DNA from: Planctomycetota bacterium
GTDB taxonomy: Bacteria > Planctomycetota > UBA1135 > GCA-002686595
DNA: 64,000 bases
Assembly: GCA_012959525.1 (NCBI GenBank)
Contig: DUDB01000047.1
Location: 175,726 to 239,725 of the forward strand
Reading direction: 5' to 3'
Shown here: positions 1 through 64,000 of the stretch, piece after piece
Position numbering within the stretch: the stretch's first letter is position 1
Layout of the letters: every line of letters begins with the position of its first letter
Made by a program: the position numbers and the translations under genes
Notes under the pieces: model-generated
What the model saw: the letters and a program-made list of their open reading frames with translations, nothing else
Told to the model about the DNA's origin: nothing
The model's database searches: none

Positions 1-2
1 TC

Positions 3-512
3 AAGCTCCTGCCCTTGTTCGCGCTTGTTCTCATCTACCCGTGGTTCAAGTTCACCGAGGCCAAGGTCACCGTCACGATCGACGAGAACACCGGAAAAGA
101 GACTCTGGTCGTCGACACCGAGGGAGCCGACTGGCACCACTTCACCCCATCCCAGTGGGAGGGGGAGATGATCCACGATCTGGATCTGGTCGGGTTCTTT
201 GAGGATCCGAGCGTGGTGGACATGATCCCCCCGCCGGCACACGTGATCCTCTATCGCCTCTCTTGCGAGCACTGCAAGGAGCACTTCGAGAAGCTCTTGG
301 TGACGCCCATCGTCGACCGGCCCATTGTGCTCGTCGAGATCCCCGAGAACGAGGGCGACGAGGTCACGGACGTGGTCAGCAGCATCAAGCCCCAGGCTCT
401 CCTGGAGATCAAGCTGAAGTCCATGCCCCGCGGCTACGGCATCACGACCCCGGTCACCTTCGATGTGGACGATCTGTTCATGGTGAAGAACGTGACCGAG
501 CACTCCGAGTAA
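3..512 (+). CDS. Partial membrane protein with C-terminal thioredoxin-like CxxC region
   Basis: The reading frame is open from the left edge, so the true start lies outside the window and at least 169 C-terminal residues are seen. It begins with a hydrophobic stretch (LLPLFALVLIYPWF) that looks like the end of a membrane segment, followed by a hydrophilic region. A C-E-H-C motif in the context LSCEHCKEHFEKLL (around position 260) resembles the redox motif of thioredoxin-fold proteins, and the strand/helix pattern after it (PIVLVEIPENEG) fits such a fold. Inference: a membrane-anchored thiol-disulfide protein, perhaps in envelope redox or cytochrome biogenesis. A leader peptidase or other transporter end is possible, because the N-terminal part is missing. 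No close family is recognised. Confidence 0.55.
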   Translation, partial: KLLPLFALVLIYPWFKFTEAKVTVTIDENTGKETLVVDTEGADWHHFTPSQWEGEMIHDLDLVGFFEDPSVVDMIPPPAHVILYRLSCEHCKEHFEKLLVTPIVDRPIVLVEIPENEGDEVTDVVSSIKPQALLEIKLKSMPRGYGITTPVTFDVDDLFMVKNVTEHSE

Positions 513-631
513 GCCTGCAGGCCGTTGGGCGGGGCTTCGGAGAGCCATCCGTTGTGCTCTTGGGATTGGCGCCAATAGGATCGGTCACTCCTCACCGCCC
601 CCCACACACACATCTCCCAAGGAGTCCCTCC

Positions 632-1195
632 ATGGTCGCCCTCGCATCCCTTTGGCTGCCCATCCTGCTGGCGTCCGTTGCCGTCTTCTTCCTCTCCTTC
701 GTGCTGCGGATGGTGTCCACCCATCACCTGTCGGATTTCGACAAGCTGCCCGACGAAGAGGCCGTCCGAGACGCCCTGCGATCAGCCGGCGTGGGCGAGG
801 GTCAGTACGCGTTCCCCCACTGCGGCAGCTTCGCGGACATGAAATCCGAAGCGTTTCAGGCGTCCTGGGCCGAAGGTCCCACCGGCATGCTGTACGTCTG
901 CCCCAAGGGGCCCTGGACCATGGGCAAGAGTCTGGGCCAGTGGTTCGTGATGACGCTCTTCGTTTCCAGCGTCGTGGCTTGGATCGCAGGGCTCGTCATG
1001 GCGCCCGGTGCGGAGTGGAAGGCCGTCGCCAAGGTCACCGGCACCATCGCCTTCATGTCCTATGGCTGCGCCGAGATCTGTGTCCCCATCTGGAAGGCCG
1101 GCTCCTGGAAGGTCTGCCTCAAGGAGCTGTTCGACTCAGCGCTCTACGCCTTTGCCGTGGCCAGCGTCTTCATCTACTTCTGGCCCGGAGCCTGA
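632..1195 (+). CDS. Small polytopic membrane protein, conserved hypothetical
   Basis: 187 residues. The ATG at 632 is chosen because an AGGAG ribosome-binding site (620-624) lies 7 bases upstream; the open frame continues further upstream but has no coding character there. The first ~25 residues form a transmembrane helix (LPILLASVAVFFLSFVL). A soluble stretch follows with KLPDEEAVRDALR and a GQYAFPHC segment, then three more hydrophobic helices at about 110-185. Similar proteins with an LPDE...AL...G.Y.FP pattern are, to my knowledge, found as uncharacterised ~190-residue membrane proteins in several bacterial phyla. No catalytic motif is visible. It lies 119 bp after the thioredoxin-like gene on the same strand and may be co-transcribed with it. 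Confidence 0.75.
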   Translation: MVALASLWLPILLASVAVFFLSFVLRMVSTHHLSDFDKLPDEEAVRDALRSAGVGEGQYAFPHCGSFADMKSEAFQASWAEGPTGMLYVCPKGPWTMGKSLGQWFVMTLFVSSVVAWIAGLVMAPGAEWKAVAKVTGTIAFMSYGCAEICVPIWKAGSWKVCLKELFDSALYAFAVASVFIYFWPGA

Positions 1196-1214
1196 AGCAC
1201 CCAACCTCAGGGGG

Positions 1215-2096
1215 CTACTTCTCTGAGACCATATACGCCAGCCAGGCGTCGCAGTTCTCGCCAACGGGATCGGGGCTGAAGATCCCATCCCCCTCGGTCT
1301 CGTCATCGGGGTCGGTGCCCTCGAAGTAGCAGGTGACCTTGGAGAACCCCGCTTCGAGCAGGATGTCGCGCAGTTCCGTCAGGTGCCAGAAACGCCAGTC
1401 GTAGGTGAAGGCGTCGGTCATCTCCGATCCATCGCGAAAGCGGAAATGGATGGAGCACTGGTAGCGACCTGTGCCCGGCTCCCAACTCTTCTGGTCCCAG
1501 ATGTAGTCGAACGCGCCATCGATGTCGCGTACCTCTTCCATCTCGTTCAGGGCCTCGGGACCGCCGTACAGGTCCATGACCATGATCCCGTCCTCGGCCA
1601 GGTCCTCGCGGGCCGATCGCAGGTAACCCAGCAGCTCCTCGCGCTCCTTGAAGCCCCAGTAGGAGAAGTTGGCCGCGATGGTCACGTCCGGTGCCTTGTC
1701 CGCCGGGCTACGCACGTCTTTCTCGTGCCAGGTCATACGAGCGTCGCGGTCCTCGACGCGATCGAAGTTCTTGCCCTTGCCCCACTTCATGGGTTCGGGG
1801 TCCAGGTCGAAACCCTCGACGGTGTTCTTCGGATCTCGCGTCAGGAATTCCGCCGCCAGGTTCGCCGTCCCACAGAAGTCCTCGCGCAGGTGCAAGGGCT
1901 TGCGGCCACGAATCGTCTCATAGGCCTCGATCAGGAAGTCCACGTCGGTCTCCGGTGAGTTGACGGAGCGCTGGTAGAGGTCGAAACGGTTGGCCGTCCC
2001 GGCCGAGAGGCGCCGATCCTTCTTGCGTGCGGGTCGATTCTCGCTACTCGAACTCTCCTTGTGGAGGTGCGTCCTGTGCTTGGTGCTACTGGCCAT
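1215..2096 (-). CDS. Class I SAM-dependent methyltransferase
   Basis: 293 residues. The N-terminus is basic and Ser/Arg-rich (about 30 residues, probably disordered). A Rossmann-type methyltransferase follows: the SAM-binding motif I region reads HLREDFCGTANLAAEF (around residues 70-85), an acidic strand end EGFDLDP follows (about 95-101), and a motif-IV-like VMDLYGGP is near residue 175. The LREDFCGTA signature occurs in a family of uncharacterised bacterial methyltransferases. The substrate cannot be deduced. The late WRFWHLTELRDILLEAGF segment is typical of small-molecule methyltransferases of the Methyltransf_11/25 type. It is convergent with the upstream + strand gene and lies after the M28 peptidase on the same strand. 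Confidence 0.85.
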   Translation of the reverse strand: MASSTKHRTHLHKESSSSENRPARKKDRRLSAGTANRFDLYQRSVNSPETDVDFLIEAYETIRGRKPLHLREDFCGTANLAAEFLTRDPKNTVEGFDLDPEPMKWGKGKNFDRVEDRDARMTWHEKDVRSPADKAPDVTIAANFSYWGFKEREELLGYLRSAREDLAEDGIMVMDLYGGPEALNEMEEVRDIDGAFDYIWDQKSWEPGTGRYQCSIHFRFRDGSEMTDAFTYDWRFWHLTELRDILLEAGFSKVTCYFEGTDPDDETEGDGIFSPDPVGENCDAWLAYMVSEK

Positions 2097-2195
2097 GGAT
2101 GGAATTGGGTTTCAGTTCGATTGCGGTTGTGAGGGCAGGATCTTAGCGAGGAAAACGCCCCCTGGGAACAAAACGGCGCCGAGTGATCCCATAAA

Positions 2196-3614
2196 TCACC
2201 GTCGCCCGAGCTTGGGCTCGCCTTCGTTCCAGGCGGGTGTGACCTGGCCGCTCGTGAGCAGACGCGCCGCCTCCAGAGCCGCCTGGCCGCAGCGCTGCAT
2301 GTGCTCAAAGTTCAGGGTGTCCACCTCGTCCGTCACCTGGTGGTAGTTGGGGTTGTCCCCTCCAGTGGAGAGGGTCTGCCCGACAATGCCCTTCTTGACG
2401 AAGACAATGTTGTCGGAGCGCTCGAAGAAGTTCTGCTCGGGCCGCATGTCGGGGCCCACGTCGAAGCCCGCCGAGACGAACAGTGGCCCCAGATTCGTGC
2501 GCTCAAAACCGGTCAGCCAGACCTTGCCCACGCCCCCGGCCAGCTCGTCCGGCATCCCGAGCATCTCCAGGTTCAGGTTGCAGACGATGTGCTCAAGGGG
2601 CACCGAGGGGTTGTCGGCGTAGTAGTAGGTGCCCCACATGCCCATCTCCTCGGCGGCACAGAACAGGAACACGACCGTGCGGGCGGGGGGCGGGCCCGAA
2701 CCCAGGGCCTCAGCCAACTCCATGAGGACCGCACACCCACTGGCGTCGTCGTCGGCTCCATTGCGGATCACGTCGACGCCCTCCTCGGCCTCGCCACTTA
2801 GCAGGCCCACATGGTCGAAATGCGCGGAGAGGACGATGACCTCGTCCTTCAGGTCGGGCCGCTCGGGTGTCCCAACACCCTTCAGTACCCCCACCACGTT
2901 GCGCTCAGGGGTGGGCCGGCGCTGGCCCGACAGGCTCAGCTGCAAGCGTTCGAGCTTGCCGTCCCACAGATCCTGGGCGGCCGGCCCCATGACAGTCAGC
3001 ACGTCGGGCTTGTCCTCTGCCGCGAGCCAGGCACGCTCCACCCGGGGTCGGGGCAAGCCCCGGGACTGCCCGGTGCGTGTAGGGCGCACGCGGACGATCA
3101 ACCCAAAGCCAACTCCATCCTTGAAGCCGTGGTCCTCCAACCAGCCAAAGCTCTTACGGCGCGAGGAGTGCATGACGAGAGCCACGTTCGGGTCGGCCTC
3201 GCTGGGCAGGTCTTCTTCCTCCTCCACCACCACGGTGCGCAATACTGCGGTGGAGTTCGGATCGCCCTGAATACTGACACTGAACTCGACTCCCTCTTCG
3301 AGAGTGTGGGCCTCCGCTTCACCTGCGCTCCACATGCTCAACTGAGGGGGGCCTTCGAAGGCGGTCGTCAGTAGGGGCACACTCTGGAAGTAGCTCTTGC
3401 CCTGACCGGGCTGCACGCCCGATCGTTCCAAGCTGCGCGCAATGTAGGCGCTGACGCGTGCACTCTCAGGCGTCGCGGTGCCGCGGCCCTTGAGCTCATC
3501 CGACGCGAGGAACTCTAGGTGATGTCGAAGGGAGGAGCGGGAGACCTCGGGATCCGCCTTGGGAAGAGGATCCTGGACAAGAAGAGCGAACGGCAACAGG
3601 GCGGCGAGAATCAT
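2196..3614 (-). CDS. Secreted M28-family zinc metallopeptidase
   Basis: 472 residues with a short N-terminal signal-like hydrophobic segment (ILAALLPFALLVQ). The M28 core carries the expected two-zinc ligands: H265 in SAHFDHVG, an Asp of the NGADDDASG motif (285-293), the Glu pair E322/E323 in CAAEEMG, E350 in LNLEMLG, and H425 in NPNYHQVTD. Between the signal and the catalytic domain lies a ~150-residue insertion of the type seen in PA-domain-containing M28 peptidases. Family knowledge: such enzymes are exported aminopeptidases that release N-terminal residues from peptides. It lies upstream of the methyltransferase on the same strand with a 99-bp gap. All metal ligands look intact. Confidence 0.92.
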   Translation of the reverse strand: MILAALLPFALLVQDPLPKADPEVSRSSLRHHLEFLASDELKGRGTATPESARVSAYIARSLERSGVQPGQGKSYFQSVPLLTTAFEGPPQLSMWSAGEAEAHTLEEGVEFSVSIQGDPNSTAVLRTVVVEEEEDLPSEADPNVALVMHSSRRKSFGWLEDHGFKDGVGFGLIVRVRPTRTGQSRGLPRPRVERAWLAAEDKPDVLTVMGPAAQDLWDGKLERLQLSLSGQRRPTPERNVVGVLKGVGTPERPDLKDEVIVLSAHFDHVGLLSGEAEEGVDVIRNGADDDASGCAVLMELAEALGSGPPPARTVVFLFCAAEEMGMWGTYYYADNPSVPLEHIVCNLNLEMLGMPDELAGGVGKVWLTGFERTNLGPLFVSAGFDVGPDMRPEQNFFERSDNIVFVKKGIVGQTLSTGGDNPNYHQVTDEVDTLNFEHMQRCGQAALEAARLLTSGQVTPAWNEGEPKLGRR

Positions 3615-3662
3615 GATCAGAGTCTACTTCAAGTGCTCAGGCCCGGGGGCGGCGCACGACCT

Positions 3663-4637
3663 CTAGCGAGCGAGCAGGAGCTGGTTCGCTTGAATAACGG
3701 AGTCGACAACGTTGGTGTGTTCGTAGAAGTCGACGGAGACGACGTTCGGTCGGAGGCCCTCCTCCATCCACTCTGGAATCCACTCGCCGGGGAGCTCGAA
3801 GAGGGGCTGACTCAGGGAGCGCAGTCCCCCGCCCCTCATGAAGCCCCCTAGGATGATCGTCTCGAGCTCCGGCGTGAAGGTGAGGTAGGCGCACTGGAAC
3901 CTGTCGCGGTCACGTCCACGCAGCCTCGAATCCAGGCGACTCCGGAGCGCCTCGACCTTTCTGGAATCGGTCCAGACGCTGTCGAGCAGGCGGCGGTCCC
4001 TGTATTCGGGCTCGCGCGCGGCGAATTCCGAGTGACCGACGATGCAAATGAGGGCGCGCTTCGCTGACCAGAGGTGTCCGAGGGTCCACTTCTTTGGCGA
4101 CGCCACCTTGGCAAAGAGGTGGTCTCCGAGGATCTCCTGGAGGAGCTTATGGAGCTCATCATGCGCGCTCACTCCTGGCATGGCCTGCAGGTCGAGGAGA
4201 ACGGGCTCGCGTGGTTCGTCCCGGGCAAAACGGCGCACCCCCATCAAGGCCTCGTCCAGATCGCACGAGACGAGGCCGTGGACCAACACGAGCCGATCCT
4301 CGAAGTGAGCAACACGCAGGTCGAGGTAGCGAACGCCGCCGCGGAGCTGTGCTTCCAAGGTCTGGTCTTGGGTCTTCGACCAGACCGAAGCGATGTCCCC
4401 AACCTTGGAGTAGGCTTCCGGCGCCCCGGGTGCAGGCGGGGACGATGCCGTGATCGCGTAGGACCCCGAGTCGTGGGTGCCGGGAAGAATCAGGTCGACG
4501 ACACGCGTCTTCGAATGTTCTGCGTAGAGCTCTGCGACCCACGCTTCGCGGGAGGTCTCTTGCGCCCGCTCATGCTCGCCTTGGAGCGCCCCCTGGAAAG
4601 AGAGGATCGTGAGGAGACCTGTGGTGATTAGTCCCAT
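3663..4637 (-). CDS. PI-PLC X-domain-like phosphodiesterase, probably secreted
   Basis: 324 residues with a hydrophobic N-terminus (MGLITTGLLTILSFQGALQG) consistent with export. The core resembles the X domain of phosphatidylinositol-specific phospholipase C and the PLCXD group: LPGTHDSGSYAI (first catalytic His, about residue 54), LRGGVRYLDLRV (about 100-111), and LVLVHGLVSCDLDEAL (second catalytic His, about 119). These place two His residues at the usual general acid/base positions. Inference: cleaves a glycerophospho-inositol or related phosphodiester outside the cytoplasm. The substrate is unknown, because many bacterial members have not been tested. It is transcribed towards the M28 peptidase with a 48-bp gap. 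Confidence 0.85.
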   Translation of the reverse strand: MGLITTGLLTILSFQGALQGEHERAQETSREAWVAELYAEHSKTRVVDLILPGTHDSGSYAITASSPPAPGAPEAYSKVGDIASVWSKTQDQTLEAQLRGGVRYLDLRVAHFEDRLVLVHGLVSCDLDEALMGVRRFARDEPREPVLLDLQAMPGVSAHDELHKLLQEILGDHLFAKVASPKKWTLGHLWSAKRALICIVGHSEFAAREPEYRDRRLLDSVWTDSRKVEALRSRLDSRLRGRDRDRFQCAYLTFTPELETIILGGFMRGGGLRSLSQPLFELPGEWIPEWMEEGLRPNVVSVDFYEHTNVVDSVIQANQLLLAR

Positions 4638-4702
4638 GGGCAGAACCAGAGGCTACATCGATGAACGGGCGGGGATCACCCTTCGGGTAGCTTTCCTATC
4701 CC

Positions 4703-4772
4703 CCGAGTTGCCCACCCCGAGTTGCCCACCGAGAGAGGTCAGGCGAGAGAGGTCAGGCGAGAGAGGTCAGGC
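4703..4772. repeat. Two adjacent 14-bp tandem repeats spanning a stop codon
   Basis: Two perfect copies of CCGAGTTGCCCACC (4703-4716, 4717-4730) are followed directly by three perfect copies of GAGAGAGGTCAGGC (4731-4744, 4745-4758, 4759-4772). The last copy contains the TGA stop of the minus-strand gene that ends at 4767. The 14-bp period places the TGA of successive copies in different reading frames. The two repeats are unrelated in sequence but have the same length. They fill most of the 129-bp gap between the PLC-like gene and the aminotransferase-domain gene. Confidence 0.95.
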
Positions 4773-5078
4773 GACGACGTCCCGCAGGGTGTTGAGCAAC
4801 ACCTCATTGACCTTGGGGTCGCGCACGTGCACGCGCACCTGACCTTCCATGTTGCGCGGGACACTGATGGGAGGAGTGCTACGCTCCTCACCCTGGTCGA
4901 ATGCTCGACCCAAGGCCGTCCCGGGGGCCAATCTGCGGTTCACTTTCCGGGCCAGATCACTGGGAGAATCCACTGCCAGAAGAATCCAATCCCCGACGGA
5001 AGGCATGGTGCGCACTCCAGGAATCGTGGCCAAACGGGAGGAGAAGCGGTCTTTCTCTTCGTGAACTTCGTAGGTCAT
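4767..5078 (-). CDS. Stand-alone HisC C-terminal-like domain protein
   Basis: 103 residues from the ATG at 5078. A longer frame from a TTG at 5135 exists, but its extra 19 residues are Pro/Gln-rich and not convincing. The whole protein looks like the small C-terminal domain of class I/II aminotransferases of the histidinol-phosphate type: LATIPGVRTMPSVGDWILL matches the usual 'L..ipGV.v.pS.aNFvLv' pattern, and the end GQVRVHVRDPKVNEVLLNTL matches '..lRvtvGtpeEn..ll..L'. The PLP-binding large domain with its Lys is absent, and nothing upstream encodes it. Inference: a separated regulatory or binding domain, or a gene remnant that remains open. It is transcribed away from thrB. Confidence 0.6.
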   Translation of the reverse strand: MTYEVHEEKDRFSSRLATIPGVRTMPSVGDWILLAVDSPSDLARKVNRRLAPGTALGRAFDQGEERSTPPISVPRNMEGQVRVHVRDPKVNEVLLNTLRDVVA

Positions 5079-5456
5079 CTTGGCTGGAGGTTGGGGCTGG
5101 CAGGGTCCAGCAGCTCTGCTGAAGGTCGCTACCAAGCGCGTCCGGGGAACATCGACGAAGGCGCCCAGAATGGGTCTCGACCAAGGGCAGGAACCCCCGG
5201 CGAGTCGAGGTCAACCGCCCGAGAACCACCCCTGGTGGGCCTGCCCACCCGCGTGTCCTCCCATAAGCGCCTATCCCCTAGTGCCTTTCCGCACCGGTAC
5301 CCTATGTAGTATGGGCACCTCATTCAACCACTAACTGGAAGGGCGTTCCCGCTCGGTGCCGATGGGGAGGAGAATCCGAGATGGGCAGCCGGAAGATCCA
5401 GAGACTCCGAGGGCGCCCATCTCGCCCCGAGGCGATCCGATCCCCACAATGGCTCC
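5079..5456. other. Divergent intergenic region with a thrB leader hairpin
   Basis: This 378-bp stretch separates the minus-strand aminotransferase-like gene from thrB. No convincing ORF is seen. A perfect 10-bp inverted repeat, CGAGATGGGC at 5377-5386 and GCCCATCTCG at 5415-5424 with a 28-nt loop, lies 32 bp before the thrB ATG and could form a leader stem. A relatively AT-rich pocket near 5300-5315 (TATGTAGTAT) might contain a -10 element, but no -35 match is convincing. Confidence 0.4.
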
Positions 5457-6392
5457 ATGTCCGCAGCCCTCTCCCCCCCCCTGCAAGTCCGCGTCCCGGG
5501 CTCCACCTCAAACCTCGGCCCGGGCTTTGACTGCCTAGGCCTGGCCCTCTCGATCTACCTGACCGTGGAGTGCCTCCCCCGTGAAGGTGATGGTATCGAG
5601 TTGGGCCCCTGCTCAGGAACTGCAAAGTCCTGGCCGGGTGGCGAGGACAATCTCCTGATCCAAGCGCTGCGGCGAGGACTCCAGGGCTTCGAAGCGCGCA
5701 CACCGGGAATTGAACTGCGGGCCCACTCCGAGATCCCGGTGGCCCGAGGGCTCGGGTCGAGCGGCGCCGCCATCGCCGCGGGCCTCTCTCTGGCCCGCGC
5801 CCTGGCTGGTGAGAATCCGGATCAGCCCCCGGGCCCGGACGTCCTACAGTGGGCACTGGAAATGGAGGGCCACCCGGACAACTCGACCGCTTCCCTGCTC
5901 GGCGGCTGCACGCTGGGCGTTCCCCTGGCCACCGACTTGCGCGTGGTCCAACAGGAATTCCACCCATCCATCGGAATTGCCCTGGCCTGGCCTGCAACCT
6001 GTCTCACGACTGAGGCGTCCCGCAGCGCACTTCCCGATACGCTCCCTCACGCTGACGCCTCGGAGAATCCCAGACGCCTGGCCCTGCTCCTCGAGGGACT
6101 CCGCAAGGGTGATGCACAGCTCCTGCGGGAGGGCCTCCTGGACCGTCTGCACGTGCCCTACCGCCTGCCCTTGATACCGGGAGGCAAGGCTGCCATGGAG
6201 GCCGCTTGCCGGGCGGGCGCGTACGGTGCCACGATCAGCGGTTCCGGCTCTGCACTGGTATCCCTGGGCCCCAAGGACCGGATGGAAGCCGTGGCGGAGG
6301 CCATGGCGGCTGCCCTGGATCCCGGTGGAGCCCCCGCGGAAGGCAAGGTCGTGGAGATCGTCCGGGGCTTCCCCCGGGTCACCATCCTTTGA
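5457..6392 (+). CDS. thrB: Homoserine kinase
   Basis: 311 residues, the usual length. GHMP kinase motifs are in order: motif 1 VRVPGSTSNLGPGFDCLGLA (residues 11-30), the ATP-binding motif 2 PVARGLGSSGAAIAAGLSLA (about 94-113), and motif 3 TISGSGSALVSLG near the C-terminus (about 260). The NLGPGFDCLG form is typical of ThrB rather than of mevalonate or galactokinase enzymes. It phosphorylates L-homoserine to O-phosphohomoserine in threonine synthesis, in the cytoplasm. There is no good Shine-Dalgarno immediately before the ATG. Other threonine genes are not adjacent. It ends 10 bp before the convergent EI-like gene. Confidence 0.95.
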   Translation: MSAALSPPLQVRVPGSTSNLGPGFDCLGLALSIYLTVECLPREGDGIELGPCSGTAKSWPGGEDNLLIQALRRGLQGFEARTPGIELRAHSEIPVARGLGSSGAAIAAGLSLARALAGENPDQPPGPDVLQWALEMEGHPDNSTASLLGGCTLGVPLATDLRVVQQEFHPSIGIALAWPATCLTTEASRSALPDTLPHADASENPRRLALLLEGLRKGDAQLLREGLLDRLHVPYRLPLIPGGKAAMEAACRAGAYGATISGSGSALVSLGPKDRMEAVAEAMAAALDPGGAPAEGKVVEIVRGFPRVTIL

Positions 6393-6402
6393 GCCGCAAG
6401 CC

Positions 6403-7185
6403 CTAAACCAGAAGGGCGTCCGATCCCCCGGGGTCTCCTCCCACGCGCCCCTCCTGCCCAGGCTCCCGCGCGGTGACACGCAACCAGTCTCCGTTCTGGA
6501 GGACGACAGGCACTCCGGATTCAAGCTCCACGGCAGGCATGCCGCGAGCCTGCAGCAAACTCAACAGATCCTCACCCAAGAGGCCCGCTGCACAGACCAC
6601 GGCCACGGGACACACGGGACCAGCGGGCAGCAGATCCGCCAAGAACAGCTCGTCGCTCACCAGCAAAACCGTGCCCGTGCCTGGCGGGTGAAGGGCCGGC
6701 GCAGCACGACGCTCGTCCAAACCAGCCAGCACGCAGCGCCCCACGCCCGCGAGGCGCCTCGCCCGTCGGCGGGGCTGGGGGTCGCGCACCAAGTGAGCCA
6801 CCCGCTGCGCATCGACCAAGACCTTGTGAATGGCAGAGCGCACACTCAGGTGCTCCGTCATGACGAGAGATTCCACATCCGCAACCCAGACTGCATCACA
6901 CAAAGCATGGATGTGCTGGTTCACCAGGACCAGAGCCTGGTCAGCCGGGCCAAGATCCTCTGCCACCAGTGCATCCCGAGCATTCTTGGCTTCGGTGAGA
7001 GCGCAGAGCAGGGCGTGGCGAAAGGTGTTCAGCTCGCGTGCCACGCAACCCTGCTCAATGCGCTCGGTGGGCGAGGTCCAAGTCTCCCGCCCCACCCAGA
7101 GGGCACGACCAAAGGTGTCACCGGCACACAGGCTACGGCCGCTCAGGTGCTCGGCCCCAGCGCCTCCCCCCCACTCCAAGGTCAC
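6403..7185 (-). CDS. Truncated PTS Enzyme-I-like protein (N-terminal half only)
   Basis: 260 residues from a GTG at 7185 that overlaps the TGA of the upstream btpA-like gene (GTGA); the open frame upstream of that GTG runs antiparallel inside the btpA-like gene and is rejected. The order matches the N-terminal half of Enzyme I: a GRSLCAGDTFGRALWVG segment resembles the 'GipaSpGiaiGkAf' start. The helical HPr-binding-like part is about residues 40-155. A swivelling-domain-like strand follows (TVLLVSDELFLADLLP) and then LQARGMPAVEL. The site that should read GG.TSH..I.AR is AGLLGEDLLSLLQAR, so the phospho-accepting His appears to be replaced. The PEP-binding C-terminal barrel is absent. Inference: a non-catalytic relative, perhaps regulatory. 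Confidence 0.65.
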   Translation of the reverse strand: MTLEWGGGAGAEHLSGRSLCAGDTFGRALWVGRETWTSPTERIEQGCVARELNTFRHALLCALTEAKNARDALVAEDLGPADQALVLVNQHIHALCDAVWVADVESLVMTEHLSVRSAIHKVLVDAQRVAHLVRDPQPRRRARRLAGVGRCVLAGLDERRAAPALHPPGTGTVLLVSDELFLADLLPAGPVCPVAVVCAAGLLGEDLLSLLQARGMPAVELESGVPVVLQNGDWLRVTAREPGQEGRVGGDPGGSDALLV

Positions 7186-7979
7186 GCACCCTCCACGGCC
7201 GAGACCAGAGCCCGTACCCGATCCACGTCCACGGCCTGATGAACGTCGCCATCGTGCTTGAGCGCGGTCCCCACAATCAGCCCGTCTGCCCAACCAAGGC
7301 ACTGGGTGGCGTTGTCGAGGGTGCAGCCCGATCCCACCAGGAGTGGCGTGCCCGGCCCGACGGCCTCGCGCACCGTCTCCAGATCCTGCAGATCCGCAGG
7401 TGACCCGGTCGCCGAGCCGCTCACCACTAGGGCATCGGCATGGCCGCGGTGCACGGCATCGCGCGCCGCGTCGGCAAGGCATGCAGCGCCCACAGGTACA
7501 GCGTGCTTCACGTGCACATCCGCCAGGATCGGCGTCTGCAGCTGCAAGCGCTGCCTCTCCCGAAGGGTATGCGCCGCTTGCCCCTCGACCAGACCCTGGT
7601 CGGTAACCATGGCCCCGGAGTGCACGTTGACGCGCAGGAACGAGGCACCCGTCGCCGCGCACAAGCCTAAGGCTGCGCGTGCGTCGTTACGCAGGACATT
7701 CACCCCCACGGGCTTGCCCTGAGCCCGGTCGATAACCGTACTCAGGGCTAAGGCGAGGCTGGCGATGGTCTCGGCAGGTACGTGGTCGGGGAAGAAGGGC
7801 GTGTCGCCGAAGTTCTCGACGATGATGCCGTGGCAACCGCCAGCCACAAGGGCATCGGCATCCTCACGCGCCCGCGCCAGCCAACTCGCGCCGGACGGGG
7901 CATGCCCGGGAGAACCCGGAGTGGGCAGGAGGTGGACAACCCCGATCAGGAAGGGGCGTTGGAAGGGGAGGGCAAGCAT
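7182..7979 (-). CDS. BtpA/SgcQ family TIM-barrel protein
   Basis: 265 residues from the ATG at 7979, chosen because the family starts with a segment like RPFLIGVVHLLPTPGSP. Further family features are IIVENFGDTPF (about 48-58), GKPVGVNVLRNDARAAL (about 90), a RVNVHSGAMVTDQGLVEG segment (about 120-137), ILADVHVKHAVP (about 155), and a late phosphate-binding-like LLVGSGCTLDN and DGLIVGTALKHDG. BtpA helps accumulate photosystem I in cyanobacteria, whereas SgcQ sits in a PTS-type sugar operon of E. coli. The enzymatic role of the family is not settled. It is translationally coupled to the EI-like gene by a 4-bp overlap, which echoes the PTS link of SgcQ. Confidence 0.88.
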   Translation of the reverse strand: MLALPFQRPFLIGVVHLLPTPGSPGHAPSGASWLARAREDADALVAGGCHGIIVENFGDTPFFPDHVPAETIASLALALSTVIDRAQGKPVGVNVLRNDARAALGLCAATGASFLRVNVHSGAMVTDQGLVEGQAAHTLRERQRLQLQTPILADVHVKHAVPVGAACLADAARDAVHRGHADALVVSGSATGSPADLQDLETVREAVGPGTPLLVGSGCTLDNATQCLGWADGLIVGTALKHDGDVHQAVDVDRVRALVSAVEGA

Positions 7980-8087
7980 GCGGGCGCTGGCGAATGTACC
8001 AAGGCCGGGAGGCTGAATGCAGAGCCTATATTCCGGGCTCGAAACGCAGAACTGGTTCAGAGGCACAGAATCGGATACGTACAGGCC

Positions 8088-8390
8088 ATGGCCAAGGACT
8101 TTGAGGCAAGCGACCCCCTTCAATTACTCATGCAGGAGTGGGCCCACATTTCCACCTGGTTCTGGTCCCTGCTCCTGGCAGCTGCCCTTTGCTTGGGAGT
8201 TGTGCAGGACCCCGGCATCAAGACGCTTGGTTGGGTCCTCCTGGTCTCTGCCCTGGGCCTACCGCTGCTCAAGCTCGGCCCAACGCTGATTATCTTGGCC
8301 AACGAACTCCGCAAGCACACCGGCAAGCAGGCTGAAGACTCGCAATCGGATTCAGAGGATGGGCCCGAAGCTCATCAGTTCCGACGATAG
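8088..8390 (+). CDS. Small two-helix membrane protein, unknown
   Basis: 100 residues from the ATG at 8088. The first ~20 residues are polar. Two hydrophobic helices follow (about 21-38, FWSLLLAAALCLGVV, and about 47-72, LGWVLLVSALGLPLLKLGPTLIILA), and the tail is acidic and polar (KQAEDSQSDSEDGPE). The arrangement resembles small DUF1634-like inner-membrane proteins, but the match is weak. It diverges from the btpA-like gene, so the ~108-bp gap between them should hold both promoters. Its last 16 bp overlap the end of the convergent PP2C gene. The function cannot be assigned. Confidence 0.6.
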   Translation: MAKDFEASDPLQLLMQEWAHISTWFWSLLLAAALCLGVVQDPGIKTLGWVLLVSALGLPLLKLGPTLIILANELRKHTGKQAEDSQSDSEDGPEAHQFRR

Positions 8391-9184
8391 ACGATCAGGG
8401 TCAGATCGTCGGGCTTCCCGGGGATCACATCAGACCCCTCGGCCATGCGCTCCTCTGCCAGCGCCACCAGCGTAGGGCCCGCAAGCCGCGGGGGTGCGAC
8501 GACGAGAATGTCCACCCACTCCTCGGTGAGCATGTTGTCAGTCAGCCCATCGCTGGCGATCAGGAGCGTGTCTCCCGGCTCCCAGGGAACGAACTCACTG
8601 CGCTCCACGCGCATGGACTTCGCCCCCACCATGTTCGAAATTACGTGCCTATCGGGATGTCTTAGGGCTTCGAGTTCCGTGAGCAGGCCCGCTTCCTGCG
8701 CGTAGCCCACGGGCGAATGAGAAACGGTTCTCAGCTTGGGAAGCCCATCGCGATCCACCAGGGCGACAATGGAGTCGCCGACGTGGCTGGAGGAGAGGCC
8801 CTCGGCGGAGAACTCCACGAGCGCCAGAGTCGTCCCCGCCCCCACCCCCAGATCCATGATCGACTGGTTCACACCTTCGAGAGTGCGCTCAACGGTGGGG
8901 CCCAGCTCATCGCCCAGTGCAGGTGTCAACGCCCCCAGAGCGCGCACGAGGATTCCAGAAGCTTGGTCCGCACTCGGTTGTCCGCCCAGACCATCGGCCA
9001 CGGCAAGCACCCCCTGGGTCCCACCCCAGGCCACGGCAGCGGCGGCGTCCTCGTTCGACCTGCCCTTGCCGGGCGCCGGAGCAGAGTGCACAAACAGATC
9101 TCCACCCTGGAAGGCGAGATGGGTCGAGGAGAGCCCGTCGCCCTCAGTCACGACGAGTGGAAAATCCGAAGAGGCGGCAGTCAT
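8375..9184 (-). CDS. PP2C-family Ser/Thr protein phosphatase
   Basis: 269 residues from the ATG at 9184 (a TTG four codons upstream is less likely). Ordered PP2C motifs are visible: GKGRSNEDA (the 'R..NED' motif), AVADGLGG (metal-binding Asp-Gly), GTTLALVEFS with SSSHVGDSIVAL (the 'GDSR'-type strand), LIASDGLTDN (metal-binding Asp) and the final PDDLTLIVY (metal-binding Asp). All manganese or magnesium ligands expected of a PPM phosphatase seem present. It dephosphorylates phospho-Ser/Thr proteins in the cytoplasm. No cognate Hanks kinase is in the window. A strong hairpin precedes its start codon. Confidence 0.92.
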   Translation of the reverse strand: MTAASSDFPLVVTEGDGLSSTHLAFQGGDLFVHSAPAPGKGRSNEDAAAAVAWGGTQGVLAVADGLGGQPSADQASGILVRALGALTPALGDELGPTVERTLEGVNQSIMDLGVGAGTTLALVEFSAEGLSSSHVGDSIVALVDRDGLPKLRTVSHSPVGYAQEAGLLTELEALRHPDRHVISNMVGAKSMRVERSEFVPWEPGDTLLIASDGLTDNMLTEEWVDILVVAPPRLAGPTLVALAEERMAEGSDVIPGKPDDLTLIVYRRN

Positions 9185-9198
9185 GGCAGTAGCCAAAT

Positions 9199-9218
9199 AC
9201 TGGCCCCGAGGGGCCAGT
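9199..9218 (-). terminator. Perfect 9-bp hairpin between tRNA-Thr and the PP2C gene
   Basis: ACTGGCCCC and GGGGCCAGT pair perfectly with a 2-base loop. On the minus strand it is followed by ATTTGG, so it may terminate the tRNA-Thr transcript. Alternatively it may structure the PP2C leader, because it ends 15 bases before the start codon. Confidence 0.5.
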
Positions 9219-9320
9219 CATGGACCCCAAAAAACGCTGAAACCCGAATCAAACGCAAAAATCCTAGCCGTGGAGCGCGTGCTGTTGATCGAGCCAGGCC
9301 CCTACGCTCTCAGGCGAGGA

Positions 9321-9395
9321 TGGAGCCAGAGATCGGATTTGAACCGACAACTTCTGCTTTACGAAAGCAGTGCTCTACCATTGAGCTACTCTGGC
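9321..9395 (-). tRNA. tRNA-Thr (anticodon CGT)
   Basis: Read on the minus strand, the 75-nt gene has acceptor stem GCCAGAG paired with CTCTGGC and a discriminator T. The D arm reads GCTC-AATGGTA-GAGC. The anticodon arm is CTGCT-TTCGTAA-AGCAG, giving anticodon CGT, which reads ACG (Thr). The T arm contains GGTTCAAATCC. The 3' CCA is encoded in the DNA (9321-9323). Confidence 0.97.
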
Positions 9396-9470
9396 TTGTT
9401 TTGGAGGAGGGAGCCCTCGGACGCCCCCGTCAGGGACTCTAGAGGAGTCCGTGGGAATCGCAAGCATACA

Positions 9471-9512
9471 AGTGGCCTCCCCCGGCCCAATCGGATTCCT
9501 GGGGAGGCCACT
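9471..9512 (-). terminator. Hairpin terminator candidate after the TPR/HEAT gene
   Basis: A perfect 12-bp stem, AGTGGCCTCCCC (9471-9482) with GGGGAGGCCACT (9501-9512), lies 46 bp downstream of the minus-strand TPR/HEAT gene. The 3' flank on that strand is TGTATGC, so the U-tract is poor. It would separate that gene from tRNA-Thr. Confidence 0.6.
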
Positions 9513-9558
9513 AGGTCCTTGAAGTGGGTTTCTGGGGCGTGAACCCCGAACCTCTTCG

Positions 9559-11676
9559 CTAGATGTCGCCGACGAGGCCTGCGCGCTCGCTACCGGTGAG
9601 GCTGGCCAAACCAATGGCCTGTGCTGCGGCAGTGCGCACGCTGAGAGACGCGTCCGAAAGGACCACGGCAGCCAGCCCGCCAAGGGAATCGCCACCCACG
9701 TCATGCCTGCCGAAGATTCCGGCCAAGGCACGACCAGCTGCGGTCCGAGCGGCGTCGGAGCGACTCTCGTCCGTGACGACGGCAAGGATGGCCTCAGCCT
9801 GGGCCATGGTGCCGGCACTCGCCAGAGCGCCCAGGGCAACGATGGTGACATCATCGGCACGGTGGCCGATGGGCTGGGCCAAACCACCCAGGGCCGAGCT
9901 GATGTCGGCACCGGAGTGTGCAAGCGCACCCAGGACCGCAGCGGCGCGACGGGACAGGTCGTCGGCTCGGGCGCGGTCGCCGGTCAGTCCGGCCTCAAGA
10001 ACGGCGTCCAACTCGGAGAGGTCGGAGAGGTCACTGATCACTCCACTGACCCGATCAGAATAAGCGTCTGCCGTGTCCGCGTCGGAAGAGACCAGGAAGA
10101 TGGGCGTGTCAGAACCACCCAAGCTGGCAGCGGCCAGAACCTGATCCACGGTCATGCCGCCGATCTGGTCACCGACGACGATGGCGTCAAAGCCGCTGAC
10201 GCGGCGCAGGAGGCTGATGCCTCCGGCTCCCGTATCGCGATGGTTCACGAGCACCCCGGGTCCAGCGATGGAACCGCTGAGGCTGTTAGCGCGATCCGCG
10301 TTGCCGTCGATGACGGCCACGAGGCGCATGATCTCACGACCCGTGGCGTCGCCCAAGGCGGACACGAGGGCGTCAGAGGCACCGCTTCCGGTACGAGCGG
10401 CGATGGCTCCCATGGCCACGGCGGCCTCGCCGCGGAGGGATCCATCACTGGAGCCGAGAGCCGCTTGGAGACCCGCGGTCCCACTGCCGGCACAGGCGCT
10501 CAGGACCTGGGCCAGGGCGGCACCCGTTGCGGGATCGTCGGCGACCACGCACCAGTGCAGAGCAAGATCCAGCGCTTCAACACCACAGGAGGCGGCGATC
10601 ATCGGACCACCGTCAGCGGCTCCCTGGTGATCGCTGATATCTTCACCGGAATCCGCTAGGCGGTTCAAGCGTGTGGAGACGTCCACGGCGGCACGCGCAA
10701 TACCCGCAAGGGCTTCGGTGCTGGTGGAAGCCTGAGAGAGAGCGGCCATGTAGGCCCGCTTGGACAGTGTGCTGTGATAGATGGAGCGAGGAGTGGCGGT
10801 GCCCGTGAGGCCACCGTCTGCCCAGGACCAAGTCACGTCGCTGTAGTCGAAATCGCGCAGGACGTTGTCCCGGCGGTAGTAGTAGTCCTCACCCAACATC
10901 AGGTACTGGGCCTGGGAGGAACCACTTGCCCCGCAATTGGAGGCGGCCTTCGTGGCGGCGCGCTGAACCTTGCCGTCGGCATCCGTGCCGGCAACCAGGC
11001 TGAGAGCGGCGGCGGCACGGCCGTCACCGATGTGCCCGAGCACCATGGCGACGTTGGCGCGCTGGTAGGCATCGCTGGTGTTGAGGGCTTCGATCAGGGG
11101 CAGGACCACGTCGGAGTCCATCTGCGTCAGCGAGTGCATGGCAATGACGCGCCAGTCCTCGTCCGCGGAATCGGCGAGAACGCGCACAAGACGAGGAACG
11201 GCGTACTCTCCGTGCTCGGCGGACAGGGCACTGATGGCGGCCCGACGCTCGGACGAAGTCGAGGCGCCCTTGAGCGTGTCAACCAAGCTGGCGATGGCAT
11301 CCGCATCGTTGCGACGCTCAGTGCGTCCCAATCGCGCACGGTCGAGGAAGCGCTTGGCGACGAGCTCGAACTCGCCCCCCTCCACCAACATGTCGAGGAA
11401 CAGTTGTTCGTCCGTGCTCTTCCAGAGCTCGTAGGCGGCGTCGTTGCTGGGGTCGCTCGCCAGCGCTCGTTGGAAAGCTTGCAAGGCCTCTGCCTTCTTG
11501 CCTTCCCTGAGAAGGCTGACACCCTCCTGGAAATCATCGGCGGCGTCTCCGCTCAGAACGGGGGCGGGGGCAGCGTGGACGGGGCTTGTGAAAGCCAAAC
11601 CAGTGATAGCCAAACCAGTCAGTGCCACACAGAGGCTCGTGGTCTTGCCCAGGTCGCGGATCAGAGCGAGGGTCAT
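9559..11676 (-). CDS. Exported TPR/HEAT-repeat protein
   Basis: 705 residues from the ATG at 11676, which has GAGGA 6 bases upstream; the open frame upstream is rejected because the signal peptide begins here (SLCVALTGLAITGLAFTSPVHAAPA, ending near residue 35). Residues ~43-75 are one TPR-like pair (EGVSLLREGKKAEALQAFQRAL). Residues ~135-240 contain HEAT-like repeats (VPRLVRVLADSADEDWRVIAMHSLTQM; VVLPLIEALNTSDAYQRANVAMVLGHIG), and Ala-rich HEAT-like repeats continue to the end. Around 480-560 a strand/helix segment (GFDAIVVGDQIGGMTVDQVL...TPIFLVSSDAD) looks like a receiver-domain fold without clear phosphoacceptor geometry. Inference: a periplasmic scaffold. No enzyme activity is visible. Confidence 0.8.
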   Translation of the reverse strand: MTLALIRDLGKTTSLCVALTGLAITGLAFTSPVHAAPAPVLSGDAADDFQEGVSLLREGKKAEALQAFQRALASDPSNDAAYELWKSTDEQLFLDMLVEGGEFELVAKRFLDRARLGRTERRNDADAIASLVDTLKGASTSSERRAAISALSAEHGEYAVPRLVRVLADSADEDWRVIAMHSLTQMDSDVVLPLIEALNTSDAYQRANVAMVLGHIGDGRAAAALSLVAGTDADGKVQRAATKAASNCGASGSSQAQYLMLGEDYYYRRDNVLRDFDYSDVTWSWADGGLTGTATPRSIYHSTLSKRAYMAALSQASTSTEALAGIARAAVDVSTRLNRLADSGEDISDHQGAADGGPMIAASCGVEALDLALHWCVVADDPATGAALAQVLSACAGSGTAGLQAALGSSDGSLRGEAAVAMGAIAARTGSGASDALVSALGDATGREIMRLVAVIDGNADRANSLSGSIAGPGVLVNHRDTGAGGISLLRRVSGFDAIVVGDQIGGMTVDQVLAAASLGGSDTPIFLVSSDADTADAYSDRVSGVISDLSDLSELDAVLEAGLTGDRARADDLSRRAAAVLGALAHSGADISSALGGLAQPIGHRADDVTIVALGALASAGTMAQAEAILAVVTDESRSDAARTAAGRALAGIFGRHDVGGDSLGGLAAVVLSDASLSVRTAAAQAIGLASLTGSERAGLVGDI

Positions 11677-12026
11677 GTCGATTCCTCGAAGGAGGGGAGG
11701 TTCTTGGGGGGGAGAGATTCCACCCCGGCCTGGGCCAGCTGAGTACAGCTGGCGGCCCGCAGAGGTGGGTGAACGTGAGAAGGATTGAAAGCCGAGGCCA
11801 CTCTGGACCACCTCACCGCACGCTGGATCCCGGCAGCCGGATTGGCTTGGGAACCCAGAGACTAGGGTCAGGAGGGGCAAGGGTGGGTGGCGGAATGATA
11901 ACGGGACCGGCTTCAGGGTCAAGGGAACGCCCCAGGACAGGGTCTGGCCGTGGGTCGTGAGTCTGGCTTGCACCCGGCTCACGGGCCCATCCCGCGCGAT
12001 GCCCTACCCCTCTGAGATGGGGGTGG
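11677..12026. other. Intergenic region between anmK and the TPR/HEAT gene
   Basis: 350 bp between two minus-strand genes. The left end carries the ribosome-binding site of the TPR/HEAT gene. No coding frame, tRNA or clear terminator is recognised in the rest. It probably contains the promoter and leader of the TPR/HEAT gene. Confidence 0.4.
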
Positions 12027-13217
12027 TTACAGGCCCAGGCGCCTGGATCCGGACCGGGAATGGGCTGGCCCCGGGCTCAGCTTGCCCAGGACCCGTCCCA
12101 AGGCCGCACCACTGGCCTCAGGGCGAGTGACGCCCTCCCCCATGGCCCAGCGCGCGGCCAGGACAGCGAAGAGGAGCCCCTCTCGCCCGTCCGGATCCAC
12201 GCCGGCGTCCCCACTCGGGGTCACTCTGCAGGCCGGGCTCCGGGCTGCCACGGCATCCTGCAGAGCGTCCATCAGAGTCCCGTTGTGCACCCCCCCACCG
12301 GCCACCCAGAGGGTCTCGGGCAGAAATGGCAGGGAGCGGTCCATCTCCAGCCCCACGCACTCGGCCACGAGCCTCACCCCAGTCGCCAGAAGATCCTCCG
12401 CGGAATCCCCCGGCCCTCCCCAGGACTGGATCCAAGCTTCACCAAAGGTGTCGCGCCCCGTGCTCTTGGGGGGGGGCTCACGGAAGAAGGGGTGGCCGAG
12501 ATGAGCGGCCAACACGCCGGGCAAGATGCACCCTCTCCCTGCGGCAGATCCGTCCCGGTCCATGGGCTCTCCCAGGTGCCGCCGCGCCAGTCCGTCCAAG
12601 AGAGCTCCGGCGGGCCCTGTATCGAAAGCCAACAACTGCTCACCATTCAACCAGGTCAGGTTCGCCATGCCTCCCAGATTCAGGACGCACAGCGGCTCGG
12701 GTTGTCCGGCAAACAGGACATCGTCAGCGTAGCCCGACAGGGGTGCACCCTGACCGCCCGCTGCCAGATCAGCCTGGCGGAAGTCGCTCACCACCGGACA
12801 GCCCGCCTCCTCGGCCACGAAGTCGCCGTCACCCAATTGCAGACTGGCCGGACCTGAGGGCTCGGCACCATCGTGGTGATAGACCGTCTGGCCGTGGCTG
12901 CCCAGGAGATCCAGGCGCAGGCCCGCAGCATCACAGACCTCGCGCACCGCACGGCCGAAGGCGCGGCCCAGATCCCGGTGCAAGAGAGCCGTCTGTCTCA
13001 GATCCTGGGGCTCGCCGTCGAGACAGGCCCGAACGCGTGAGGCCAGGTCGTCGGGCCAGGCTTGAGTGCAGTGGATCTCAGCCTCCAAAAGGCGCAGTTC
13101 CCCACCCTCCAGACCGAAACGCCCAACGGAGACGTCAATCCCATCGGCAGACGTGCCCGACAGGACACCACCGATACGGGCCTCGCCCAGCTCCAATTTG
13201 CGTTGTATCTGGTCCAT
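12027..13217 (-). CDS. anmK: Anhydro-N-acetylmuramic acid kinase
   Basis: 396 residues, slightly longer than the ~370 usual for AnmK. Motifs: GVLSGTSADGIDVSV (nucleotide-binding start, about residues 17-31), LLGSHGQTVYHH (about 104-115), VVSDFRQADLAAGGQGAPL (about 141-159, with the catalytic-region Asp), CVLNLGGMANLTW (about 177-189) and LAFDTGPAGALLDGL (about 195-209). The enzyme hydrates and phosphorylates 1,6-anhydroMurNAc to MurNAc-6-phosphate in the cytoplasm, as part of cell-wall recycling. A peptidoglycan recycling enzyme implies that this organism makes or scavenges murein. No murQ or nagZ homologue is adjacent. Confidence 0.95.
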   Translation of the reverse strand: MDQIQRKLELGEARIGGVLSGTSADGIDVSVGRFGLEGGELRLLEAEIHCTQAWPDDLASRVRACLDGEPQDLRQTALLHRDLGRAFGRAVREVCDAAGLRLDLLGSHGQTVYHHDGAEPSGPASLQLGDGDFVAEEAGCPVVSDFRQADLAAGGQGAPLSGYADDVLFAGQPEPLCVLNLGGMANLTWLNGEQLLAFDTGPAGALLDGLARRHLGEPMDRDGSAAGRGCILPGVLAAHLGHPFFREPPPKSTGRDTFGEAWIQSWGGPGDSAEDLLATGVRLVAECVGLEMDRSLPFLPETLWVAGGGVHNGTLMDALQDAVAARSPACRVTPSGDAGVDPDGREGLLFAVLAARWAMGEGVTRPEASGAALGRVLGKLSPGPAHSRSGSRRLGL

Positions 13218-13278
13218 TTAACGGAAGGGGCGCCCCCGGGTCGTTGCCCTCAAGCGGGCAGGGTACGAAACTGTAGCC

Positions 13279-14700
13279 ATGAACACGAAGGACAAGAACG
13301 GAGAGGGGCAGCGGGCGGCGATCCTCGTAGTGGATGACGAGGGGGACATCCGCCAGTCCCTGGAGATGCTCCTCACCTATGAGGGCTACGAGGTGTGGAC
13401 TGCCAAGGACGGCAAGGAGGCCATCGCTCGCCTGGATCGGGAATCCGAGGAGGGGCGCTCGCCCGCCCTCGTGCTAACGGACCTCAAGATGCCGGGCCTG
13501 GACGGACTGGGCTTGCTCGACGCCATCCAAGAACGGGAACCCGCGCCGCCCGTGATCCTGATCAGCGGGCACGGAGACGTTGCCATAGCGGTGGACGCGA
13601 TGAAGAGAGGAGCGAGCAACTTCCTCGAGAAACCCCTGGATGAAAACCGGGTCCTCGTCACGCTGCGCGCCACCCTGCGCATGCGCAAGTTGGCCGCGGA
13701 GAACACGGGCCTGCGTCGCCAGCTCACCAACCGCTGGGAGATCATCGGTGCCAGCGCGGCCATGGAATCGCTGCGCGAACAGGTGCACCGCGTCGCTCAG
13801 TCCGATGCGGCGGTCCTGATCACCGGAGAGAACGGAACGGGCAAGGAGATCATCGCGCGCAACGTCCACTACCTGGGCGCACGAGCAACGGGCCCGTTCG
13901 TGACGGTCAACTGTGCGGCCATCCCCCACGAATTGGTGGAGTCCGAGTTGTTCGGGCACGAGAGGGGTTCGTTCACGGGCGCGGTCGAGAGCCGCATCGG
14001 ACACTTCGAGGCGGCACAGGGAGGTAGCCTGTTCCTGGACGAGGTGGGCGACATGCCCCTCGATGCCCAGGCCAAGGTGCTACGTGCCCTGGAAACCCAC
14101 GAGATCACCCGGGTCGGCGAGTCCAAGGCCCGCCCGGTCGATTTGCGCGTGATTGCGGCCACAAACACCGATCTGCCCCAAGCCGTGGAGGCGAAGTCCT
14201 TCCGCATGGACCTCTTCTACCGCCTCAATGTGGTGCCCTTCGAGGTACCGGCCCTGCGGGACCACCGGGAGGACGTCGCCTCTCTGGCGGAGCACTTCCT
14301 GGCCCAGATGGCCGAGCGCACGGGCCGCGCAGCTCTGGCACTCAGCCCCGAGGCTGTCCAGCAGCTCATGCAACACCCATGGCCGGGCAACGTACGTCAA
14401 CTGCGAAACCTCTTGGAGGGTGCCGCGGTGTTCGCCGACGGTGGAGTCATCGGGCTACAGGAAATCGAGCACATGCTGGCCGCTGGCCCATCTCTCGCCC
14501 CGCTGCCCAGCGCACACGACTCGGCTCGAGAGGACCCCTACGAAGCGAACACCTTCGAGGAGTTCAAGAATCTCTCCGAGGCGCACTTCTTCCGCATGCG
14601 CCTGGAGCGCAACGAAGGCAACATCAAGCGCACGGCCGAAGAACTCGGTATGCAGCGCAGCCACCTGTACAAGAAGCTGGACCGCTACTCGCTGCGCTAG
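13279..14700 (+). CDS. NtrC-family sigma54-dependent response regulator
   Basis: 473 residues in three domains. A receiver domain spans 14-125, with VVDDEGD near its start, phosphoacceptor D68 in LTDLKMPGLDG, and K118 in EKP. An AAA+ domain spans about 155-385: Walker A GENGTGKE at 183-190, the sigma54-contact loop as GSFTGA at 230-235 (usual GAFTGA), Walker B SLFLDEVGDM, and an R-finger region FRMDLFYRLNVVPF. A C-terminal Fis-type helix-turn-helix is NIKRTAEELGMQRSHLYKKL. The order matches NtrC/NtrX proteins. It activates sigma54 promoters on phosphorylation. No histidine kinase lies beside it, so it is an orphan here. The closest named relative may be NtrX. Confidence 0.93.
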   Translation: MNTKDKNGEGQRAAILVVDDEGDIRQSLEMLLTYEGYEVWTAKDGKEAIARLDRESEEGRSPALVLTDLKMPGLDGLGLLDAIQEREPAPPVILISGHGDVAIAVDAMKRGASNFLEKPLDENRVLVTLRATLRMRKLAAENTGLRRQLTNRWEIIGASAAMESLREQVHRVAQSDAAVLITGENGTGKEIIARNVHYLGARATGPFVTVNCAAIPHELVESELFGHERGSFTGAVESRIGHFEAAQGGSLFLDEVGDMPLDAQAKVLRALETHEITRVGESKARPVDLRVIAATNTDLPQAVEAKSFRMDLFYRLNVVPFEVPALRDHREDVASLAEHFLAQMAERTGRAALALSPEAVQQLMQHPWPGNVRQLRNLLEGAAVFADGGVIGLQEIEHMLAAGPSLAPLPSAHDSAREDPYEANTFEEFKNLSEAHFFRMRLERNEGNIKRTAEELGMQRSHLYKKLDRYSLR

Positions 14701-14719
14701 AGAGGGCCGGCGCCCGAAC

Positions 14720-15442
14720 TCACTCCGGCAGCAGAGGCACCCGCAACATCATCCCTTGCTGGAGATCATCCGGCGAACCCAGCACGTCACGGTTGGCCTC
14801 GTAGATGTCGTCACACCGGTAGCCCTTGCCCTCGCCATAGATGCGCTCGGCAATCTTCCACAGGCTCTCGCCCGAGGCGACCTCGTGCATCAGGTCACCG
14901 GCGTTGTCGCTCGTCACCGGGACGAGCAGCACCTGCCCCTCCTGAATGGCGAGGACGCCCTCGTTGTTGCAACGCAACGTGTGCGCATGCACGGCATCTC
15001 CGTACAGGCGCTCGGAGAGGCTGACAAAATCCTCTCCGGCCCCGGCCGTGTAGAGCATCATCTGCGGATCAAACGGGTGGTCCTCTAGCCCTTCCAGGGT
15101 CACCAGATCCCAATCCTCGGCAATAACGGCTGGGGCACTGGAAGTCGGCGGCATGGGGCTCTGCTCGGCCTCAGGAACCTGGACCTCGGCGCTCAGGAGG
15201 GGCGTGACTGCCGCGCTCGGCGTCGCCTCGACCGCAGAACCGGGTTCGGGAACCCGCCGCCCACGGTTGCGTGGATTGACCTGCGGTTGTTGCAACACGC
15301 TGCCGGGTGCACCTGCGTTCACAACACGGCCCCCCCCCGCCTCGGGCGACTCCCCACCCAATCCCCTATCCAGCGAGACCGCCAAAATGGAGACGATGAC
15401 GAAGAGAACTCCTAGAACGACGATTTTTTCGACCTTGCCCAT
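14720..15442 (-). CDS. Membrane-anchored protein with two LysM-like motifs
   Basis: 240 residues from the ATG at 15442, chosen because a transmembrane anchor begins at once (VEKIVVLGVLFVIVSILAVSL, about 4-24). A long Pro/Ala/Glu-rich linker follows, and then two LysM-like units: one with FVSLSERLYGDAVHAHTLRCNN and IQEGQVLLVPV, another with VASGESLWKIAERIYGEGKGY and LQQGMMLRVPLL. The second is the better match. LysM domains bind peptidoglycan or chitin glycan strands, so this is probably a periplasmic wall-binding protein. It converges with the NtrC-type gene. Confidence 0.82.
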   Translation of the reverse strand: MGKVEKIVVLGVLFVIVSILAVSLDRGLGGESPEAGGGRVVNAGAPGSVLQQPQVNPRNRGRRVPEPGSAVEATPSAAVTPLLSAEVQVPEAEQSPMPPTSSAPAVIAEDWDLVTLEGLEDHPFDPQMMLYTAGAGEDFVSLSERLYGDAVHAHTLRCNNEGVLAIQEGQVLLVPVTSDNAGDLMHEVASGESLWKIAERIYGEGKGYRCDDIYEANRDVLGSPDDLQQGMMLRVPLLPE

Positions 15443-15731
15443 CCTGCAACCCCTGTAAGAACTCGTGAGAGCTGTTGGAGCTTGTTGAAGCTCGCATGTG
15501 TTTACGTTTGACCCGAAAGAGGTGCCGCATGAGCGGAGGCTCAACTTGCTGCACCGAACGCAGGATCCCGACCGGCGGGGTACCAAGTCAAAAAGAAACT
15601 GGGTTAAACGCAGGGCGAGGAAGGCGATCCCTACCGAACCTCATTCCCAAAAGGGGGAAAGAGGGCGGGCCCGATGAACCGTTCCAAGGCAGTGTTGCCT
15701 ACGAGCGGTTCGCGGAAGACACTACTGCCGC

Positions 15732-18278
15732 ATGGCGTTTGTCGCCTGGTCGCCCATGGAGTTACCCCACACCGCCCAATCTGCAGCGCACGCACCCTCG
15801 CGGCGCGCCTGGATCCTGCTCGCAGTGGCGACCCTGGCTCTGCAGTTCGGCACGTGGATCAATCTCGAGGGCTACCAGCTCGCCGACTCCGTGGAGTACA
15901 TGGAGCGAGCGCAGGCCGTGGTGCGCAACCAATCGGTGATCGACTCCCAGCAGATCCGCTCGTTCGGGTTCTCCGCTCTGCTGGCGCCACTGTTCCTGGC
16001 TGCGGATCTACTGGGCATTGAGGACCTCCAGCCGGTCGTCGCAACGATCCGCCTGCTGCAGATGGGGTTGGGCCTGCTCCTGGTCCTGATCGCCGTGCGG
16101 ATCGGAAAAGCCCTTGGAGGGCCCTGGACGGGATTCGGGGCCGGTTTGGCGCTGGCCACCAACCCCACGTTTCTACGCTTTTCGATCTCCCCAGTGGCAG
16201 GAGTGAGCGCCGCCATCTGCGTGGGCCTCGGGGTCCTGGAGCTACTCGAACCCCCCGACAAGAAGCGCGGAAAGTGGGCGGGCCTGTGGCTCGGCCTTGC
16301 CCTTTGGATGGCCTACAAGACGATCCCCATAACGGCCGCCCTGGTCCTGATGGTGATCCTGCGTGAGCGCCGTCGCAGCCTGGCGATCCTGCGCCCCATG
16401 GCACTCACCTTCACCTTGGCCGTGATCCTCCAGGTGGCCATGGACCGCGTAGCCTACGGGGCGTGGGGCGCGAGCCTGGTGGCCTATCTGGGTGAGAACG
16501 TGCTGGGCATCCTGGCCCGCCTCGCCATTCAGCTCGGCAAGGCGAACTGGGCCGACAGCATGTACCTCTGGTACTACTCGGACGTATTCACCGACCCGCT
16601 GACGACGAACCGCGTGCTTGCAGCCGCTCAGGACCCCACGTGGTACTGGACGAACCTGTTCACCTTTGCCGTACCTCCTGTCGTCCTGCTGGCTCTGGTC
16701 GGAGTGGGCCGCGCACTGCTGCGCGCCACCTGGACGTCCAGCCTGCTGCTGGTGGCGGGAGCGCTGAACATCTACCTCTTCTCCCAAAAGGGCGCCAAGG
16801 ACTTCCGCCTCTGGCTGCCCTTGTTACCCATACTCGCGCCTCTCGTGGGCTGGGGACTGGACGCCGTCCTGGAGGCCTGTCGCGGGAGGATCTCCAAGAG
16901 ATCCCTGGCCGCTGCCACCCTCATCGGGACGGCGCTGCTCTCGGTGAACGCCCAGGACAAGGTGAACACCCGCAAGTTCGGCGGGTTCTGGCGCGCCATG
17001 GACTACGTGCGAGAACAGGTGGACGCCGGGTACAAGCCCATTCCCTTCATCGTCGATCACTACGTCGACGAAGAGACCCATGCCCTCAATCGAGGTCGGG
17101 TCCGGGTGGCCAGCGCCTATCACTGGAGCGTGTTCGGTCGCGAGGGGCCGGATCTGAACCTGATCAAGCTGCCCAATCAGCTGGACGGTTGGACGCATCT
17201 GCCCCCGCAGGTGCAGGCGGATAATGTGATCCCAGCCCTGGACCGGCTGGACTGGTTGATCGTCCACGGCCCCCTTCTCACCTCAGGGGGCCATGAGACG
17301 CTGATGCACTTCGTGAACTCCTGGTACACGGTCGAGGCCATTTTCTGGGATCCACAGGTCCACGAGAGCATCGGGCCCGTGTACGTCCTGCGGCACAAGC
17401 GCGACCAGGGCTTCGATCCGACACGCCCGACCTTTTACGAGCTTCTACGCGGTCCCCGGATGCTCGGCGCCCGGGATCTCTTCGGAGTCCTTGAACAGAT
17501 CCTGACCCTGCGCACGCCCGCGGGCCAACGTGCCCTCACGTACTGGATCGCCGAGTGCGTCCGCCAAAGGCTAGGGTTCGGCGATCACATGCGTCTCATT
17601 CGACCGTCCCTGAACGAGGAGCTGTGGATACTGGGATCGACCTACGAGACCATGCCCGGAGATGGGCTGGGTTGGTTGACGACCTACATGTTCGTCTGGG
17701 CTCCCATGCTTGCGGACTACAGTTTCGTGGATCGGCTGACGACGGTCGGTGCAGGCCCTGACGCACCAGTGTGGGAGAATCGCCACCTGCCCGCCTACGG
17801 GGTCAAGCGCATCAACACCCTGGGTTCGGGCACGCTGGTGCGCGAGAGTTGGCCGGTACTCGCCAGCGCGAATACCGGGGACTGGGCGAACCTCGGCCCC
17901 GCCATCGGTGGCTCCTATCGCGACGGGGAGGTCATCCCGGTGGAGCACTGGACCGGGGCCTTCACTTTCTTCTGGGCCTGCGACGAGTGTGGCAAGGAAG
18001 CCTCCCCCGACCCCACAGTGCCTCACAACTGCAATGGAATCCTCTGGCCTGGGCCGGGAGCCCACATGGGCGTCTCAGGAAATCTGAAGCGGGCGCGATT
18101 CGGCAGCCAGAAGTTCACTCGCGACACACCCCCGGAATCACGGCGCGGAGCGGCGGCAGACTGGCGCTGGAGCGAAGATGGGTTAACGAATGTGGGACGG
18201 TTCTTTCTGCCCGTCCAAGAGGGCCCCCACTTCGAGAGGCTGAAAAGCGCAGAGGAAGCTGGGTCGCCCACGGACTGA
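15732..18278 (+). CDS. Large polytopic glycosyltransferase-like membrane protein
   Basis: 848 residues. Starts at ATG 15732 or 15756 are both possible; no strong ribosome-binding site separates them. The N-terminal ~430 residues contain about ten hydrophobic helices. The first loop carries the acidic LADSVEYMERAQA segment (about 50-62), as in GT39/GT83/ArnT-like enzymes, which use an Asp there. Helices continue with GFGAGLALATNPTFLRF. The C-terminal ~400 residues are soluble. They contain a segment with C-x2-C (WACDECGKEASPD) and look specific to this protein. Inference: transfers sugar from a polyprenyl-phosphate donor to an envelope acceptor. The annotation rests on topology and the acidic loop only. 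Confidence 0.65.
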   Translation: MAFVAWSPMELPHTAQSAAHAPSRRAWILLAVATLALQFGTWINLEGYQLADSVEYMERAQAVVRNQSVIDSQQIRSFGFSALLAPLFLAADLLGIEDLQPVVATIRLLQMGLGLLLVLIAVRIGKALGGPWTGFGAGLALATNPTFLRFSISPVAGVSAAICVGLGVLELLEPPDKKRGKWAGLWLGLALWMAYKTIPITAALVLMVILRERRRSLAILRPMALTFTLAVILQVAMDRVAYGAWGASLVAYLGENVLGILARLAIQLGKANWADSMYLWYYSDVFTDPLTTNRVLAAAQDPTWYWTNLFTFAVPPVVLLALVGVGRALLRATWTSSLLLVAGALNIYLFSQKGAKDFRLWLPLLPILAPLVGWGLDAVLEACRGRISKRSLAAATLIGTALLSVNAQDKVNTRKFGGFWRAMDYVREQVDAGYKPIPFIVDHYVDEETHALNRGRVRVASAYHWSVFGREGPDLNLIKLPNQLDGWTHLPPQVQADNVIPALDRLDWLIVHGPLLTSGGHETLMHFVNSWYTVEAIFWDPQVHESIGPVYVLRHKRDQGFDPTRPTFYELLRGPRMLGARDLFGVLEQILTLRTPAGQRALTYWIAECVRQRLGFGDHMRLIRPSLNEELWILGSTYETMPGDGLGWLTTYMFVWAPMLADYSFVDRLTTVGAGPDAPVWENRHLPAYGVKRINTLGSGTLVRESWPVLASANTGDWANLGPAIGGSYRDGEVIPVEHWTGAFTFFWACDECGKEASPDPTVPHNCNGILWPGPGAHMGVSGNLKRARFGSQKFTRDTPPESRRGAAADWRWSEDGLTNVGRFFLPVQEGPHFERLKSAEEAGSPTD

Positions 18279-18434
18279 GACCCGATTGAAACCGCCTTGC
18301 GGTGTCACCGCGGCGTTTTGGAGCCGGACGCCTTGAGGCTCGGAGGCCCTGTGGATAGAGTCCGCCGAAGCCGGATTGCCCATGATTGGGGTGGATTGGG
18401 CCCACGGAGAGCCATCGCCCCCACCGTCTGCATC

Positions 18435-19001
18435 ATGTACTGCATCCCAAGATCAACCGCGGCCAGAACCCTCCTCACCCTCGGCGCCCTCACTCTGGGC
18501 CTCTCCTGCGCGGGCAATACCAAGCGCGCCTCCATGCCGGAAGTGTCTGGCCATCCCACGAATATCACTTTCAGGGACTATCGCAGCGGAATCGTCCTGA
18601 CACTCATCAACGACAGCATGTTGGTCGAAATGAACGTGGCGGGAGAGAACGTCACCTTGCGACGGGCAGCCTATCACTCCCAACTCGACCGACCGGCCAG
18701 TGCCAAGGTTACCGATGACGTGTACGTCGCAGGTCTCCTGAAGGCCTTCGACGAGTGGGGTTATTTCGGGCTGGCCAGCGCCGGGCTGGCACCTGAAAGA
18801 GCAGGTGAGGCAAGCAGCAGCATTGAGGTTTCCAAGGACGGCCGCAGCCAGCACATACTCTTCAGCGCCCGGCTTTCCCGCTCGAGCCAAGAGGCCTATC
18901 AGGACTGCAACAAGCTCTTCAGGGAGATGCACAACCGCGTCGCCCAGTGGCGCTCAGCCAGTTCGATTCCGACGGTGACCACCAAAGTCCGCGGGCGGTA
19001 A
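18435..19001 (+). CDS. Putative lipoprotein, unknown
   Basis: 188 residues from the ATG at 18435, chosen because it opens a lipoprotein signal peptide: a basic start, then TLLTLGALTLGLSC with the lipobox Cys at about residue 26. The open frame further upstream lacks coding character. The mature protein is a mixed alpha/beta domain without a family I recognise (segments ITFRDYRSGIVLTLINDSM and KAFDEWGYFGLAS). A GYFGLA-type helix and a C-terminal coiled segment are visible. It lies 8 bp before kdsB and is probably in the same transcript. Confidence 0.65.
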   Translation: MYCIPRSTAARTLLTLGALTLGLSCAGNTKRASMPEVSGHPTNITFRDYRSGIVLTLINDSMLVEMNVAGENVTLRRAAYHSQLDRPASAKVTDDVYVAGLLKAFDEWGYFGLASAGLAPERAGEASSSIEVSKDGRSQHILFSARLSRSSQEAYQDCNKLFREMHNRVAQWRSASSIPTVTTKVRGR

Positions 19002-19009
19002 CGCTACAC

Positions 19010-21933
<2,924 letters not shown>

Positions 21934-21937
<4 letters not shown>

Positions 21938-23103
21938 CGGTAGGCGGGAAGGTCCGTCAGTCCGTGGCCCACGGCCAGGGTGTGGATGTCGTGGGTTCCT
22001 TCGTAGGTGATCACGGACTCCAGGTTCAACATGTGGCGGCCCACCTGGTACTCCAGGCTGATGCCGTTTGCCCCGAGCATGTCGCGGCAAGTGCGAGCGA
22101 CTTCCAATGCCATGTGTACGTTGTTGCGTTTCGCCATGGAGATCTGGTTGGGTGTCACCTTACCCTCGTCCTTCAGGCGCCCGAGGCGCAGAGCCAGGAG
22201 CTGGCCCTTGGTGATTTCAGTGGCCATGTCGACCAACTTCTTCTGCGCCAGCTGGAATCCAGCCAGAGGCTTGTCGAAGACGATGCGCTGCTTGGAGTAG
22301 GAGAGGGCCTCGTCAAAGCAGGCGTATGCCGCGCCCAAACCACCCCACGCGATACCAAAGCGCGCGGAGGACAGACACTTCAAGGGAGCCTTCAAGCCAA
22401 CGGCATCGGGCAGGCGCATGGAATCAGGAACGCGTACGTCCTCGAGCACCAGTTCGGAGGTGATGGAGGCCCGCAGGCTCCACTTGTGCTTCTGCTCGGG
22501 CGCGCTGAAGCCCGGCAGATCCGTCGGCACGACAAACCCCCGGATGCCCTCCTCCGCGCGTGCCCAGACTATTGCCACCTGGGACACCGTGCCGTTGGTG
22601 ATCCACATCTTGCGACCATTCAAGATCCAGTCGTCGCCATCCCGACGGGCCGTGGTGAGCATGCCGCCGGGGTTCGATCCGAAGTCCGGCTCGGTTAGGC
22701 CAAAGCAACCGATCACTTCGGCGCAGGCGAGACGTGGAAGCCACTCACTCTTCTGCTCCTCGGAGCCGAAAGCCAAGATGGGAAACATGACCAGGGAGCC
22801 TTGCACCGAGACGAAGGATCGCAGGCCTGAGTCGCCCCGCTCAAGCTCCTGGCAGATGAGACCGTAGCTGACGTTGTTCAGGCCCGCTCCGCCATATTCT
22901 GCGGGAACAGTGGGACCGAACACCCCGAGCTCGGCCAGCTCGGGAATGAGATCCGAGGGGAAAGTACCGTTCTCGAAGTGCTCCGCGATGACCGGCAGGA
23001 ATCGATCCCCCACCCAGGAACGCACGGCGTCCCGCACCATGCACTCCTCCTCGGAGTACTGATCCTCTGTATCGAAAAAGTCGAGTTGGGTGAAAGCGTC
23101 CAT
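21934..23103 (-). CDS. gcdH: Acyl-CoA dehydrogenase, glutaryl-CoA dehydrogenase type
   Basis: 389 residues. The sequence follows the glutaryl-CoA dehydrogenase pattern: GDSGLRSFVSVQGSLVMFPI (about 91-110) carries the Arg typical of GcdH substrate binding, then IGCFGLTEPDFGSNPGGM (about 131-148), WILNGRKMWITNG (about 159-171), and the catalytic Glu in VITYEGTHDIHTL near residue 370. It would oxidise and decarboxylate glutaryl-CoA to crotonyl-CoA with FAD, passing electrons to an ETF not seen here. Other lysine or tryptophan catabolic genes are absent, so the pathway is an inference. The GSDP of many homologues is GSNP here. Confidence 0.88.
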
Positions 23104-23320
23104 ATGTGACCCGGCTCCGTGGTCGGGGGGATAACGAGGGAGGGGTCCGTGCGATGGTCCAAAATGGCCGCCAGGGGTGCTCCCGGGAGATATGGGTGGA
23201 TTCTAGGCGCAGACCCCCAGGGTGCAAACCTGTGCACGTAGAACCGCCCCCACAGAACTCGACCGAATTGTCCTGATTCGCCCTGACACGCGTGCCTAAT
23301 CCGGCGCAGAATCTGACCCC

Positions 23321-24991
23321 ATGCCTCGCTACACAGTCACCAGCGCCCTGCCCTACGCCAATGGACCCATCCACTTCGGCCACGTGGCTGGGGCCTATCT
23401 GCCTGCCGATCTCTACGTGCGCACCTTGCGCATGCTGGGAGAGGAGGTGGCATTCATCTGCGGAACCGACGAGTACGGGGTCGCCATCACCCTGGGCGCA
23501 GAGAAAGCAGGCGTGCCCTACGACGAATACGTGGCCGGTTGGCACGACACCATCCGCGGCACCTTCGAGGCCCTGAGCATCGAGTTTGACATATGGTCGG
23601 GAACGAGCCGCTGTGCAGATCACACAGCGACGGCACAGGAGTTTTTCCGAACCCTCGACGAAGCTGGCTATCTAACTCGCCGAGAAGTCGAGCAGCTGTA
23701 CTGCGCCACCGACAACATGTTCCTGGCTGACCGCTACATCGGCGGCACCTGCTATGAGTGTGGGCACGCGGAGGCACGCGGCGACGAGTGCCCCGCCTGC
23801 GGCACGTGGATCGCGCCGCTGCGCCTCCTCGATCCAAGCTGCAAGATCTGTGGAGGCACGCCCGAAAAACGCCCCACGACCCACTGGTACCTGAACCTAC
23901 CCAAGTTGCGCGACGAGCACATTGGCGAGTGGATCGAGAAGCACGAGTGGAAGCCAAACGTCTCTACCTTCATCAAGAACCTGCTCAAGGACGTACCGGA
24001 GCGTGCCATCACCCGCGACATGAGCTGGGGGGTGCCCTTGCCGGCCGAGTACGCGGATAAGGGCGGCGAAGGAAAGGTGCTGTACGTCTGGTTCGATGCG
24101 CCCATCGGCTACATCTCCTTCACCAAGGAACTCTGTGCTCAGCGGGGCGATCCGGACGGTTGGGAGAAGTGGTGGAAAGGCGACGATGTGCGCCTGGTGC
24201 ACTTCTTGGGCAAGGACAACATCCCCTTCCACTGCATGGTCTTCCCGTCCATGCTTCATGGATCGCAGCAGGGCTACACCTTGCCGTGGCAGGTCCCCGC
24301 CAACGAGTTCTACAACCTAGAAGGCGGCAAGTTCTCCACGTCAGAGGGTCGCACGCTGGATACAGCAGATCTGTTCGAACGCTACGAGTCGGACGCCCTG
24401 CGCTTCTACATCATCAGCACGCTGCCCGAGACGGCCGATGCGGAGTTCAGCCTGCAGGGCTTCGTCACCGCCAACAATGCGCATCTGGCAGGCAACATCG
24501 GCAATCTGGTCACCCGTGTCCTGAAGTTCATTGCGAAGAACTACGATGGGCGAGTCCCCGATCTCAGTGAAGCCCAGCGAGCTGAGATGGATCGGGAGAT
24601 CCTGGAAGAGTGCGGCGCCTTTGGCGATCCGGCCCTGCATGCCAAGGCTTTCCAGTTCAGGCGCGCGGCCGATCAATTGGTGGCCAACGCCTCGGTGGCC
24701 AACGTCTTCATGCAGCGTCTTGAGCCTTGGGCCCTACGCAAGACAGATCCGGAGAAGGCTGCCAGCGCGCTCAACACTCTCTGCGAGTGGCTGCTCTGGC
24801 TGGCCCGATGGATGGCCCCCTTCATGCCGGGCAAGGCCCAAGAGCTGTGGGAGATGCTTGGTCAGCCAGGCCGGGTGGACGGCCAGAGTTGGCCGGGTGC
24901 ACCCGAACCGTCGACGTGGCGTCAGCTGGAAGACGGTGCAGCCCTGGGCGTTCCCGCTGCACTCTTCCCTCGCTTGGACGACCCCAGCTAG
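23321..24991 (+). CDS. metG: Methionyl-tRNA synthetase
   Basis: 556 residues. HIGH-like motif: LPYANGPIHFGHVAGAYLPA (residues 10-29). The connective peptide has zinc-type cysteines in CYECGHAEARGDECPACGTW (about 145-164) and CKICGG (about 174). The KMSKS-like motif reads GGKFSTSEGR (about 336-345), a known variant in several lineages. The anticodon-binding helical domain follows. The C-terminal tRNA-binding (EMAP-like) domain found in some MetRS proteins is absent. The stop codon lies inside the first copy of a five-fold 15-bp tandem repeat. Confidence 0.96.
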   Translation: MPRYTVTSALPYANGPIHFGHVAGAYLPADLYVRTLRMLGEEVAFICGTDEYGVAITLGAEKAGVPYDEYVAGWHDTIRGTFEALSIEFDIWSGTSRCADHTATAQEFFRTLDEAGYLTRREVEQLYCATDNMFLADRYIGGTCYECGHAEARGDECPACGTWIAPLRLLDPSCKICGGTPEKRPTTHWYLNLPKLRDEHIGEWIEKHEWKPNVSTFIKNLLKDVPERAITRDMSWGVPLPAEYADKGGEGKVLYVWFDAPIGYISFTKELCAQRGDPDGWEKWWKGDDVRLVHFLGKDNIPFHCMVFPSMLHGSQQGYTLPWQVPANEFYNLEGGKFSTSEGRTLDTADLFERYESDALRFYIISTLPETADAEFSLQGFVTANNAHLAGNIGNLVTRVLKFIAKNYDGRVPDLSEAQRAEMDREILEECGAFGDPALHAKAFQFRRAADQLVANASVANVFMQRLEPWALRKTDPEKAASALNTLCEWLLWLARWMAPFMPGKAQELWEMLGQPGRVDGQSWPGAPEPSTWRQLEDGAALGVPAALFPRLDDPS

Positions 24992-25058
24992 GTAAAGACC
25001 AGCTAGCTAAAGACCAGCTAGCTAAAGACCAGCTAGCTAAAGACCAGCTAGCTAAAGA
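24984..25058. repeat. Five-copy 15-bp tandem repeat spanning the metG stop
   Basis: Five head-to-tail copies of CCAGCTAGCTAAAGA (24984-24998, 24999-25013, 25014-25028, 25029-25043, 25044-25058); only the first differs (CTAGG for CTAGC). The metG TAG is in copy one. Because the period is 15, each copy repeats the Ser-stop codons in the same frame. Confidence 0.97.
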
Positions 25059-25063
25059 GATGA

Positions 25064-25093
25064 GGGCCGAACCTTGGTTTCAAGGTCCGGCCC
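25064..25093. terminator. Shared terminator hairpin between metG and the HU gene
   Basis: The stem GGGCCG-A-ACCTTG (25064-25076), loop GTTT and CAAGGT-C-CGGCCC (25081-25093) give 12 pairs around one A/C mismatch. It stands between two convergent genes and could serve both directions. It lacks a T-run on either side, so termination efficiency is uncertain. Confidence 0.6.
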
Positions 25094-25152
25094 CCGTGTT
25101 CACTGATTCCGGCGGCAGCCCGCAGGGAATCGTCAAAGATCAGCGCAGAGAC

Positions 25153-25422
25153 CTAGACAGATTCCTTCAGGGCCTTTCCAACCCTGAAGCCCACCCGCTT
25201 GCCCGCCTTGATAGGAATCGGGGCTCCCGTGTGGGGGTTTCTGCCCATCCGGGCCTTGCGGTCCTTCACTTCGAAGGTCCCAAAGCCCGTGATGGTCACG
25301 GATCCGTCGGCCTTGAGCCCATCCTTGACGCCGTCGAGAACCGTGTCGACCAAGCGACCGGCCTGGAGCTTCGAAGTCTGAAGCTCCCGAGCGACGTACT
25401 GAATGAGGTGGCTCTTGTTCAC
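25153..25422 (-). CDS. HU/IHF-family DNA-binding protein
   Basis: 89 residues from a GTG at 25422. It has the HU fold: N-terminal helices (HLIQYVARELQTSKLQAGRLVDTVLDGV, about 5-32), the strand VTITGFGTFEVKDRKARMGRNPHTG (about 42-66) including the conserved GFGTFE and GRNP.TG of the DNA-binding arm, and the C-terminal KRVGFRVGKALKESV. It compacts and bends DNA in the nucleoid. It lies 23 bp downstream of the lysine-rich protein on the same strand, so two nucleoid proteins probably share a transcript. Confidence 0.96.
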   Translation of the reverse strand: MNKSHLIQYVARELQTSKLQAGRLVDTVLDGVKDGLKADGSVTITGFGTFEVKDRKARMGRNPHTGAPIPIKAGKRVGFRVGKALKESV

Positions 25423-25445
25423 GCCAAGTAACTCGTTGACGCAGC

Positions 25446-25700
25446 CTAGCGGCGGCGGGCCTTCTTCTTGGCCTTCTTGCGAGCGGGCTTCTTCTTGGCG
25501 GCCTTCTTCTTAGCCTTCTTGCGTGCGGGCTTCTTCTTGGCGGCCTTCTTCTTAGCCTTCTTACGCGCAGGCTTCTTCTTGGCCTTCTTCTTGGCCTTCT
25601 TCTTAGCCTTCTTGCGTGCGGGCTTCTTCTTGGCCTTTCGTTTCGTTGCCTTCTTGCGGGTGGCCTTCTTCTTGGCCGCCTTGCGTTTCTTCTTCGCCAT
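25446..25700 (-). CDS. Lysine/alanine-rich histone H1-like protein
   Basis: 84 residues, about 60% Lys/Arg. It consists of repeats of KKKPARKKAKKKA, for example KKPARKKAKKKAAKKKPARK. In the DNA the repeat is about 42 bp with near-identical copies between about 25490 and 25620. An AAGGAG ribosome-binding site lies 8 bases before the ATG. Such proteins resemble bacterial histone-H1 homologues (Hc1/HctB, the AlgP-type C-terminus) that coat DNA through charge. Inference: a nucleoid-condensing protein that works with the adjacent HU. No folded domain is present. The repeats make its length likely to vary between strains. Confidence 0.88.
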   Translation of the reverse strand: MAKKKRKAAKKKATRKKATKRKAKKKPARKKAKKKAKKKAKKKPARKKAKKKAAKKKPARKKAKKKAAKKKPARKKAKKKARRR

Positions 25701-26127
25701 GAGAGTGGTCTCCTTGAGCCCGTAAGGGCCTGGGGGGTCTGTGTCCAGAGAGGTGCCCGGAATGGGCGTTGGACTGAACTAGGTAGGAAGACGCGACATC
25801 ACGGGCATCATCGGTGCCGACTCATGGACTCCGAACCCAAGTTCTGGGAAACTTTTTTTGAGCCCTGGCCCTTTTCAATGAGTTCTGCCCCTTCCCGCAC
25901 TGGAAGTGCTCCTTCGACCACGCGGGATCCGAGCGACTACGCAGTTATCCATGTTCGTGATTTCAATTGCGAACACGGCGTTTCCGTAGCGCCTTGAGTT
26001 ACAGGATTGTCTCCCTTACGAGCGGCAGAGCTCCCGGACGGAGGGTGGTCAAGTCCACCAAGCCCCGTCTTAAGTTTCGGTCAATCGCTCCCCAAAAAAA
26101 TGGCCTCTGGACCCCTAATTACAGGCC
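25701..26127. other. AT-richer intergenic region upstream of the H1-like gene
   Basis: 427 bp without a convincing gene. It is clearly less GC-rich than its surroundings, with AAACTTTTTTT near 25850 and an A-run at 26094-26100. The right end is the terminator of the roadblock gene. The rest probably holds the promoter of the H1-like/HU transcript. A GGTGG-TCAAGT-CCACC hairpin lies near 26045-26060. No known ncRNA family is recognised. Confidence 0.4.
26094..26127 (-). terminator. Intrinsic terminator of the roadblock/MglA operon
   Basis: On the minus strand, GGCCT and AGGCC (26123-26127 and 26102-26106 on the plus strand) form a short stem, followed after one A by seven T residues (26094-26100). 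It directly abuts the roadblock gene's stop codon. The stem is only 5 bp with a 16-base loop, so strength is moderate. Confidence 0.5.
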
Positions 26128-26553
26128 TCAGTTCCGCTCGGGTTTGAGCAACCCCGTCAGAAGTGCGCGTTCCTCATGCCAGTCATCGAGTTCGGGCGCG
26201 CTGAATGCCACGTCCCAGGAGACGAGAAGGAGGGTCTCGTGACCCATGGGCAGGACGGAGAACCCGCGTTCGTTTCCGCTCACCTTCAGGTGGGTGACCG
26301 CACCATTCCCCAAGGCAGAAAACACCTGAGCCAGGGCAGAGTAGGAGGCAGAACTCAGCGCGACCAGAAGATCGGGATCCTGGGTGGATAGATCACCTGA
26401 CGCCGCGATGGGGTGGCCCGCTGCGTCGATCACCATGGATCCCGCAACCCCCCCGCGTCTCAGCAGACCCTCAAGGCACGCTTGGATCTCCTCCGATTGA
26501 GCGGCGTGCCGCTCACGGTGCTGTCTTCGAAATTCCTGGTCCAGGTGACTCAT
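26128..26553 (-). CDS. Roadblock/LC7-type protein, MglB-like
   Basis: 141 residues from the ATG at 26553. The core fits the roadblock/LC7 fold: IQACLEGLLRRGGVAGSMVIDAAGHPIAASG (about 23-53) is the typical strand-turn-strand opening ('gv.gavvvd.dG..la..g'). A helix ALSSASYSALAQVFSALG and two further strands follow (THLKVSGNERGFSVLPMGHETLLLVSW). Roadblock proteins such as MglB bind MglA-type GTPases and regulate their nucleotide cycle. It is encoded 20 bp after the MglA-like gene, which supports the partnership. An N-terminal polar extension of about 20 residues is present. Confidence 0.85.
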   Translation of the reverse strand: MSHLDQEFRRQHRERHAAQSEEIQACLEGLLRRGGVAGSMVIDAAGHPIAASGDLSTQDPDLLVALSSASYSALAQVFSALGNGAVTHLKVSGNERGFSVLPMGHETLLLVSWDVAFSAPELDDWHEERALLTGLLKPERN

Positions 26554-26573
26554 GGTGAAAGTTTCCAGAGCCC

Positions 26574-27779
26574 TCAAAAGGGCTGTGCGAGGAAAGCCCC
26601 AAGAGCTATCCCCATCAAGAATGCCGTGACCACGTAGGCCGCGGTTGCCAGCGCCATGGAACGAGGGCGCACGCTGCTGGCCATGGGCGGTAGGCTGACA
26701 TGGCGCTTGGGCGATGCAGAGGTCGAGGGTGATGGCACGGCCGCGGATGGCTGGGCCTTTGGAAGCGCAGGGGCCAGCGGCGCCGAGGGCATGACCTCCC
26801 TGGAAGGTGCCACCGGGGGCAACGGAGCGTGCGTCACCGGCGGCCGGCTCTCCGGAGCTGGATCGTCGCCAACCAATGCGATGGGGCTCCCCAGCCGCAG
26901 GGACGGTCCGCTCTGGGGGGAACTCGAAGGCAGCTCCGGATACTCATTCGGCCTTTCTTGCGGTAGAGCCGACAGCGCGGAAGCAGCCATCGGCATGGGG
27001 GGCAGGGTCAATGAAGGCACAGCCGGGGATACCGAGTTCGGGGAGGGCTCTGGAATGGGCGCCGGCTCCTCGCAGGGTGTCGCATCGGGCTGCACCGGGC
27101 TTGGCAGATCGACAGCCACGGCTGATGCGACAAAGGATCCGGGTACGGGGGCAGCAGGGCCTTCCGAAGCTGCCACAGCACCCGTCTGCCGGTGAACGCG
27201 ATCCAGAACCAGGGCCGCCAGAGCCTTGAGAGTCGGAAACACGCCATGGCCCGTGTTGGCTACCGATTCCAAGTCGGGGACCTGACGCCCGCCCAAGGCC
27301 TCACGCAGGGCCGCCCGCAGCTCCTCCACAGGCATGGCGTTGGGCAGGTCCCGCTTGTTGAGTTGAAGAACGAGGGGCAGGTCGTCCAGGTCCTTGCCGT
27401 ACTCCGCCAGGTTCTCACGCAGGTTTGCGAGGGACTCGAGGTTGGCCTCAAGCATGTCTGCTGCGGAATCGGCCACGAAGACCACGCCGTCGGTACCTCT
27501 CAGCACGAGCTTGCGAGTGGAGTTGTAGTAGACCTGCCCCGGCACGGTGTACAGCTGGAAGCGAGTGCGCAGCCCAGCCACGGTGCCCAGATCCAGCGGC
27601 ATGAAGTCGAAGAAGAGCGTGCGATCTCCGTCCGTCGAGATGCTCGTCAGCTCACCCTTGCTCGAATCGGGGGCTCGCTCGTGAATCACCTGGAGGTTGG
27701 TCGTCTTGCCCGACATTCCCGGGCCGTAGAAGACGATCTTGGCCGTCACGCGTTTTTCGCTGAGCTGAATCTGAACCAT
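26574..27779 (-). CDS. mglA: MglA-like small GTPase with a Pro-rich linker and C-terminal membrane anchor
   Basis: 401 residues; the usual MglA is ~195. The GTPase is residues 1-197: P-loop GPGMSGKT (19-26), G3 as TVPGQVYYN (78-86), which carries the PGQ of the MglA group, and G4 LQLNKRDLP (139-147). Residues ~200-370 are a Pro/Ser/Ala-rich linker without fold, and a single hydrophobic helix (LATAAYVVTAFLMGIALGAFLA) ends the protein, so it looks tail-anchored. Soluble MglA of Myxococcus sets cell polarity; this form would be held at a membrane. It sits between a membrane TPR protein (2-bp gap) and a roadblock protein. Confidence 0.9.
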   Translation of the reverse strand: MVQIQLSEKRVTAKIVFYGPGMSGKTTNLQVIHERAPDSSKGELTSISTDGDRTLFFDFMPLDLGTVAGLRTRFQLYTVPGQVYYNSTRKLVLRGTDGVVFVADSAADMLEANLESLANLRENLAEYGKDLDDLPLVLQLNKRDLPNAMPVEELRAALREALGGRQVPDLESVANTGHGVFPTLKALAALVLDRVHRQTGAVAASEGPAAPVPGSFVASAVAVDLPSPVQPDATPCEEPAPIPEPSPNSVSPAVPSLTLPPMPMAASALSALPQERPNEYPELPSSSPQSGPSLRLGSPIALVGDDPAPESRPPVTHAPLPPVAPSREVMPSAPLAPALPKAQPSAAVPSPSTSASPKRHVSLPPMASSVRPRSMALATAAYVVTAFLMGIALGAFLAQPF

Positions 27780-27781
27780 GG

Positions 27782-28564
27782 TTACCGGCCTCCGGCCGGG
27801 TAGAGGTTGGGAGAATGGAAGAACGGGGATGTGTGATCTGGTGCCGATAGCAGGTACTCGTCGATCGCATCGAGCTCTGCTTGAATGCGAACGCCTAAGT
27901 CCGAGCTAACCGGGACCGCTTTGAGCGCTTGAGCGAATTCGAACCTAGCCTCTGCCATGAGACCGTCCTCCAAGAGGAGCCGACCTCGGGTGCATGCTGC
28001 TTGAGCGACGAGCACCTGCAGCTCGCGCTCGGACCGCAGAGCCTCTTCACGCCGAGAGCGGGACGCAGCACCGGCGACCTCACGGGCATGAAGTTGCTCA
28101 CGCTTCCTGCGCAGAGTCAGCCCCCCTATCCAGATAGGGTTATCGGACAGCAGGGAGTCCATGGCCGCCAGCCGGGCGCTCACACTGGCGGGCGCGTCGC
28201 TTCGAACTGCAGGCAAGCCCGCAACCAGTTCATTCAGTTGGGCCTCGCGCACGATGACCCACGACCCCACAAGGGCCAGCATGAAAGCCGTCAGGGCGAA
28301 GGTCAGGCGTGAATCCCGGACTCGTCGAAGCTCTCGCTGCTCACGCTCCATCCAGGCGATTCTCTGAGCCACATCCGCACGCGCAGGATCGAGCTCGAGT
28401 ACTTGTCGATAGGACTCTAGTGCCCGCCCCCATCGACCCGCCCTCATCAACTCACTCGCATCCTCGATCAGCATCGGCACGCTGCTCACATGGCTGGCGC
28501 CCGCCTCTCCAAGGAGGGGCGAGCCCCCGGCGGGGGCTGATCTTGTTTGATGGGTGACGGACAT
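27782..28564 (-). CDS. TPR-like membrane protein of the MglA module
   Basis: 260 residues from the ATG at 28564. After a polar N-terminus, one TPR-like unit (IEDASELMRAGRWGRALESYRQVLELDPARADV) precedes a charged helix, and a single transmembrane segment follows (LTFALTAFMLALVGSWVIV, about 97-115). The C-terminal ~145 residues are helical. They contain coiled-coil-like Arg/Glu runs and a second TPR-like pair (LLLEDGLMAEARFEFAQALKAVP). It is separated from mglA by 2 bp, so it is likely co-translated and a partner or membrane scaffold of the GTPase. No established family name is evident. Confidence 0.78.
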   Translation of the reverse strand: MSVTHQTRSAPAGGSPLLGEAGASHVSSVPMLIEDASELMRAGRWGRALESYRQVLELDPARADVAQRIAWMEREQRELRRVRDSRLTFALTAFMLALVGSWVIVREAQLNELVAGLPAVRSDAPASVSARLAAMDSLLSDNPIWIGGLTLRRKREQLHAREVAGAASRSRREEALRSERELQVLVAQAACTRGRLLLEDGLMAEARFEFAQALKAVPVSSDLGVRIQAELDAIDEYLLSAPDHTSPFFHSPNLYPAGGR

Positions 28565-28692
28565 GGACCTAGCCTTGGCTCCTGGGTGGGCCATACGGCG
28601 AACAGGCTTTTATCGGCAACGGGGCCGGTTGGACTGGAGCGAGAAGCAGCTCCTCGCCCTCCTCCCTGTCCGAGTCTGAGACCCTCTGAGGA

Positions 28693-31600
28693 TCAGTCCT
28701 GGGGGTCGATCGGCTGAGCCTGCAGCGTGCCCGCCTGGTTGCGAGCCACGTCCTGCTGGCCTGCGGCCAAGACAAGTGAGTCGCCAACCTGCAGGGCCTG
28801 GCTCAGGCTCAGGCGCACGTGGTCGGCCGAGAGCACGGTGACCGAGCTCACGCTGGCCGCACCGGTCGTGCTCCAGTTCGTCTCGTCGCCGCAGAACAGG
28901 CTGTCCACGTCCTCGTTGAACAGGACCTCGACGGTGGTGCCGGCGTTGTCCAGAGCGTAGTGCGTCCAAGCAACGTCCATGTCAGGAGCCGTGACGTCAC
29001 CGGTGACCGAACCGCCCGCCGTCAAGGGGGCCCCGGGCAGGTTGCCAGCGCAGTCGGCCACGTTGCCCACTGTCACGGACAGGGCGCTGGCCGGGTCGAG
29101 CTCCATGCCCTCGGGGAGGACAAGGGCGATGGTGTGGTTGAGACTGTTCCAGCGTGCCGTTACAGCCGACATGTTCACGGTGAACGATCCGTTGCTGATT
29201 GCATAGCGCAGGGGATCGATAGCCATGGTGATATCGAGAGGCTCGTTGAAGACCACGTGGACCTCATCGCCGCCCAACCCTTCCACGCTGACTCCCGCGA
29301 CGGAGACCAGAGTGGGTGCAGTGGAGTCATCAAGCACAAGCAGGGTCATGTCCCCCACGGCAGTGTTTCCGGCTAGGTCTTCAGCAGAGGCCTGGCTGAT
29401 CACGAGGCTCATGCCGGCGGTCACGGGCGTGCTGAAACTCACGCGCGCCACGGAGGGGCTCACCAGTGTGACCGAGTCCGCCAGTAGGCCAGGACCGAGG
29501 TCGTAGCTCGCTGCGAGCTCAACGGCGGAGCTGTAGACGGCCTCGTCGAAGGTGACCATCAACGAGCTCGGATCGAGCTTGTTCAAGCGTGCAGAAGAAG
29601 CCGCCTGGCTCGGACCATTGGTCACGTCGCCACCGACGCTCACCATCTGCGTGTCCGGAGCACTCAATGCGATGCCCTGAGCCGAGCGCAGAGGATCGCC
29701 TAGGAGGTTCATCGTCACATCGTAGAACTGAGCCGCACGCAGCTCCTGCCCCAGTGCCTGGGTCAGGGTGATGGTCAGGATCGATGCTCCGTCCCATGCG
29801 AACTCCGCGCTACTGAGGTCTATCTCCACCCCACCGGGGTTGGTCTTGATCGTGTACTGGCTCGGATCCGTGACTCCCCAGGGAGCCATGGGAGCGGAAA
29901 AATTCACGACGATCGTGTCGTTGTTCTCGCCCGAAACGGCCGTGGCAACGGGGGCGGCCCCGAGTCCGGGCCCGCTGGCGTCGGCCATGCTGATGGGGGT
30001 CCCCATGCAGGGGAACATCAGGTTGCCTGTCAGGTCCGTGGCACCGATCACGTCCAAAGTGTCCGTCAGGTTGACCGGGAAGGCATAGGTGAGTTGCGCA
30101 CCCAGTCCCCCGTCGAAAGACGTTGCCGAAGTCGGGTAACCGCGCAGGACGCCTGAGGCGCGCAATGCGTAGCGGATGCCATAGGGGTTGCTGAAGGCGT
30201 CGTACAGATCTTCAAGCTGGTCACAGGCTTCGGTGAAGCGGACGGTCACGACATTGTCGTTGGGTGCGTCCGAGCGCCAGGCCGTGCCCATGCCGGGCAG
30301 GTTGAACTCAGAGGTCAGGGTGCCTGCCAGGGAGGCGCCGTCGACCACGTTGCCGCCGATGTCGCGCATGCGCACGAAGGCTACCTGCACGCTATCGCCC
30401 TGCTTCAGGAACAGGCTGGCGCTGTCCAGGGTAACCAGAGCGCGCCGGGCGACGGCGTCGTAGGTCACGCTGCAGGCCGAGACGTCAAGCGGAGTTCCCA
30501 CGGGTGACTCGAAGGACCAGTTGGACAGGTTCATGACCTCACTCACCACCATGTCGTCATTGAAGACCACGTCGAGGGTGTCGTTGTCAGCCCCCTCGAG
30601 CGCGTTGGCGAAGAAATTCAAGCCCGCAGGAGCTGTCTGGTCGGTGGAACTGGGAAAGTGCGGACCTGAGATGCTGCCCATGGCATTGCCTGCCAGGTCG
30701 TCCACGTCGGCGTCCACACTCAGGGTCACATCGCCGGGCGTCATGATGCGATCACTGGAGACCACGCGCACGGTGGAACCATCAGCCAGGATTGTGGCCG
30801 AGGTCAGCGAGGCGGCGGGGCTGAACATGTAGTTGGTGGGGTCCTGGCCCTGCAGTGCGTGCACGTCCTCTGAGAAGCTGACGTCCACGGTGTAGCCCGA
30901 AGGGTCCACGGTGCGGTTCTGGACAAGGCCCAGGACACTCGGAGCACTGGCATCGCCAGTGGCGTTCACGGGACTCGCCTGAACGGTGAAGTCCTGGCCA
31001 TCCACGTCCACCTGGCTCACCGCATCCACGACGACGGCGTCGTTGTTGCGCATGTCGAAGTTGAGGCCCACGGTCAGGGTCTTGGCGCTGAGGTCGTAGG
31101 TATACACCTGAGAGGCCATATCGACGGAGATGCCGTCCACGGTCATGGCCCAACGCGCGGGGTCAGAAGCGAAGTCGGGGTCGATAGCCTGATCGAGAAC
31201 GACGAGAACCTGATCGCCACCGGCGTTTTCGGCCGTGAGCGCCGTAACAGAGGTGAATCCGTTGGGAGCATAGGTGCTCGTGAAAGACTCCTGGTTCGCA
31301 CCCAGGGGGTTGCCGTGATAGCCCGTCAGTCGAGAGTGGGCGATCAGGTCAAAATCGGGGGCGACGGGACGTGAAAAGGTCACGTGCAAGACGCTCGGAT
31401 CAAGCTGTTGCTCGACTCCGGTGACAAAGGTGTACCCCTCGGCGGCAGGGTGATCCACCACGGCGAAGCTACCGGAGGAGATTGAGATGTAGGGGTTCAT
31501 CGGCTTGCTGAAGCTGAACTCCAGGACGCGGCCAAACTCATCCACGTCGAGGCGCTGTACGACTGAGTCCACGGTCGGCACTTGAGTGTCACCCGTGGCA

Positions 31601-32280
31601 TTGCCTATCACCGGGCTGGAATCCGCGACCACGTCTGAGACGCTCTTGACGCCGCTGACGCTCAGCCAGAAGTTCGCGTGCAGGTTCGCATTCGCTCCTA
31701 GGTCAAACGTCGCTACTCCGCTGACTGCGTCGTAGGTCATGTTGGTCCCCGTCATGTCCACGGCCAGACCGGCCACCATGAGCTGCCAGTTGGAGGGGTC
31801 GTCAACTCCGGCGTTCACCAGGCGGGCGCCGCTGAAGGTCACTTCCAGGTAGTCGCCTCCCAGAGCCGCGTCGGATGTGTCCTGCGTGGCGGTGGTAATG
31901 GTGAAGGTGGGTGCAGCGCCGTCGGTTGTGGTGACGGTGTGCCAGTCGGAGCTCGTGAAGTTGCTCAGCACACGCACACGGTGGCTAGGTGTCACGCGGG
32001 CGTCCCATGTCACGATGAGATCGCTTCCGCTGGGGGCCATGGCAATGGCCGACTGGCCCCCATCGCACTCCACCTGGGACATGTCAAACACACCGTGCGA
32101 GCCGCTGAAGGAAAGCAGGGTGGTCAGGCCGGTAGGGTCCAACCCGAGATCCTGTAGAGCGCTCTCCATGGAAGAGCCGCCCGCGGGATCGCCCGAGGTG
32201 GTCACGTGGCTGGAGCAGGCAGCGCCCAGGAAGGCAAGACCGGTGAGAATCCAAGTGCGGGTAGAGGTGCCAGTCTTCAT
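28693..32280 (-). CDS. Large SbsA/Ig-like repeat lipoprotein
   Basis: 1195 residues from the ATG at 32280. The lipoprotein signal is ILTGLAFLGAACSS, with Cys near residue 22. The mature part is about nine to ten repeats of ~100 residues, each with the core 'D.....V.F......' followed by 'NW' or 'Y' and a late 'D.AGN' turn, as in LEVTFSGARLVNAGVDDPSNW and VHVVFNEPLDITMAIDPLRY. These resemble bacterial Ig-like domains of the SbsA/Big_5 type. It is Asp/Ser/Thr-rich and Lys-poor. Inference: an outer-membrane-anchored, extracellular adhesive or structural protein. It is transcribed in the same direction as the MglA module, 128 bp upstream. Confidence 0.82.
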   Translation of the reverse strand: MKTGTSTRTWILTGLAFLGAACSSHVTTSGDPAGGSSMESALQDLGLDPTGLTTLLSFSGSHGVFDMSQVECDGGQSAIAMAPSGSDLIVTWDARVTPSHRVRVLSNFTSSDWHTVTTTDGAAPTFTITTATQDTSDAALGGDYLEVTFSGARLVNAGVDDPSNWQLMVAGLAVDMTGTNMTYDAVSGVATFDLGANANLHANFWLSVSGVKSVSDVVADSSPVIGNATGDTQVPTVDSVVQRLDVDEFGRVLEFSFSKPMNPYISISSGSFAVVDHPAAEGYTFVTGVEQQLDPSVLHVTFSRPVAPDFDLIAHSRLTGYHGNPLGANQESFTSTYAPNGFTSVTALTAENAGGDQVLVVLDQAIDPDFASDPARWAMTVDGISVDMASQVYTYDLSAKTLTVGLNFDMRNNDAVVVDAVSQVDVDGQDFTVQASPVNATGDASAPSVLGLVQNRTVDPSGYTVDVSFSEDVHALQGQDPTNYMFSPAASLTSATILADGSTVRVVSSDRIMTPGDVTLSVDADVDDLAGNAMGSISGPHFPSSTDQTAPAGLNFFANALEGADNDTLDVVFNDDMVVSEVMNLSNWSFESPVGTPLDVSACSVTYDAVARRALVTLDSASLFLKQGDSVQVAFVRMRDIGGNVVDGASLAGTLTSEFNLPGMGTAWRSDAPNDNVVTVRFTEACDQLEDLYDAFSNPYGIRYALRASGVLRGYPTSATSFDGGLGAQLTYAFPVNLTDTLDVIGATDLTGNLMFPCMGTPISMADASGPGLGAAPVATAVSGENNDTIVVNFSAPMAPWGVTDPSQYTIKTNPGGVEIDLSSAEFAWDGASILTITLTQALGQELRAAQFYDVTMNLLGDPLRSAQGIALSAPDTQMVSVGGDVTNGPSQAASSARLNKLDPSSLMVTFDEAVYSSAVELAASYDLGPGLLADSVTLVSPSVARVSFSTPVTAGMSLVISQASAEDLAGNTAVGDMTLLVLDDSTAPTLVSVAGVSVEGLGGDEVHVVFNEPLDITMAIDPLRYAISNGSFTVNMSAVTARWNSLNHTIALVLPEGMELDPASALSVTVGNVADCAGNLPGAPLTAGGSVTGDVTAPDMDVAWTHYALDNAGTTVEVLFNEDVDSLFCGDETNWSTTGAASVSSVTVLSADHVRLSLSQALQVGDSLVLAAGQQDVARNQAGTLQAQPIDPQD

Positions 32281-32524
32281 GGGGAGAACTCGATACATTC
32301 GGGGTTCGATTGCGGCTCGTGGAACAGGGGTAGGTCCACGGAGAGGGTGGGGAACAGGGGGCTACTGCCGCAGGAGCAATCGCCCGTCTTTACGCGGTAT
32401 CGGCGAGTGGCCGCACCGGCTTGAGCCCGTTCGCGAAACCTGCGCACAACCCTGCCCCCCACGCAGCCGGTCCGCCGTCCCACGATGCCCCCCATTCTGG
32501 GGCCGCCCAGGGGGGCAGCGCCCC

Positions 32525-34099
32525 TCAGGGGAGGATCAGGGGCTCCACCACGTGGGGCGAGAGCACCGTTCCCGTGGGCGTACGAAAGGCCGCCTGCAGA
32601 GCAATGTGTGTCCCAATCAAAGACGCATCATTGGGGATGGTAAGGACAAACTGGGAGCGGCCCGCTTGGGGCACCTGCCAGAGATAGCTGAGGGTCTTGC
32701 GGTCGATGTGCAACAGACCCTGGACGCCGGGGAACTGGACTGGTGTCGACCGCTGTCCGTATAGCAGGAAGGCGAAGGAGGCCGAACTCAGGCGCGTGTC
32801 GACGGCAAGGCCCGCTCCAAGCTCGGCAGGCCCGAGTTGAACCAGTTCCCGGTCAGCGCTCTGGTAGAGGGCTACCCCGCCCGTGTTGGAGAACTGGCTG
32901 CGGTGGCTGTCCTGGTAGGCAATGACGACCTGGGTGCCACTGTCGTCGAGCTCAAGATCGCGCACGCTCCCGGGCAGTGTCGCTTCCAGCACGGCCTGGT
33001 CCACGCCCCTGTCGAACACGAACACCTCCGCATCTCGGCCGTTGCCCCAGGTTCCGAATGCCACGCGTGACCCATCGGGGCTCACGTCCACGACCTCAAC
33101 CCGGTTCTGGACGCCACCTGCCACGCCAGGCAGGTCCAGGGAGTTCAGAGGCCGCCCGGTCCGGGTATCCCAGACCTCAAGCTCCACGTCCCGCCCCGCA
33201 CTCGATTCCCACCATCCGACGCCCAGGACGTCTCCTGCATGATCCAGGTCCAGGGCGGTGGCAATCTGGACAGGGCTGCGGGTGACATTGAGACGGTTCA
33301 CCCAGCCCCCCGCTTGATCATCCAGGAGGGCTACCTGGCCCGCGCCTCCCACGGCCACGGTGCTGCCACTCTCGTTCAAGGCCAGGCAGCGCACCGCCGA
33401 GTTGAGGGGCTCCGCATGCAGCACACCGCCCGCGGAATCCAGGACCAGGAGGGTCAGGCCCGTGGAGACCGCTGCCCGGGTGCCATCGGCAGAGGTGGCC
33501 AGGGCCTCCAGGTTCAGTGCTGAGAACGTGCGGCGCACCAGAAGTGCGCCGTTCGTGCCATCCAACCAGTCCATTTGAATCCGACCTGTGGCGTTGTTCC
33601 AGACCGCGACAAGAATCCGCTCTCCTTCCCTGTCCACCACCATCCGCGCCGGGCCGTTGGTATCGAAGCCCACGTCGTGGGTCCATAGGGGGGTCATGAT
33701 GCCCGCGCTGGGCACGCTGCCGCCGTCGAATCCGTGCACCAGGGTCTGGCGCTGATAGGGACCGGGGTTGGGACGCTGAACGATGCTGAAGAGGGCATCG
33801 GCCCGGCGACCGGCCGCGCCGTGCAGGTAACTCGCGCCGAGCTGAGAGATGGGGTCGCTAGCTCTGGGAGCCTGAAGCCCACTGGAGGCGCTGTGGAACA
33901 GCATCATGCCCCCCGATGGCCCCTTGCTGCCTGCCCAGACGAGGTCCTCGCGGGCGGCGAAGGCAACCGCGTCGGGCACCCAGGGGGCCCGGGTGGTTGC
34001 GTCGTGGTGCCAGCGCTCCCCCCCGGCAAAGGGGTCCTGCGCCAAGGCCTGAGAAGAGAGGCAGGTGAGAAGGAGGGCGAGCGATGCGGAGCGGATCAT
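32525..34099 (-). CDS. Secreted beta-propeller-like protein
   Basis: 524 residues from the ATG at 34099, chosen because a signal peptide follows at once (MIRSASLALLLTCLSSQALAQ). The rest is a series of short strands with WD40-like or YVTN-like units: LEALATSADGTRAAVSTGLTLLVLD, CLALNESGSTVAVGGAGQVALLD, VVDVSPDGSRVAFGTWGNG and VRDLELDDSGTQVVIAYQD. These give an apparent seven-bladed propeller of variable repeats. No active-site motif is visible. The function is unknown; such proteins often bind partners or surfaces. It lies upstream of the SbsA-type gene on the same strand with a 244-bp gap that shows no clear ORF. Confidence 0.78.
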   Translation of the reverse strand: MIRSASLALLLTCLSSQALAQDPFAGGERWHHDATTRAPWVPDAVAFAAREDLVWAGSKGPSGGMMLFHSASSGLQAPRASDPISQLGASYLHGAAGRRADALFSIVQRPNPGPYQRQTLVHGFDGGSVPSAGIMTPLWTHDVGFDTNGPARMVVDREGERILVAVWNNATGRIQMDWLDGTNGALLVRRTFSALNLEALATSADGTRAAVSTGLTLLVLDSAGGVLHAEPLNSAVRCLALNESGSTVAVGGAGQVALLDDQAGGWVNRLNVTRSPVQIATALDLDHAGDVLGVGWWESSAGRDVELEVWDTRTGRPLNSLDLPGVAGGVQNRVEVVDVSPDGSRVAFGTWGNGRDAEVFVFDRGVDQAVLEATLPGSVRDLELDDSGTQVVIAYQDSHRSQFSNTGGVALYQSADRELVQLGPAELGAGLAVDTRLSSASFAFLLYGQRSTPVQFPGVQGLLHIDRKTLSYLWQVPQAGRSQFVLTIPNDASLIGTHIALQAAFRTPTGTVLSPHVVEPLILP

Positions 34100-34310
34100 G
34101 TTCGATGGACGGGACCAAGTCAGAATGGCCCCCACAAACCGTACCCCGCAGGCCTGCCGGGGCCCCATCCCACAGGCCAGCGGCCGTAGAGGGGGCCAAG
34201 GCCCTGGCCAGGAGGGAAAGGGTTTCCACTTCGGGTAAGGCCAGCCTACCCCTCTGGGATCTGGAGCCCCGAAGCACTAGAATCCGCCCCCGCCGAACAA
34301 AACGGCGAAC

Positions 34311-34410
34311 GGACTCCAGGGAGAGATCTGCGGCACGACTCGCGCAGACGCCGAAGGGGCAAGCCGGGGACACCCGCGCGAAACTCTCAGGCACCAGGGA
34401 CCTGGAGCCC
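34311..34410 (+). promoter_or_regulatory. Glycine riboswitch, single aptamer
   Basis: The conserved glycine aptamer core is visible: P1 CTCCAG (34314-34319) pairs with CTGGAG (34402-34407). GGGAGAGA follows the 5' strand. The hallmark GCCGAAGGGGCAAG lies at about 34350-34363, and AAACTCTCAGGCACCAGGGAC closes the 3' side. Only one aptamer is evident. It precedes gcvT, the standard target gene, by about 100 bp. Confidence 0.93.
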
Positions 34411-34451
34411 GTCAAACCCTCTGAACACTCCGGTCCCTTCAAGGGACCCAT

Positions 34452-34495
34452 CGAACAGGGGCGCAACGATCCACCGACCGTTGCGCCCCTGTTCG
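34452..34495 (+). terminator. Perfect 17-bp hairpin in the gcvT leader
   Basis: 34452-34468 and 34479-34495 are exact inverted repeats of 17 bases, beginning CGAACAGGGGCG and ending CGCCCCTGTTCG, with a 10-base loop. It ends 16 bases before the gcvT ATG. A smaller hairpin, GGTCCC/GGGACC, precedes it at about 34432-34448, and its 5' arm could also pair with GGGACC of the aptamer. Together these look like the riboswitch expression platform. No U-tract follows, so control of translation is as likely as termination. Confidence 0.65.
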
Positions 34496-34511
34496 TGCGC
34501 TACCCCTTCCC

Positions 34512-35609
34512 ATGCGACACACCCCACTACACAACGAGCACCAACCCCTCGGTGGGAAGATGGTCGAGTTTGGCGGATGGCGTATGCCGGTCCAGTACGG
34601 GCCGATACTCGAAGAGGTGCGCTGTGTGCGGAAGCGAGTGGGCCTGTTCGACCTCTCCCACATGGGACGCTTCAACCTCACGGGCCCCGATGCAGTGGCA
34701 TTTGTGGATCGCGTGGCCAGTTGCTACTGCGCACGCATTCCCATCGGCTCCATACGCTATGGCTTGCTGTGTCGCCCAACCGGCAACCCCATCGATGACA
34801 TCCTGGTGTACAGGAGTGAGGACGAGGTCTTCCTGGTCGTCAATGCGGGTAACGCCGACGCGGACCGCGAGTGGCTTCTCGCCCACGCTGATGGGTTTGA
34901 GGTCACCCTCGAAGACCAGACGGATGATCTGGCCATGATCGCCCTGCAAGGGCCCCTCTCGGAAGAGAGCCTAGCGCGCGTGACCGAGGACTTGGACCTC
35001 TCCCAACTGGGCTACTACAAGTTCGCCCGCGGCACGGTTTGCGGCTGCCCGAACGTGCGCGTCAGCCGCACCGGATACACGGGGGAGGATGGCTTCGAGA
35101 TCTACCTACCCACCGACCAGGCCATCGGCGCCTGGCGAAGCCTCCTCGAAGCGGGTCAGGCCAGCGGCATGGCACCCATCGGCCTGGGCGCCCGTGACAC
35201 CCTGCGCCTCGAGGCGGGGATGCCCCTCTACGGCCACGAGATTGACGCCGAGCACAACCCCATCGAGGCCGGCTTGAAGTTCGGCGTGTCCTTCCACGAG
35301 GAGAAAGGCGACTGGATCGGTCGCGCGCCCCTGGAGGCGCTGCACGCCGCCCCCTCCCGCGCCCTGGTCGGCCTCGTCACCGACGGCAAGCGCGTCCCCC
35401 GCCAGGGCTACGCGCTCTTCGACGGGGAGGGAAGCGTGGGCACGATCTGCTCGGGCGCCGTCTCCCCCACCGTGGGCAAGAACATCGCCACGGCCTACCT
35501 ACCACTGCACCTGGCCCAGACCGGTCAGGTGGTTGACATGGATCTTCGCGGCAAGCGACAAGCCTGCACCGTGGTAGATCTTCCTTTCTATTCGCGCAAG
35601 CGATCCTGA
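34512..35609 (+). CDS. gcvT: Aminomethyltransferase (glycine cleavage T-protein)
   Basis: 365 residues, normal for GcvT. Motifs: EFGGWRMPVQYGPILEE (about 19-35), VGLFDLSHMGRFNLTGPDA (about 43-61), MIALQGPLSEE (about 142), RVSRTGYTGEDGFEIY (about 181-196; this strand is characteristic of the folate-binding region), and LGARDTLRLEAGMPLYG (about 225-241). It transfers the methylene of the lipoyl-bound aminomethyl group of GcvH to tetrahydrofolate and releases ammonia. It is preceded by a glycine riboswitch and followed by gcvH after 36 bp, so the operon should respond to glycine. Confidence 0.97.
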   Translation: MRHTPLHNEHQPLGGKMVEFGGWRMPVQYGPILEEVRCVRKRVGLFDLSHMGRFNLTGPDAVAFVDRVASCYCARIPIGSIRYGLLCRPTGNPIDDILVYRSEDEVFLVVNAGNADADREWLLAHADGFEVTLEDQTDDLAMIALQGPLSEESLARVTEDLDLSQLGYYKFARGTVCGCPNVRVSRTGYTGEDGFEIYLPTDQAIGAWRSLLEAGQASGMAPIGLGARDTLRLEAGMPLYGHEIDAEHNPIEAGLKFGVSFHEEKGDWIGRAPLEALHAAPSRALVGLVTDGKRVPRQGYALFDGEGSVGTICSGAVSPTVGKNIATAYLPLHLAQTGQVVDMDLRGKRQACTVVDLPFYSRKRS

Positions 35610-35645
35610 CCCTCACTCACCTCGACCCCCCACCCCCTAATTCCC

Positions 35646-36044
35646 ATGCGTCCTGACGACCGCCACTACCTTCCCTCCCACGAATGGGTCAAGACCGACG
35701 GTGACACCGTCGTGTTCGGCATCACCGATTTCGCCGTGGAGGAGCTCTCCCACGGAAACGAAGATGACCTGGTCTATTGCGACCTGCCCGAGCCGGGCCG
35801 CAAGCTCACCCAAGGCGAGACCTTCGGCGAGATCGAATCGGTCAAAGCCGTCGCCGACCTGAACTCGCCCGTCGCAGGAGAGGTCGTGGAGATCAACAAG
35901 ACCATCGAAGATCACCTTCAGGTCCTGGCAAAGGATCCCTGGGACAAGGGCTGGCTGATCCGCGTCAAGCCCGACAACACGAGCATGAGCCACCTGCTCG
36001 ACGCTGAAGGCTATGAGGCCTCGGTGGGCGAAGCGGACGAGTAG
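35646..36044 (+). CDS. gcvH: Glycine cleavage system H protein
   Basis: 132 residues, normal. The lipoyl-attachment site is K67 in FGEIESVKAVADLNSPVAGEV. The N-terminus RHYLPSHEWVKTDGDTVVFGITDFAVEEL matches the family ('..yt..HeWv......v.iGiTdyA...Lgd'). The usual Gly-Asp after the first helix reads LSHGNEDDLVY here, a small insertion. It shuttles the aminomethyl and reduced lipoyl groups between the P, T and L proteins. It is followed after 7 bp by the lipoyl transferase-like gene, which could load the lipoyl group on K67. Confidence 0.97.
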   Translation: MRPDDRHYLPSHEWVKTDGDTVVFGITDFAVEELSHGNEDDLVYCDLPEPGRKLTQGETFGEIESVKAVADLNSPVAGEVVEINKTIEDHLQVLAKDPWDKGWLIRVKPDNTSMSHLLDAEGYEASVGEADE

Positions 36045-36051
36045 AGCGCTC

Positions 36052-36819
36052 ATGACGCGGCCCTCGGTGCGGTCCGACTCAGGAGCCGTCGAGACATGGC
36101 GCCTGATCGAATCCTGGGACGCCGCCCCGGAGTTCAACATGGGCCTGGACGAGGCCCTGCTGGATGATCCAGGGGCGCCGCCCACGCTCCGGCTATACAC
36201 CTGGTCCCCCGACACCCTCAGCCTCGGCTACTTCCAGAAATGGGCCGACGTGCCGGGAACCGAGAACGCGGGCGCGGTGGTTCGGCGCATCACGGGAGGT
36301 GGAGCCATCCACCACACTCGGGAGTTGACCTTCTCCATCGTCCTGCCCCAAGACCACCCCCTCTTCCGGGGCCCGATTCCGCTCTCCTACGGACGCATCC
36401 ATGAGGCCCTGATCGCCGCCTTGTCCGGATTCGGGGTCGAGGCGAGCCTGGCGGGGCAGGCTAGCCTTCTCTCAGACCGCGAGAAGACGGGTATGTGCTT
36501 CCATGAATCGACCCCCTTGGACGTGGCCTGGGGCGAGCGCAAGGGAGTGGGGTCGGCTCAGCGCCGCCGCGGGGGCCGGGTTCTCCACCATGGCTCCATC
36601 AAGCTGGGGAGCACACCCCTGGAAGGAGACATTGCCACCCTTGAGGGCTACCTGCCCGGCGAGAACCCCATCGGAGCCTTCGCACCGGCCCTCTTACGAG
36701 AAATCGAGACGAACTTCGCCGTGCATCTTGAGAGGAGCGAACCCACCAACTCCGAACGGAGCGCGGCGCAACACCTCGGGGAGCGCTACGCGTCCCCATC
36801 GTTCTTGCGCCGGCGCTGA
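36052..36819 (+). CDS. Lipoate-protein ligase/octanoyltransferase family (LplA/LipM-like)
   Basis: 255 residues from the ATG at 36052. BPL/LplA/LipB fold: FNMGLDEALLDDPGAPPTLRLYTWSPDTLSLGYFQ (about 25-59), the conserved RRITGGGAIHHTRELTFSI (about 76-94), and the substrate-Lys region RKGVGSAQRRRGGRVLHHGSI (about 163-183). The adenylation part of full-length LplA is absent. The length and the lone catalytic domain fit LipM-type octanoyl transferases or short ligases, and sequence alone cannot distinguish them. It is in one operon with gcvT and gcvH, which implies that GcvH is its acceptor. Confidence 0.88.
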   Translation: MTRPSVRSDSGAVETWRLIESWDAAPEFNMGLDEALLDDPGAPPTLRLYTWSPDTLSLGYFQKWADVPGTENAGAVVRRITGGGAIHHTRELTFSIVLPQDHPLFRGPIPLSYGRIHEALIAALSGFGVEASLAGQASLLSDREKTGMCFHESTPLDVAWGERKGVGSAQRRRGGRVLHHGSIKLGSTPLEGDIATLEGYLPGENPIGAFAPALLREIETNFAVHLERSEPTNSERSAAQHLGERYASPSFLRRR

Positions 36820-36832
36820 CCTCAGACCCCGT

Positions 36833-37528
36833 CTACAGTCCGACGTCCAGCCACCATGGATCGGCGCTGGTGATGCTCATGCTGCAGCCGACAACCTGCA
36901 GACCATCGCCGACGCGTAGTGGGCGCCATGAATTCAACTCGGGGCGATCGCTCAGCCAACCCAAAGCCCCCGCCTCCTTGTGCAGGCCGTTGGAAATGGA
37001 TGGGGAGTTCGCCTTGGCACCCAACTCAAGGGTCAGCACACCCTTTCCGGTGCGGCCATCAACCGTTGAACGGCCGAGTGCGGTGATGCGCAGCGTCGAG
37101 GCACTCTCCAATTGGGTGGAGCGCTCCAAGCGAAGCCAGGCGGGAGGGCCTTCGCTGGTTGTGATGGTCAGCTCCAGACCATCCCCGACGCGTGCGCGCA
37201 CTCGAGCGGCGTCCAGCACAAAGAGGCTGGCAAGGCGCTTGTCGGTCGTGGGACGAACAGTGGTGACACCCGCGGCTTGAAGCCTGGCGTCGATCAAGGC
37301 AAGCACGTCGCTACTCGACGTACGCGCAGCGATGTACAAGCTCAAGTCCACCTGTACGAGTCGGGGCTCCATGGGTTGGGTGTCGAATGCAGTGACACTC
37401 AACTCCACCAGGGCCCCGTGCGGTCCAGCCGACCCATCGAGACCTAGCTGCACGCCACCCTGGGCGAGACAAGGGGATGCCGTTAGGCCGAACAACACGC
37501 AGGCGAGCGAGAAAAGGGAGCGCAGCAT
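36833..37528 (-). CDS. Secreted protein, unknown
   Basis: 231 residues with a clear signal peptide (LFSLACVLFGLTASPCLAQ). The mature part begins Gly-rich. It then has a segment with VDLSLYIAARTSSSDVLALIDARLQAAGV (strand then helix, about 60-88), and an all-beta C-terminal half with VVGCSMSITSADPWW. No family is recognised. It converges with the lipoyl-transferase gene, leaving 13 bp between the stops. It may be exported to the periplasm or surface. Confidence 0.65.
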   Translation of the reverse strand: MLRSLFSLACVLFGLTASPCLAQGGVQLGLDGSAGPHGALVELSVTAFDTQPMEPRLVQVDLSLYIAARTSSSDVLALIDARLQAAGVTTVRPTTDKRLASLFVLDAARVRARVGDGLELTITTSEGPPAWLRLERSTQLESASTLRITALGRSTVDGRTGKGVLTLELGAKANSPSISNGLHKEAGALGWLSDRPELNSWRPLRVGDGLQVVGCSMSITSADPWWLDVGL

Positions 37529-37641
37529 GGGCAGGAATGAGGAAAGGGATCAGGGAGGCGCGGTCCGCTCAGGGACAGGTTTCACTGCTGGGATCTACTC
37601 GACGCGCGCACCGCGCGGTTATTCCCACGCCCCTCCGCAAA

Positions 37642-37716
37642 TGGTTACCCCGCCAGGACTTGAACCTGAAATGACTGGACCAAAACCAGTTGTGTTGCCA
37701 ATTACACCACGGGGTA
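37642..37716 (-). tRNA. tRNA-Gln (anticodon TTG)
   Basis: Minus strand, 75 nt. Acceptor TACCCCG pairs with CGGGGTA, discriminator A, and encoded CCA (37642-37644). The D arm is GTGT-AATTGGCA-ACAC, and the anticodon arm ACTGG-TTTTGGT-CCAGT gives anticodon TTG, reading CAA (Gln). The T arm contains GGTTCAAGTCC. The U1-A72 pair is typical of tRNA-Gln. Confidence 0.95.
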
Positions 37717-37796
37717 ACGCTGGTCCGGGCGACAAGATAGCAACGCACCCCGTGAGAGTGGATCCCCCCGGGCGGGTTTTTCGGAGCCCAGAGACG

Positions 37797-39065
37797 TCAA
37801 TCCGGGAACTGGCCACGCACTGCCTGCAATCCGAGAACCATCGCCTGTGCCGTTGCCCAACGCCGGATTCGCTCCCGGCCCACGGGGGGCCAACGCCGCT
37901 CCAGGCTGGCGGTCTGCCCCTTGAAGTGCACCCCAAACCACACCAGACCCACGGGCTTGTCTTCGGTTCCGCCGCCGGGCCCAGCCACACCGCTGGTGGC
38001 CAAGGCCAGATCGGCTCCGGACCGCTCCGCCATCCCGCGAGCCATGGCCTCAGCCACAGGCCCCGAGACGGCTCCGTGGGCACGCAGCAGCTCCTCGTCC
38101 ACCCCCAGGCGCTCGACCTTGGCCTGGTTGGCGTAGGTCACGACAGCTTCTCGAAACACGCCGCTGATTCCAGCCACTCCGGTCAGGGCCTGAGCCAGTG
38201 CCCCACCGGTGCAGGACTCTGCGGTGGTCACGGTCGTACCTGTTGAGAGCAGCTCCATGCCCAGGACCTGGGCCGGATCCGACTCGTCCTCGCTGAAGAC
38301 ATGGGCCCCCAGGCGCTCGGTGAACTCCGTAGCGCGCGCAGCCAGGAGGGCTTGAGCCTCGCGCTCACCTTCAGCTTCCGCCACCAAGCGCACGGAAAGC
38401 ACACCGTCCTTGGCGGTCACACCCATGAGAGGATTGGCTCCGCGCTCCATCCAGTCCCCGACCTCATCCGCGAAGAGGCTCTCGGAGATTCCGAACAGAT
38501 GAAACCGCTGGACCCGGCGCACACTCCCCTCAACATCCTGACTTGCAAGCCAAGGGTGGAGGTACGTCTCCAGCATGGGCCCGTACTCTCTTGGAGGGCC
38601 GGGCAGAGCGAACACGTCGGCAGAATCCATGCGCATGTGGATCCCGGGCGCTGTCCCCTGTGCGTTCTCCAGAGAACGCGCGCCCTCGGGCAGGAGCGCT
38701 TGGCGTTCGTTCGAGGGGGGTGGGGTTCGGTCGCTGCGCTGATACCAGGCCTCGACCTGAGCCCAGGCCTCAGGGCTTGGCTCGAGGTTCACGCCGGCGG
38801 CCCGGGCGAGACCGTGCCGGGTCAAGTCGTCGAGGGTCGGTCCCAGGCCTCCGCTCACAAGCACGAGGGCATGGTCACGGGCCAGCTCCATCAAGGCTGC
38901 CGCGATGACTTTCTCCTCATCGCCCACCACCTGAACTCGCTCCAGGCTCCAACCGCGCTCCCCGAGAAAGCGGGCGAGGGCTGGGGAATTCAGGTCCACC
39001 TGGAAGCCATCCAACAGCTCATCGCCGACGGCCAGGGCCGCGGCCCTACGTCCGCGAACGGTCAT
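37797..39065 (-). CDS. cinA: CinA: molybdopterin-binding-like and NMN deamidase domains
   Basis: 422 residues, normal for full-length CinA. The N-terminal MoCF-like domain (about 1-165) carries LAVGDELLDGFQVDLNSPAL and LVLVSGGLGPTLDDLTRHGLA. The C-terminal CinA domain (about 260-420) has TTVTTAESCTGGALAQALT and SGVAGPGGGTEDKPVGLVWF, with the conserved Ser/Lys/Thr region of nicotinamide-nucleotide amidohydrolase. It recycles pyridine nucleotides by deamidating NMN and has also been linked to DNA-damage and competence responses. Its ATG overlaps the TGA of tatC by 4 bp, an operon arrangement without an obvious functional reason. Confidence 0.95.
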   Translation of the reverse strand: MTVRGRRAAALAVGDELLDGFQVDLNSPALARFLGERGWSLERVQVVGDEEKVIAAALMELARDHALVLVSGGLGPTLDDLTRHGLARAAGVNLEPSPEAWAQVEAWYQRSDRTPPPSNERQALLPEGARSLENAQGTAPGIHMRMDSADVFALPGPPREYGPMLETYLHPWLASQDVEGSVRRVQRFHLFGISESLFADEVGDWMERGANPLMGVTAKDGVLSVRLVAEAEGEREAQALLAARATEFTERLGAHVFSEDESDPAQVLGMELLSTGTTVTTAESCTGGALAQALTGVAGISGVFREAVVTYANQAKVERLGVDEELLRAHGAVSGPVAEAMARGMAERSGADLALATSGVAGPGGGTEDKPVGLVWFGVHFKGQTASLERRWPPVGRERIRRWATAQAMVLGLQAVRGQFPD

Positions 39066-39991
39066 TGGTCCGAACCGACTACCGATCTGGGAGCCACAAG
39101 ACGGCCGATCCAGATACCCACCTCGTAGAGGATCGCGATGGGGACGGCCATCATCATCTGGGTGTAGGGGTCGGGAGGAGTGATGAGCGCGGCCAGAAAC
39201 AAGGAGCCGACGATCATGTGCGGCCGAAACTTGGCGAAGGTCGCAGGCGCCACTATGTCGATTTTGGCCAGGGCCATCATGACCACGGGCAGCTGGAACA
39301 CACAGCCCAGAGCCAGAGTCAGGGTCACGAAGAAGGACCAGTAGTTACCGACACTCTCAAAGTACTGAATCTGCGTCAGGGTCATACGCGCCAGGAAGTA
39401 CAGGGCGTTCGGCACCATGACGAAGTAGCCGAACAGCACGCCGCCCAGGAACAGCGACGTCGAAAATGGGAAGTAGCGATACACCACTCCGCGCTCTTGC
39501 CGATAGAGGCCCGCTGCAACAAACATCCATGCCTGCCACAGGACCACGGGACCGGCCAGAAACAAACTGACGAAGAGGCACATCTTCAGGATGAAGATGA
39601 AACCGTGCGAGGCCGCATCCCCCTTCATCCGGTCGGGTACGCGCAGGTCGGTTCGAAGGGTCTTCACTTCGGGATAGCCCGCCACCGCGTACCACTCACG
39701 CCACTCCTCTGCGCCCAGGGTCGCAACCGGATCATCCTCGGCTTCAGCCAGAGCGATAGCCTCAGTCGCCTGCTGATCCAGGTCTGCGTTCAGTCGATCG
39801 GCGGCAATGGCATAAGGTTCAAACACCAGGTCCGTCAGGGGCACCCGGTAGGCCCAACAGGCGCAGAAGGCCACCGCCACGGCGATGGCGGAGCGGAACA
39901 ACCGCAGACGCAGCTCCTCAAGGTGCTCCCCGAGGGTCATGCGGCGATCATCCTCGTCGCTCTCGATCTTCTCGGTAACGTGCTCGACCAT
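39062..39991 (-). CDS. tatC: Twin-arginine translocase subunit TatC
   Basis: 309 residues, longer than the ~250 usual. The conserved start MTLGEHLEELRLRLFRSAIAVAVAF (about 18-42) and helix 1 are clear. The first periplasmic loop contains a ~70-residue insertion rich in Asp/Glu/Ala (about 60-130) before helix 2 (FIFILKMCLFVSLFLAGPVVLWQ). The later conserved FPFSTSLFLGGVLFGYF and RPHMIVGSLFLAALITPPDPYTQ are intact. Six helices are visible. It recognises twin-arginine signal peptides and exports folded proteins across the inner membrane. No tatA or tatB homologue is nearby. Confidence 0.95.
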   Translation of the reverse strand: MVEHVTEKIESDEDDRRMTLGEHLEELRLRLFRSAIAVAVAFCACWAYRVPLTDLVFEPYAIAADRLNADLDQQATEAIALAEAEDDPVATLGAEEWREWYAVAGYPEVKTLRTDLRVPDRMKGDAASHGFIFILKMCLFVSLFLAGPVVLWQAWMFVAAGLYRQERGVVYRYFPFSTSLFLGGVLFGYFVMVPNALYFLARMTLTQIQYFESVGNYWSFFVTLTLALGCVFQLPVVMMALAKIDIVAPATFAKFRPHMIVGSLFLAALITPPDPYTQMMMAVPIAILYEVGIWIGRLVAPRSVVGSDQ

Positions 39992-40045
39992 GTTGGGGTG
40001 ACGAACAGGGCTACGGGGCAGCCGCGGCTCGTGGGGCCAGACCTA

Positions 40046-40083
40046 TCAAAAAAGGAGGGGCGAGCCCAATGGCCCGCCCCTCC
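40046..40083 (-). terminator. Strong intrinsic terminator
   Basis: On the minus strand, GGAGGGGCG and CGCCCCTCC (40075-40083 and 40054-40062 on the plus strand) form a 9-bp GC stem, extended by an inner GGGCC/GGGCTC region, and are followed directly by seven T residues. It lies 59 bp downstream of the coiled-coil/BRCT-like gene. Confidence 0.9.
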
Positions 40084-40141
40084 AGAATACCTTGTGGCAC
40101 CTTGGACTCAGCATCCAAAGAGCCTTGAGTGCGGCTGAGCG

Positions 40142-41398
40142 CTACTTCTTGAAGTACTGCCTCAGATCGTTGATCGAGATGGTGTACACGCCTTGGGCTT
40201 GCGCGTCCTGGTACTCACCCAACTCTGAAGCCTGGATGGGCTCCTCGCTGGGCTCCCCATCGGCGTCCACAAAGACCGGACCGCCCACGATCAGGTAGTT
40301 GGTGGTCAGGTCGAGCTTGTCTTGGATGGTGATCCCGACGCTCTCGAGCAGAGCACGCACCTCAGCACCGTTGTAGGTACCCGAGAAGCGACCCACGAGC
40401 ACCGCGTAGCGGTCGCCATTGGGATCGAAGACCGGGTTGTAGATCTTGTCGCGTGCCCCGATGGGGTCGTAGCGATCCGCTTCGTCGAAGATGCGCACGA
40501 GGGAGCGATGCTCCTCAACGTCCGTGACCTCCGCCCAGCCCTTGGTCTGGCCTTGAATGGCAGGATTCGGATTGCCCGTGCGGACCTCGAAGACCATGCC
40601 ACGGCTGACGCGATCCGCAGCACCGCGGTTGATCCAGCCGGTCATCAGCCCGCGAGAGACGGCGAGCATTTCACCATCGGGGCCCGCGGTTTCCTTCAGG
40701 ATCTTGAGCTGTCGGTTGAGAGACGCCTGGCGGGTCGTCGCTGCGGACGCATCGCGCTGGGCCTGAGCCTGCAGGTCATCGATGGATCCTTTCTCGGTGA
40801 CCAGGTCGCTGTTGAGCTGGTTAACGGTGGAGCGCAACTGGGCGACGTCATTCTCAAGACGAGTCTTCTCGTCCCCAGACTGCTGCTCAAGGTCCGAATA
40901 ATCCTGGGCGGCCTTGTTGATCTTGCCTTGCAACTCGGAGGAGATGTTCTGGTTGGCCTGCTGAGCCGCTGAGAGCCGTCCCTCCGTATTGGCGAGCTGA
41001 GTCTTCAGGTTAGATACCTCCGTGTCCTTCTGACGGAGTGCATCAATCACCGGCTGAATGGCCTTCTCGTAGTCCTGTACGGACTCGGGCATGTCAACCA
41101 CCGCCCTCAGGCTGCTCAGACCATCGGCCGCCGTGGTGACGTCACTGGCCGAACCCAAGATCTCTCGGTTGTAGAAACCGAGGACCTTGGATACGTCGCG
41201 GGCCAGGTCGTATTCCACGCTGGCGCTTGCCTCGGCGGTTGCCGCTTTACCGTCCGCGATGACCGCTCGATCCTGAGCAATCACGGCCTCCTGGTTGGCC
41301 ACATAAGCAAAGCCGAGAGAAACGAAGAACAGGACGATCACGACGATCATCCAGGCTGCGGAGACGCGGGCAGCACCGCGCTGCGAACGCTTGTTCAT
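40142..41398 (-). CDS. Membrane-anchored coiled-coil protein with C-terminal BRCT-like domain
   Basis: 418 residues from the ATG at 41398. After a short basic tip there is one transmembrane helix (AAWMIVVIVLFFVSLGFAYVA, about 13-33). A long coiled coil follows, about 35-245 (LKTQLANTEGRLSAAQQANQN; EKTRLENDVAQLRSTVNQLN). The next part has a WINRGAADRVSRGMVFEV strand region, as in flagellar or trigger-type beta domains. The end resembles a BRCT domain: YAVLVGRFSGTYNGAEVRALLESVGI, then LTTNYLIVGG and a final SINDLRQYF. BRCT domains bind phosphopeptides or DNA. In a membrane coiled coil this is unusual. The partner is unknown. A strong terminator follows. Confidence 0.72.
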   Translation of the reverse strand: MNKRSQRGAARVSAAWMIVVIVLFFVSLGFAYVANQEAVIAQDRAVIADGKAATAEASASVEYDLARDVSKVLGFYNREILGSASDVTTAADGLSSLRAVVDMPESVQDYEKAIQPVIDALRQKDTEVSNLKTQLANTEGRLSAAQQANQNISSELQGKINKAAQDYSDLEQQSGDEKTRLENDVAQLRSTVNQLNSDLVTEKGSIDDLQAQAQRDASAATTRQASLNRQLKILKETAGPDGEMLAVSRGLMTGWINRGAADRVSRGMVFEVRTGNPNPAIQGQTKGWAEVTDVEEHRSLVRIFDEADRYDPIGARDKIYNPVFDPNGDRYAVLVGRFSGTYNGAEVRALLESVGITIQDKLDLTTNYLIVGGPVFVDADGEPSEEPIQASELGEYQDAQAQGVYTISINDLRQYFKK

Positions 41399-41855
41399 GC
41401 GGGCAGGTCCTGATAGGGGTCCCTGGCGGTCCCGAGGGGGGCGCGTGAGGACGAAGCCGGGGGGGGAGTAAATTGGATGCACGGAAACCACTGGGAAGCG
41501 GACCATCGGGCCGGGGGACGACTCGACACGGGCAGGAAGCCCATTCCGGGGCCATCTTGATACCCGAAGGCGCCTTCCACGGCAAGTCGAAAGCCCCTTC
41601 TCGGGTGCCACCTTGACCCATCCTGGCCCGTATCGACCCTAGGACCTCGCCCACAAGAAGGAGTCAAGGACCCGAAGCGGGTCCAGAGACAGTTCAATAT
41701 GTGGGGGTGGATTTGCATGGGAGGGTGTCTCTCGGACGGGTCCCTGGTTCCAGGGGCCCCCAACTGCGAGAATCGACCAAGCGCTCCTCCGCCAGCCGGG
41801 GCTTGCCGGGCCTACCCCCAGCATCCGCCCGGGTTTCCTCCCCCACACCATCTAT

Positions 41856-42497
41856 ATGCCCAGCACCACCGCATCCTCCAGGGCCACCGAGCCTCTGATC
41901 CTGGGAATCCTGGGGGGTGTAGCCGCCGGCAAGACACGGGTCGGGATGCGCCTCGCGGGGCCCGGAGGGTGCCTGATCCAGGCCGACGTCATGGCCCGGG
42001 AGGCCCTGGAGCTGCCCCAGCTGGTCCCCATGCTGACGCAGGCCTTCGGCCCCGATGTCCTGGATGGAGACGGAAAGGTGCGCCGGGAGATCATCGCCAA
42101 GCAGGTCTTTTCCGATCCCGGACTCCGGGAGACGCTAGAGGGCTGGATCCATCCGCGGGTTCGTGCGAGGATTGGGCTAGCCCTGATCGAGGCGCAGACC
42201 GCTGGCGCCGAGCCCATCGTGCTCGACGTTCCCCTGCTTCTCGAAAACGACAGTGAGCATGGGCTCGCCAGTCGCTGCAGGTATCTCGTCTTCGTGGACT
42301 CTCCGGCGGCCCTGCGCCAGGAGCGTGCCACCCAGCAGCGCGGATGGCCCGCCGACGAAGTCTCCCGACGCGAGGCCACCCAGATCCCCCTCTCTCACAA
42401 GCGCGAACGCGCAGACTTCGTGGTCGCCAACGACGGCAGCGACCATGACTTGAACAACGCCGTCGATCAACTGCGGGCCCAGCTGGGCCTGACCTGA
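41856..42497 (+). CDS. coaE: Dephospho-CoA kinase
   Basis: 213 residues. P-loop LGILGGVAAGKTRVG (about 16-30), then LIQADVMAREALE with the substrate-binding Asp, GWIHPRVRARI (about 95-105, the conserved IHP.V motif), VLDVPLLLEND (conserved 'D.PLLfE') and the lid region QERATQQRGWPADEVSRRE with conserved Arg. It catalyses the last step of coenzyme A synthesis in the cytoplasm. It is followed after 14 bp by rho on the same strand. The pair is a common bacterial order. The N-terminal ~12 residues are an extension. Confidence 0.95.
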   Translation: MPSTTASSRATEPLILGILGGVAAGKTRVGMRLAGPGGCLIQADVMAREALELPQLVPMLTQAFGPDVLDGDGKVRREIIAKQVFSDPGLRETLEGWIHPRVRARIGLALIEAQTAGAEPIVLDVPLLLENDSEHGLASRCRYLVFVDSPAALRQERATQQRGWPADEVSRREATQIPLSHKRERADFVVANDGSDHDLNNAVDQLRAQLGLT

Positions 42498-42511
42498 CCC
42501 CCTATCGGCCC

Positions 42512-43963
42512 ATGGCCCAGACCAAGACCAAACGCCCCTACAAGCCCAAGGCCCACGGCCACTCCTACCAGAAGCCCATGCCCAACAAGCCGGGTGGAGT
42601 CTTCATCGACTTCCACGCCCTGCCCGCCAGCCTGAGCGAGGACGAGTACAAGGAGTTGGTGAAAGGTCTGCCCAAGGCCAAGGGTCGCGGCAAGCCGAGC
42701 CCCGTGGAGCACACGGTCCTCTTGGCCACCAAGCTGAACGAGATGCACGAAGTGGCCGAGAAGGAGGGCGTGGCCGATTTCGTCGGCCGCACCCGCCGGG
42801 ACGCCATCTGGGAGATCACCACCCATCGCCTGAACTCCCGCATCCCGGTGATTGTCGAGGGGGTGCTGGACGAGCACGGCAAGGGGCACTACTTCCTACG
42901 CACCCACTCACGGGACTACATCCCCGCCGAAGAGGACGTCTTCGTGCCGCAGGAGCTGCGCGAGCGATATGGCCTTGTTCAGGGCATGACCGTGCGCGGT
43001 CCCCTGCGGGCCGTGCGCGAGGGTGAAAAATACCTGTGCCTGCACGACGTGGAGCAGATCGACGAGGCCGACCCCGAAGAGCTCAACGGCCGGACCCCTT
43101 TCAAGGAACTCGTGCCGCTCTACCCCGAGGAACGCATCATCCTCGAGGGGGCCCCCGAGAATCCCCTCGAGATGCGCATCGTGGACCTCATCACGCCGCT
43201 GGGCCGAGGCCAGCGGGGCCTGATCGTGGCGCCCCCGCGCACGGGCAAGACCGTGCTGCTGAAGATGCTGGCCCAGTCGGTGATGGCCAACGCACCCGAC
43301 GCGCACCTGATCATCCTGCTGGTGGATGAACGCCCCGAGGAGGTCACCGACTTCGAGCGCAGCGTGACGGGCAAGAACGTGGAGGTGGTGAGTTCCACCT
43401 TCGACGAGCCCGCGACGCGCCACATCCAGGTGGCCGAGCGGGTGATCGAGCGCGCCAAGAACATGGTCGAGGCCGGTGCCGACGTGATCATCCTGCTCGA
43501 TTCCATCACGCGCCTCGCGCGCTCCTGCAACGTCGAGGCGCCCAGCAACGGCAAGCTCCTCTCGGGCGGCCTGGAAGCCACGGCCCTGCAGTTCCCCAAG
43601 CGCTTCTTCGGTGCCGCGCGCAACATGGAGGACGGCGGCTCCTTGACGATCCTGGGCACGGCCCTGATCGAGACCGGGTCCAAGATGGACGAGGTCATCT
43701 TTGAAGAGTTCAAGGGCACGGGCAACATGGAGATCGTGCTCGACCGGCGTATCTCCGACCGACGCATCTTCCCCGCCATCGACATCAACCGCTCGGGCAC
43801 GCGCAAGGAAGAGCTGCTCTTCACGCCCGAGGAGATCGAGCGCATCTGGATGCTGCGCAAGGTGCTCAACGAGCTCGACCCGGTGGAGGCCATGGAGATG
43901 CTCATCCAGAAGATGCGCAAGACTAGCGTCAACGCCGAGTTCCTGATGACCATCGGCAGCTGA
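42512..43963 (+). CDS. rho: Transcription termination factor Rho
   Basis: 483 residues, about 60 more than E. coli Rho. The extra part is mainly N-terminal, a Lys/Pro-rich start followed by an acidic helical segment. The RNA-binding cold-shock-like domain contains GVLDEHGKGHYFLRTHSRDY (about 115-134). The ATPase core carries the P-loop VAPPRTGKTVLL at about 239-250, Walker B LIILLVDERPEEV, and the Q/R-loop RHIQVAERVIERAKNMVEAG. The end is TSVNAEFLMTIG. It unwinds RNA and terminates transcription, which suits a genome where few U-rich terminators are visible. Confidence 0.97.
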   Translation: MAQTKTKRPYKPKAHGHSYQKPMPNKPGGVFIDFHALPASLSEDEYKELVKGLPKAKGRGKPSPVEHTVLLATKLNEMHEVAEKEGVADFVGRTRRDAIWEITTHRLNSRIPVIVEGVLDEHGKGHYFLRTHSRDYIPAEEDVFVPQELRERYGLVQGMTVRGPLRAVREGEKYLCLHDVEQIDEADPEELNGRTPFKELVPLYPEERIILEGAPENPLEMRIVDLITPLGRGQRGLIVAPPRTGKTVLLKMLAQSVMANAPDAHLIILLVDERPEEVTDFERSVTGKNVEVVSSTFDEPATRHIQVAERVIERAKNMVEAGADVIILLDSITRLARSCNVEAPSNGKLLSGGLEATALQFPKRFFGAARNMEDGGSLTILGTALIETGSKMDEVIFEEFKGTGNMEIVLDRRISDRRIFPAIDINRSGTRKEELLFTPEEIERIWMLRKVLNELDPVEAMEMLIQKMRKTSVNAEFLMTIGS

Positions 43964-44009
43964 TCCGGTCTCGGATCACGTCCACCTGAGTGCTAGGTTG
44001 ACCCCCACG

Positions 44010-45290
44010 ATGCGACTGCTCTTGGGGATTGGACACTGGCGCCTGATCGGAGGATCGGAGCGCTATGCGCTTGAGACCGCTCGGCAGTTGGCTGCCCGTG
44101 GCCACGAGGTCACCGTCCTGCACGGCACGGGCGAGGGCTATCCCGAGCCGGGCCTCGCCTTTGAGCTCTTCGAGCCCCTGGGCGAGCTGACGCCTGATGC
44201 CAGGGATCGGCGTCGATTGCGCGCACGCCTGAGCGAACTGCGCCCCGACCTGATCTTCCAGCTGACCCCCTGCGCGTCCTGGGTGATCGAAGAGCAGCTA
44301 CGGGCCGCACCCCTGGTGCGCTTCGTCCAGGACCACACCCTGTTCTGCCCGGGCCTGAACAAGATGCTCGTGGAGGGCCAGCCTTGTACGGAGCCCATGG
44401 GCATGGGCTGCCTGACCCGGCACTGGTTTGGGGAGAGTTGCCATGGACTCTCCGGGACGCACACGCGGGGCGACGTACTTGGTCCCACGAGCCGCCTGCG
44501 CGCCAAGCAGCGCGAGCTGCAGTTGTCGGCGCGTTCCCAACGACTGCTGGTGGGCTCGCGATACATGGCCGATGAGCTGATCGCCGTGGGCATGTCCGAA
44601 GAGCAGATCGCGATCCTGCCCTACTGCACCCAGGCCGGAACGGACGGGCAGGGCGCTGAGCATGCCGCCGACCTCCCGGAGGCAACGCGCGAGTTTCTGG
44701 CCGCTGGAGTCGAGCCCGTGCTCTTCACCCCCGCGCGTCTGACGCTCCCGGACAAGGGTGTCGATTTCCTGCTGACCGCCCTGACCAAGGTGACGGGTTC
44801 CTTCCGAGCCATCATCTCCGGGTCCGGACCCGCAGCGGAGTGGCTGCAGCAGAAAGCCACAGACGAGGGACTGGGCGACCGCGTGCACTTCACGGGTTGG
44901 CTGAACGCCGGCCCGCTTGAGCACTTGTACACCCAGGCCGACCTGGTGATCTTTCCCTCCGTCTGGGACGAGCCCTTCGGCTTGGTGGGCATTGAAGCCA
45001 TGGCCCACGGGGTGCCCGTCGTCGCCTTTGAAGTGGGCGGGGTCCGGGAGTGGCTGACCGAAGGAGTGGGAGGCTGGGGCGTTCCGCGCCGGGACGTGGA
45101 CGCCATGGCCCGCGCCATCGACCACGCCCTGGCCGACCCCGACCTCCGCCGCGAGGTGGGCGAGGCCGGCCGGCAGCGGGTCGAACGCGACTTCCGCCCC
45201 CAGGGTTACTACGACCAGCTTGAGGCGCTCCTGCAGAACTGCGCCTCTGCGCCAGGCTCGGACATGGCCCCCGATCCGGCGCAAACCTAG
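44010..45290 (+). CDS. GT4-family glycosyltransferase
   Basis: 426 residues from the ATG at 44010. The N-terminal Rossmann half begins LLLGIGHWRLIGGSERYALETARQLAARGHEV, which has the GG.ER loop typical of the GT4 family. A Cys-containing insert (HTLFCPGLNKM, GQPCTEPMGMGCL, GESCHG; about 112-150) may bind zinc. The C-terminal half has the donor-sugar region ARLTLPDKGVDFLL, ADLVIFPSVWDEPFGLVGIEAMAHGVPVVA with the E-x7-E signature, and REVGEAGRQRVERDF. It transfers a nucleotide-sugar residue to an envelope glycan. Acceptor and sugar cannot be told. It is a single gene, not in a polysaccharide cluster. Confidence 0.88.
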   Translation: MRLLLGIGHWRLIGGSERYALETARQLAARGHEVTVLHGTGEGYPEPGLAFELFEPLGELTPDARDRRRLRARLSELRPDLIFQLTPCASWVIEEQLRAAPLVRFVQDHTLFCPGLNKMLVEGQPCTEPMGMGCLTRHWFGESCHGLSGTHTRGDVLGPTSRLRAKQRELQLSARSQRLLVGSRYMADELIAVGMSEEQIAILPYCTQAGTDGQGAEHAADLPEATREFLAAGVEPVLFTPARLTLPDKGVDFLLTALTKVTGSFRAIISGSGPAAEWLQQKATDEGLGDRVHFTGWLNAGPLEHLYTQADLVIFPSVWDEPFGLVGIEAMAHGVPVVAFEVGGVREWLTEGVGGWGVPRRDVDAMARAIDHALADPDLRREVGEAGRQRVERDFRPQGYYDQLEALLQNCASAPGSDMAPDPAQT

Positions 45291-45399
45291 CGTTGACCTC
45301 CCAGCCCTGCATCGCATCGCCTCGGTGCAGCCCCCTCTCCGCCCACACCCAAAGAAAGTGTGTGCGTGCAGCGAATCCCACAGACCCTAGACTGCCCCC

Positions 45400-45891
45400 G
45401 TGGACCCCGCCCGCATCTTGCCCCTCTGGCAGCGACTGTCCGGCATACCCGGTGGCCGCTGGATCTTCTCGCGCCTGATCGGATTCGGCGTGCCCTACTC
45501 GGGATCGATCGGTGCGAACGTGGTTGAGCTCGAACCGGGGCACGCTGTTCTCGACCTGCCCGACCGACGCAAGGTGCGCAATCACCTGCGTAGCGTGCAC
45601 GCCATCGCCCTTTGCAACCTGGGTGAATTGTCGAGCGGTCTGGCGATGCTGGCTGGACTCCCCCCCCACCTGCGCGGCATCGTCACCAAGATCGAGACCT
45701 CTTACTTGAAGAAGGCGCGCGGCACCCTGCGGGCCACCTGCACCTGTCCGGACTTCGAAGGGATGCTTGCCTCCGAAGAGGACCAGACCGTGCAAGTGCA
45801 GGCACTTCTGTGCGACACCACCGGCGAGCAGGTGGCCGTCACCACCGTGCACTGGCTCATCGGCCAGCGACCCGAGAAGGCCAATCGATGA
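45400..45891 (+). CDS. DUF4442 hotdog-fold thioesterase-like protein
   Basis: 163 residues from a GTG at 45400. The hotdog-type pattern contains RKVRNHLRSVHAIALCNLGELSSGLAMLAGLP (about 58-89), with the N-H-x-x-S-x-H-A segment shared by the DUF4442 family. Strands VTKIETSYLKKARGTLRATC and QVAVTTVHWLIGQ complete the fold. Members are thought to be acyl-CoA thioesterase relatives. Substrate and activity are not established. Its TGA overlaps the ATG of the NMO-like gene (ATGA), so the two are likely translated together and may act in one acyl-related pathway. Confidence 0.85.
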   Translation: MDPARILPLWQRLSGIPGGRWIFSRLIGFGVPYSGSIGANVVELEPGHAVLDLPDRRKVRNHLRSVHAIALCNLGELSSGLAMLAGLPPHLRGIVTKIETSYLKKARGTLRATCTCPDFEGMLASEEDQTVQVQALLCDTTGEQVAVTTVHWLIGQRPEKANR

Positions 45892-46889
45892 CCGCGACGG
45901 ATCCTCCCCCCATCAAGACGGCCTTCACGCTCCAGGCGGGCATCGAATATCCGATCATCTGTGGGGCCATGTACCCCTGCAGCAATCCGGAGCTGGTGGC
46001 GGCAGCCAGCGAGGCGGGAGGCATAGGCATCGTCCAGCCGATCTCCCTGACCTACGTGCACGGCCGGAAATTCCGGGCGGGGCTGCAGGAGATCAAGGCA
46101 CTCACGGACAAACCCATAGGCCTCAACGCCATCGTCGAGAAATCGGTCAAGCGCTACGAGGATCGCATGCGCGAGTGGATCGACATCTCCCTGGAAGAAG
46201 GGGTGCGGTTCTTCGTGACGGCTCTCGGCAATCCCCGCTGGGTCGTGGACGCGGTACACGCTTGCGGAGGGATCGTGTACCACGACGTCACCGAGAGGCG
46301 CTGGGCCGAGAAGGCCCTGCAAGAGGGGGTGGACGGCCTGATCTGCGTCAACCGCAGGGCGGGTGGGCATGCGGGAAATCGCAGCCCCGAGGAGTTGCAT
46401 GAGGAGCTGGCAGACCTGGGGGTCCCTCTCGTCCTCGCCGGGGGCGTCGGCGATGGGACCCAGTTCAAGGCCGCGCTGGACATCGGCTACGACGGCGTCC
46501 AGATGGGGACGCGCTTCATCGCCACGTCCGAATGCGAGGTCCACGCCGACTACCACCAGGCCATCATCGAAGCCGAGGAGGAGGACATCGTGCTCACCGA
46601 CAAGCTCTCGGGGGTGCCCTGCTCCGTGATCAAGACACCTCTCGTCGAGCGTCTCGGAACCAGCGCAGGCCCGCTCGCGAGTCGGCTCCTGCGGCACCCA
46701 CGCACCAAGCACTGGATGCGCACCTTCTACACGCTGCGCTCCTTGCGCCAGCTGAAGCGCTCGTCCCAGCGCGGACTCTCCTACCGGGACGTGTTCCAGG
46801 CGGGCAAAAGCGCCGGGTCCATCCATCGGGTGGAGCCCGTGGGAGAGGTCGTGAGGCGGTTTATGCGCACCGCCCAGGGGTTGGAATAG
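45888..46889 (+). CDS. Nitronate monooxygenase / FabK-like flavoprotein
   Basis: 333 residues from the ATG at 45888. TIM-barrel flavoprotein of the 2-nitropropane dioxygenase/enoyl-ACP reductase II type: PIICGAMYPCSNPELVAAASEAGGIGIVQP (about 23-52), then GLICVNRRAGGHAGNRSPEEL (FMN-binding GGH.G, about 160-180) and LAGGVGDGTQFKAALDIGYDGVQMGTRFIAT (phosphate-binding region, about 195-225). It uses FMN to oxidise nitronates or to reduce enoyl-ACP, and the sequence alone does not decide between them. Coupling to a thioesterase-like gene favours an acyl substrate. The C-terminal ~60 residues are Arg-rich and less typical. Confidence 0.85.
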   Translation: MTATDPPPIKTAFTLQAGIEYPIICGAMYPCSNPELVAAASEAGGIGIVQPISLTYVHGRKFRAGLQEIKALTDKPIGLNAIVEKSVKRYEDRMREWIDISLEEGVRFFVTALGNPRWVVDAVHACGGIVYHDVTERRWAEKALQEGVDGLICVNRRAGGHAGNRSPEELHEELADLGVPLVLAGGVGDGTQFKAALDIGYDGVQMGTRFIATSECEVHADYHQAIIEAEEEDIVLTDKLSGVPCSVIKTPLVERLGTSAGPLASRLLRHPRTKHWMRTFYTLRSLRQLKRSSQRGLSYRDVFQAGKSAGSIHRVEPVGEVVRRFMRTAQGLE

Positions 46890-46968
46890 GCCCGCCGCCC
46901 CGTCCCGGGTGTGGCAGTGGTAAAGTTGGGCTCAGGCCCCGTCCCCCTGCCCCCTAGCCCCTCAAGAC

Positions 46969-48261
46969 ATGCTCCTGCGCCTTATTCCCTGCTTGACTCT
47001 CGCACTCCCCGCCGCGGCCCAGGACTTCGACTTCGTCATCGATCAGGCCCAGAGTTCGTCGTCCGTGTACGCCGACCTGGAAACCGACCTGGCGGGTTCC
47101 GTGATTGGCGACTATGACGCAGCCACCAACCCTGGCGGCACACGCACGGTGAACGGCCTGTTTGGGGGAAGTAGCAACGAGGTCGTCACCATGAACACGA
47201 CCATCGACAATCTGGCCAACTTCTCCGGCGCATCCTCCGGCGTGTTCAGCATGAACATGGACCAGGGTGCCCTCACCATGAGCCTCTCGGGGACCAACGT
47301 CGACCTGTTGGGCGGTTCGAGCGGAACGGTATCGGTGGACGTCACACTCCTGTTCAACACGTTCCGTACGTACAACCCCGACTCTCTGTACGTGGGCGGC
47401 ATTCCGATCACGATTCCTCTGGGGAACATCAACGTGACAGAGGCCACGGTGGTTCAGACCGGCGCGAGCATGGGTGGCACGCTCATGCCGGGAAGCGGAG
47501 CAAGCGACTACGACTTCGCAGCGGTTGTCCCGGTGCTCATGACCCTGACCGCAGACTTCAACGGCACCGCCGTCGCTATTCCCCCCCTCGACGTGATGAT
47601 GCCCGTGACAGGCGTCGTCACCCTGACGGGCACCGGCGCAACCGCCTCTGCGGGGTTCCAGTTCTCCAACCAGACGGCCACCAATGACCCCTTCCCCGGG
47701 TTCGCCCTCACGGACGTCCCCATAAGCATCCCCACGATCCTGCCCCCCGGGTTCATGGCGAACCTGCTGCTCACCGCGACCGTGGCGGCGATAGACTGGG
47801 ATATGCAGGTCGACCTCAGTCTTGTGGCCGATGGCACACCCGGTGGCGGCAACTGCAACGTCGTGTTCTGTGATACCGACCTCAACAACATTGGCGACGT
47901 GAGCCTGAGCACTTGCGACTGCTCGGGTGGCTCGATCACCCTCGACCTGAACATGAGCTTCCCTGGCCAGTTCACCTACCCCCTCGTGGGACTGGGGACG
48001 ACGGCAGTGAGTCCGACGGGGGTCTCTGAGCTTTGTCTCGCTGGCTCGACGATTGGCCGTTACACCAAGGACGCGGGTGCCATCAGTTCGTCGGGGACCT
48101 ACAGCATTGACCTTCTGAACGCGAATTCCGCCCCCGGCGGCGGCGTGCCCACGATTGGTGGTGCACTGTGTAACGGCAACACCTGGCGCTTCCAGTACTG
48201 GCACCGCGACGGCATGAATCCTTCGCGGTTCTCGAAGGGAATCTCAGGGCTGATCAACTGA
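46969..48261 (+). CDS. Secreted protein with planctomycete-type C-terminal domain
   Basis: 430 residues with a signal peptide (LLRLIPCLTLALPAAAQ). The body is a long beta-rich, Gly/Ser/Thr-rich region with few Lys, typical of extracellular beta-solenoid or sandwich proteins. A Cys cluster (NCNVVFCDTDLNN...STCDCSGG) is near residue 300-325. The C-terminal ~75 residues (ELCLAGSTIGRYTKD ... CNGNTWRFQYWHRDGMNPSRF) match a domain I associate with large secreted proteins of Planctomycetota, often ending in a WHRDG-type motif. The function of this domain is unknown, perhaps anchoring or sorting. Confidence 0.8.
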   Translation: MLLRLIPCLTLALPAAAQDFDFVIDQAQSSSSVYADLETDLAGSVIGDYDAATNPGGTRTVNGLFGGSSNEVVTMNTTIDNLANFSGASSGVFSMNMDQGALTMSLSGTNVDLLGGSSGTVSVDVTLLFNTFRTYNPDSLYVGGIPITIPLGNINVTEATVVQTGASMGGTLMPGSGASDYDFAAVVPVLMTLTADFNGTAVAIPPLDVMMPVTGVVTLTGTGATASAGFQFSNQTATNDPFPGFALTDVPISIPTILPPGFMANLLLTATVAAIDWDMQVDLSLVADGTPGGGNCNVVFCDTDLNNIGDVSLSTCDCSGGSITLDLNMSFPGQFTYPLVGLGTTAVSPTGVSELCLAGSTIGRYTKDAGAISSSGTYSIDLLNANSAPGGGVPTIGGALCNGNTWRFQYWHRDGMNPSRFSKGISGLIN

Positions 48262-48498
48262 TCTTCACGTAGCGGCGCTGACTCCGCCGCTGTTCCTGTG
48301 GCCATTGCCGGCTCGGTAGCGCCCCCGGGGTGCAGCCAACGCCGGCCTCGAATGCCTGCGGCCAGAAGATTCTGGCCCAAGAACAGTGGGTAAACGGTCC
48401 AGGCGGCCGGCGTGGCTGCGGGCACCTAGGTCGCGGAGCGCGTGCGGTTTCAGCCCCGAGCTTGGATTCCGGAGCAGACCTGCACGTATCGTGGAGCC

Positions 48499-49389
48499 AT
48501 GGATCGGCACCCCACGCCACTTACTGATCGGCTGGACCGTGGCCCACTACTCTTGGACGGCGCGCTGGCAACGGCGCTCTTCGCCAGGGGTCTAGACCGC
48601 GACGTGCCCGGGGACCTTTGGAACGTAGAGCGCCCCCAGGAGGTGGGCGAGGTGCACGACTCCCATCGCCTCGCAGGCAGTCAGGTGCTTCAGACCAATA
48701 CCTTTCGGTCTAACGCCCTGGCCCTGGACGCACTGGGCTGCCGCGGGCGAGCGGTAGAGTTCAACCAACGCGGCGCCGCGATCGCCCTGGAGTGCGCGGC
48801 GCAGTCTCCGTCGCCGAAACGGCCTCTTGTGGCGGGGAACATCGGACCCAGTGGCAAGCGGATGCAGAGCGGTGGCTCTCGCCAAGAATGGACGGATGCG
48901 TTTGCCCAACAAGCGGAGGCGCTGGCAGCGGCGGGCGTCGACTATCTGGGCCTTGAGACCTTCACGGAACTCGAGGAGGCCCGGGTAGCTCTAGAAGCTG
49001 CCCGTGGGGCAACCCAGCTGGAAGTCAGCGTCAGCTTGGCCCCTACCGGATCAGACGGCGATCTGCTTCTAATCGGGGGGGGCACCATGACCGAGTGCTT
49101 GGGTGTTCTGGACGCGGAAGGAGCTACAGCACTCGGACTCAACTGCTGCACGGGCGCGGAGATGCTGACCGCCCTGCCCCATTGCCTGAAGGCTACCGAA
49201 CGACCCTTCTTCCTGCGCCCCAATGCAGGTCTGCCTGTGGAAGAGGCAGACGCCTTGATCTACCCCGACGATCCGGAGGCCTTCGCAAGTCATCTGGCCG
49301 CAGCCATCCAGCTGGGTGCAGCCGGGGTGGGCGGGTGCTGTGGGACAGACGCCCGCCATACCCGCGCCCTGCGCCAAGCAATTGGTTGA
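48499..49389 (+). CDS. Homocysteine S-methyltransferase domain protein
   Basis: 296 residues from the ATG at 48499. Pfam-type S-methyl_trans domain: LLLDGALATALFARGLDRD (about 17-35), GSQVLQTNTFRSNALAL (about 59-75), AGNIGPSG (about 113), ALGLNCCTGAEML (first zinc Cys, about 210) and GAAGVGGCCGTDARHTRAL (paired zinc Cys, about 275-293). It transfers a methyl group, usually from S-methylmethionine or a related donor, to homocysteine to make methionine. It resembles MmuM but could also be the N-terminal half of a split MetH; no cobalamin domain is nearby. It is followed after 35 bp by an ABC exporter. Confidence 0.9.
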   Translation: MDRHPTPLTDRLDRGPLLLDGALATALFARGLDRDVPGDLWNVERPQEVGEVHDSHRLAGSQVLQTNTFRSNALALDALGCRGRAVEFNQRGAAIALECAAQSPSPKRPLVAGNIGPSGKRMQSGGSRQEWTDAFAQQAEALAAAGVDYLGLETFTELEEARVALEAARGATQLEVSVSLAPTGSDGDLLLIGGGTMTECLGVLDAEGATALGLNCCTGAEMLTALPHCLKATERPFFLRPNAGLPVEEADALIYPDDPEAFASHLAAAIQLGAAGVGGCCGTDARHTRALRQAIG

Positions 49390-49393
49390 ATCC

Positions 49394-49422
49394 GGAGGTC
49401 CCACCTCCCAAGCTGGGAGGTG
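49394..49422 (+). promoter_or_regulatory. Alternative hairpins over the ABC ATPase ribosome-binding site
   Basis: Three short segments can pair in two exclusive ways. GGAGGT (49394-49399) pairs with ACCTCC (49403-49408), and CACCTCCCA (49402-49410) pairs with TGGGAGGTG (49414-49422). The second stem buries the GGGAGG ribosome-binding site of the gene that starts at 49425, while the first would leave it free. It lies 4 bases after the upstream stop codon. Confidence 0.55.
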
Positions 49423-49424
49423 CC

Positions 49425-50342
49425 ATGGCCAGCTTCGCGATCCACTCCCTGCACAAGTCGTTCGGATCGGTGAAGGCCGTGCAGGATCTGTCCTTCGAAG
49501 TGCACCCCGGCCAGGTCCACGGCCTGCTCGGGCCCAACGGGTCGGGTAAGACCACGACCCTGTGTTGCGCTCTAGGGCTCATGCGGCCCACCAAGGGGTC
49601 GGTGGAGGTACTCGGGGTGTCCTCCCGCGCACTCCACCGGACCAGAGGGCGGCTGGGCGTTGTGTTCGACCAACCCGTGCTCCTCAAGCGCCGCAGCGTG
49701 GCAGCCAACCTGGCCTACCACGCGAAGATCCGCGGGCATAAGGGGGGAAGATCCCACGATGAGGTATTGGACCTGGTCGGCTTGTCGGACCTGAAGAAGC
49801 GCCGGGCGGGAGCCCTCTCCCTGGGCCAGGGCAAGCGCCTGGCCCTGGCTACGGCCCTGGCGGGAGACCCGGAGTTGGTTGTACTGGACGAGCCTCTCTC
49901 GGGCCTCGACCCCGTGGGCACGCGCGAGATCCTGGCACTCATCAGCAAGCTAGCCACCAGCGGCCTGACCCTGATCCTGTCCACGCACCGCCTGCACGAC
50001 GTGGAACCTGTGCTAACCCACGCGACGATAATGGTGCGCGGGCGACGCGTGGCCACCGGGCCCCTGAGCGAGATCCTGGGACGAGGGGAAGGCATGCTGC
50101 AAGCCACCGTCCAGAATCCCAAGCGTGCACTCGAGGCTCTGTCCACCATGGGTGGCTGGCAAGTCTGCAGCGAAGAGGGCTCGGTGATCGACGTGGATCT
50201 GGGTTCGAGTGGCGCGCAGCCATCCGAGCTGGCGGAAGTCCTAGTCAAGGCCGGCGCGGGACTAGTACGCCTGCAACCCGCGGGACAACGACTGGCGGAT
50301 GCCTTTGACCGGCTCGTGGCCCAGGAGTCCACTCTCGAATGA
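49425..50342 (+). CDS. ABC transporter ATP-binding protein
   Basis: 305 residues from the ATG at 49425. Walker A LLGPNGSGKTTTL (about 34-46), signature as LSLGQGKRLALATAL (about 130-144, where LSGGQ is usual), Walker B LVVLDEPLSGLDPVG (about 150-164) and H-loop STHRLHDVE (about 186). The C-terminal ~70 residues resemble the extra domain of CcmA/NatA-type exporter ATPases. Together with the permease that overlaps it by 4 bp it forms an ABC-2 type exporter. The substrate is unknown. Its ribosome-binding site lies in a hairpin. Confidence 0.93.
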   Translation: MASFAIHSLHKSFGSVKAVQDLSFEVHPGQVHGLLGPNGSGKTTTLCCALGLMRPTKGSVEVLGVSSRALHRTRGRLGVVFDQPVLLKRRSVAANLAYHAKIRGHKGGRSHDEVLDLVGLSDLKKRRAGALSLGQGKRLALATALAGDPELVVLDEPLSGLDPVGTREILALISKLATSGLTLILSTHRLHDVEPVLTHATIMVRGRRVATGPLSEILGRGEGMLQATVQNPKRALEALSTMGGWQVCSEEGSVIDVDLGSSGAQPSELAEVLVKAGAGLVRLQPAGQRLADAFDRLVAQESTLE

Positions 50343-51163
50343 CTGGCACTCTGCGCATCTTCCGTTCGGAACTCGACCGGCTCATCTGCGGCTTCGGCCT
50401 GTGGATCGTGGGCCTGACCGTGGGAGCAGTGGCAGCCATAAGCGCCCTGAAGTCATCCATTGAACTTGCCGGCGATCTCTCGATTACGAGTGGAGCGGGC
50501 TGGTCGTGCATGCTGGAGGGCATGGGAACGGGTGTCGCATTGATGGCGTTTGCCCTGCTCATTGCGAGCGCCCGCAGTCTGGCCGGAGACCACGAGTCGG
50601 GGCTCTTGCGTATGGCCGTCACGCGCAGCGCCTCACGCCCCGCTCTGGTTCTGGGTCGGCTCCTTGTCGCACCTCTGCCGATTCTCGGGGGCCTGTTGGC
50701 CGCCTTCCTCGGTGCGTGGCTCGTGGCCCGCAGCCAACTGGACTTCGGGCCCTTTGTACAAGATAAGTTCGAGCACATGACGGCCGAGGAGTCTCTTGCG
50801 GAGGTCTGCAAGGCTCTCTTCGCGACCCTGCCCGCTCTGGTTGCCCTGTGGTCGTTCGGCCTCTTGATCTCGGCTTGCTCCCGCAGCGCCGTGGGGGCGG
50901 TGGCGTTGGCACTGGGACTCTTCGTTGCCTTTGACCTGGTAAAGGAGTCCCTGAGCGACGAGCACCTCTATCTGATCTTCGCCAGTTTCGCGCCCAGCCT
51001 GGCGGACTCCTCGGCGCTGGGTGAAGCACCCAAGGTCCTGCAGGGGTTCAGTGATGCGGGGCTTGGAGATTTTGTACTGCGACAGGCCATGTGGCTGCCA
51101 GGGGCCCAAGCCCTGCTGATCGTGGCGCTGGCAGTGGCGGTCATCCAACGCAGGACTCTGTGA
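50339..51163 (+). CDS. ABC-2 type transporter permease
   Basis: 274 residues. About six hydrophobic helices: GLWIVGLTVGAVAAISAL, GTGVALMAFALLIASAR, LVLGRLLVAPLPILGGLLAAFLGAWLVA, LFATLPALVALWSFGLLISAC, VGAVALALGLFVAFDLV and ALLIVALAVAVI. A charged cytoplasmic segment AGDHESGLLRMAVTRSASR (about 82-100) is the coupling region usual in ABC-2 permeases. It overlaps the ATPase gene by 4 bp and would be the membrane partner of that ATPase. It could be an exporter of lipid, bacteriocin or copper-related type. The sequence does not say which. Confidence 0.88.
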   Translation: MTGTLRIFRSELDRLICGFGLWIVGLTVGAVAAISALKSSIELAGDLSITSGAGWSCMLEGMGTGVALMAFALLIASARSLAGDHESGLLRMAVTRSASRPALVLGRLLVAPLPILGGLLAAFLGAWLVARSQLDFGPFVQDKFEHMTAEESLAEVCKALFATLPALVALWSFGLLISACSRSAVGAVALALGLFVAFDLVKESLSDEHLYLIFASFAPSLADSSALGEAPKVLQGFSDAGLGDFVLRQAMWLPGAQALLIVALAVAVIQRRTL

Positions 51164-51287
51164 TTCTGCTGATCCCTGCCCTGTAAACGCCCGTCTTGAG
51201 GAGCCAGGCGCGAATGAAAATGCGCGCTCATGCTCATCCTTGGCGCTCGTTCAGAGACCGGCTCTGAGGTACGCTGGGGGGAATCCC

Positions 51288-52241
51288 ATGCGTACTCCGT
51301 CAGCTCCACTCCAAGTTCATGAGGTCTCGTCACCTTCTACCCTCCCGTGGGGTTCGAAATGGGCCGCCCTCCTGCTCCTTTCTGGTTGCGTCACGGGCCC
51401 TTCCTACCCCCTTCCCGAACCTCTTCCTGAGGTTTTGGACTGGACCGCCGATCAAGCTCAAGCGGGCAATTTCCTGGGATTGGACGTCCGCGAGAACGAC
51501 AGCGGCTCCCTGGAGGATCTGTTCTTCGCACCGGGAGTGAAGGTCACCCGGGTGGAGGGCAACTCACCTGCTGAGAAGGCCGGGTTCCAGGTGGGCGACG
51601 TGTTGCTGGAGCTTGGCGGGCACGAGGTCAATGACCCCGGAGCGCTGGAGACCCTGGTGAACCAGTCACCGGTCGGAGAAGACGTGACGCTGCGGGTCAG
51701 TCGCGGCGATTCGGTCTTTGACGTGAAGGTTCAATTCGCCTCTACGGAGGGTACGGGACCCGAGACCGAACGGGTATGGCGAAGCGACCCTTCGCGCACG
51801 CGTGCTGGCTGGCTGACGGTCGGGAGTGGCGTGCGCCTGGTCACGGCCGACCCACGCGGCCCAGCAGCCAAGGCAGGCATGGAGGTGGGCACGGTGGTGA
51901 CCGCGCTCGATGGCGAGCCCGTGTACTCCGCGCGCTCCCTCATCCGCCGGGTGCAAGCCCTGCCCGCGGGTACTCGGGTCCGTTTGGAGACCCTCGATTC
52001 AGAGGGCGATGGCGGCGAGGTGAGAATGACCCTGCTGTCAGCTCCCAATCGTGTCCTGAACTTCCACCTGCCCTTTCTGGTGGACTACACCTCAAGCCCC
52101 GATGGCGATTTCGTTTCACTTGAACTGCTCGATGTCTGGTTGATCTGGCTCTTCAACTACGAGCGCATCGGGCTCGAACGCAGGTGGAGCATCCTGCGTT
52201 TCATCCGTTTCTCCAGCGGCATTGGAGAACTCGGTCAGTGA
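51288..52241 (+). CDS. PDZ-domain lipoprotein
   Basis: 317 residues from the ATG at 51288, with a GGGGGG ribosome-binding region just upstream. The lipobox is LLLLSGC (Cys near 34). Two PDZ domains follow. The first (about 60-150) contains VTRVEGNSPAEKAGFQVGDVLLELGG, and the second (about 170-245) contains GPAAKAGMEVGTVVTALDGEPV. No protease domain is attached. The C-terminal ~60 residues include an aromatic segment (VWLIWLFNYERIGLERRW) that may lie against the membrane. It overlaps the FG-GAP gene downstream by 4 bp, so it is probably its partner at the envelope. Confidence 0.85.
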   Translation: MRTPSAPLQVHEVSSPSTLPWGSKWAALLLLSGCVTGPSYPLPEPLPEVLDWTADQAQAGNFLGLDVRENDSGSLEDLFFAPGVKVTRVEGNSPAEKAGFQVGDVLLELGGHEVNDPGALETLVNQSPVGEDVTLRVSRGDSVFDVKVQFASTEGTGPETERVWRSDPSRTRAGWLTVGSGVRLVTADPRGPAAKAGMEVGTVVTALDGEPVYSARSLIRRVQALPAGTRVRLETLDSEGDGGEVRMTLLSAPNRVLNFHLPFLVDYTSSPDGDFVSLELLDVWLIWLFNYERIGLERRWSILRFIRFSSGIGELGQ

Positions 52242-53845
52242 TCGCCTCCCTGGCCCTGACAGCCTCCGCGCTCGGCATCCTCGGGGCCGGGATTCCCAAG
52301 GCGGACGCTCTCGCGGCGGAGGGATCCCAAGAGGTCTTCTTCGTGGATGCGTCCTTGGAACTCGAAGCCCGCCTCCTCGATTGGAGGGTCGTGCGAGGCC
52401 TCGGCCGCACAGGCGCTCAGTCACGGGACCTGGTGCTCACTCTGCTGCTCGATGATGGTAGCCGCGAACTGCGCCTGCACGATCTGAGCGCAGCCGGGGT
52501 CGACCAGGAGCCCCGGGTGAAGGTCACCATCAAGGAGCACTTCACCGCCTGGAGCGTGGCGGACGTTCGCACGGAGACCGGCTTGGAGTTGCTGCTCTTT
52601 ACGGGCTCCAAGGTCTTCTCCTACAGCATCACCCACAGCCGATACCCAGACAACCTGCGGGTCCTGGCGGAGACGCCCGTGCTTTTCGACGTCCCGAGCC
52701 CCTGGGCCCTGCCCTTCTGGGGCTACCGCCTCCCAGGAACGGGAGGTGCGGGACACGATTCCGTCCTACTGCCCCAAGAAGAGGGCCTGGTGCTCTGGTC
52801 GCCCAAAGAGAATGAGGAGGGCAATCCTGAAAAGGACGATAAAGGCCATCCGGTCTACGTCCGTCGCCACCTGGTCGGCGGCGACTCGGCCGACCCCCAC
52901 CGCGACTTCGTGGAGTCCCACGCGGCGACGCGCCGCTACCGCAACGCCAGCGACCGCAACGGGCCCTTCATGGGTAGCGGAGGCACGAGTGGCACCATGC
53001 TGGCGTCGTCCCATGGTTTCGACGCACCCGCAGTCGTCGACGTGGATGGAGATGGACGCCGGGACGTGCTCGCCCTTACGGAGAAAGAGCTGCGCGTCTA
53101 CCTCTCCGCCAGCCGTACGCCAACCCGTATCGAGCCCATTCCGGACTACATGGATCCAGGAGATGGGCGCCGTCGATTGATCCTGGCCGACGTGGACGGG
53201 GACCGCGACATCGACCTGTTGGTGATACTGCAGGCCGAACTGCAGTCCCTCGGCAAGGCACCGGCTCGGATCCTGGTCCTGATCAATGACGGTAAGCGTC
53301 TGCTTCCCCCCAAACCCACGCAGGCCCTGAAGGTGGAGGGCACGGAGCTGAGCCTCCAGATCACGGACGTGAACGGAGACGGTCGCGGGGACCTAGTGCT
53401 ACGGAAATTCGAGCTTCCCGGCATCACGGAAGCCCTCACGGGGCTGAAGTTCCAGTTCACCCACCTCGTTTTCTTCGGAGAGGGGCGTGCCTTCGCCAAG
53501 AAGCCCGCCGTCAAACACGAGGAGACCTATGACGAGAGCAATCTCCAGGACGCCGTGGGAAACTACGAACTGCGTGCGGACTCCAGCGGCGATGGGGTGG
53601 CGGATCTGGCTGCGATTGGTTTGGAGGGCCGAATCACCTTGCGCCGCATCCGGTTCCGGAAGGGGGGATTTTTTCGAGCGGATTCATGGAGCCTGGATCC
53701 CAGCCCCTGGAAGGAGTTCAAGACGCCCGGGGAGGTCACTTCCCTGCGCGTACAGGATCTGAACGGGGACGGACTCGGAGATCTGATCTCGGGCGGGGAG
53801 CGACGCCTGACCATCCACCTCAGCCAGCGGCAGAGGGCCAGGTGA
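52238..53845 (+). CDS. Exported FG-GAP/VCBS-repeat protein
   Basis: 535 residues from a GTG at 52238 that overlaps the PDZ gene stop (GTGA); it opens a signal peptide (VIASLALTASALGILGAGIPKADA). Calcium-binding-type repeats are DVDGDGRRDVLAL, DVDGDRDIDLLVI, DVNGDGRGDLVLR, DSSGDGVADLAAI and DLNGDGLGDLISG, spaced about 50-90 residues, as in integrin-like FG-GAP propellers. The N-terminal ~190 residues have a mixed fold without a family. Such proteins lie in the periplasm or on the surface and bind partners or glycans. A further FG-GAP protein follows directly. Confidence 0.87.
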   Translation: MIASLALTASALGILGAGIPKADALAAEGSQEVFFVDASLELEARLLDWRVVRGLGRTGAQSRDLVLTLLLDDGSRELRLHDLSAAGVDQEPRVKVTIKEHFTAWSVADVRTETGLELLLFTGSKVFSYSITHSRYPDNLRVLAETPVLFDVPSPWALPFWGYRLPGTGGAGHDSVLLPQEEGLVLWSPKENEEGNPEKDDKGHPVYVRRHLVGGDSADPHRDFVESHAATRRYRNASDRNGPFMGSGGTSGTMLASSHGFDAPAVVDVDGDGRRDVLALTEKELRVYLSASRTPTRIEPIPDYMDPGDGRRRLILADVDGDRDIDLLVILQAELQSLGKAPARILVLINDGKRLLPPKPTQALKVEGTELSLQITDVNGDGRGDLVLRKFELPGITEALTGLKFQFTHLVFFGEGRAFAKKPAVKHEETYDESNLQDAVGNYELRADSSGDGVADLAAIGLEGRITLRRIRFRKGGFFRADSWSLDPSPWKEFKTPGEVTSLRVQDLNGDGLGDLISGGERRLTIHLSQRQRAR

Positions 53846-55503
53846 TGCTCACGGTCCTGTTGGCCCTCGCCTGCCAGGGTGTATCTCCAGGCACGGAAGG
53901 CGACAAGTCGCTGCAGACTCTGATCGACCTGGACGTGGGGGCCGCGGACCTGACCCTGCGGGACATGGACGGGGACGGGGACATGGATCTGGTGCGCGTG
54001 GACGGCGCGGGTCTGGCGGTGTTTACGCTGGGCGAGAGGGGACGCTACGCCCGGGCGCCCACGGCTCTCATGAAATGGCCCGTTGGCCGCACGGCCTGGA
54101 CTGTGGCGGACATGGACGGCTCGGGTACGCATCGCGTCCTGTTGCTCACCGGAGAGGGGAGGGTCTTCCGTCACGACTTCGACGGGGAGGGCTTCTCGAA
54201 AGGCAGGCTGATGGTGGAAGACGACGTCTTCTTGCCCCCCGGGATCACGGCCATGGATTTTTGTCGGGACGTGGATGGGGATGGCCTTCCCGACCTGGTC
54301 TTGCCCACGCGAAGCGCGCACCACGTCCACCTGGCGAATGGCGCGGGCTTTGACCCGCCCCTCATCATCGCGTTCGACCTGTCCATCACCATTTCCGCAG
54401 GTTCGCCGGGGCAGCTGGGAGCGCGTGTGGGCCGGCAGGTATCCGTGCCCAAGTTCCGCATGTACGACCTGGACGGGGATGGAGAGCGCGATCTCATCTC
54501 CCAGACACGAGAGCGGGTGACGGTTCATCTGGCGGGAGAAGAGGGACTTCCCAGCGAGCACACCTGGGTCATGGACCTGGTGGCTCTGCAGGCTGAGCTC
54601 CCCAAGCGCCCTGGGCTCGACTTCGACGATCTGCTGGCCAACGTGGAGGAGGAAGTGTCGTGGGCCGTGCGTGACTTGGACGGCGTGGCCCCCAAGGATC
54701 TGATTGTGGTCTTGGGATCGAAGTTCCGGGTGTACCTGGGCGGCTCGCACACCGGCACACGCGAAGAGCCCGATCAAATCCTCAAGGCGAGCGGCAAGGT
54801 CCTCGGTTGGTTTGTGCGGCAGGTGGTCGGTGATGCGCAACTCGACCTGCAGATCGTGCGGGGCCAACGCATCAGCCTCGGACGCGTGCTGCGCTATCTG
54901 ATCCTGCCCGGCAAGCTCGATTTCGACATCTACACCTACACCAACTCGGGAGGAACCTTCAGTCGAAAACCCACCCAGAGGGGTCGGGTCTCCGTGAAAA
55001 TTCCTCGACTCCTTCCGCTGATCGCAAAAGCCGAAGAGATCGGCAAGGCGGTCATCGAACAACTGGAGATCCCCGCGAGGCGACTGACGTGGGGTGGCGA
55101 TTCGGAGACCGACGACGTGGTGGACATCGAGGGTGATACGATTTCGGTCTATCTCGATTGCGCGCCCGAAGAGGATCGCCTCGAGCGCGCCTGGAGTGGC
55201 GAGCCCGACGTCATGAGTCTTTTGGAAGTGCTGGTCCTCGAGGATCTCGATGCTCTGGGAGATCAGGGCAACATCACACTGGAGATGAGCGACCTGTTCG
55301 AGCGGGACTTCTCTGCGGGCGCCGCCCTGCGCCGCGGTCGAGCCGGCAAACAAGCTCACTGGACCCTTGAGGTACCAGGTCTCGCCGATGCCGATCAAGT
55401 CGTCCTGCTGCCCACCGATCTGACCGGCTCGGGTAGCGATGATCTGGTGCTGTGCTCCCTGCTTGACGACCACTGGACCGTGCAGGTCTGGGTGCGGGAT
55501 TGA
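53845..55503 (+). CDS. Second FG-GAP/VCBS-repeat protein, putative lipoprotein
   Basis: 552 residues from the ATG at 53845, overlapping the preceding stop as TGATG; a GTG one codon earlier is also possible. It begins MLTVLLALACQG, which could be a very short lipobox with Cys near residue 9. FG-GAP-like units are RDMDGDGDMDLVRV, ADMDGSGTHRVLLL, RDVDGDGLPDLVLP, YDLDGDGERDLIS and LTGSGSDDLVLCS, with a degenerate central part. It is similar in plan to the upstream protein, so the two probably arose by duplication and may form a complex. Confidence 0.85.
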   Translation: MLTVLLALACQGVSPGTEGDKSLQTLIDLDVGAADLTLRDMDGDGDMDLVRVDGAGLAVFTLGERGRYARAPTALMKWPVGRTAWTVADMDGSGTHRVLLLTGEGRVFRHDFDGEGFSKGRLMVEDDVFLPPGITAMDFCRDVDGDGLPDLVLPTRSAHHVHLANGAGFDPPLIIAFDLSITISAGSPGQLGARVGRQVSVPKFRMYDLDGDGERDLISQTRERVTVHLAGEEGLPSEHTWVMDLVALQAELPKRPGLDFDDLLANVEEEVSWAVRDLDGVAPKDLIVVLGSKFRVYLGGSHTGTREEPDQILKASGKVLGWFVRQVVGDAQLDLQIVRGQRISLGRVLRYLILPGKLDFDIYTYTNSGGTFSRKPTQRGRVSVKIPRLLPLIAKAEEIGKAVIEQLEIPARRLTWGGDSETDDVVDIEGDTISVYLDCAPEEDRLERAWSGEPDVMSLLEVLVLEDLDALGDQGNITLEMSDLFERDFSAGAALRRGRAGKQAHWTLEVPGLADADQVVLLPTDLTGSGSDDLVLCSLLDDHWTVQVWVRD

Positions 55504-55524
55504 GCCCACGGGGACGCGTGGGCT
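55503..55524 (+). terminator. Hairpin after the FG-GAP operon
   Basis: AGCCCACG (55503-55510) pairs perfectly with CGTGGGCT (55517-55524) around a 6-base loop. No T-run follows. It sits between the FG-GAP gene and the sulfatase-like gene, so it may reduce read-through or stabilise the transcript end. Confidence 0.35.
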
Positions 55525-55541
55525 GGAGGTATGATTCTCCC

Positions 55542-57173
55542 ATGAGGGTCGCAACGGCACGGACTGGGATGGCCCGCTGGGGGGTTGGAGCACTCATTCT
55601 GCTTCCAGTCGCCCTTGCTGGGTGCTCCGACCCCGGTGGAGACGGGGGCACCGCAACCGAGTCTGCGTCCACTCAGCGCAATCTGATCATGATCGCCGTG
55701 GACACGCTGCGCGCGGATCATCTGGGCTGCTACGGATCCGACATCCCCACCCCTCACATCGACGCCTTGGCTGCCGCCGGAGCGCGCTTTTCAGCGGCCC
55801 GCACGCACATACCCCTGACGGGACCCAGTCACGCGTCGCTCTTCACCTCCAGCCTGCCCTCTGATCACGGCTGCACGGTGAACTCCCAGAGTTTTCCGGA
55901 GGCGAATCACACCCTAGCCGAGATCTTGAGTGAGCAAGGGTGGGCCACGGCCGCATTCGTAAGCCTCGGCGTCTTGAGCGACCGCTTCGGGTTCGCCCAA
56001 GGATTCGATACTTACGGCGGGACCTTCATTCGGCGATGGTGGAAGTCATCGGAGGAGGTCAACGCACGGCTCTCGAAGTGGTTGAGGATTGAAGGACGGG
56101 GGAGCCCACTGTTCCTGTTCGTGCACTACTCCGACCCCCACTCCCCCTACGCTCCCCCGAGCCGAGAGTACCCCAAGATCGAGATACGGCACGGAGAGGC
56201 GGTGCTCGCCAACGTGCCCGCAGATTCCCGAGACCACGACGTCACGGTGGAAGTGTCGAGCCTTCGTGAGGATTTTGAGTTTGTACTGCCGGAGGGAGTG
56301 AGCCGCAGTGAAGTGGGATGCTGGATGATCCGCACGGACGACCGCAGGGTGACGGTTAAGTTCGCGGAGGAAGATGAGTTCATCCAAAGCAACCGGGGCG
56401 CGCCCGGGTTCAAGAATCTTCCTCGCGTCTTCCGGCTGATCAACCTGGAGAAGAGCACGAAAAAGGTGACTCTGCATGTCACCCTGCGCGAACAGTTGAA
56501 TCCAGAGACCCTGATCGCCCGCTACCGCGAAGAGGTGGCCTACGTGGACTCACAGATCGGCTTGGCGATCGAGGCCCTGCAAGCGGCTGACTTGTGGGAG
56601 AACTCCGTGGTGGTCTTTACGGCCGACCATGGTGAGGGGCTCGGAGAGCACGACCTGGTGGGCCACGTGGATCAGCTCTACGACTCCGTACTGCACGTGC
56701 CCCTGATAGTCGTAGCTCCCGGACTCGTGCAACCGGGCACCGTCATTGATGCGGCGACAGGCCACATTGACGTTCTCCCCACGGTGCTCGACCTGTTGGG
56801 TGTTTCCGTCACGGATAGGTTCCGCGGCGTGAGCCGCATGCCGTGGTTTGAGGGGACCGGCTCCGCAAGCGGCACGCTCGTCTTGGGCGAGACCCACAAG
56901 CCCGAAGCCAAGACCAACCAACGTTCGGTCGTCCAGGGTGGATTTAAGTACATCCTGCACCAGGCCGACGGGTCGGAAGAACTCTACGACCTCACTCGGG
57001 ACCCCCGCGAAGAGTGCAACCTGGCCTCAGAAATGCCGCAGAAGGTGACGCTTCTGAGCGATCTGCTGCTCAGCGAATTTGAACGCGAGTTTGGACCGGG
57101 CGTCGTCGGTGAAGGTCAGGACCTGTCCGAGGAGGATAAGGTCAATCTGCAGGGCATTGGCTACGCCCGCTGA
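55542..57173 (+). CDS. Sulfatase-like alkaline-phosphatase-superfamily lipoprotein
   Basis: 543 residues from the ATG at 55542. The lipobox is LLPVALAGC, with Cys 28. The metal-binding start reads LIMIAVDTLRADHLGCYG (about 48-65). The nucleophile region reads THIPLTGPSHASLFTS with T93 where true sulfatases have Cys or Ser for formylglycine, so this may be a phospho-hydrolase or phospho-transferase rather than a sulfatase. A C-terminal VFTADHGEGLGEHDLVGH supplies metal ligands. Residues ~220-320 are an insertion not typical of the family. It is followed by a sulfotransferase gene. Confidence 0.85.
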   Translation: MRVATARTGMARWGVGALILLPVALAGCSDPGGDGGTATESASTQRNLIMIAVDTLRADHLGCYGSDIPTPHIDALAAAGARFSAARTHIPLTGPSHASLFTSSLPSDHGCTVNSQSFPEANHTLAEILSEQGWATAAFVSLGVLSDRFGFAQGFDTYGGTFIRRWWKSSEEVNARLSKWLRIEGRGSPLFLFVHYSDPHSPYAPPSREYPKIEIRHGEAVLANVPADSRDHDVTVEVSSLREDFEFVLPEGVSRSEVGCWMIRTDDRRVTVKFAEEDEFIQSNRGAPGFKNLPRVFRLINLEKSTKKVTLHVTLREQLNPETLIARYREEVAYVDSQIGLAIEALQAADLWENSVVVFTADHGEGLGEHDLVGHVDQLYDSVLHVPLIVVAPGLVQPGTVIDAATGHIDVLPTVLDLLGVSVTDRFRGVSRMPWFEGTGSASGTLVLGETHKPEAKTNQRSVVQGGFKYILHQADGSEELYDLTRDPREECNLASEMPQKVTLLSDLLLSEFEREFGPGVVGEGQDLSEEDKVNLQGIGYAR

Positions 57174-57193
57174 ATCCCTGGAGTCCCCCAGCA

Positions 57194-58102
57194 GTGACGT
57201 CCCCACACCCCACCTGGAACCCCGATCTGGAGGAGCTGGCTCGCCACCGGAAGCGACTGCGTGGGCGCCGCCGCAAGCTGCTCTTGAGGTTGGCCTCACG
57301 CCTGCCCAGCGCACCCTTCCGCGTGCTGCCCGACTTCCTGATCATCGGCGCGGCCAAGAGTGCGACCACCACCTTGTACGCCTATCTGGAGCAGAGTCCT
57401 CACGTGGCCTGGTCCTTGCGCAAGGAAGCGTTCTTTTTTGACAAGACCTTTCATTGGGGGCTGACTTGGTACCGGGCGTTCTTCCCCCTCAAATCTGCCG
57501 TTGCGCGTCAGGCACGGGAGACGGGTGGCACCGTCAGGACAGGGGAGGGCTCGCCCGACTACCTATTTCACCCCCACGCCGCACGCCGCGTACGTGAGAC
57601 GCTACCCAACACCAAGCTAGTAGCCATCCTGCGCAATCCTGTCGACCGCGCGTTTTCCTTCTACAAGCATCAGATCATGCGTACGAACGAGCCCTTCACT
57701 TTCGAGGAGGCCGTGGACGCAGAAGAGAAACGCCTCCAAGGAGAGTTGGAGCGGATGGAACGCGACGAAGGTTACGCCTCCTTCAATCGCCAGCACTATT
57801 CGTACAAGGCCCGTGGCTGCTACATGGACCAGTTGGACCGTTGGCTGGAGCACTTTCCCCGCGAGCAGATCCTGGTCCAGATCACAGATGACCTGCACAG
57901 CGATCCGCAGACCGGTGTCAACGAGTTGACCGAGTTCCTAGGCCTTCCGCCCATCGAGGTGAAAATACCCAAACGCACCCACGAGGGGGTCAGAATCGAC
58001 CCTATGAAGCCGGAAGTGCGTGCGCGCCTTCTGGAGCACTTCAGGCCCCACAATGAACGCCTGGAGGCGTTCCTGGGCCGTGATCTGAATTGGGACCGCT
58101 AG
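57194..58102 (+). CDS. PAPS-dependent sulfotransferase
   Basis: 302 residues from a GTG at 57194. The N-terminal ~40 residues are strongly basic. The 5'-phosphosulfate loop is FLIIGAAKSATTTLYAYLEQ (about 48-67, GAAKSATTT at 52-60), and the 3'-phosphate-binding region is VAILRNPVDRAFSFYKHQIM (about 144-163). The catalytic His or Glu side seems to be in KEAFFFDKTFHWGL, as in heparan-type sulfotransferases. It moves sulfate from PAPS to a hydroxyl or amino group of a glycan or lipid. It is encoded 20 bp after the sulfatase-like gene, so both may modify one surface polymer. Confidence 0.9.
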   Translation: MTSPHPTWNPDLEELARHRKRLRGRRRKLLLRLASRLPSAPFRVLPDFLIIGAAKSATTTLYAYLEQSPHVAWSLRKEAFFFDKTFHWGLTWYRAFFPLKSAVARQARETGGTVRTGEGSPDYLFHPHAARRVRETLPNTKLVAILRNPVDRAFSFYKHQIMRTNEPFTFEEAVDAEEKRLQGELERMERDEGYASFNRQHYSYKARGCYMDQLDRWLEHFPREQILVQITDDLHSDPQTGVNELTEFLGLPPIEVKIPKRTHEGVRIDPMKPEVRARLLEHFRPHNERLEAFLGRDLNWDR

Positions 58103-58177
58103 GCACTGCAACGCCCCCGAATTCGGGGCAGGGGATATGCTGGGACTTGTCCCTTTGCCACCGCCTCAAGGTACCCA

Positions 58178-61100
58178 ATGAAGCTCTCCCTACGCCTGAG
58201 TGTTCTGCTCGTCGTCAGTTCCGTGTTCTGCGCTCCCGTGCTTACTCAAGACCGGGTAGTCACTCCCAACTATGAGCAGGCCAGTAAGTTCGACTCGGCC
58301 TACCTGCGCCAGCGCACCTACAGCTCTTCGGTCTCCCCCAACTGGATCGGCGAGACGGATCGGTTCTGGTACAGCTACAAGACCAGCGCGGGAACGCGCT
58401 ACTACCTGGTAGATCCCGGAGCGGGGACTCGCGCGCACCTGTTTGATCACGAGGCGGTGGCGTCAGCCCTCTCCCTAGCTGTGAGGCAACCGCTCGAATC
58501 CACTCAACTTTCCTTGGGACGGGCAAAGATCAATGACGAGGGGACAGAGCTCTCGGTGACGGTCGAGAAGAAAGGCTTCACGATCGAGCTAGCCACGGGA
58601 GAGGTGACTCCACGAGAGACCAGCTCCGATGGGAATGATGAGGAAGCCAACTCGTCTGAGTCCCGCCGACGTTCCTTCCGGCAGCGGTCGAACTCCTCTG
58701 AAGATGACGACGACAAGAAACCCGTGGACCCGCGGGCGCATCGCAATTTCTCACCTGATCGCACGGCCTACGTCTTCCTGAAGGAGCACAACCTCTACTA
58801 CGTGGAGGCCAGCGAGGAAGTCCAGGCAGAGGTCAAGGCCATCGATGCGCGCATGAAGAAGGAGAAGCGCGAGAAAGCCAAGGCCGAGAAGGCCAAGGAC
58901 AAGGCCGGCGAAGAAGACAAGGGTGAGAACTCAGACAAGCAGGGAGAGACTAAGGACGGGGAGAAGCAAGAAGAGAAGACCACCGAGACCAAGGACAAGA
59001 GCGATGAGGACAAGGGCGATGAGGACAAGGGCGACGAGGACAAGGGCGACGAGGACAAGAGCGACGAGGACAAGAGCGACGAGGGAAAGGACGAAGACAA
59101 AGGCAAGGGCGATGAGGAAGGCGACGAAGATTCCAAGAAGGACGGCGATGACGATGCAGAAACATCCAAGGACTCCGACCAAGACGACGGAGAGGAGAAA
59201 GAGCCCGAGAAGAAGGTGGACGAGCGCGAGGCCTGGGCGGATGCCATGGACGAGAGCCTGGCTCTGCAGTTGACGGACGACGGTGCGGAAGACTACGGGT
59301 TTTCGGGTGGACGCTCCCGTGGTCCCCAGGACCAGCTGGCCGAGGGTCAAGAGGCCTACCTCGACATTCTCCAGACCGGAGAGTTCGAAGACTTCCTGCC
59401 CGGCCTTGACGACGAGAAGGACGACGACAAGAAGGAGGTCAAGACCGACGACGAGGACGAGAAGTCCAAGGACTCCGAGGAGGAAGACGAGAAACCCGAG
59501 GAACCCAAGAAATCCCGCCCGAGCGTGAGCTGGTCCCAGGACTCCACGGCCTTCTACGCCACGCGCAGGGACTCACGGAACGTCGAGGAGCTGTTCCTTG
59601 TCAACTCCCTCTCCACCCCGCGCCCCACCCTTGAGTCCTATTCCTATCCCCTACCGGGCGAGGAGAACATCAGGCGCAGCGAGTTGTTCGTGTTTGACCG
59701 CACCCGCAAGACCCTCTTCCGCGTCGACCCCGTGTGGAAGGACGAGGGCTACAGCAACGTGCACTGGGGCAAGACGGTCACACGCGACGAGGATGACGAA
59801 GAAGAGAAAGAGGGTGATGAAGCCGAAGAGGAAGTGGAGCTCGATTTCACCGGCACCGGTGACACCCTGCGCTTCCTCCGTCGAGACCGCCTGGTACGCA
59901 ACGTGGAGTTCTGCACGCTCGACACGCGCACCTCAGAGTGCACAACTCTGATTGAAGAGGGCTTCCAGCGTGCCAACATCAGCACCCAGAGTGTGCGCTA
60001 CCTGAAGGACCGCGACGAGTTGGTCTGGTGGAGCGAGCGCAGTGGCTGGGGCCACTTCTACCTCTACAGTCGGGACGGCGAGTTTAAGAACGCCATCACC
60101 TCCGGCCCTTTCCGCGCTAGTCGCATCATCGAAGTCGACGAAGACAAGGGTCTGCTCTACTTCCGCGGTAATGCCCGCGAGGAAGGAGAAAACCTCTACT
60201 ACGACCACCTCTACCGGGTTTTCCTGGACGGCTCGGGGCTCACCCTGCTCGACCCCGGCGATGCAACGCACCGCTCAAGCCTCTCGCCCACGCGCAAGTT
60301 CCTTGTGGACAACTGCTCACGGGTGGACATGGCCCCCATCTCGCGCTTGTGCGATGCCGAAGGGAAGGAGGTCATGCAGCTCGAGGAGTCGGACCTGTCG
60401 CGGCTGTATGCCGCAGGCTGGGTCATGCCCGAGGCCTTCACGTTCAAGGCCGCCGACGGGATCACGGATCTGTACGGCAACCTCTGGAAGCCCTTCGACT
60501 TTGACCCCACCAAGAAATACGCCGTCATCGCCGAGGTCTATCCTGGCCCCCAGATGGAGGGCGTGAGCCACTCCTTCTCCACCTCCCATGGCCGGCAGCA
60601 GCTGGCGCAGTTGGGCTTCTTGGTGGTGCAGCTGGGTCACCGTGGCGGAACGCCGGGTCGCTCGAAGGCTTATCACAGCTACGGCTACTTCAACCTGCGA
60701 GACTACGGGTTGGCGGACAAGAAGGCGGGCATCGAACAGTTGGCCGAGCAGCGACCCTACGTGGACATCAACCGCATCGGAATCTACGGCCACTCCGGCG
60801 GTGGATTCATGACGGCAGCCGCCCTGATGCAAGAGCCCTACAACGACTTCTTCAAGGTCGGTGTGTCCTCCTCCGGAAACCACGACAACAACGTGTATGG
60901 CTACTACTGGGCGGAGCGCTACCACGGACTGCGTGAGGTCGAGGTAGAGCAGAAGGAGCAGGAACGCTCCCGAAGCCGCGGCCGCGGACGAGGAGAGGTC
61001 GAAGCCCGTGATGACGAGGATGACGACAAGGAGAAGAAGGACGACAAGAAAGTCGAGGGCGACAACCAGAAGAAAGACGGCGAAAAGAGCGACAAGGATG

Positions 61101-61465
61101 GCGAGAAGAAGGACGGCGAAGAAACTGAAGAGGAGAAGGACGGCGAAGAAACTGAAGAGGAGAAGGAAGCCGAGACGCGCTTCCAGATCCAGGTGCCTTC
61201 AAATGCCGAGCTCGCCGCCAACCTCAAGGGCCATCTCCTGCTCGTCCACGGTGACATGGACAACAACGTGCACCCGGCCGGAACCATGCGCCTTGTGGAT
61301 GCCCTGATCCGCGAGAACAAGCGCTTCGACATGCTCATCATTCCTGGCAAGCGCCACGGCTACGGGGACGCATCCGGCTACTTCACCCAACGCAAGTGGG
61401 ACTACTTCGTGGAACACCTGATGGGCCACACCCCCGACAGCGCGGACATCAAGAACAAGGACTAG
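58178..61465 (+). CDS. S9-family serine peptidase with highly charged insertions
   Basis: 1095 residues with a signal peptide (LSVLLVVSSVFCAPVLTQ). Typical DPP-IV/S9B enzymes have ~700-750. The beta-propeller contains Lys/Asp/Glu-rich insertions at about 148-185, 224-350, 408-448 and 530-555. The second includes six 15-bp repeats coding D-E-D-K-G/S. The C-terminal catalytic domain has the triad S873 (GHSGGG), D1026 (HGDMDNN) and H1060 (KRHGYG), but a ~79-residue charged insertion (about 923-1001) lies between the Ser and the Asp. It should cleave dipeptides after Pro or Ala. Expression outside the cytoplasm is inferred from the signal. Confidence 0.92.
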   Translation: MKLSLRLSVLLVVSSVFCAPVLTQDRVVTPNYEQASKFDSAYLRQRTYSSSVSPNWIGETDRFWYSYKTSAGTRYYLVDPGAGTRAHLFDHEAVASALSLAVRQPLESTQLSLGRAKINDEGTELSVTVEKKGFTIELATGEVTPRETSSDGNDEEANSSESRRRSFRQRSNSSEDDDDKKPVDPRAHRNFSPDRTAYVFLKEHNLYYVEASEEVQAEVKAIDARMKKEKREKAKAEKAKDKAGEEDKGENSDKQGETKDGEKQEEKTTETKDKSDEDKGDEDKGDEDKGDEDKSDEDKSDEGKDEDKGKGDEEGDEDSKKDGDDDAETSKDSDQDDGEEKEPEKKVDEREAWADAMDESLALQLTDDGAEDYGFSGGRSRGPQDQLAEGQEAYLDILQTGEFEDFLPGLDDEKDDDKKEVKTDDEDEKSKDSEEEDEKPEEPKKSRPSVSWSQDSTAFYATRRDSRNVEELFLVNSLSTPRPTLESYSYPLPGEENIRRSELFVFDRTRKTLFRVDPVWKDEGYSNVHWGKTVTRDEDDEEEKEGDEAEEEVELDFTGTGDTLRFLRRDRLVRNVEFCTLDTRTSECTTLIEEGFQRANISTQSVRYLKDRDELVWWSERSGWGHFYLYSRDGEFKNAITSGPFRASRIIEVDEDKGLLYFRGNAREEGENLYYDHLYRVFLDGSGLTLLDPGDATHRSSLSPTRKFLVDNCSRVDMAPISRLCDAEGKEVMQLEESDLSRLYAAGWVMPEAFTFKAADGITDLYGNLWKPFDFDPTKKYAVIAEVYPGPQMEGVSHSFSTSHGRQQLAQLGFLVVQLGHRGGTPGRSKAYHSYGYFNLRDYGLADKKAGIEQLAEQRPYVDINRIGIYGHSGGGFMTAAALMQEPYNDFFKVGVSSSGNHDNNVYGYYWAERYHGLREVEVEQKEQERSRSRGRGRGEVEARDDEDDDKEKKDDKKVEGDNQKKDGEKSDKDGEKKDGEETEEEKDGEETEEEKEAETRFQIQVPSNAELAANLKGHLLLVHGDMDNNVHPAGTMRLVDALIRENKRFDMLIIPGKRHGYGDASGYFTQRKWDYFVEHLMGHTPDSADIKNKD
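59001..59090 (+). repeat. Six-copy 15-bp coding minisatellite in the S9 peptidase
   Basis: Six head-to-tail units related to GCGACGAGGACAAGG (59001-59090) differ by one to three bases and code for the D-E-D-K-G/S repeat of the acidic insertion. The frame is preserved because the unit is 15 bp. Confidence 0.95.
61112..61165 (+). repeat. Perfect 27-bp direct repeat in the S9 catalytic insertion
   Basis: Two exact 27-base copies beginning GACGGCGAAGAAACTGAAG (61112-61138 and 61139-61165) code for the doubled D-G-E-E-T-E-E-E-K segment. It lies within the charged insertion between the catalytic Ser and Asp. Confidence 0.95.
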
Positions 61466-61466
61466 A

Positions 61467-62420
61467 GTGCCCCGACTGCCTTTCACGGCACCTTGGCTCC
61501 TGGCCCCCATGGAAGGGGTGACGGATCCCTGTTTCCGGGCCGTGCTCCTCGCCCTGCACCGACCAGAGGACCTGGGGGGCGCGTGCACCGAGTTCCTGAG
61601 GGTGGTGGATCACCCCTACCGGCCTGGTCAGGTCCGCAAACATCTGGGCCCAAAAACAGGTTCCATCCCAGTGGGCGTTCAACTCATGGGCAGCCATGAG
61701 TCCGCGCTCGCCGCAACGGCAGAATCGGTCCTACAGACCGACGCCGCCTTCCTGGACCTGAACTTCGGCTGTCCGACCAAGGGGGCTCTCAAGGGCTGCG
61801 CGGGCTCGGCCCTGCTCAGGGAGCCCAAGCGTCTGGAGTCGATCGTGCGCACTTGCGTGGAGGCTTGCGGTGGGGACCTGCCTGTGACCGCCAAGATCCG
61901 TGCGGGCTTTGATGATGCAGAGAGCGTCGAGGAGTTGGCACGCGCGGCCGAAGCAGGGGGCGCGTCCTTGCTGACAGTGCACTGCAGAACCCGCAGCGAG
62001 CACTACACCGATCAGGTGGACTGGACGCGCATCACTCGGGCCGTCGAGGCCGTGGAGATTCCCGTGTGCGGCAATGGCGGAGTGCTGGTCCACGAAGACC
62101 TGGAGCGTATGCGCGAAGTGACGGGCTGCCTGTTCGTCATGGTGGGCCACGCAGCCCTGGCGGACCCGTGGATTTTCTCCGGGCAGGAGGTCACGGCCCA
62201 GGCAGCGGCGGAGTTCCTGCACGAGTATTCTCTCGCCCTGGAGAGCGCCGGTGCCGGTCCCCGTAAACGCGCCGCACGCCTAAAGCAGTTGCTGAAGGTC
62301 TGGAGCGCAGGCGGGTTGATCTCCGACGAAGCCGACCGCAAGAGCTGGATGGCGGAGCGGGAACCGGAGCGGCTGCTGGCCGCCATGGAGGCACGAGCCC
62401 ACGCCGAGGCTATCCCCTAG
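61467..62420 (+). CDS. dus: tRNA-dihydrouridine synthase family protein
   Basis: 317 residues from a GTG at 61467, one base after the S9 peptidase stop. Dus motifs: LLAPMEGVTDPCFRA (about 11-25, FMN-binding start), VGVQLMGSHESALAATAE (about 70), LNFGCPTKGALKGCAGSAL (about 93-111, catalytic Cys), VTAKIRAGFDD and LLTVHCRTRSEHYT (about 170-183), and CGNGGVLVHEDLERM. It reduces specific uridines in tRNA with NADPH and FMN. It is slightly shorter than DusB. The usual catalytic CP dyad is retained. Confidence 0.93.
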   Translation: MPRLPFTAPWLLAPMEGVTDPCFRAVLLALHRPEDLGGACTEFLRVVDHPYRPGQVRKHLGPKTGSIPVGVQLMGSHESALAATAESVLQTDAAFLDLNFGCPTKGALKGCAGSALLREPKRLESIVRTCVEACGGDLPVTAKIRAGFDDAESVEELARAAEAGGASLLTVHCRTRSEHYTDQVDWTRITRAVEAVEIPVCGNGGVLVHEDLERMREVTGCLFVMVGHAALADPWIFSGQEVTAQAAAEFLHEYSLALESAGAGPRKRAARLKQLLKVWSAGGLISDEADRKSWMAEREPERLLAAMEARAHAEAIP

Positions 62421-62442
62421 GCAGGAGCCGGCCTACCCTCGA

Positions 62443-63897
62443 TCAAAGCCGTCTCACAGCCTCCGACAGCAGTGCCACTCCGAACCCGGTTGCGCGCTTG
62501 CCCAGCATGGAAGGCCCAGCCAGATCCACGTGGGCCCAGCGCGTTCCTGTGTCCTCGATGTGCCAGTAGATGAATTGCCCCGCGCAGCTGGCCTGGGCGT
62601 TGGCGCGATTGGCCACCGAGTTGCGCATGTCCGCGACCGCGCTGCTGAACTCCGGCTTGTAGAACTCCGGCGCAAAGGGCAGGGGATGCACGAGGTCGCC
62701 GGAAGCGCGGCCGGCCTCCACCATGAGGTCCTCCAAGCCGCCGTCATTGGACATCAACCCCGCGTGGAGCTTCCCCGTGGCCACGAGTTGGGCCCCGGTG
62801 AGGGTGGCCGCATCCAGGATCGTGTCCGCGCCCAACACCCGCGCCGCGTAGCTGACACCATCCGCCAGCACGAGGCGCCCCTCGGCATCGGTGTTGTTGA
62901 CCTCCACACTCAGGCCCGAGTGAGCGCGCAGGATGTCGTCAGGCTTGTACGCGCTGGGTCCGACGGCGTTCTCCGCCAAGCAGAGTACGGCGCTGAGTTT
63001 GTGTCGGCATCCACTCCGCGCGAGCACGTTGAACGCTCCGAGAACAGCGGCCGCCCCACCCATGTCGCTCTTCATTCCGACCATGTGGCCGCCAGTCTTC
63101 AACGACAAACCACCGGTGTCGTAGGTGATCCCCTTACCCACCAGGGCGATGTGTTTCTTGGTGGAGCGCTTGGGCTTGTGCGTGAGCACCACGAGCCGCG
63201 GCGCTTCCAGTGCCGTGCGTCCAACGGCGTGCAGGCAACCCAATCCGGCATCGAGAAGGCGGTTGCCGACGATTGCCTTGCGGGTTACCCGTTCACAGCC
63301 GCGGAGGATGCGGGTCGCTTCTTTGTGCATCTTGCCCGGGTGCATTTCGCTGGGCGGGAAGTCGACCAGGCGCGCCGCTTCGCGGGAGCTCTCCACCGTG
63401 GTCTTGACTTGTGCATTAGCCGTCAGGCTGCGCTCACCGGGGCCCACAGCTGCAATGGTCAGAACGGGCTCGGGCTTCGACGGCTTATTGGCGTGATACA
63501 TCGGAAGGGCACGCGCTATGGCATTCGCGGCGGGAAGTAGGTGTTCGGGCTCATCCAAGAAGAGCAAGAGACCCGCTTTCCCGCGCGTGCCGGTTGAAGA
63601 CAGGGAGACCACACGCCTGATGGCCTCCGCCCGGGCGGGTGAGTTGTGGCGCGAGACTGAATCTGGAAGGACGCCAACGGCGAGCTTGCGCGGGGTAGAG
63701 CCGGTGAGGGTGCCCGCGACGGCCCCGCGTTCACCGGGCTTGAGGTCTGTGAGCAGGTCGAGCGCCAGGCGCATGTGCTCCTCCGGCAGGCAGTCGAGGA
63801 GTGCACCATCCTGCAGAGTGGATGCGGTTCCGACGATGAGCAGGTAGTCGCCGTCGAGCAGGCGGGGGATGGACTTGGTGAAGCGGATCTTTGTCAT
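62443..63897 (-). CDS. pepA: Leucyl aminopeptidase (M17)
   Basis: 484 residues, normal for the family. The catalytic domain carries ALVGKGITYDTGGLSLKTGG (about 251-270; Lys and Asp metal ligands), VGMKSDMGGAAAVLGAFNVL (about 273-292, second metal Asp) and the hallmark NTDAEGRLVLADGVSYAAR (about 337-355, Asp/Glu ligands and catalytic Arg). The N-terminal ~170 residues form the less conserved macro-like domain. It releases N-terminal residues from peptides in the cytoplasm with two metals. It converges with dus, leaving a 22-bp gap. The remaining ~100 bp to the window edge show no gene. Confidence 0.95.
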   Translation of the reverse strand: MTKIRFTKSIPRLLDGDYLLIVGTASTLQDGALLDCLPEEHMRLALDLLTDLKPGERGAVAGTLTGSTPRKLAVGVLPDSVSRHNSPARAEAIRRVVSLSSTGTRGKAGLLLFLDEPEHLLPAANAIARALPMYHANKPSKPEPVLTIAAVGPGERSLTANAQVKTTVESSREAARLVDFPPSEMHPGKMHKEATRILRGCERVTRKAIVGNRLLDAGLGCLHAVGRTALEAPRLVVLTHKPKRSTKKHIALVGKGITYDTGGLSLKTGGHMVGMKSDMGGAAAVLGAFNVLARSGCRHKLSAVLCLAENAVGPSAYKPDDILRAHSGLSVEVNNTDAEGRLVLADGVSYAARVLGADTILDAATLTGAQLVATGKLHAGLMSNDGGLEDLMVEAGRASGDLVHPLPFAPEFYKPEFSSAVADMRNSVANRANAQASCAGQFIYWHIEDTGTRWAHVDLAGPSMLGKRATGFGVALLSEAVRRL

Positions 63898-64000
63898 GGG
63901 CGTAGGGTAGTGAAGGGACCACAGGGGTGGTCTGGGTTCCTCTTGGTTGTTTGGGCCCTCCTTGGGAATATCGGTATCACCCCAACCGCCGCCCCCACCC

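Follow-up and report, generated by a model that had tools for sequence, protein, structure and literature searches.

Three adjacent genes of a Planctomycetota bacterium, encoding a membrane TPR protein (G1), an MglA-type GTPase with a hydrophobic C terminus, and a roadblock protein (RB2), raise the question of whether a Ras-like polarity switch can be assembled at a membrane. The Myxococcus xanthus polarity module involves the RomR/RomX GEF, RomY, Frz input, and polar localization, and, to our knowledge, the MglA systems studied so far have a soluble GTPase that moves between the cytosol and the pole. A preliminary description had taken the three genes for a membrane-bound version of the MglA/MglB switch with an added scaffold. 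We addressed this question in the window, meaning the whole 64,000-nucleotide stretch of DNA that was analyzed, and in the genomes of relatives, most of the genomes compared being metagenome assemblies.

The three genes and their products

The genes lie on the minus strand in the order G1, MglA, RB2, and the ORF reading confirmed the gaps of 2 and 20 bp that the preliminary description had given (Table 1). It had also placed a terminator 3' of the roadblock gene. A run of seven T is present after the RB2 stop codon, but a terminator scan there returned no match and the fold was no better than that of shuffled sequences (z 0.14), so the terminator was dropped. A second genome of the window's genus (L041/L081) has the identical three-gene order with the tight spacing kept, which supports the starts of the three ORFs; because the three-gene form recurs in this way, an assembly artifact was discarded as its source. 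The two genomes differ by ~0.5 synonymous changes per site, and all ORFs are intact in both. The dN/dS between them is 0.33 for G1, 0.20 for MglA, and 0.13 for RB2, and pN/pS within the genus is 0.044 for the G domain of MglA, 0.098 for its tail, and 0.51 for its linker. Purifying selection acts on all three genes within the genus, unlike what would be seen if they were decaying.

Table 1. Positions of the genes and features of the module in the window
Feature	Position	Strand	Remarks
G1 ORF	ATG 28564, end 27782	-	260 aa; TPR_2; family f1 homologues
G1 TPR hairpin, residues 28-58	28391..28483	-	model helices 28-41 and 45-58; Pfam TPR_2 here
G1 TM segment, residues 87-105	28250..28306	-	hydropathy 2.19 over 19 residues; Arg-rich N-side flank
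G1 C-terminal helical TPR-like region, residues 125-240	27845..28192	-	model helices; TPR_2 of a relative at the equivalent place
G1/MglA junction	27780..27781	-	site where relatives hold G2 and RB1, ~1.6 kb
MglA ORF	ATG 27779, end 26574	-	401 aa; Ras-like GTPase; similarity to MglA structures
MglA G domain, residues 1-195	27195..27779	-	GPGMSGKTTN, DRT, TVPGQ, NKRD; invariant columns
MglA Pro/Ala-rich linker, residues 196-379	26643..27194	-	poorly conserved; pN/pS ~0.51
MglA C-terminal membrane anchor, residues 380-398 of 401	26586..26642	-	hydropathy 2.09
RB2 ORF	ATG 26553, end 26128	-	141 aa; roadblock/LC7; Robl_LC7 match

Upstream of G1 on the same strand lie genes for a Big_5 lipoprotein (28693-32298) and a secreted propeller protein (32525-34168), both syntenic in most of the family. 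An 84-aa Lys/Ala-repeat protein of histone H1-like composition (25446-25700) adjoins an HU gene, and similar Lys-rich ORFs also occur near the locus in relatives.

The GTPase matches solved structures at 3e-71 (Thermus thermophilus MglA, 3t12_A) and 2.4e-69 (5ymx_A), the Thermus and Myxococcus proteins both matching at ~1e-70, and Pfam returned a generic Arf match. Aligned with relatives, it retains 100% of the MglA motifs, the invariant columns being G19-T27, T78, V79, P80, G81, Q82, and N141-D144. Thr78, which replaces Asp in the TVPGQ motif, is a mark of the MglA family (PMC3000849). Its G domain is 70% identical to those of relatives, compared with 75% among the relatives themselves. The hydrophobic segment near its C terminus recurs in nearly all complete MglA proteins of relatives; the TM segments here and in G1 were called by hydropathy alone. 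We read the window protein as a genuine MglA whose tail anchor is conserved; its genome (G000) yielded no second MglA. Since its 401 residues include a linker and an added TM anchor, it departs from the single-domain small GTPase of a survey of prokaryotic Ras-like GTPases, and its likeness to MglA lies in the domain and does not extend to the whole architecture.

RB2 carries the roadblock/LC7 fold (Pfam Robl_LC7, 37.6 bits; cut-off, 23). It fits the RB2 profile of the family, in which it is itself included, at 1e-37 and the profile of RB1, a second roadblock protein of relatives, at 1e-5; profile score and gene position together led us to reject it as an RB1 ortholog. In relatives, RB2 is a complete MglB that has the C-terminal helix (2.4e-31 to 6izw). 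In M. xanthus, this helix aids nucleotide exchange (PMC6785124). It is conserved in relatives and absent from RB2 of the window's genus, and the conserved stretch GSFAATKEMARLLGE has also been lost from the window protein. Mean identity to the relatives' MglB is 25%, compared with 62% among the relatives, and the NCBIfam MglB model scores 16.3 bits (cut-off, 200). RB2 is thus placed, by profile and position, as the counterpart of MglB, and it appears to be a diverged MglB descendant without the C-terminal helix; because it is so diverged, its binding to MglA is not assured. We also considered positive charges in MglA alpha-5 as a mark of lost C-terminal-helix binding, and these were uninformative because the five-gene relatives vary as well. 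The genome contains another roadblock-like match (C36:17255-17566).

G1 matches Pfam TPR_2 N-terminal of its TM helix (30.4 bits; cut-off, 27). In its AlphaFold model (mean pLDDT 88), residues 28-58 and 148-240 form helical hairpins that flank a long helix containing the TM segment; the best structural matches of the model are TPR proteins, with weak E-values (~6e-3), and the relatives' counterpart has Pfam TPRs also past the TM. TPR-like units thus lie on either side of the helix, and the N-terminal hairpin is probably cytoplasmic and the C-terminal region probably periplasmic. Of the features named in the preliminary description, these units, the tail-anchored MglA, and the roadblock fold of the last product all held.

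A five-gene operon and its reduced forms

Family profiles revealed a conserved order in relatives: G1 or a PATAN protein, G2, RB1, MglA, RB2. MglA was matched in 49 of the 60 relatives searched, and G2 and RB1 precede it in 78 of 80 named Planctomycetota loci. The two exceptions are L103, where no G2 is seen because the locus starts too late on its contig, and L081, the three-gene form in the second genome of the window's genus. G2 was found at 1e-20 in at least 122 of 392 sampled genomes of the phylum, a lower bound since five candidates were scored per genome. Outside the window's family, G2, RB1, and MglA occur in order in 16 of 18 loci, with the PATAN gene directly upstream in 14 of 16, and the MglA C terminus is hydrophobic in all complete loci except L192. 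Poly30, Pla163, and Pla86 are named strains with the module. A five-gene membrane-anchored switch is conserved across much of Planctomycetota.

The first gene in families other than the window's encodes a protein of ~1060 aa with a DUF4388/PATAN domain, TPRs, one TM, and, after the TM, a PQQ/BamB-type propeller. G1, whose homologues were found in family f1, aligns with the center of this protein (hhalign 99.6%, E 7.7e-24) and by this match is a homologue of the TPR-TM core in this PATAN-TPR-TM-propeller protein. The secreted propeller gene upstream of G1 was considered as the detached propeller, and this found no support (1.5%). The TPR protein G2 shows roadblock topology in its C-terminal part: of 36 members, 18 match Robl_LC7 with E values of 1 or lower (best, 2e-5), the G2 profile matches RB1 (78%), and the model of Poly30 G2 (pLDDT 91) ends helix-two strands-helix-three strands-helix. 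The closest solved structures to RB1 are 7f8m and CvnB5 (3leq, E 3e-10). The last gene of the operon encodes full-length MglB.

Several loci depart from this layout. A Lys-rich tail replaces the relatives' TM segment in L192 (G165; 9321-9998, MglA orientation), and L191 (G115) and L195 (G225) hold G2 and RB1 together with no MglA gene nearby. In L080 of G017, on the same contig as L149, MglA and MglB are joined in a single open frame that runs through the anchor; this is either a real fusion or a stop codon lost by mutation or sequencing error.

The exact three-gene order is confined to the two genomes of the window's genus, so the gene order that the preliminary description had singled out is nearly private to one genus; the module that is widely conserved is the five-gene one. 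Whole-genome searches of G000 and G002 found neither G2 nor RB1, and their relocation elsewhere was rejected on this ground. Synteny around the window locus matches that of relatives, and a tree of neighboring genes places the window's genus as sister to L055 (support 0.97). L055 has all five genes, and for this reason we read the window set as a reduction: comparison with relatives shows G2 and RB1 as lost in the genus and MglB as strongly diverged and lacking its C-terminal helix. G1 of the window is also shortened at its N terminus; a tie between this and the loss of G2 and RB1 was dropped, as G1 is short in the Poly30 lineage too, which has kept both genes.

At the same syntenic spot in G090 (L197, 8054-9750), only two genes are present, one for a G1-like protein and one for a diverged MglA, and there is no roadblock gene. 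A loss shared with the window's genus was rejected, since the tree puts the two in different clades; G090, of another genus of the family, thus reduced its module independently. Because it keeps G1 and a diverged MglA, these two are the pair that persists.

Relation to described systems

Pairs of MglA and MglB, roadblock partners, and PATAN proteins as occasional neighbors are already known (PMC4316618). The preliminary description knew of no account of the three-gene combination. Our search of open-access papers found no description of a five-gene operon with tail-anchored MglA across Planctomycetota, with most subscription papers and all supplements outside the search. Open-access literature on MglA and roadblock proteins in Planctomycetes and on tail-anchored MglA yielded nothing relevant. 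The five-gene unit is apparently undescribed as such.

With the MglA-MglB pair of M. xanthus and T. thermophilus, the window set shares the MglA G domain (~1e-70) and adjacent genes, and the RB2 of relatives is likewise a full-length MglB with the C-terminal helix. It differs in the long linker and membrane anchor of MglA, in an RB2 without that helix, and in an operon that codes for a membrane TPR protein, to which relatives add RB1 and G2.

TPR proteins are linked to MglA in other bacteria, where Bd2492 of Bdellovibrio (PMC3983030) and SgmX of M. xanthus (PMC11580455) both bind it directly. Both are soluble and encoded elsewhere, whereas G1 has one TM helix and its gene adjoins mglA; binding by G1 is putative. 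PATAN proteins beside group 1 and 5 mglA genes were noted by Wuichet and Sogaard-Andersen (PMC4316618), and the first gene of our relatives also carries DUF4388. Those neighbors were noted as occasional, whereas here a five-gene order is fixed across much of one phylum, and G1 of the window has retained no more than the TPR-TM core.

Output, alternatives, and a proposed mechanism

PilM scored over the cut-off in all 11 tested genomes with the full or reduced module and in none of six without, an association that is weak because those six all come from one clade and relatedness was uncorrected. In the phylum sample, PilM was present in 119 of 122 genomes with G2 and 209 of 270 others (Fisher p 4e-8, kinship ignored). 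Family f5 (G040, G044, G048, G051, G054, G057, G060, and others) has no MglA, no G2, and no PilM over the cut-off. With low confidence, we suggest that the output is local control of a surface machine, type IVa pili being the best candidate.

The Streptomyces conservon (CvnA-CvnB-CvnC-CvnD) likewise combines a membrane protein, a roadblock protein, and an MglA-type GTPase (PMC4316618), and the relatives' RB1 resembles CvnB5. It is possible but unlikely, given this parallel and the propeller past the TM in the relatives' first protein, that G1 senses the envelope and that the GTPase governs not motility or polarity but transcription, secretion, or cell-wall growth. Against this reading, Pfam identified no histidine kinase and no CvnC gene among the genes of the window and the relatives' loci, and PilM co-occurrence points weakly to pili. 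The module also differs from the conservon in that the GTPase is itself membrane anchored and the relatives' partner is MglB-type with a C-terminal helix.

The module could also have been re-wired, with RB2 no longer an MglB-type GAP but serving G1 or another GTPase, or only tethering MglA, which would be cycled otherwise. The low identity of RB2 to the relatives' MglB while MglA stays at 70%, the loss of its conserved stretch and helix, and the second roadblock-like match in the genome speak for this reading, but we consider it unlikely, as RB2 still directly follows mglA in a presumably co-transcribed position, fits its profile, and is under strong purifying selection, and the genome has yielded no second MglA. 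Two lost genes, a truncated and strongly diverged RB2, a shortened G1, and the still more reduced form in G090 might suggest a degenerating remnant with no working GTPase switch, but the intact ORFs, the low dN/dS and G domain pN/pS, and the retained close spacing make this very improbable.

We conclude that the three genes are probably functional and represent a reduced version of the Planctomycetota operon, which would encode an inner-membrane MglA switch. The preliminary reading of a membrane MglA/MglB pair with a scaffold is thus borne out as far as a true MglA, a conserved anchor, and a roadblock gene in the place of MglB are concerned, and has to be amended in that the set is a reduced five-gene operon with a diverged RB2. 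In the proposed mechanism, MglA would be held at the inner membrane by its tail anchor and switched in place, not via shuttling between cytosol and pole. The cytoplasmic TPR hairpin of G1 may dock or activate MglA, a role proposed because SgmX and Bd2492 bind MglA elsewhere, and its periplasmic part may report envelope state or position. RB2, probably a homodimer, would act as the predicted MglB-type GAP, and loss of the MglB C-terminal helix, G2, and RB1 would have made the control of GTP loading simpler. As its output, the switch would probably control a surface machine locally, type IVa pili being favored, and polarity is another possible output. Conservation of the anchor and G domain within the genus while the linker drifts counts for this membrane-switch reading; the L080 fusion, if real, counts against it, because MglB would then sit on the far side of the membrane.

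A broader proposal, which we regard as doubtful at present, is that Planctomycetota possess a membrane-fixed MglA complex distinct from all described MglA systems, in which the tail-anchored GTPase sits on up to three roadblock domains (G2, RB1, and MglB) and on TPR scaffolds tied to a trans-membrane sensor. In these bacteria, which lack FtsZ, the complex would position pili or the sites of growth and division, and the window's genus would have its minimal working form. Its layout would be comparable to those of the eukaryotic Ragulator and the conservon.

If true, a membrane-fixed MglA, encoded alongside a membrane partner and several roadblock proteins, would give a new picture of how a bacterial Ras-like switch is placed and regulated. 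The natural reductions to three and two of the five genes show which parts are dispensable. The window's family includes the cultured Saltatorellus-clade strains Pla163 and Pla86 and, by gene tree, Poly30. Members of this clade are reported to change shape, fuse, and switch between budding and binary fission, and to have no FtsZ (PMC11032199, PMC11481906). The module is testable in bacteria of very unusual shape and division.
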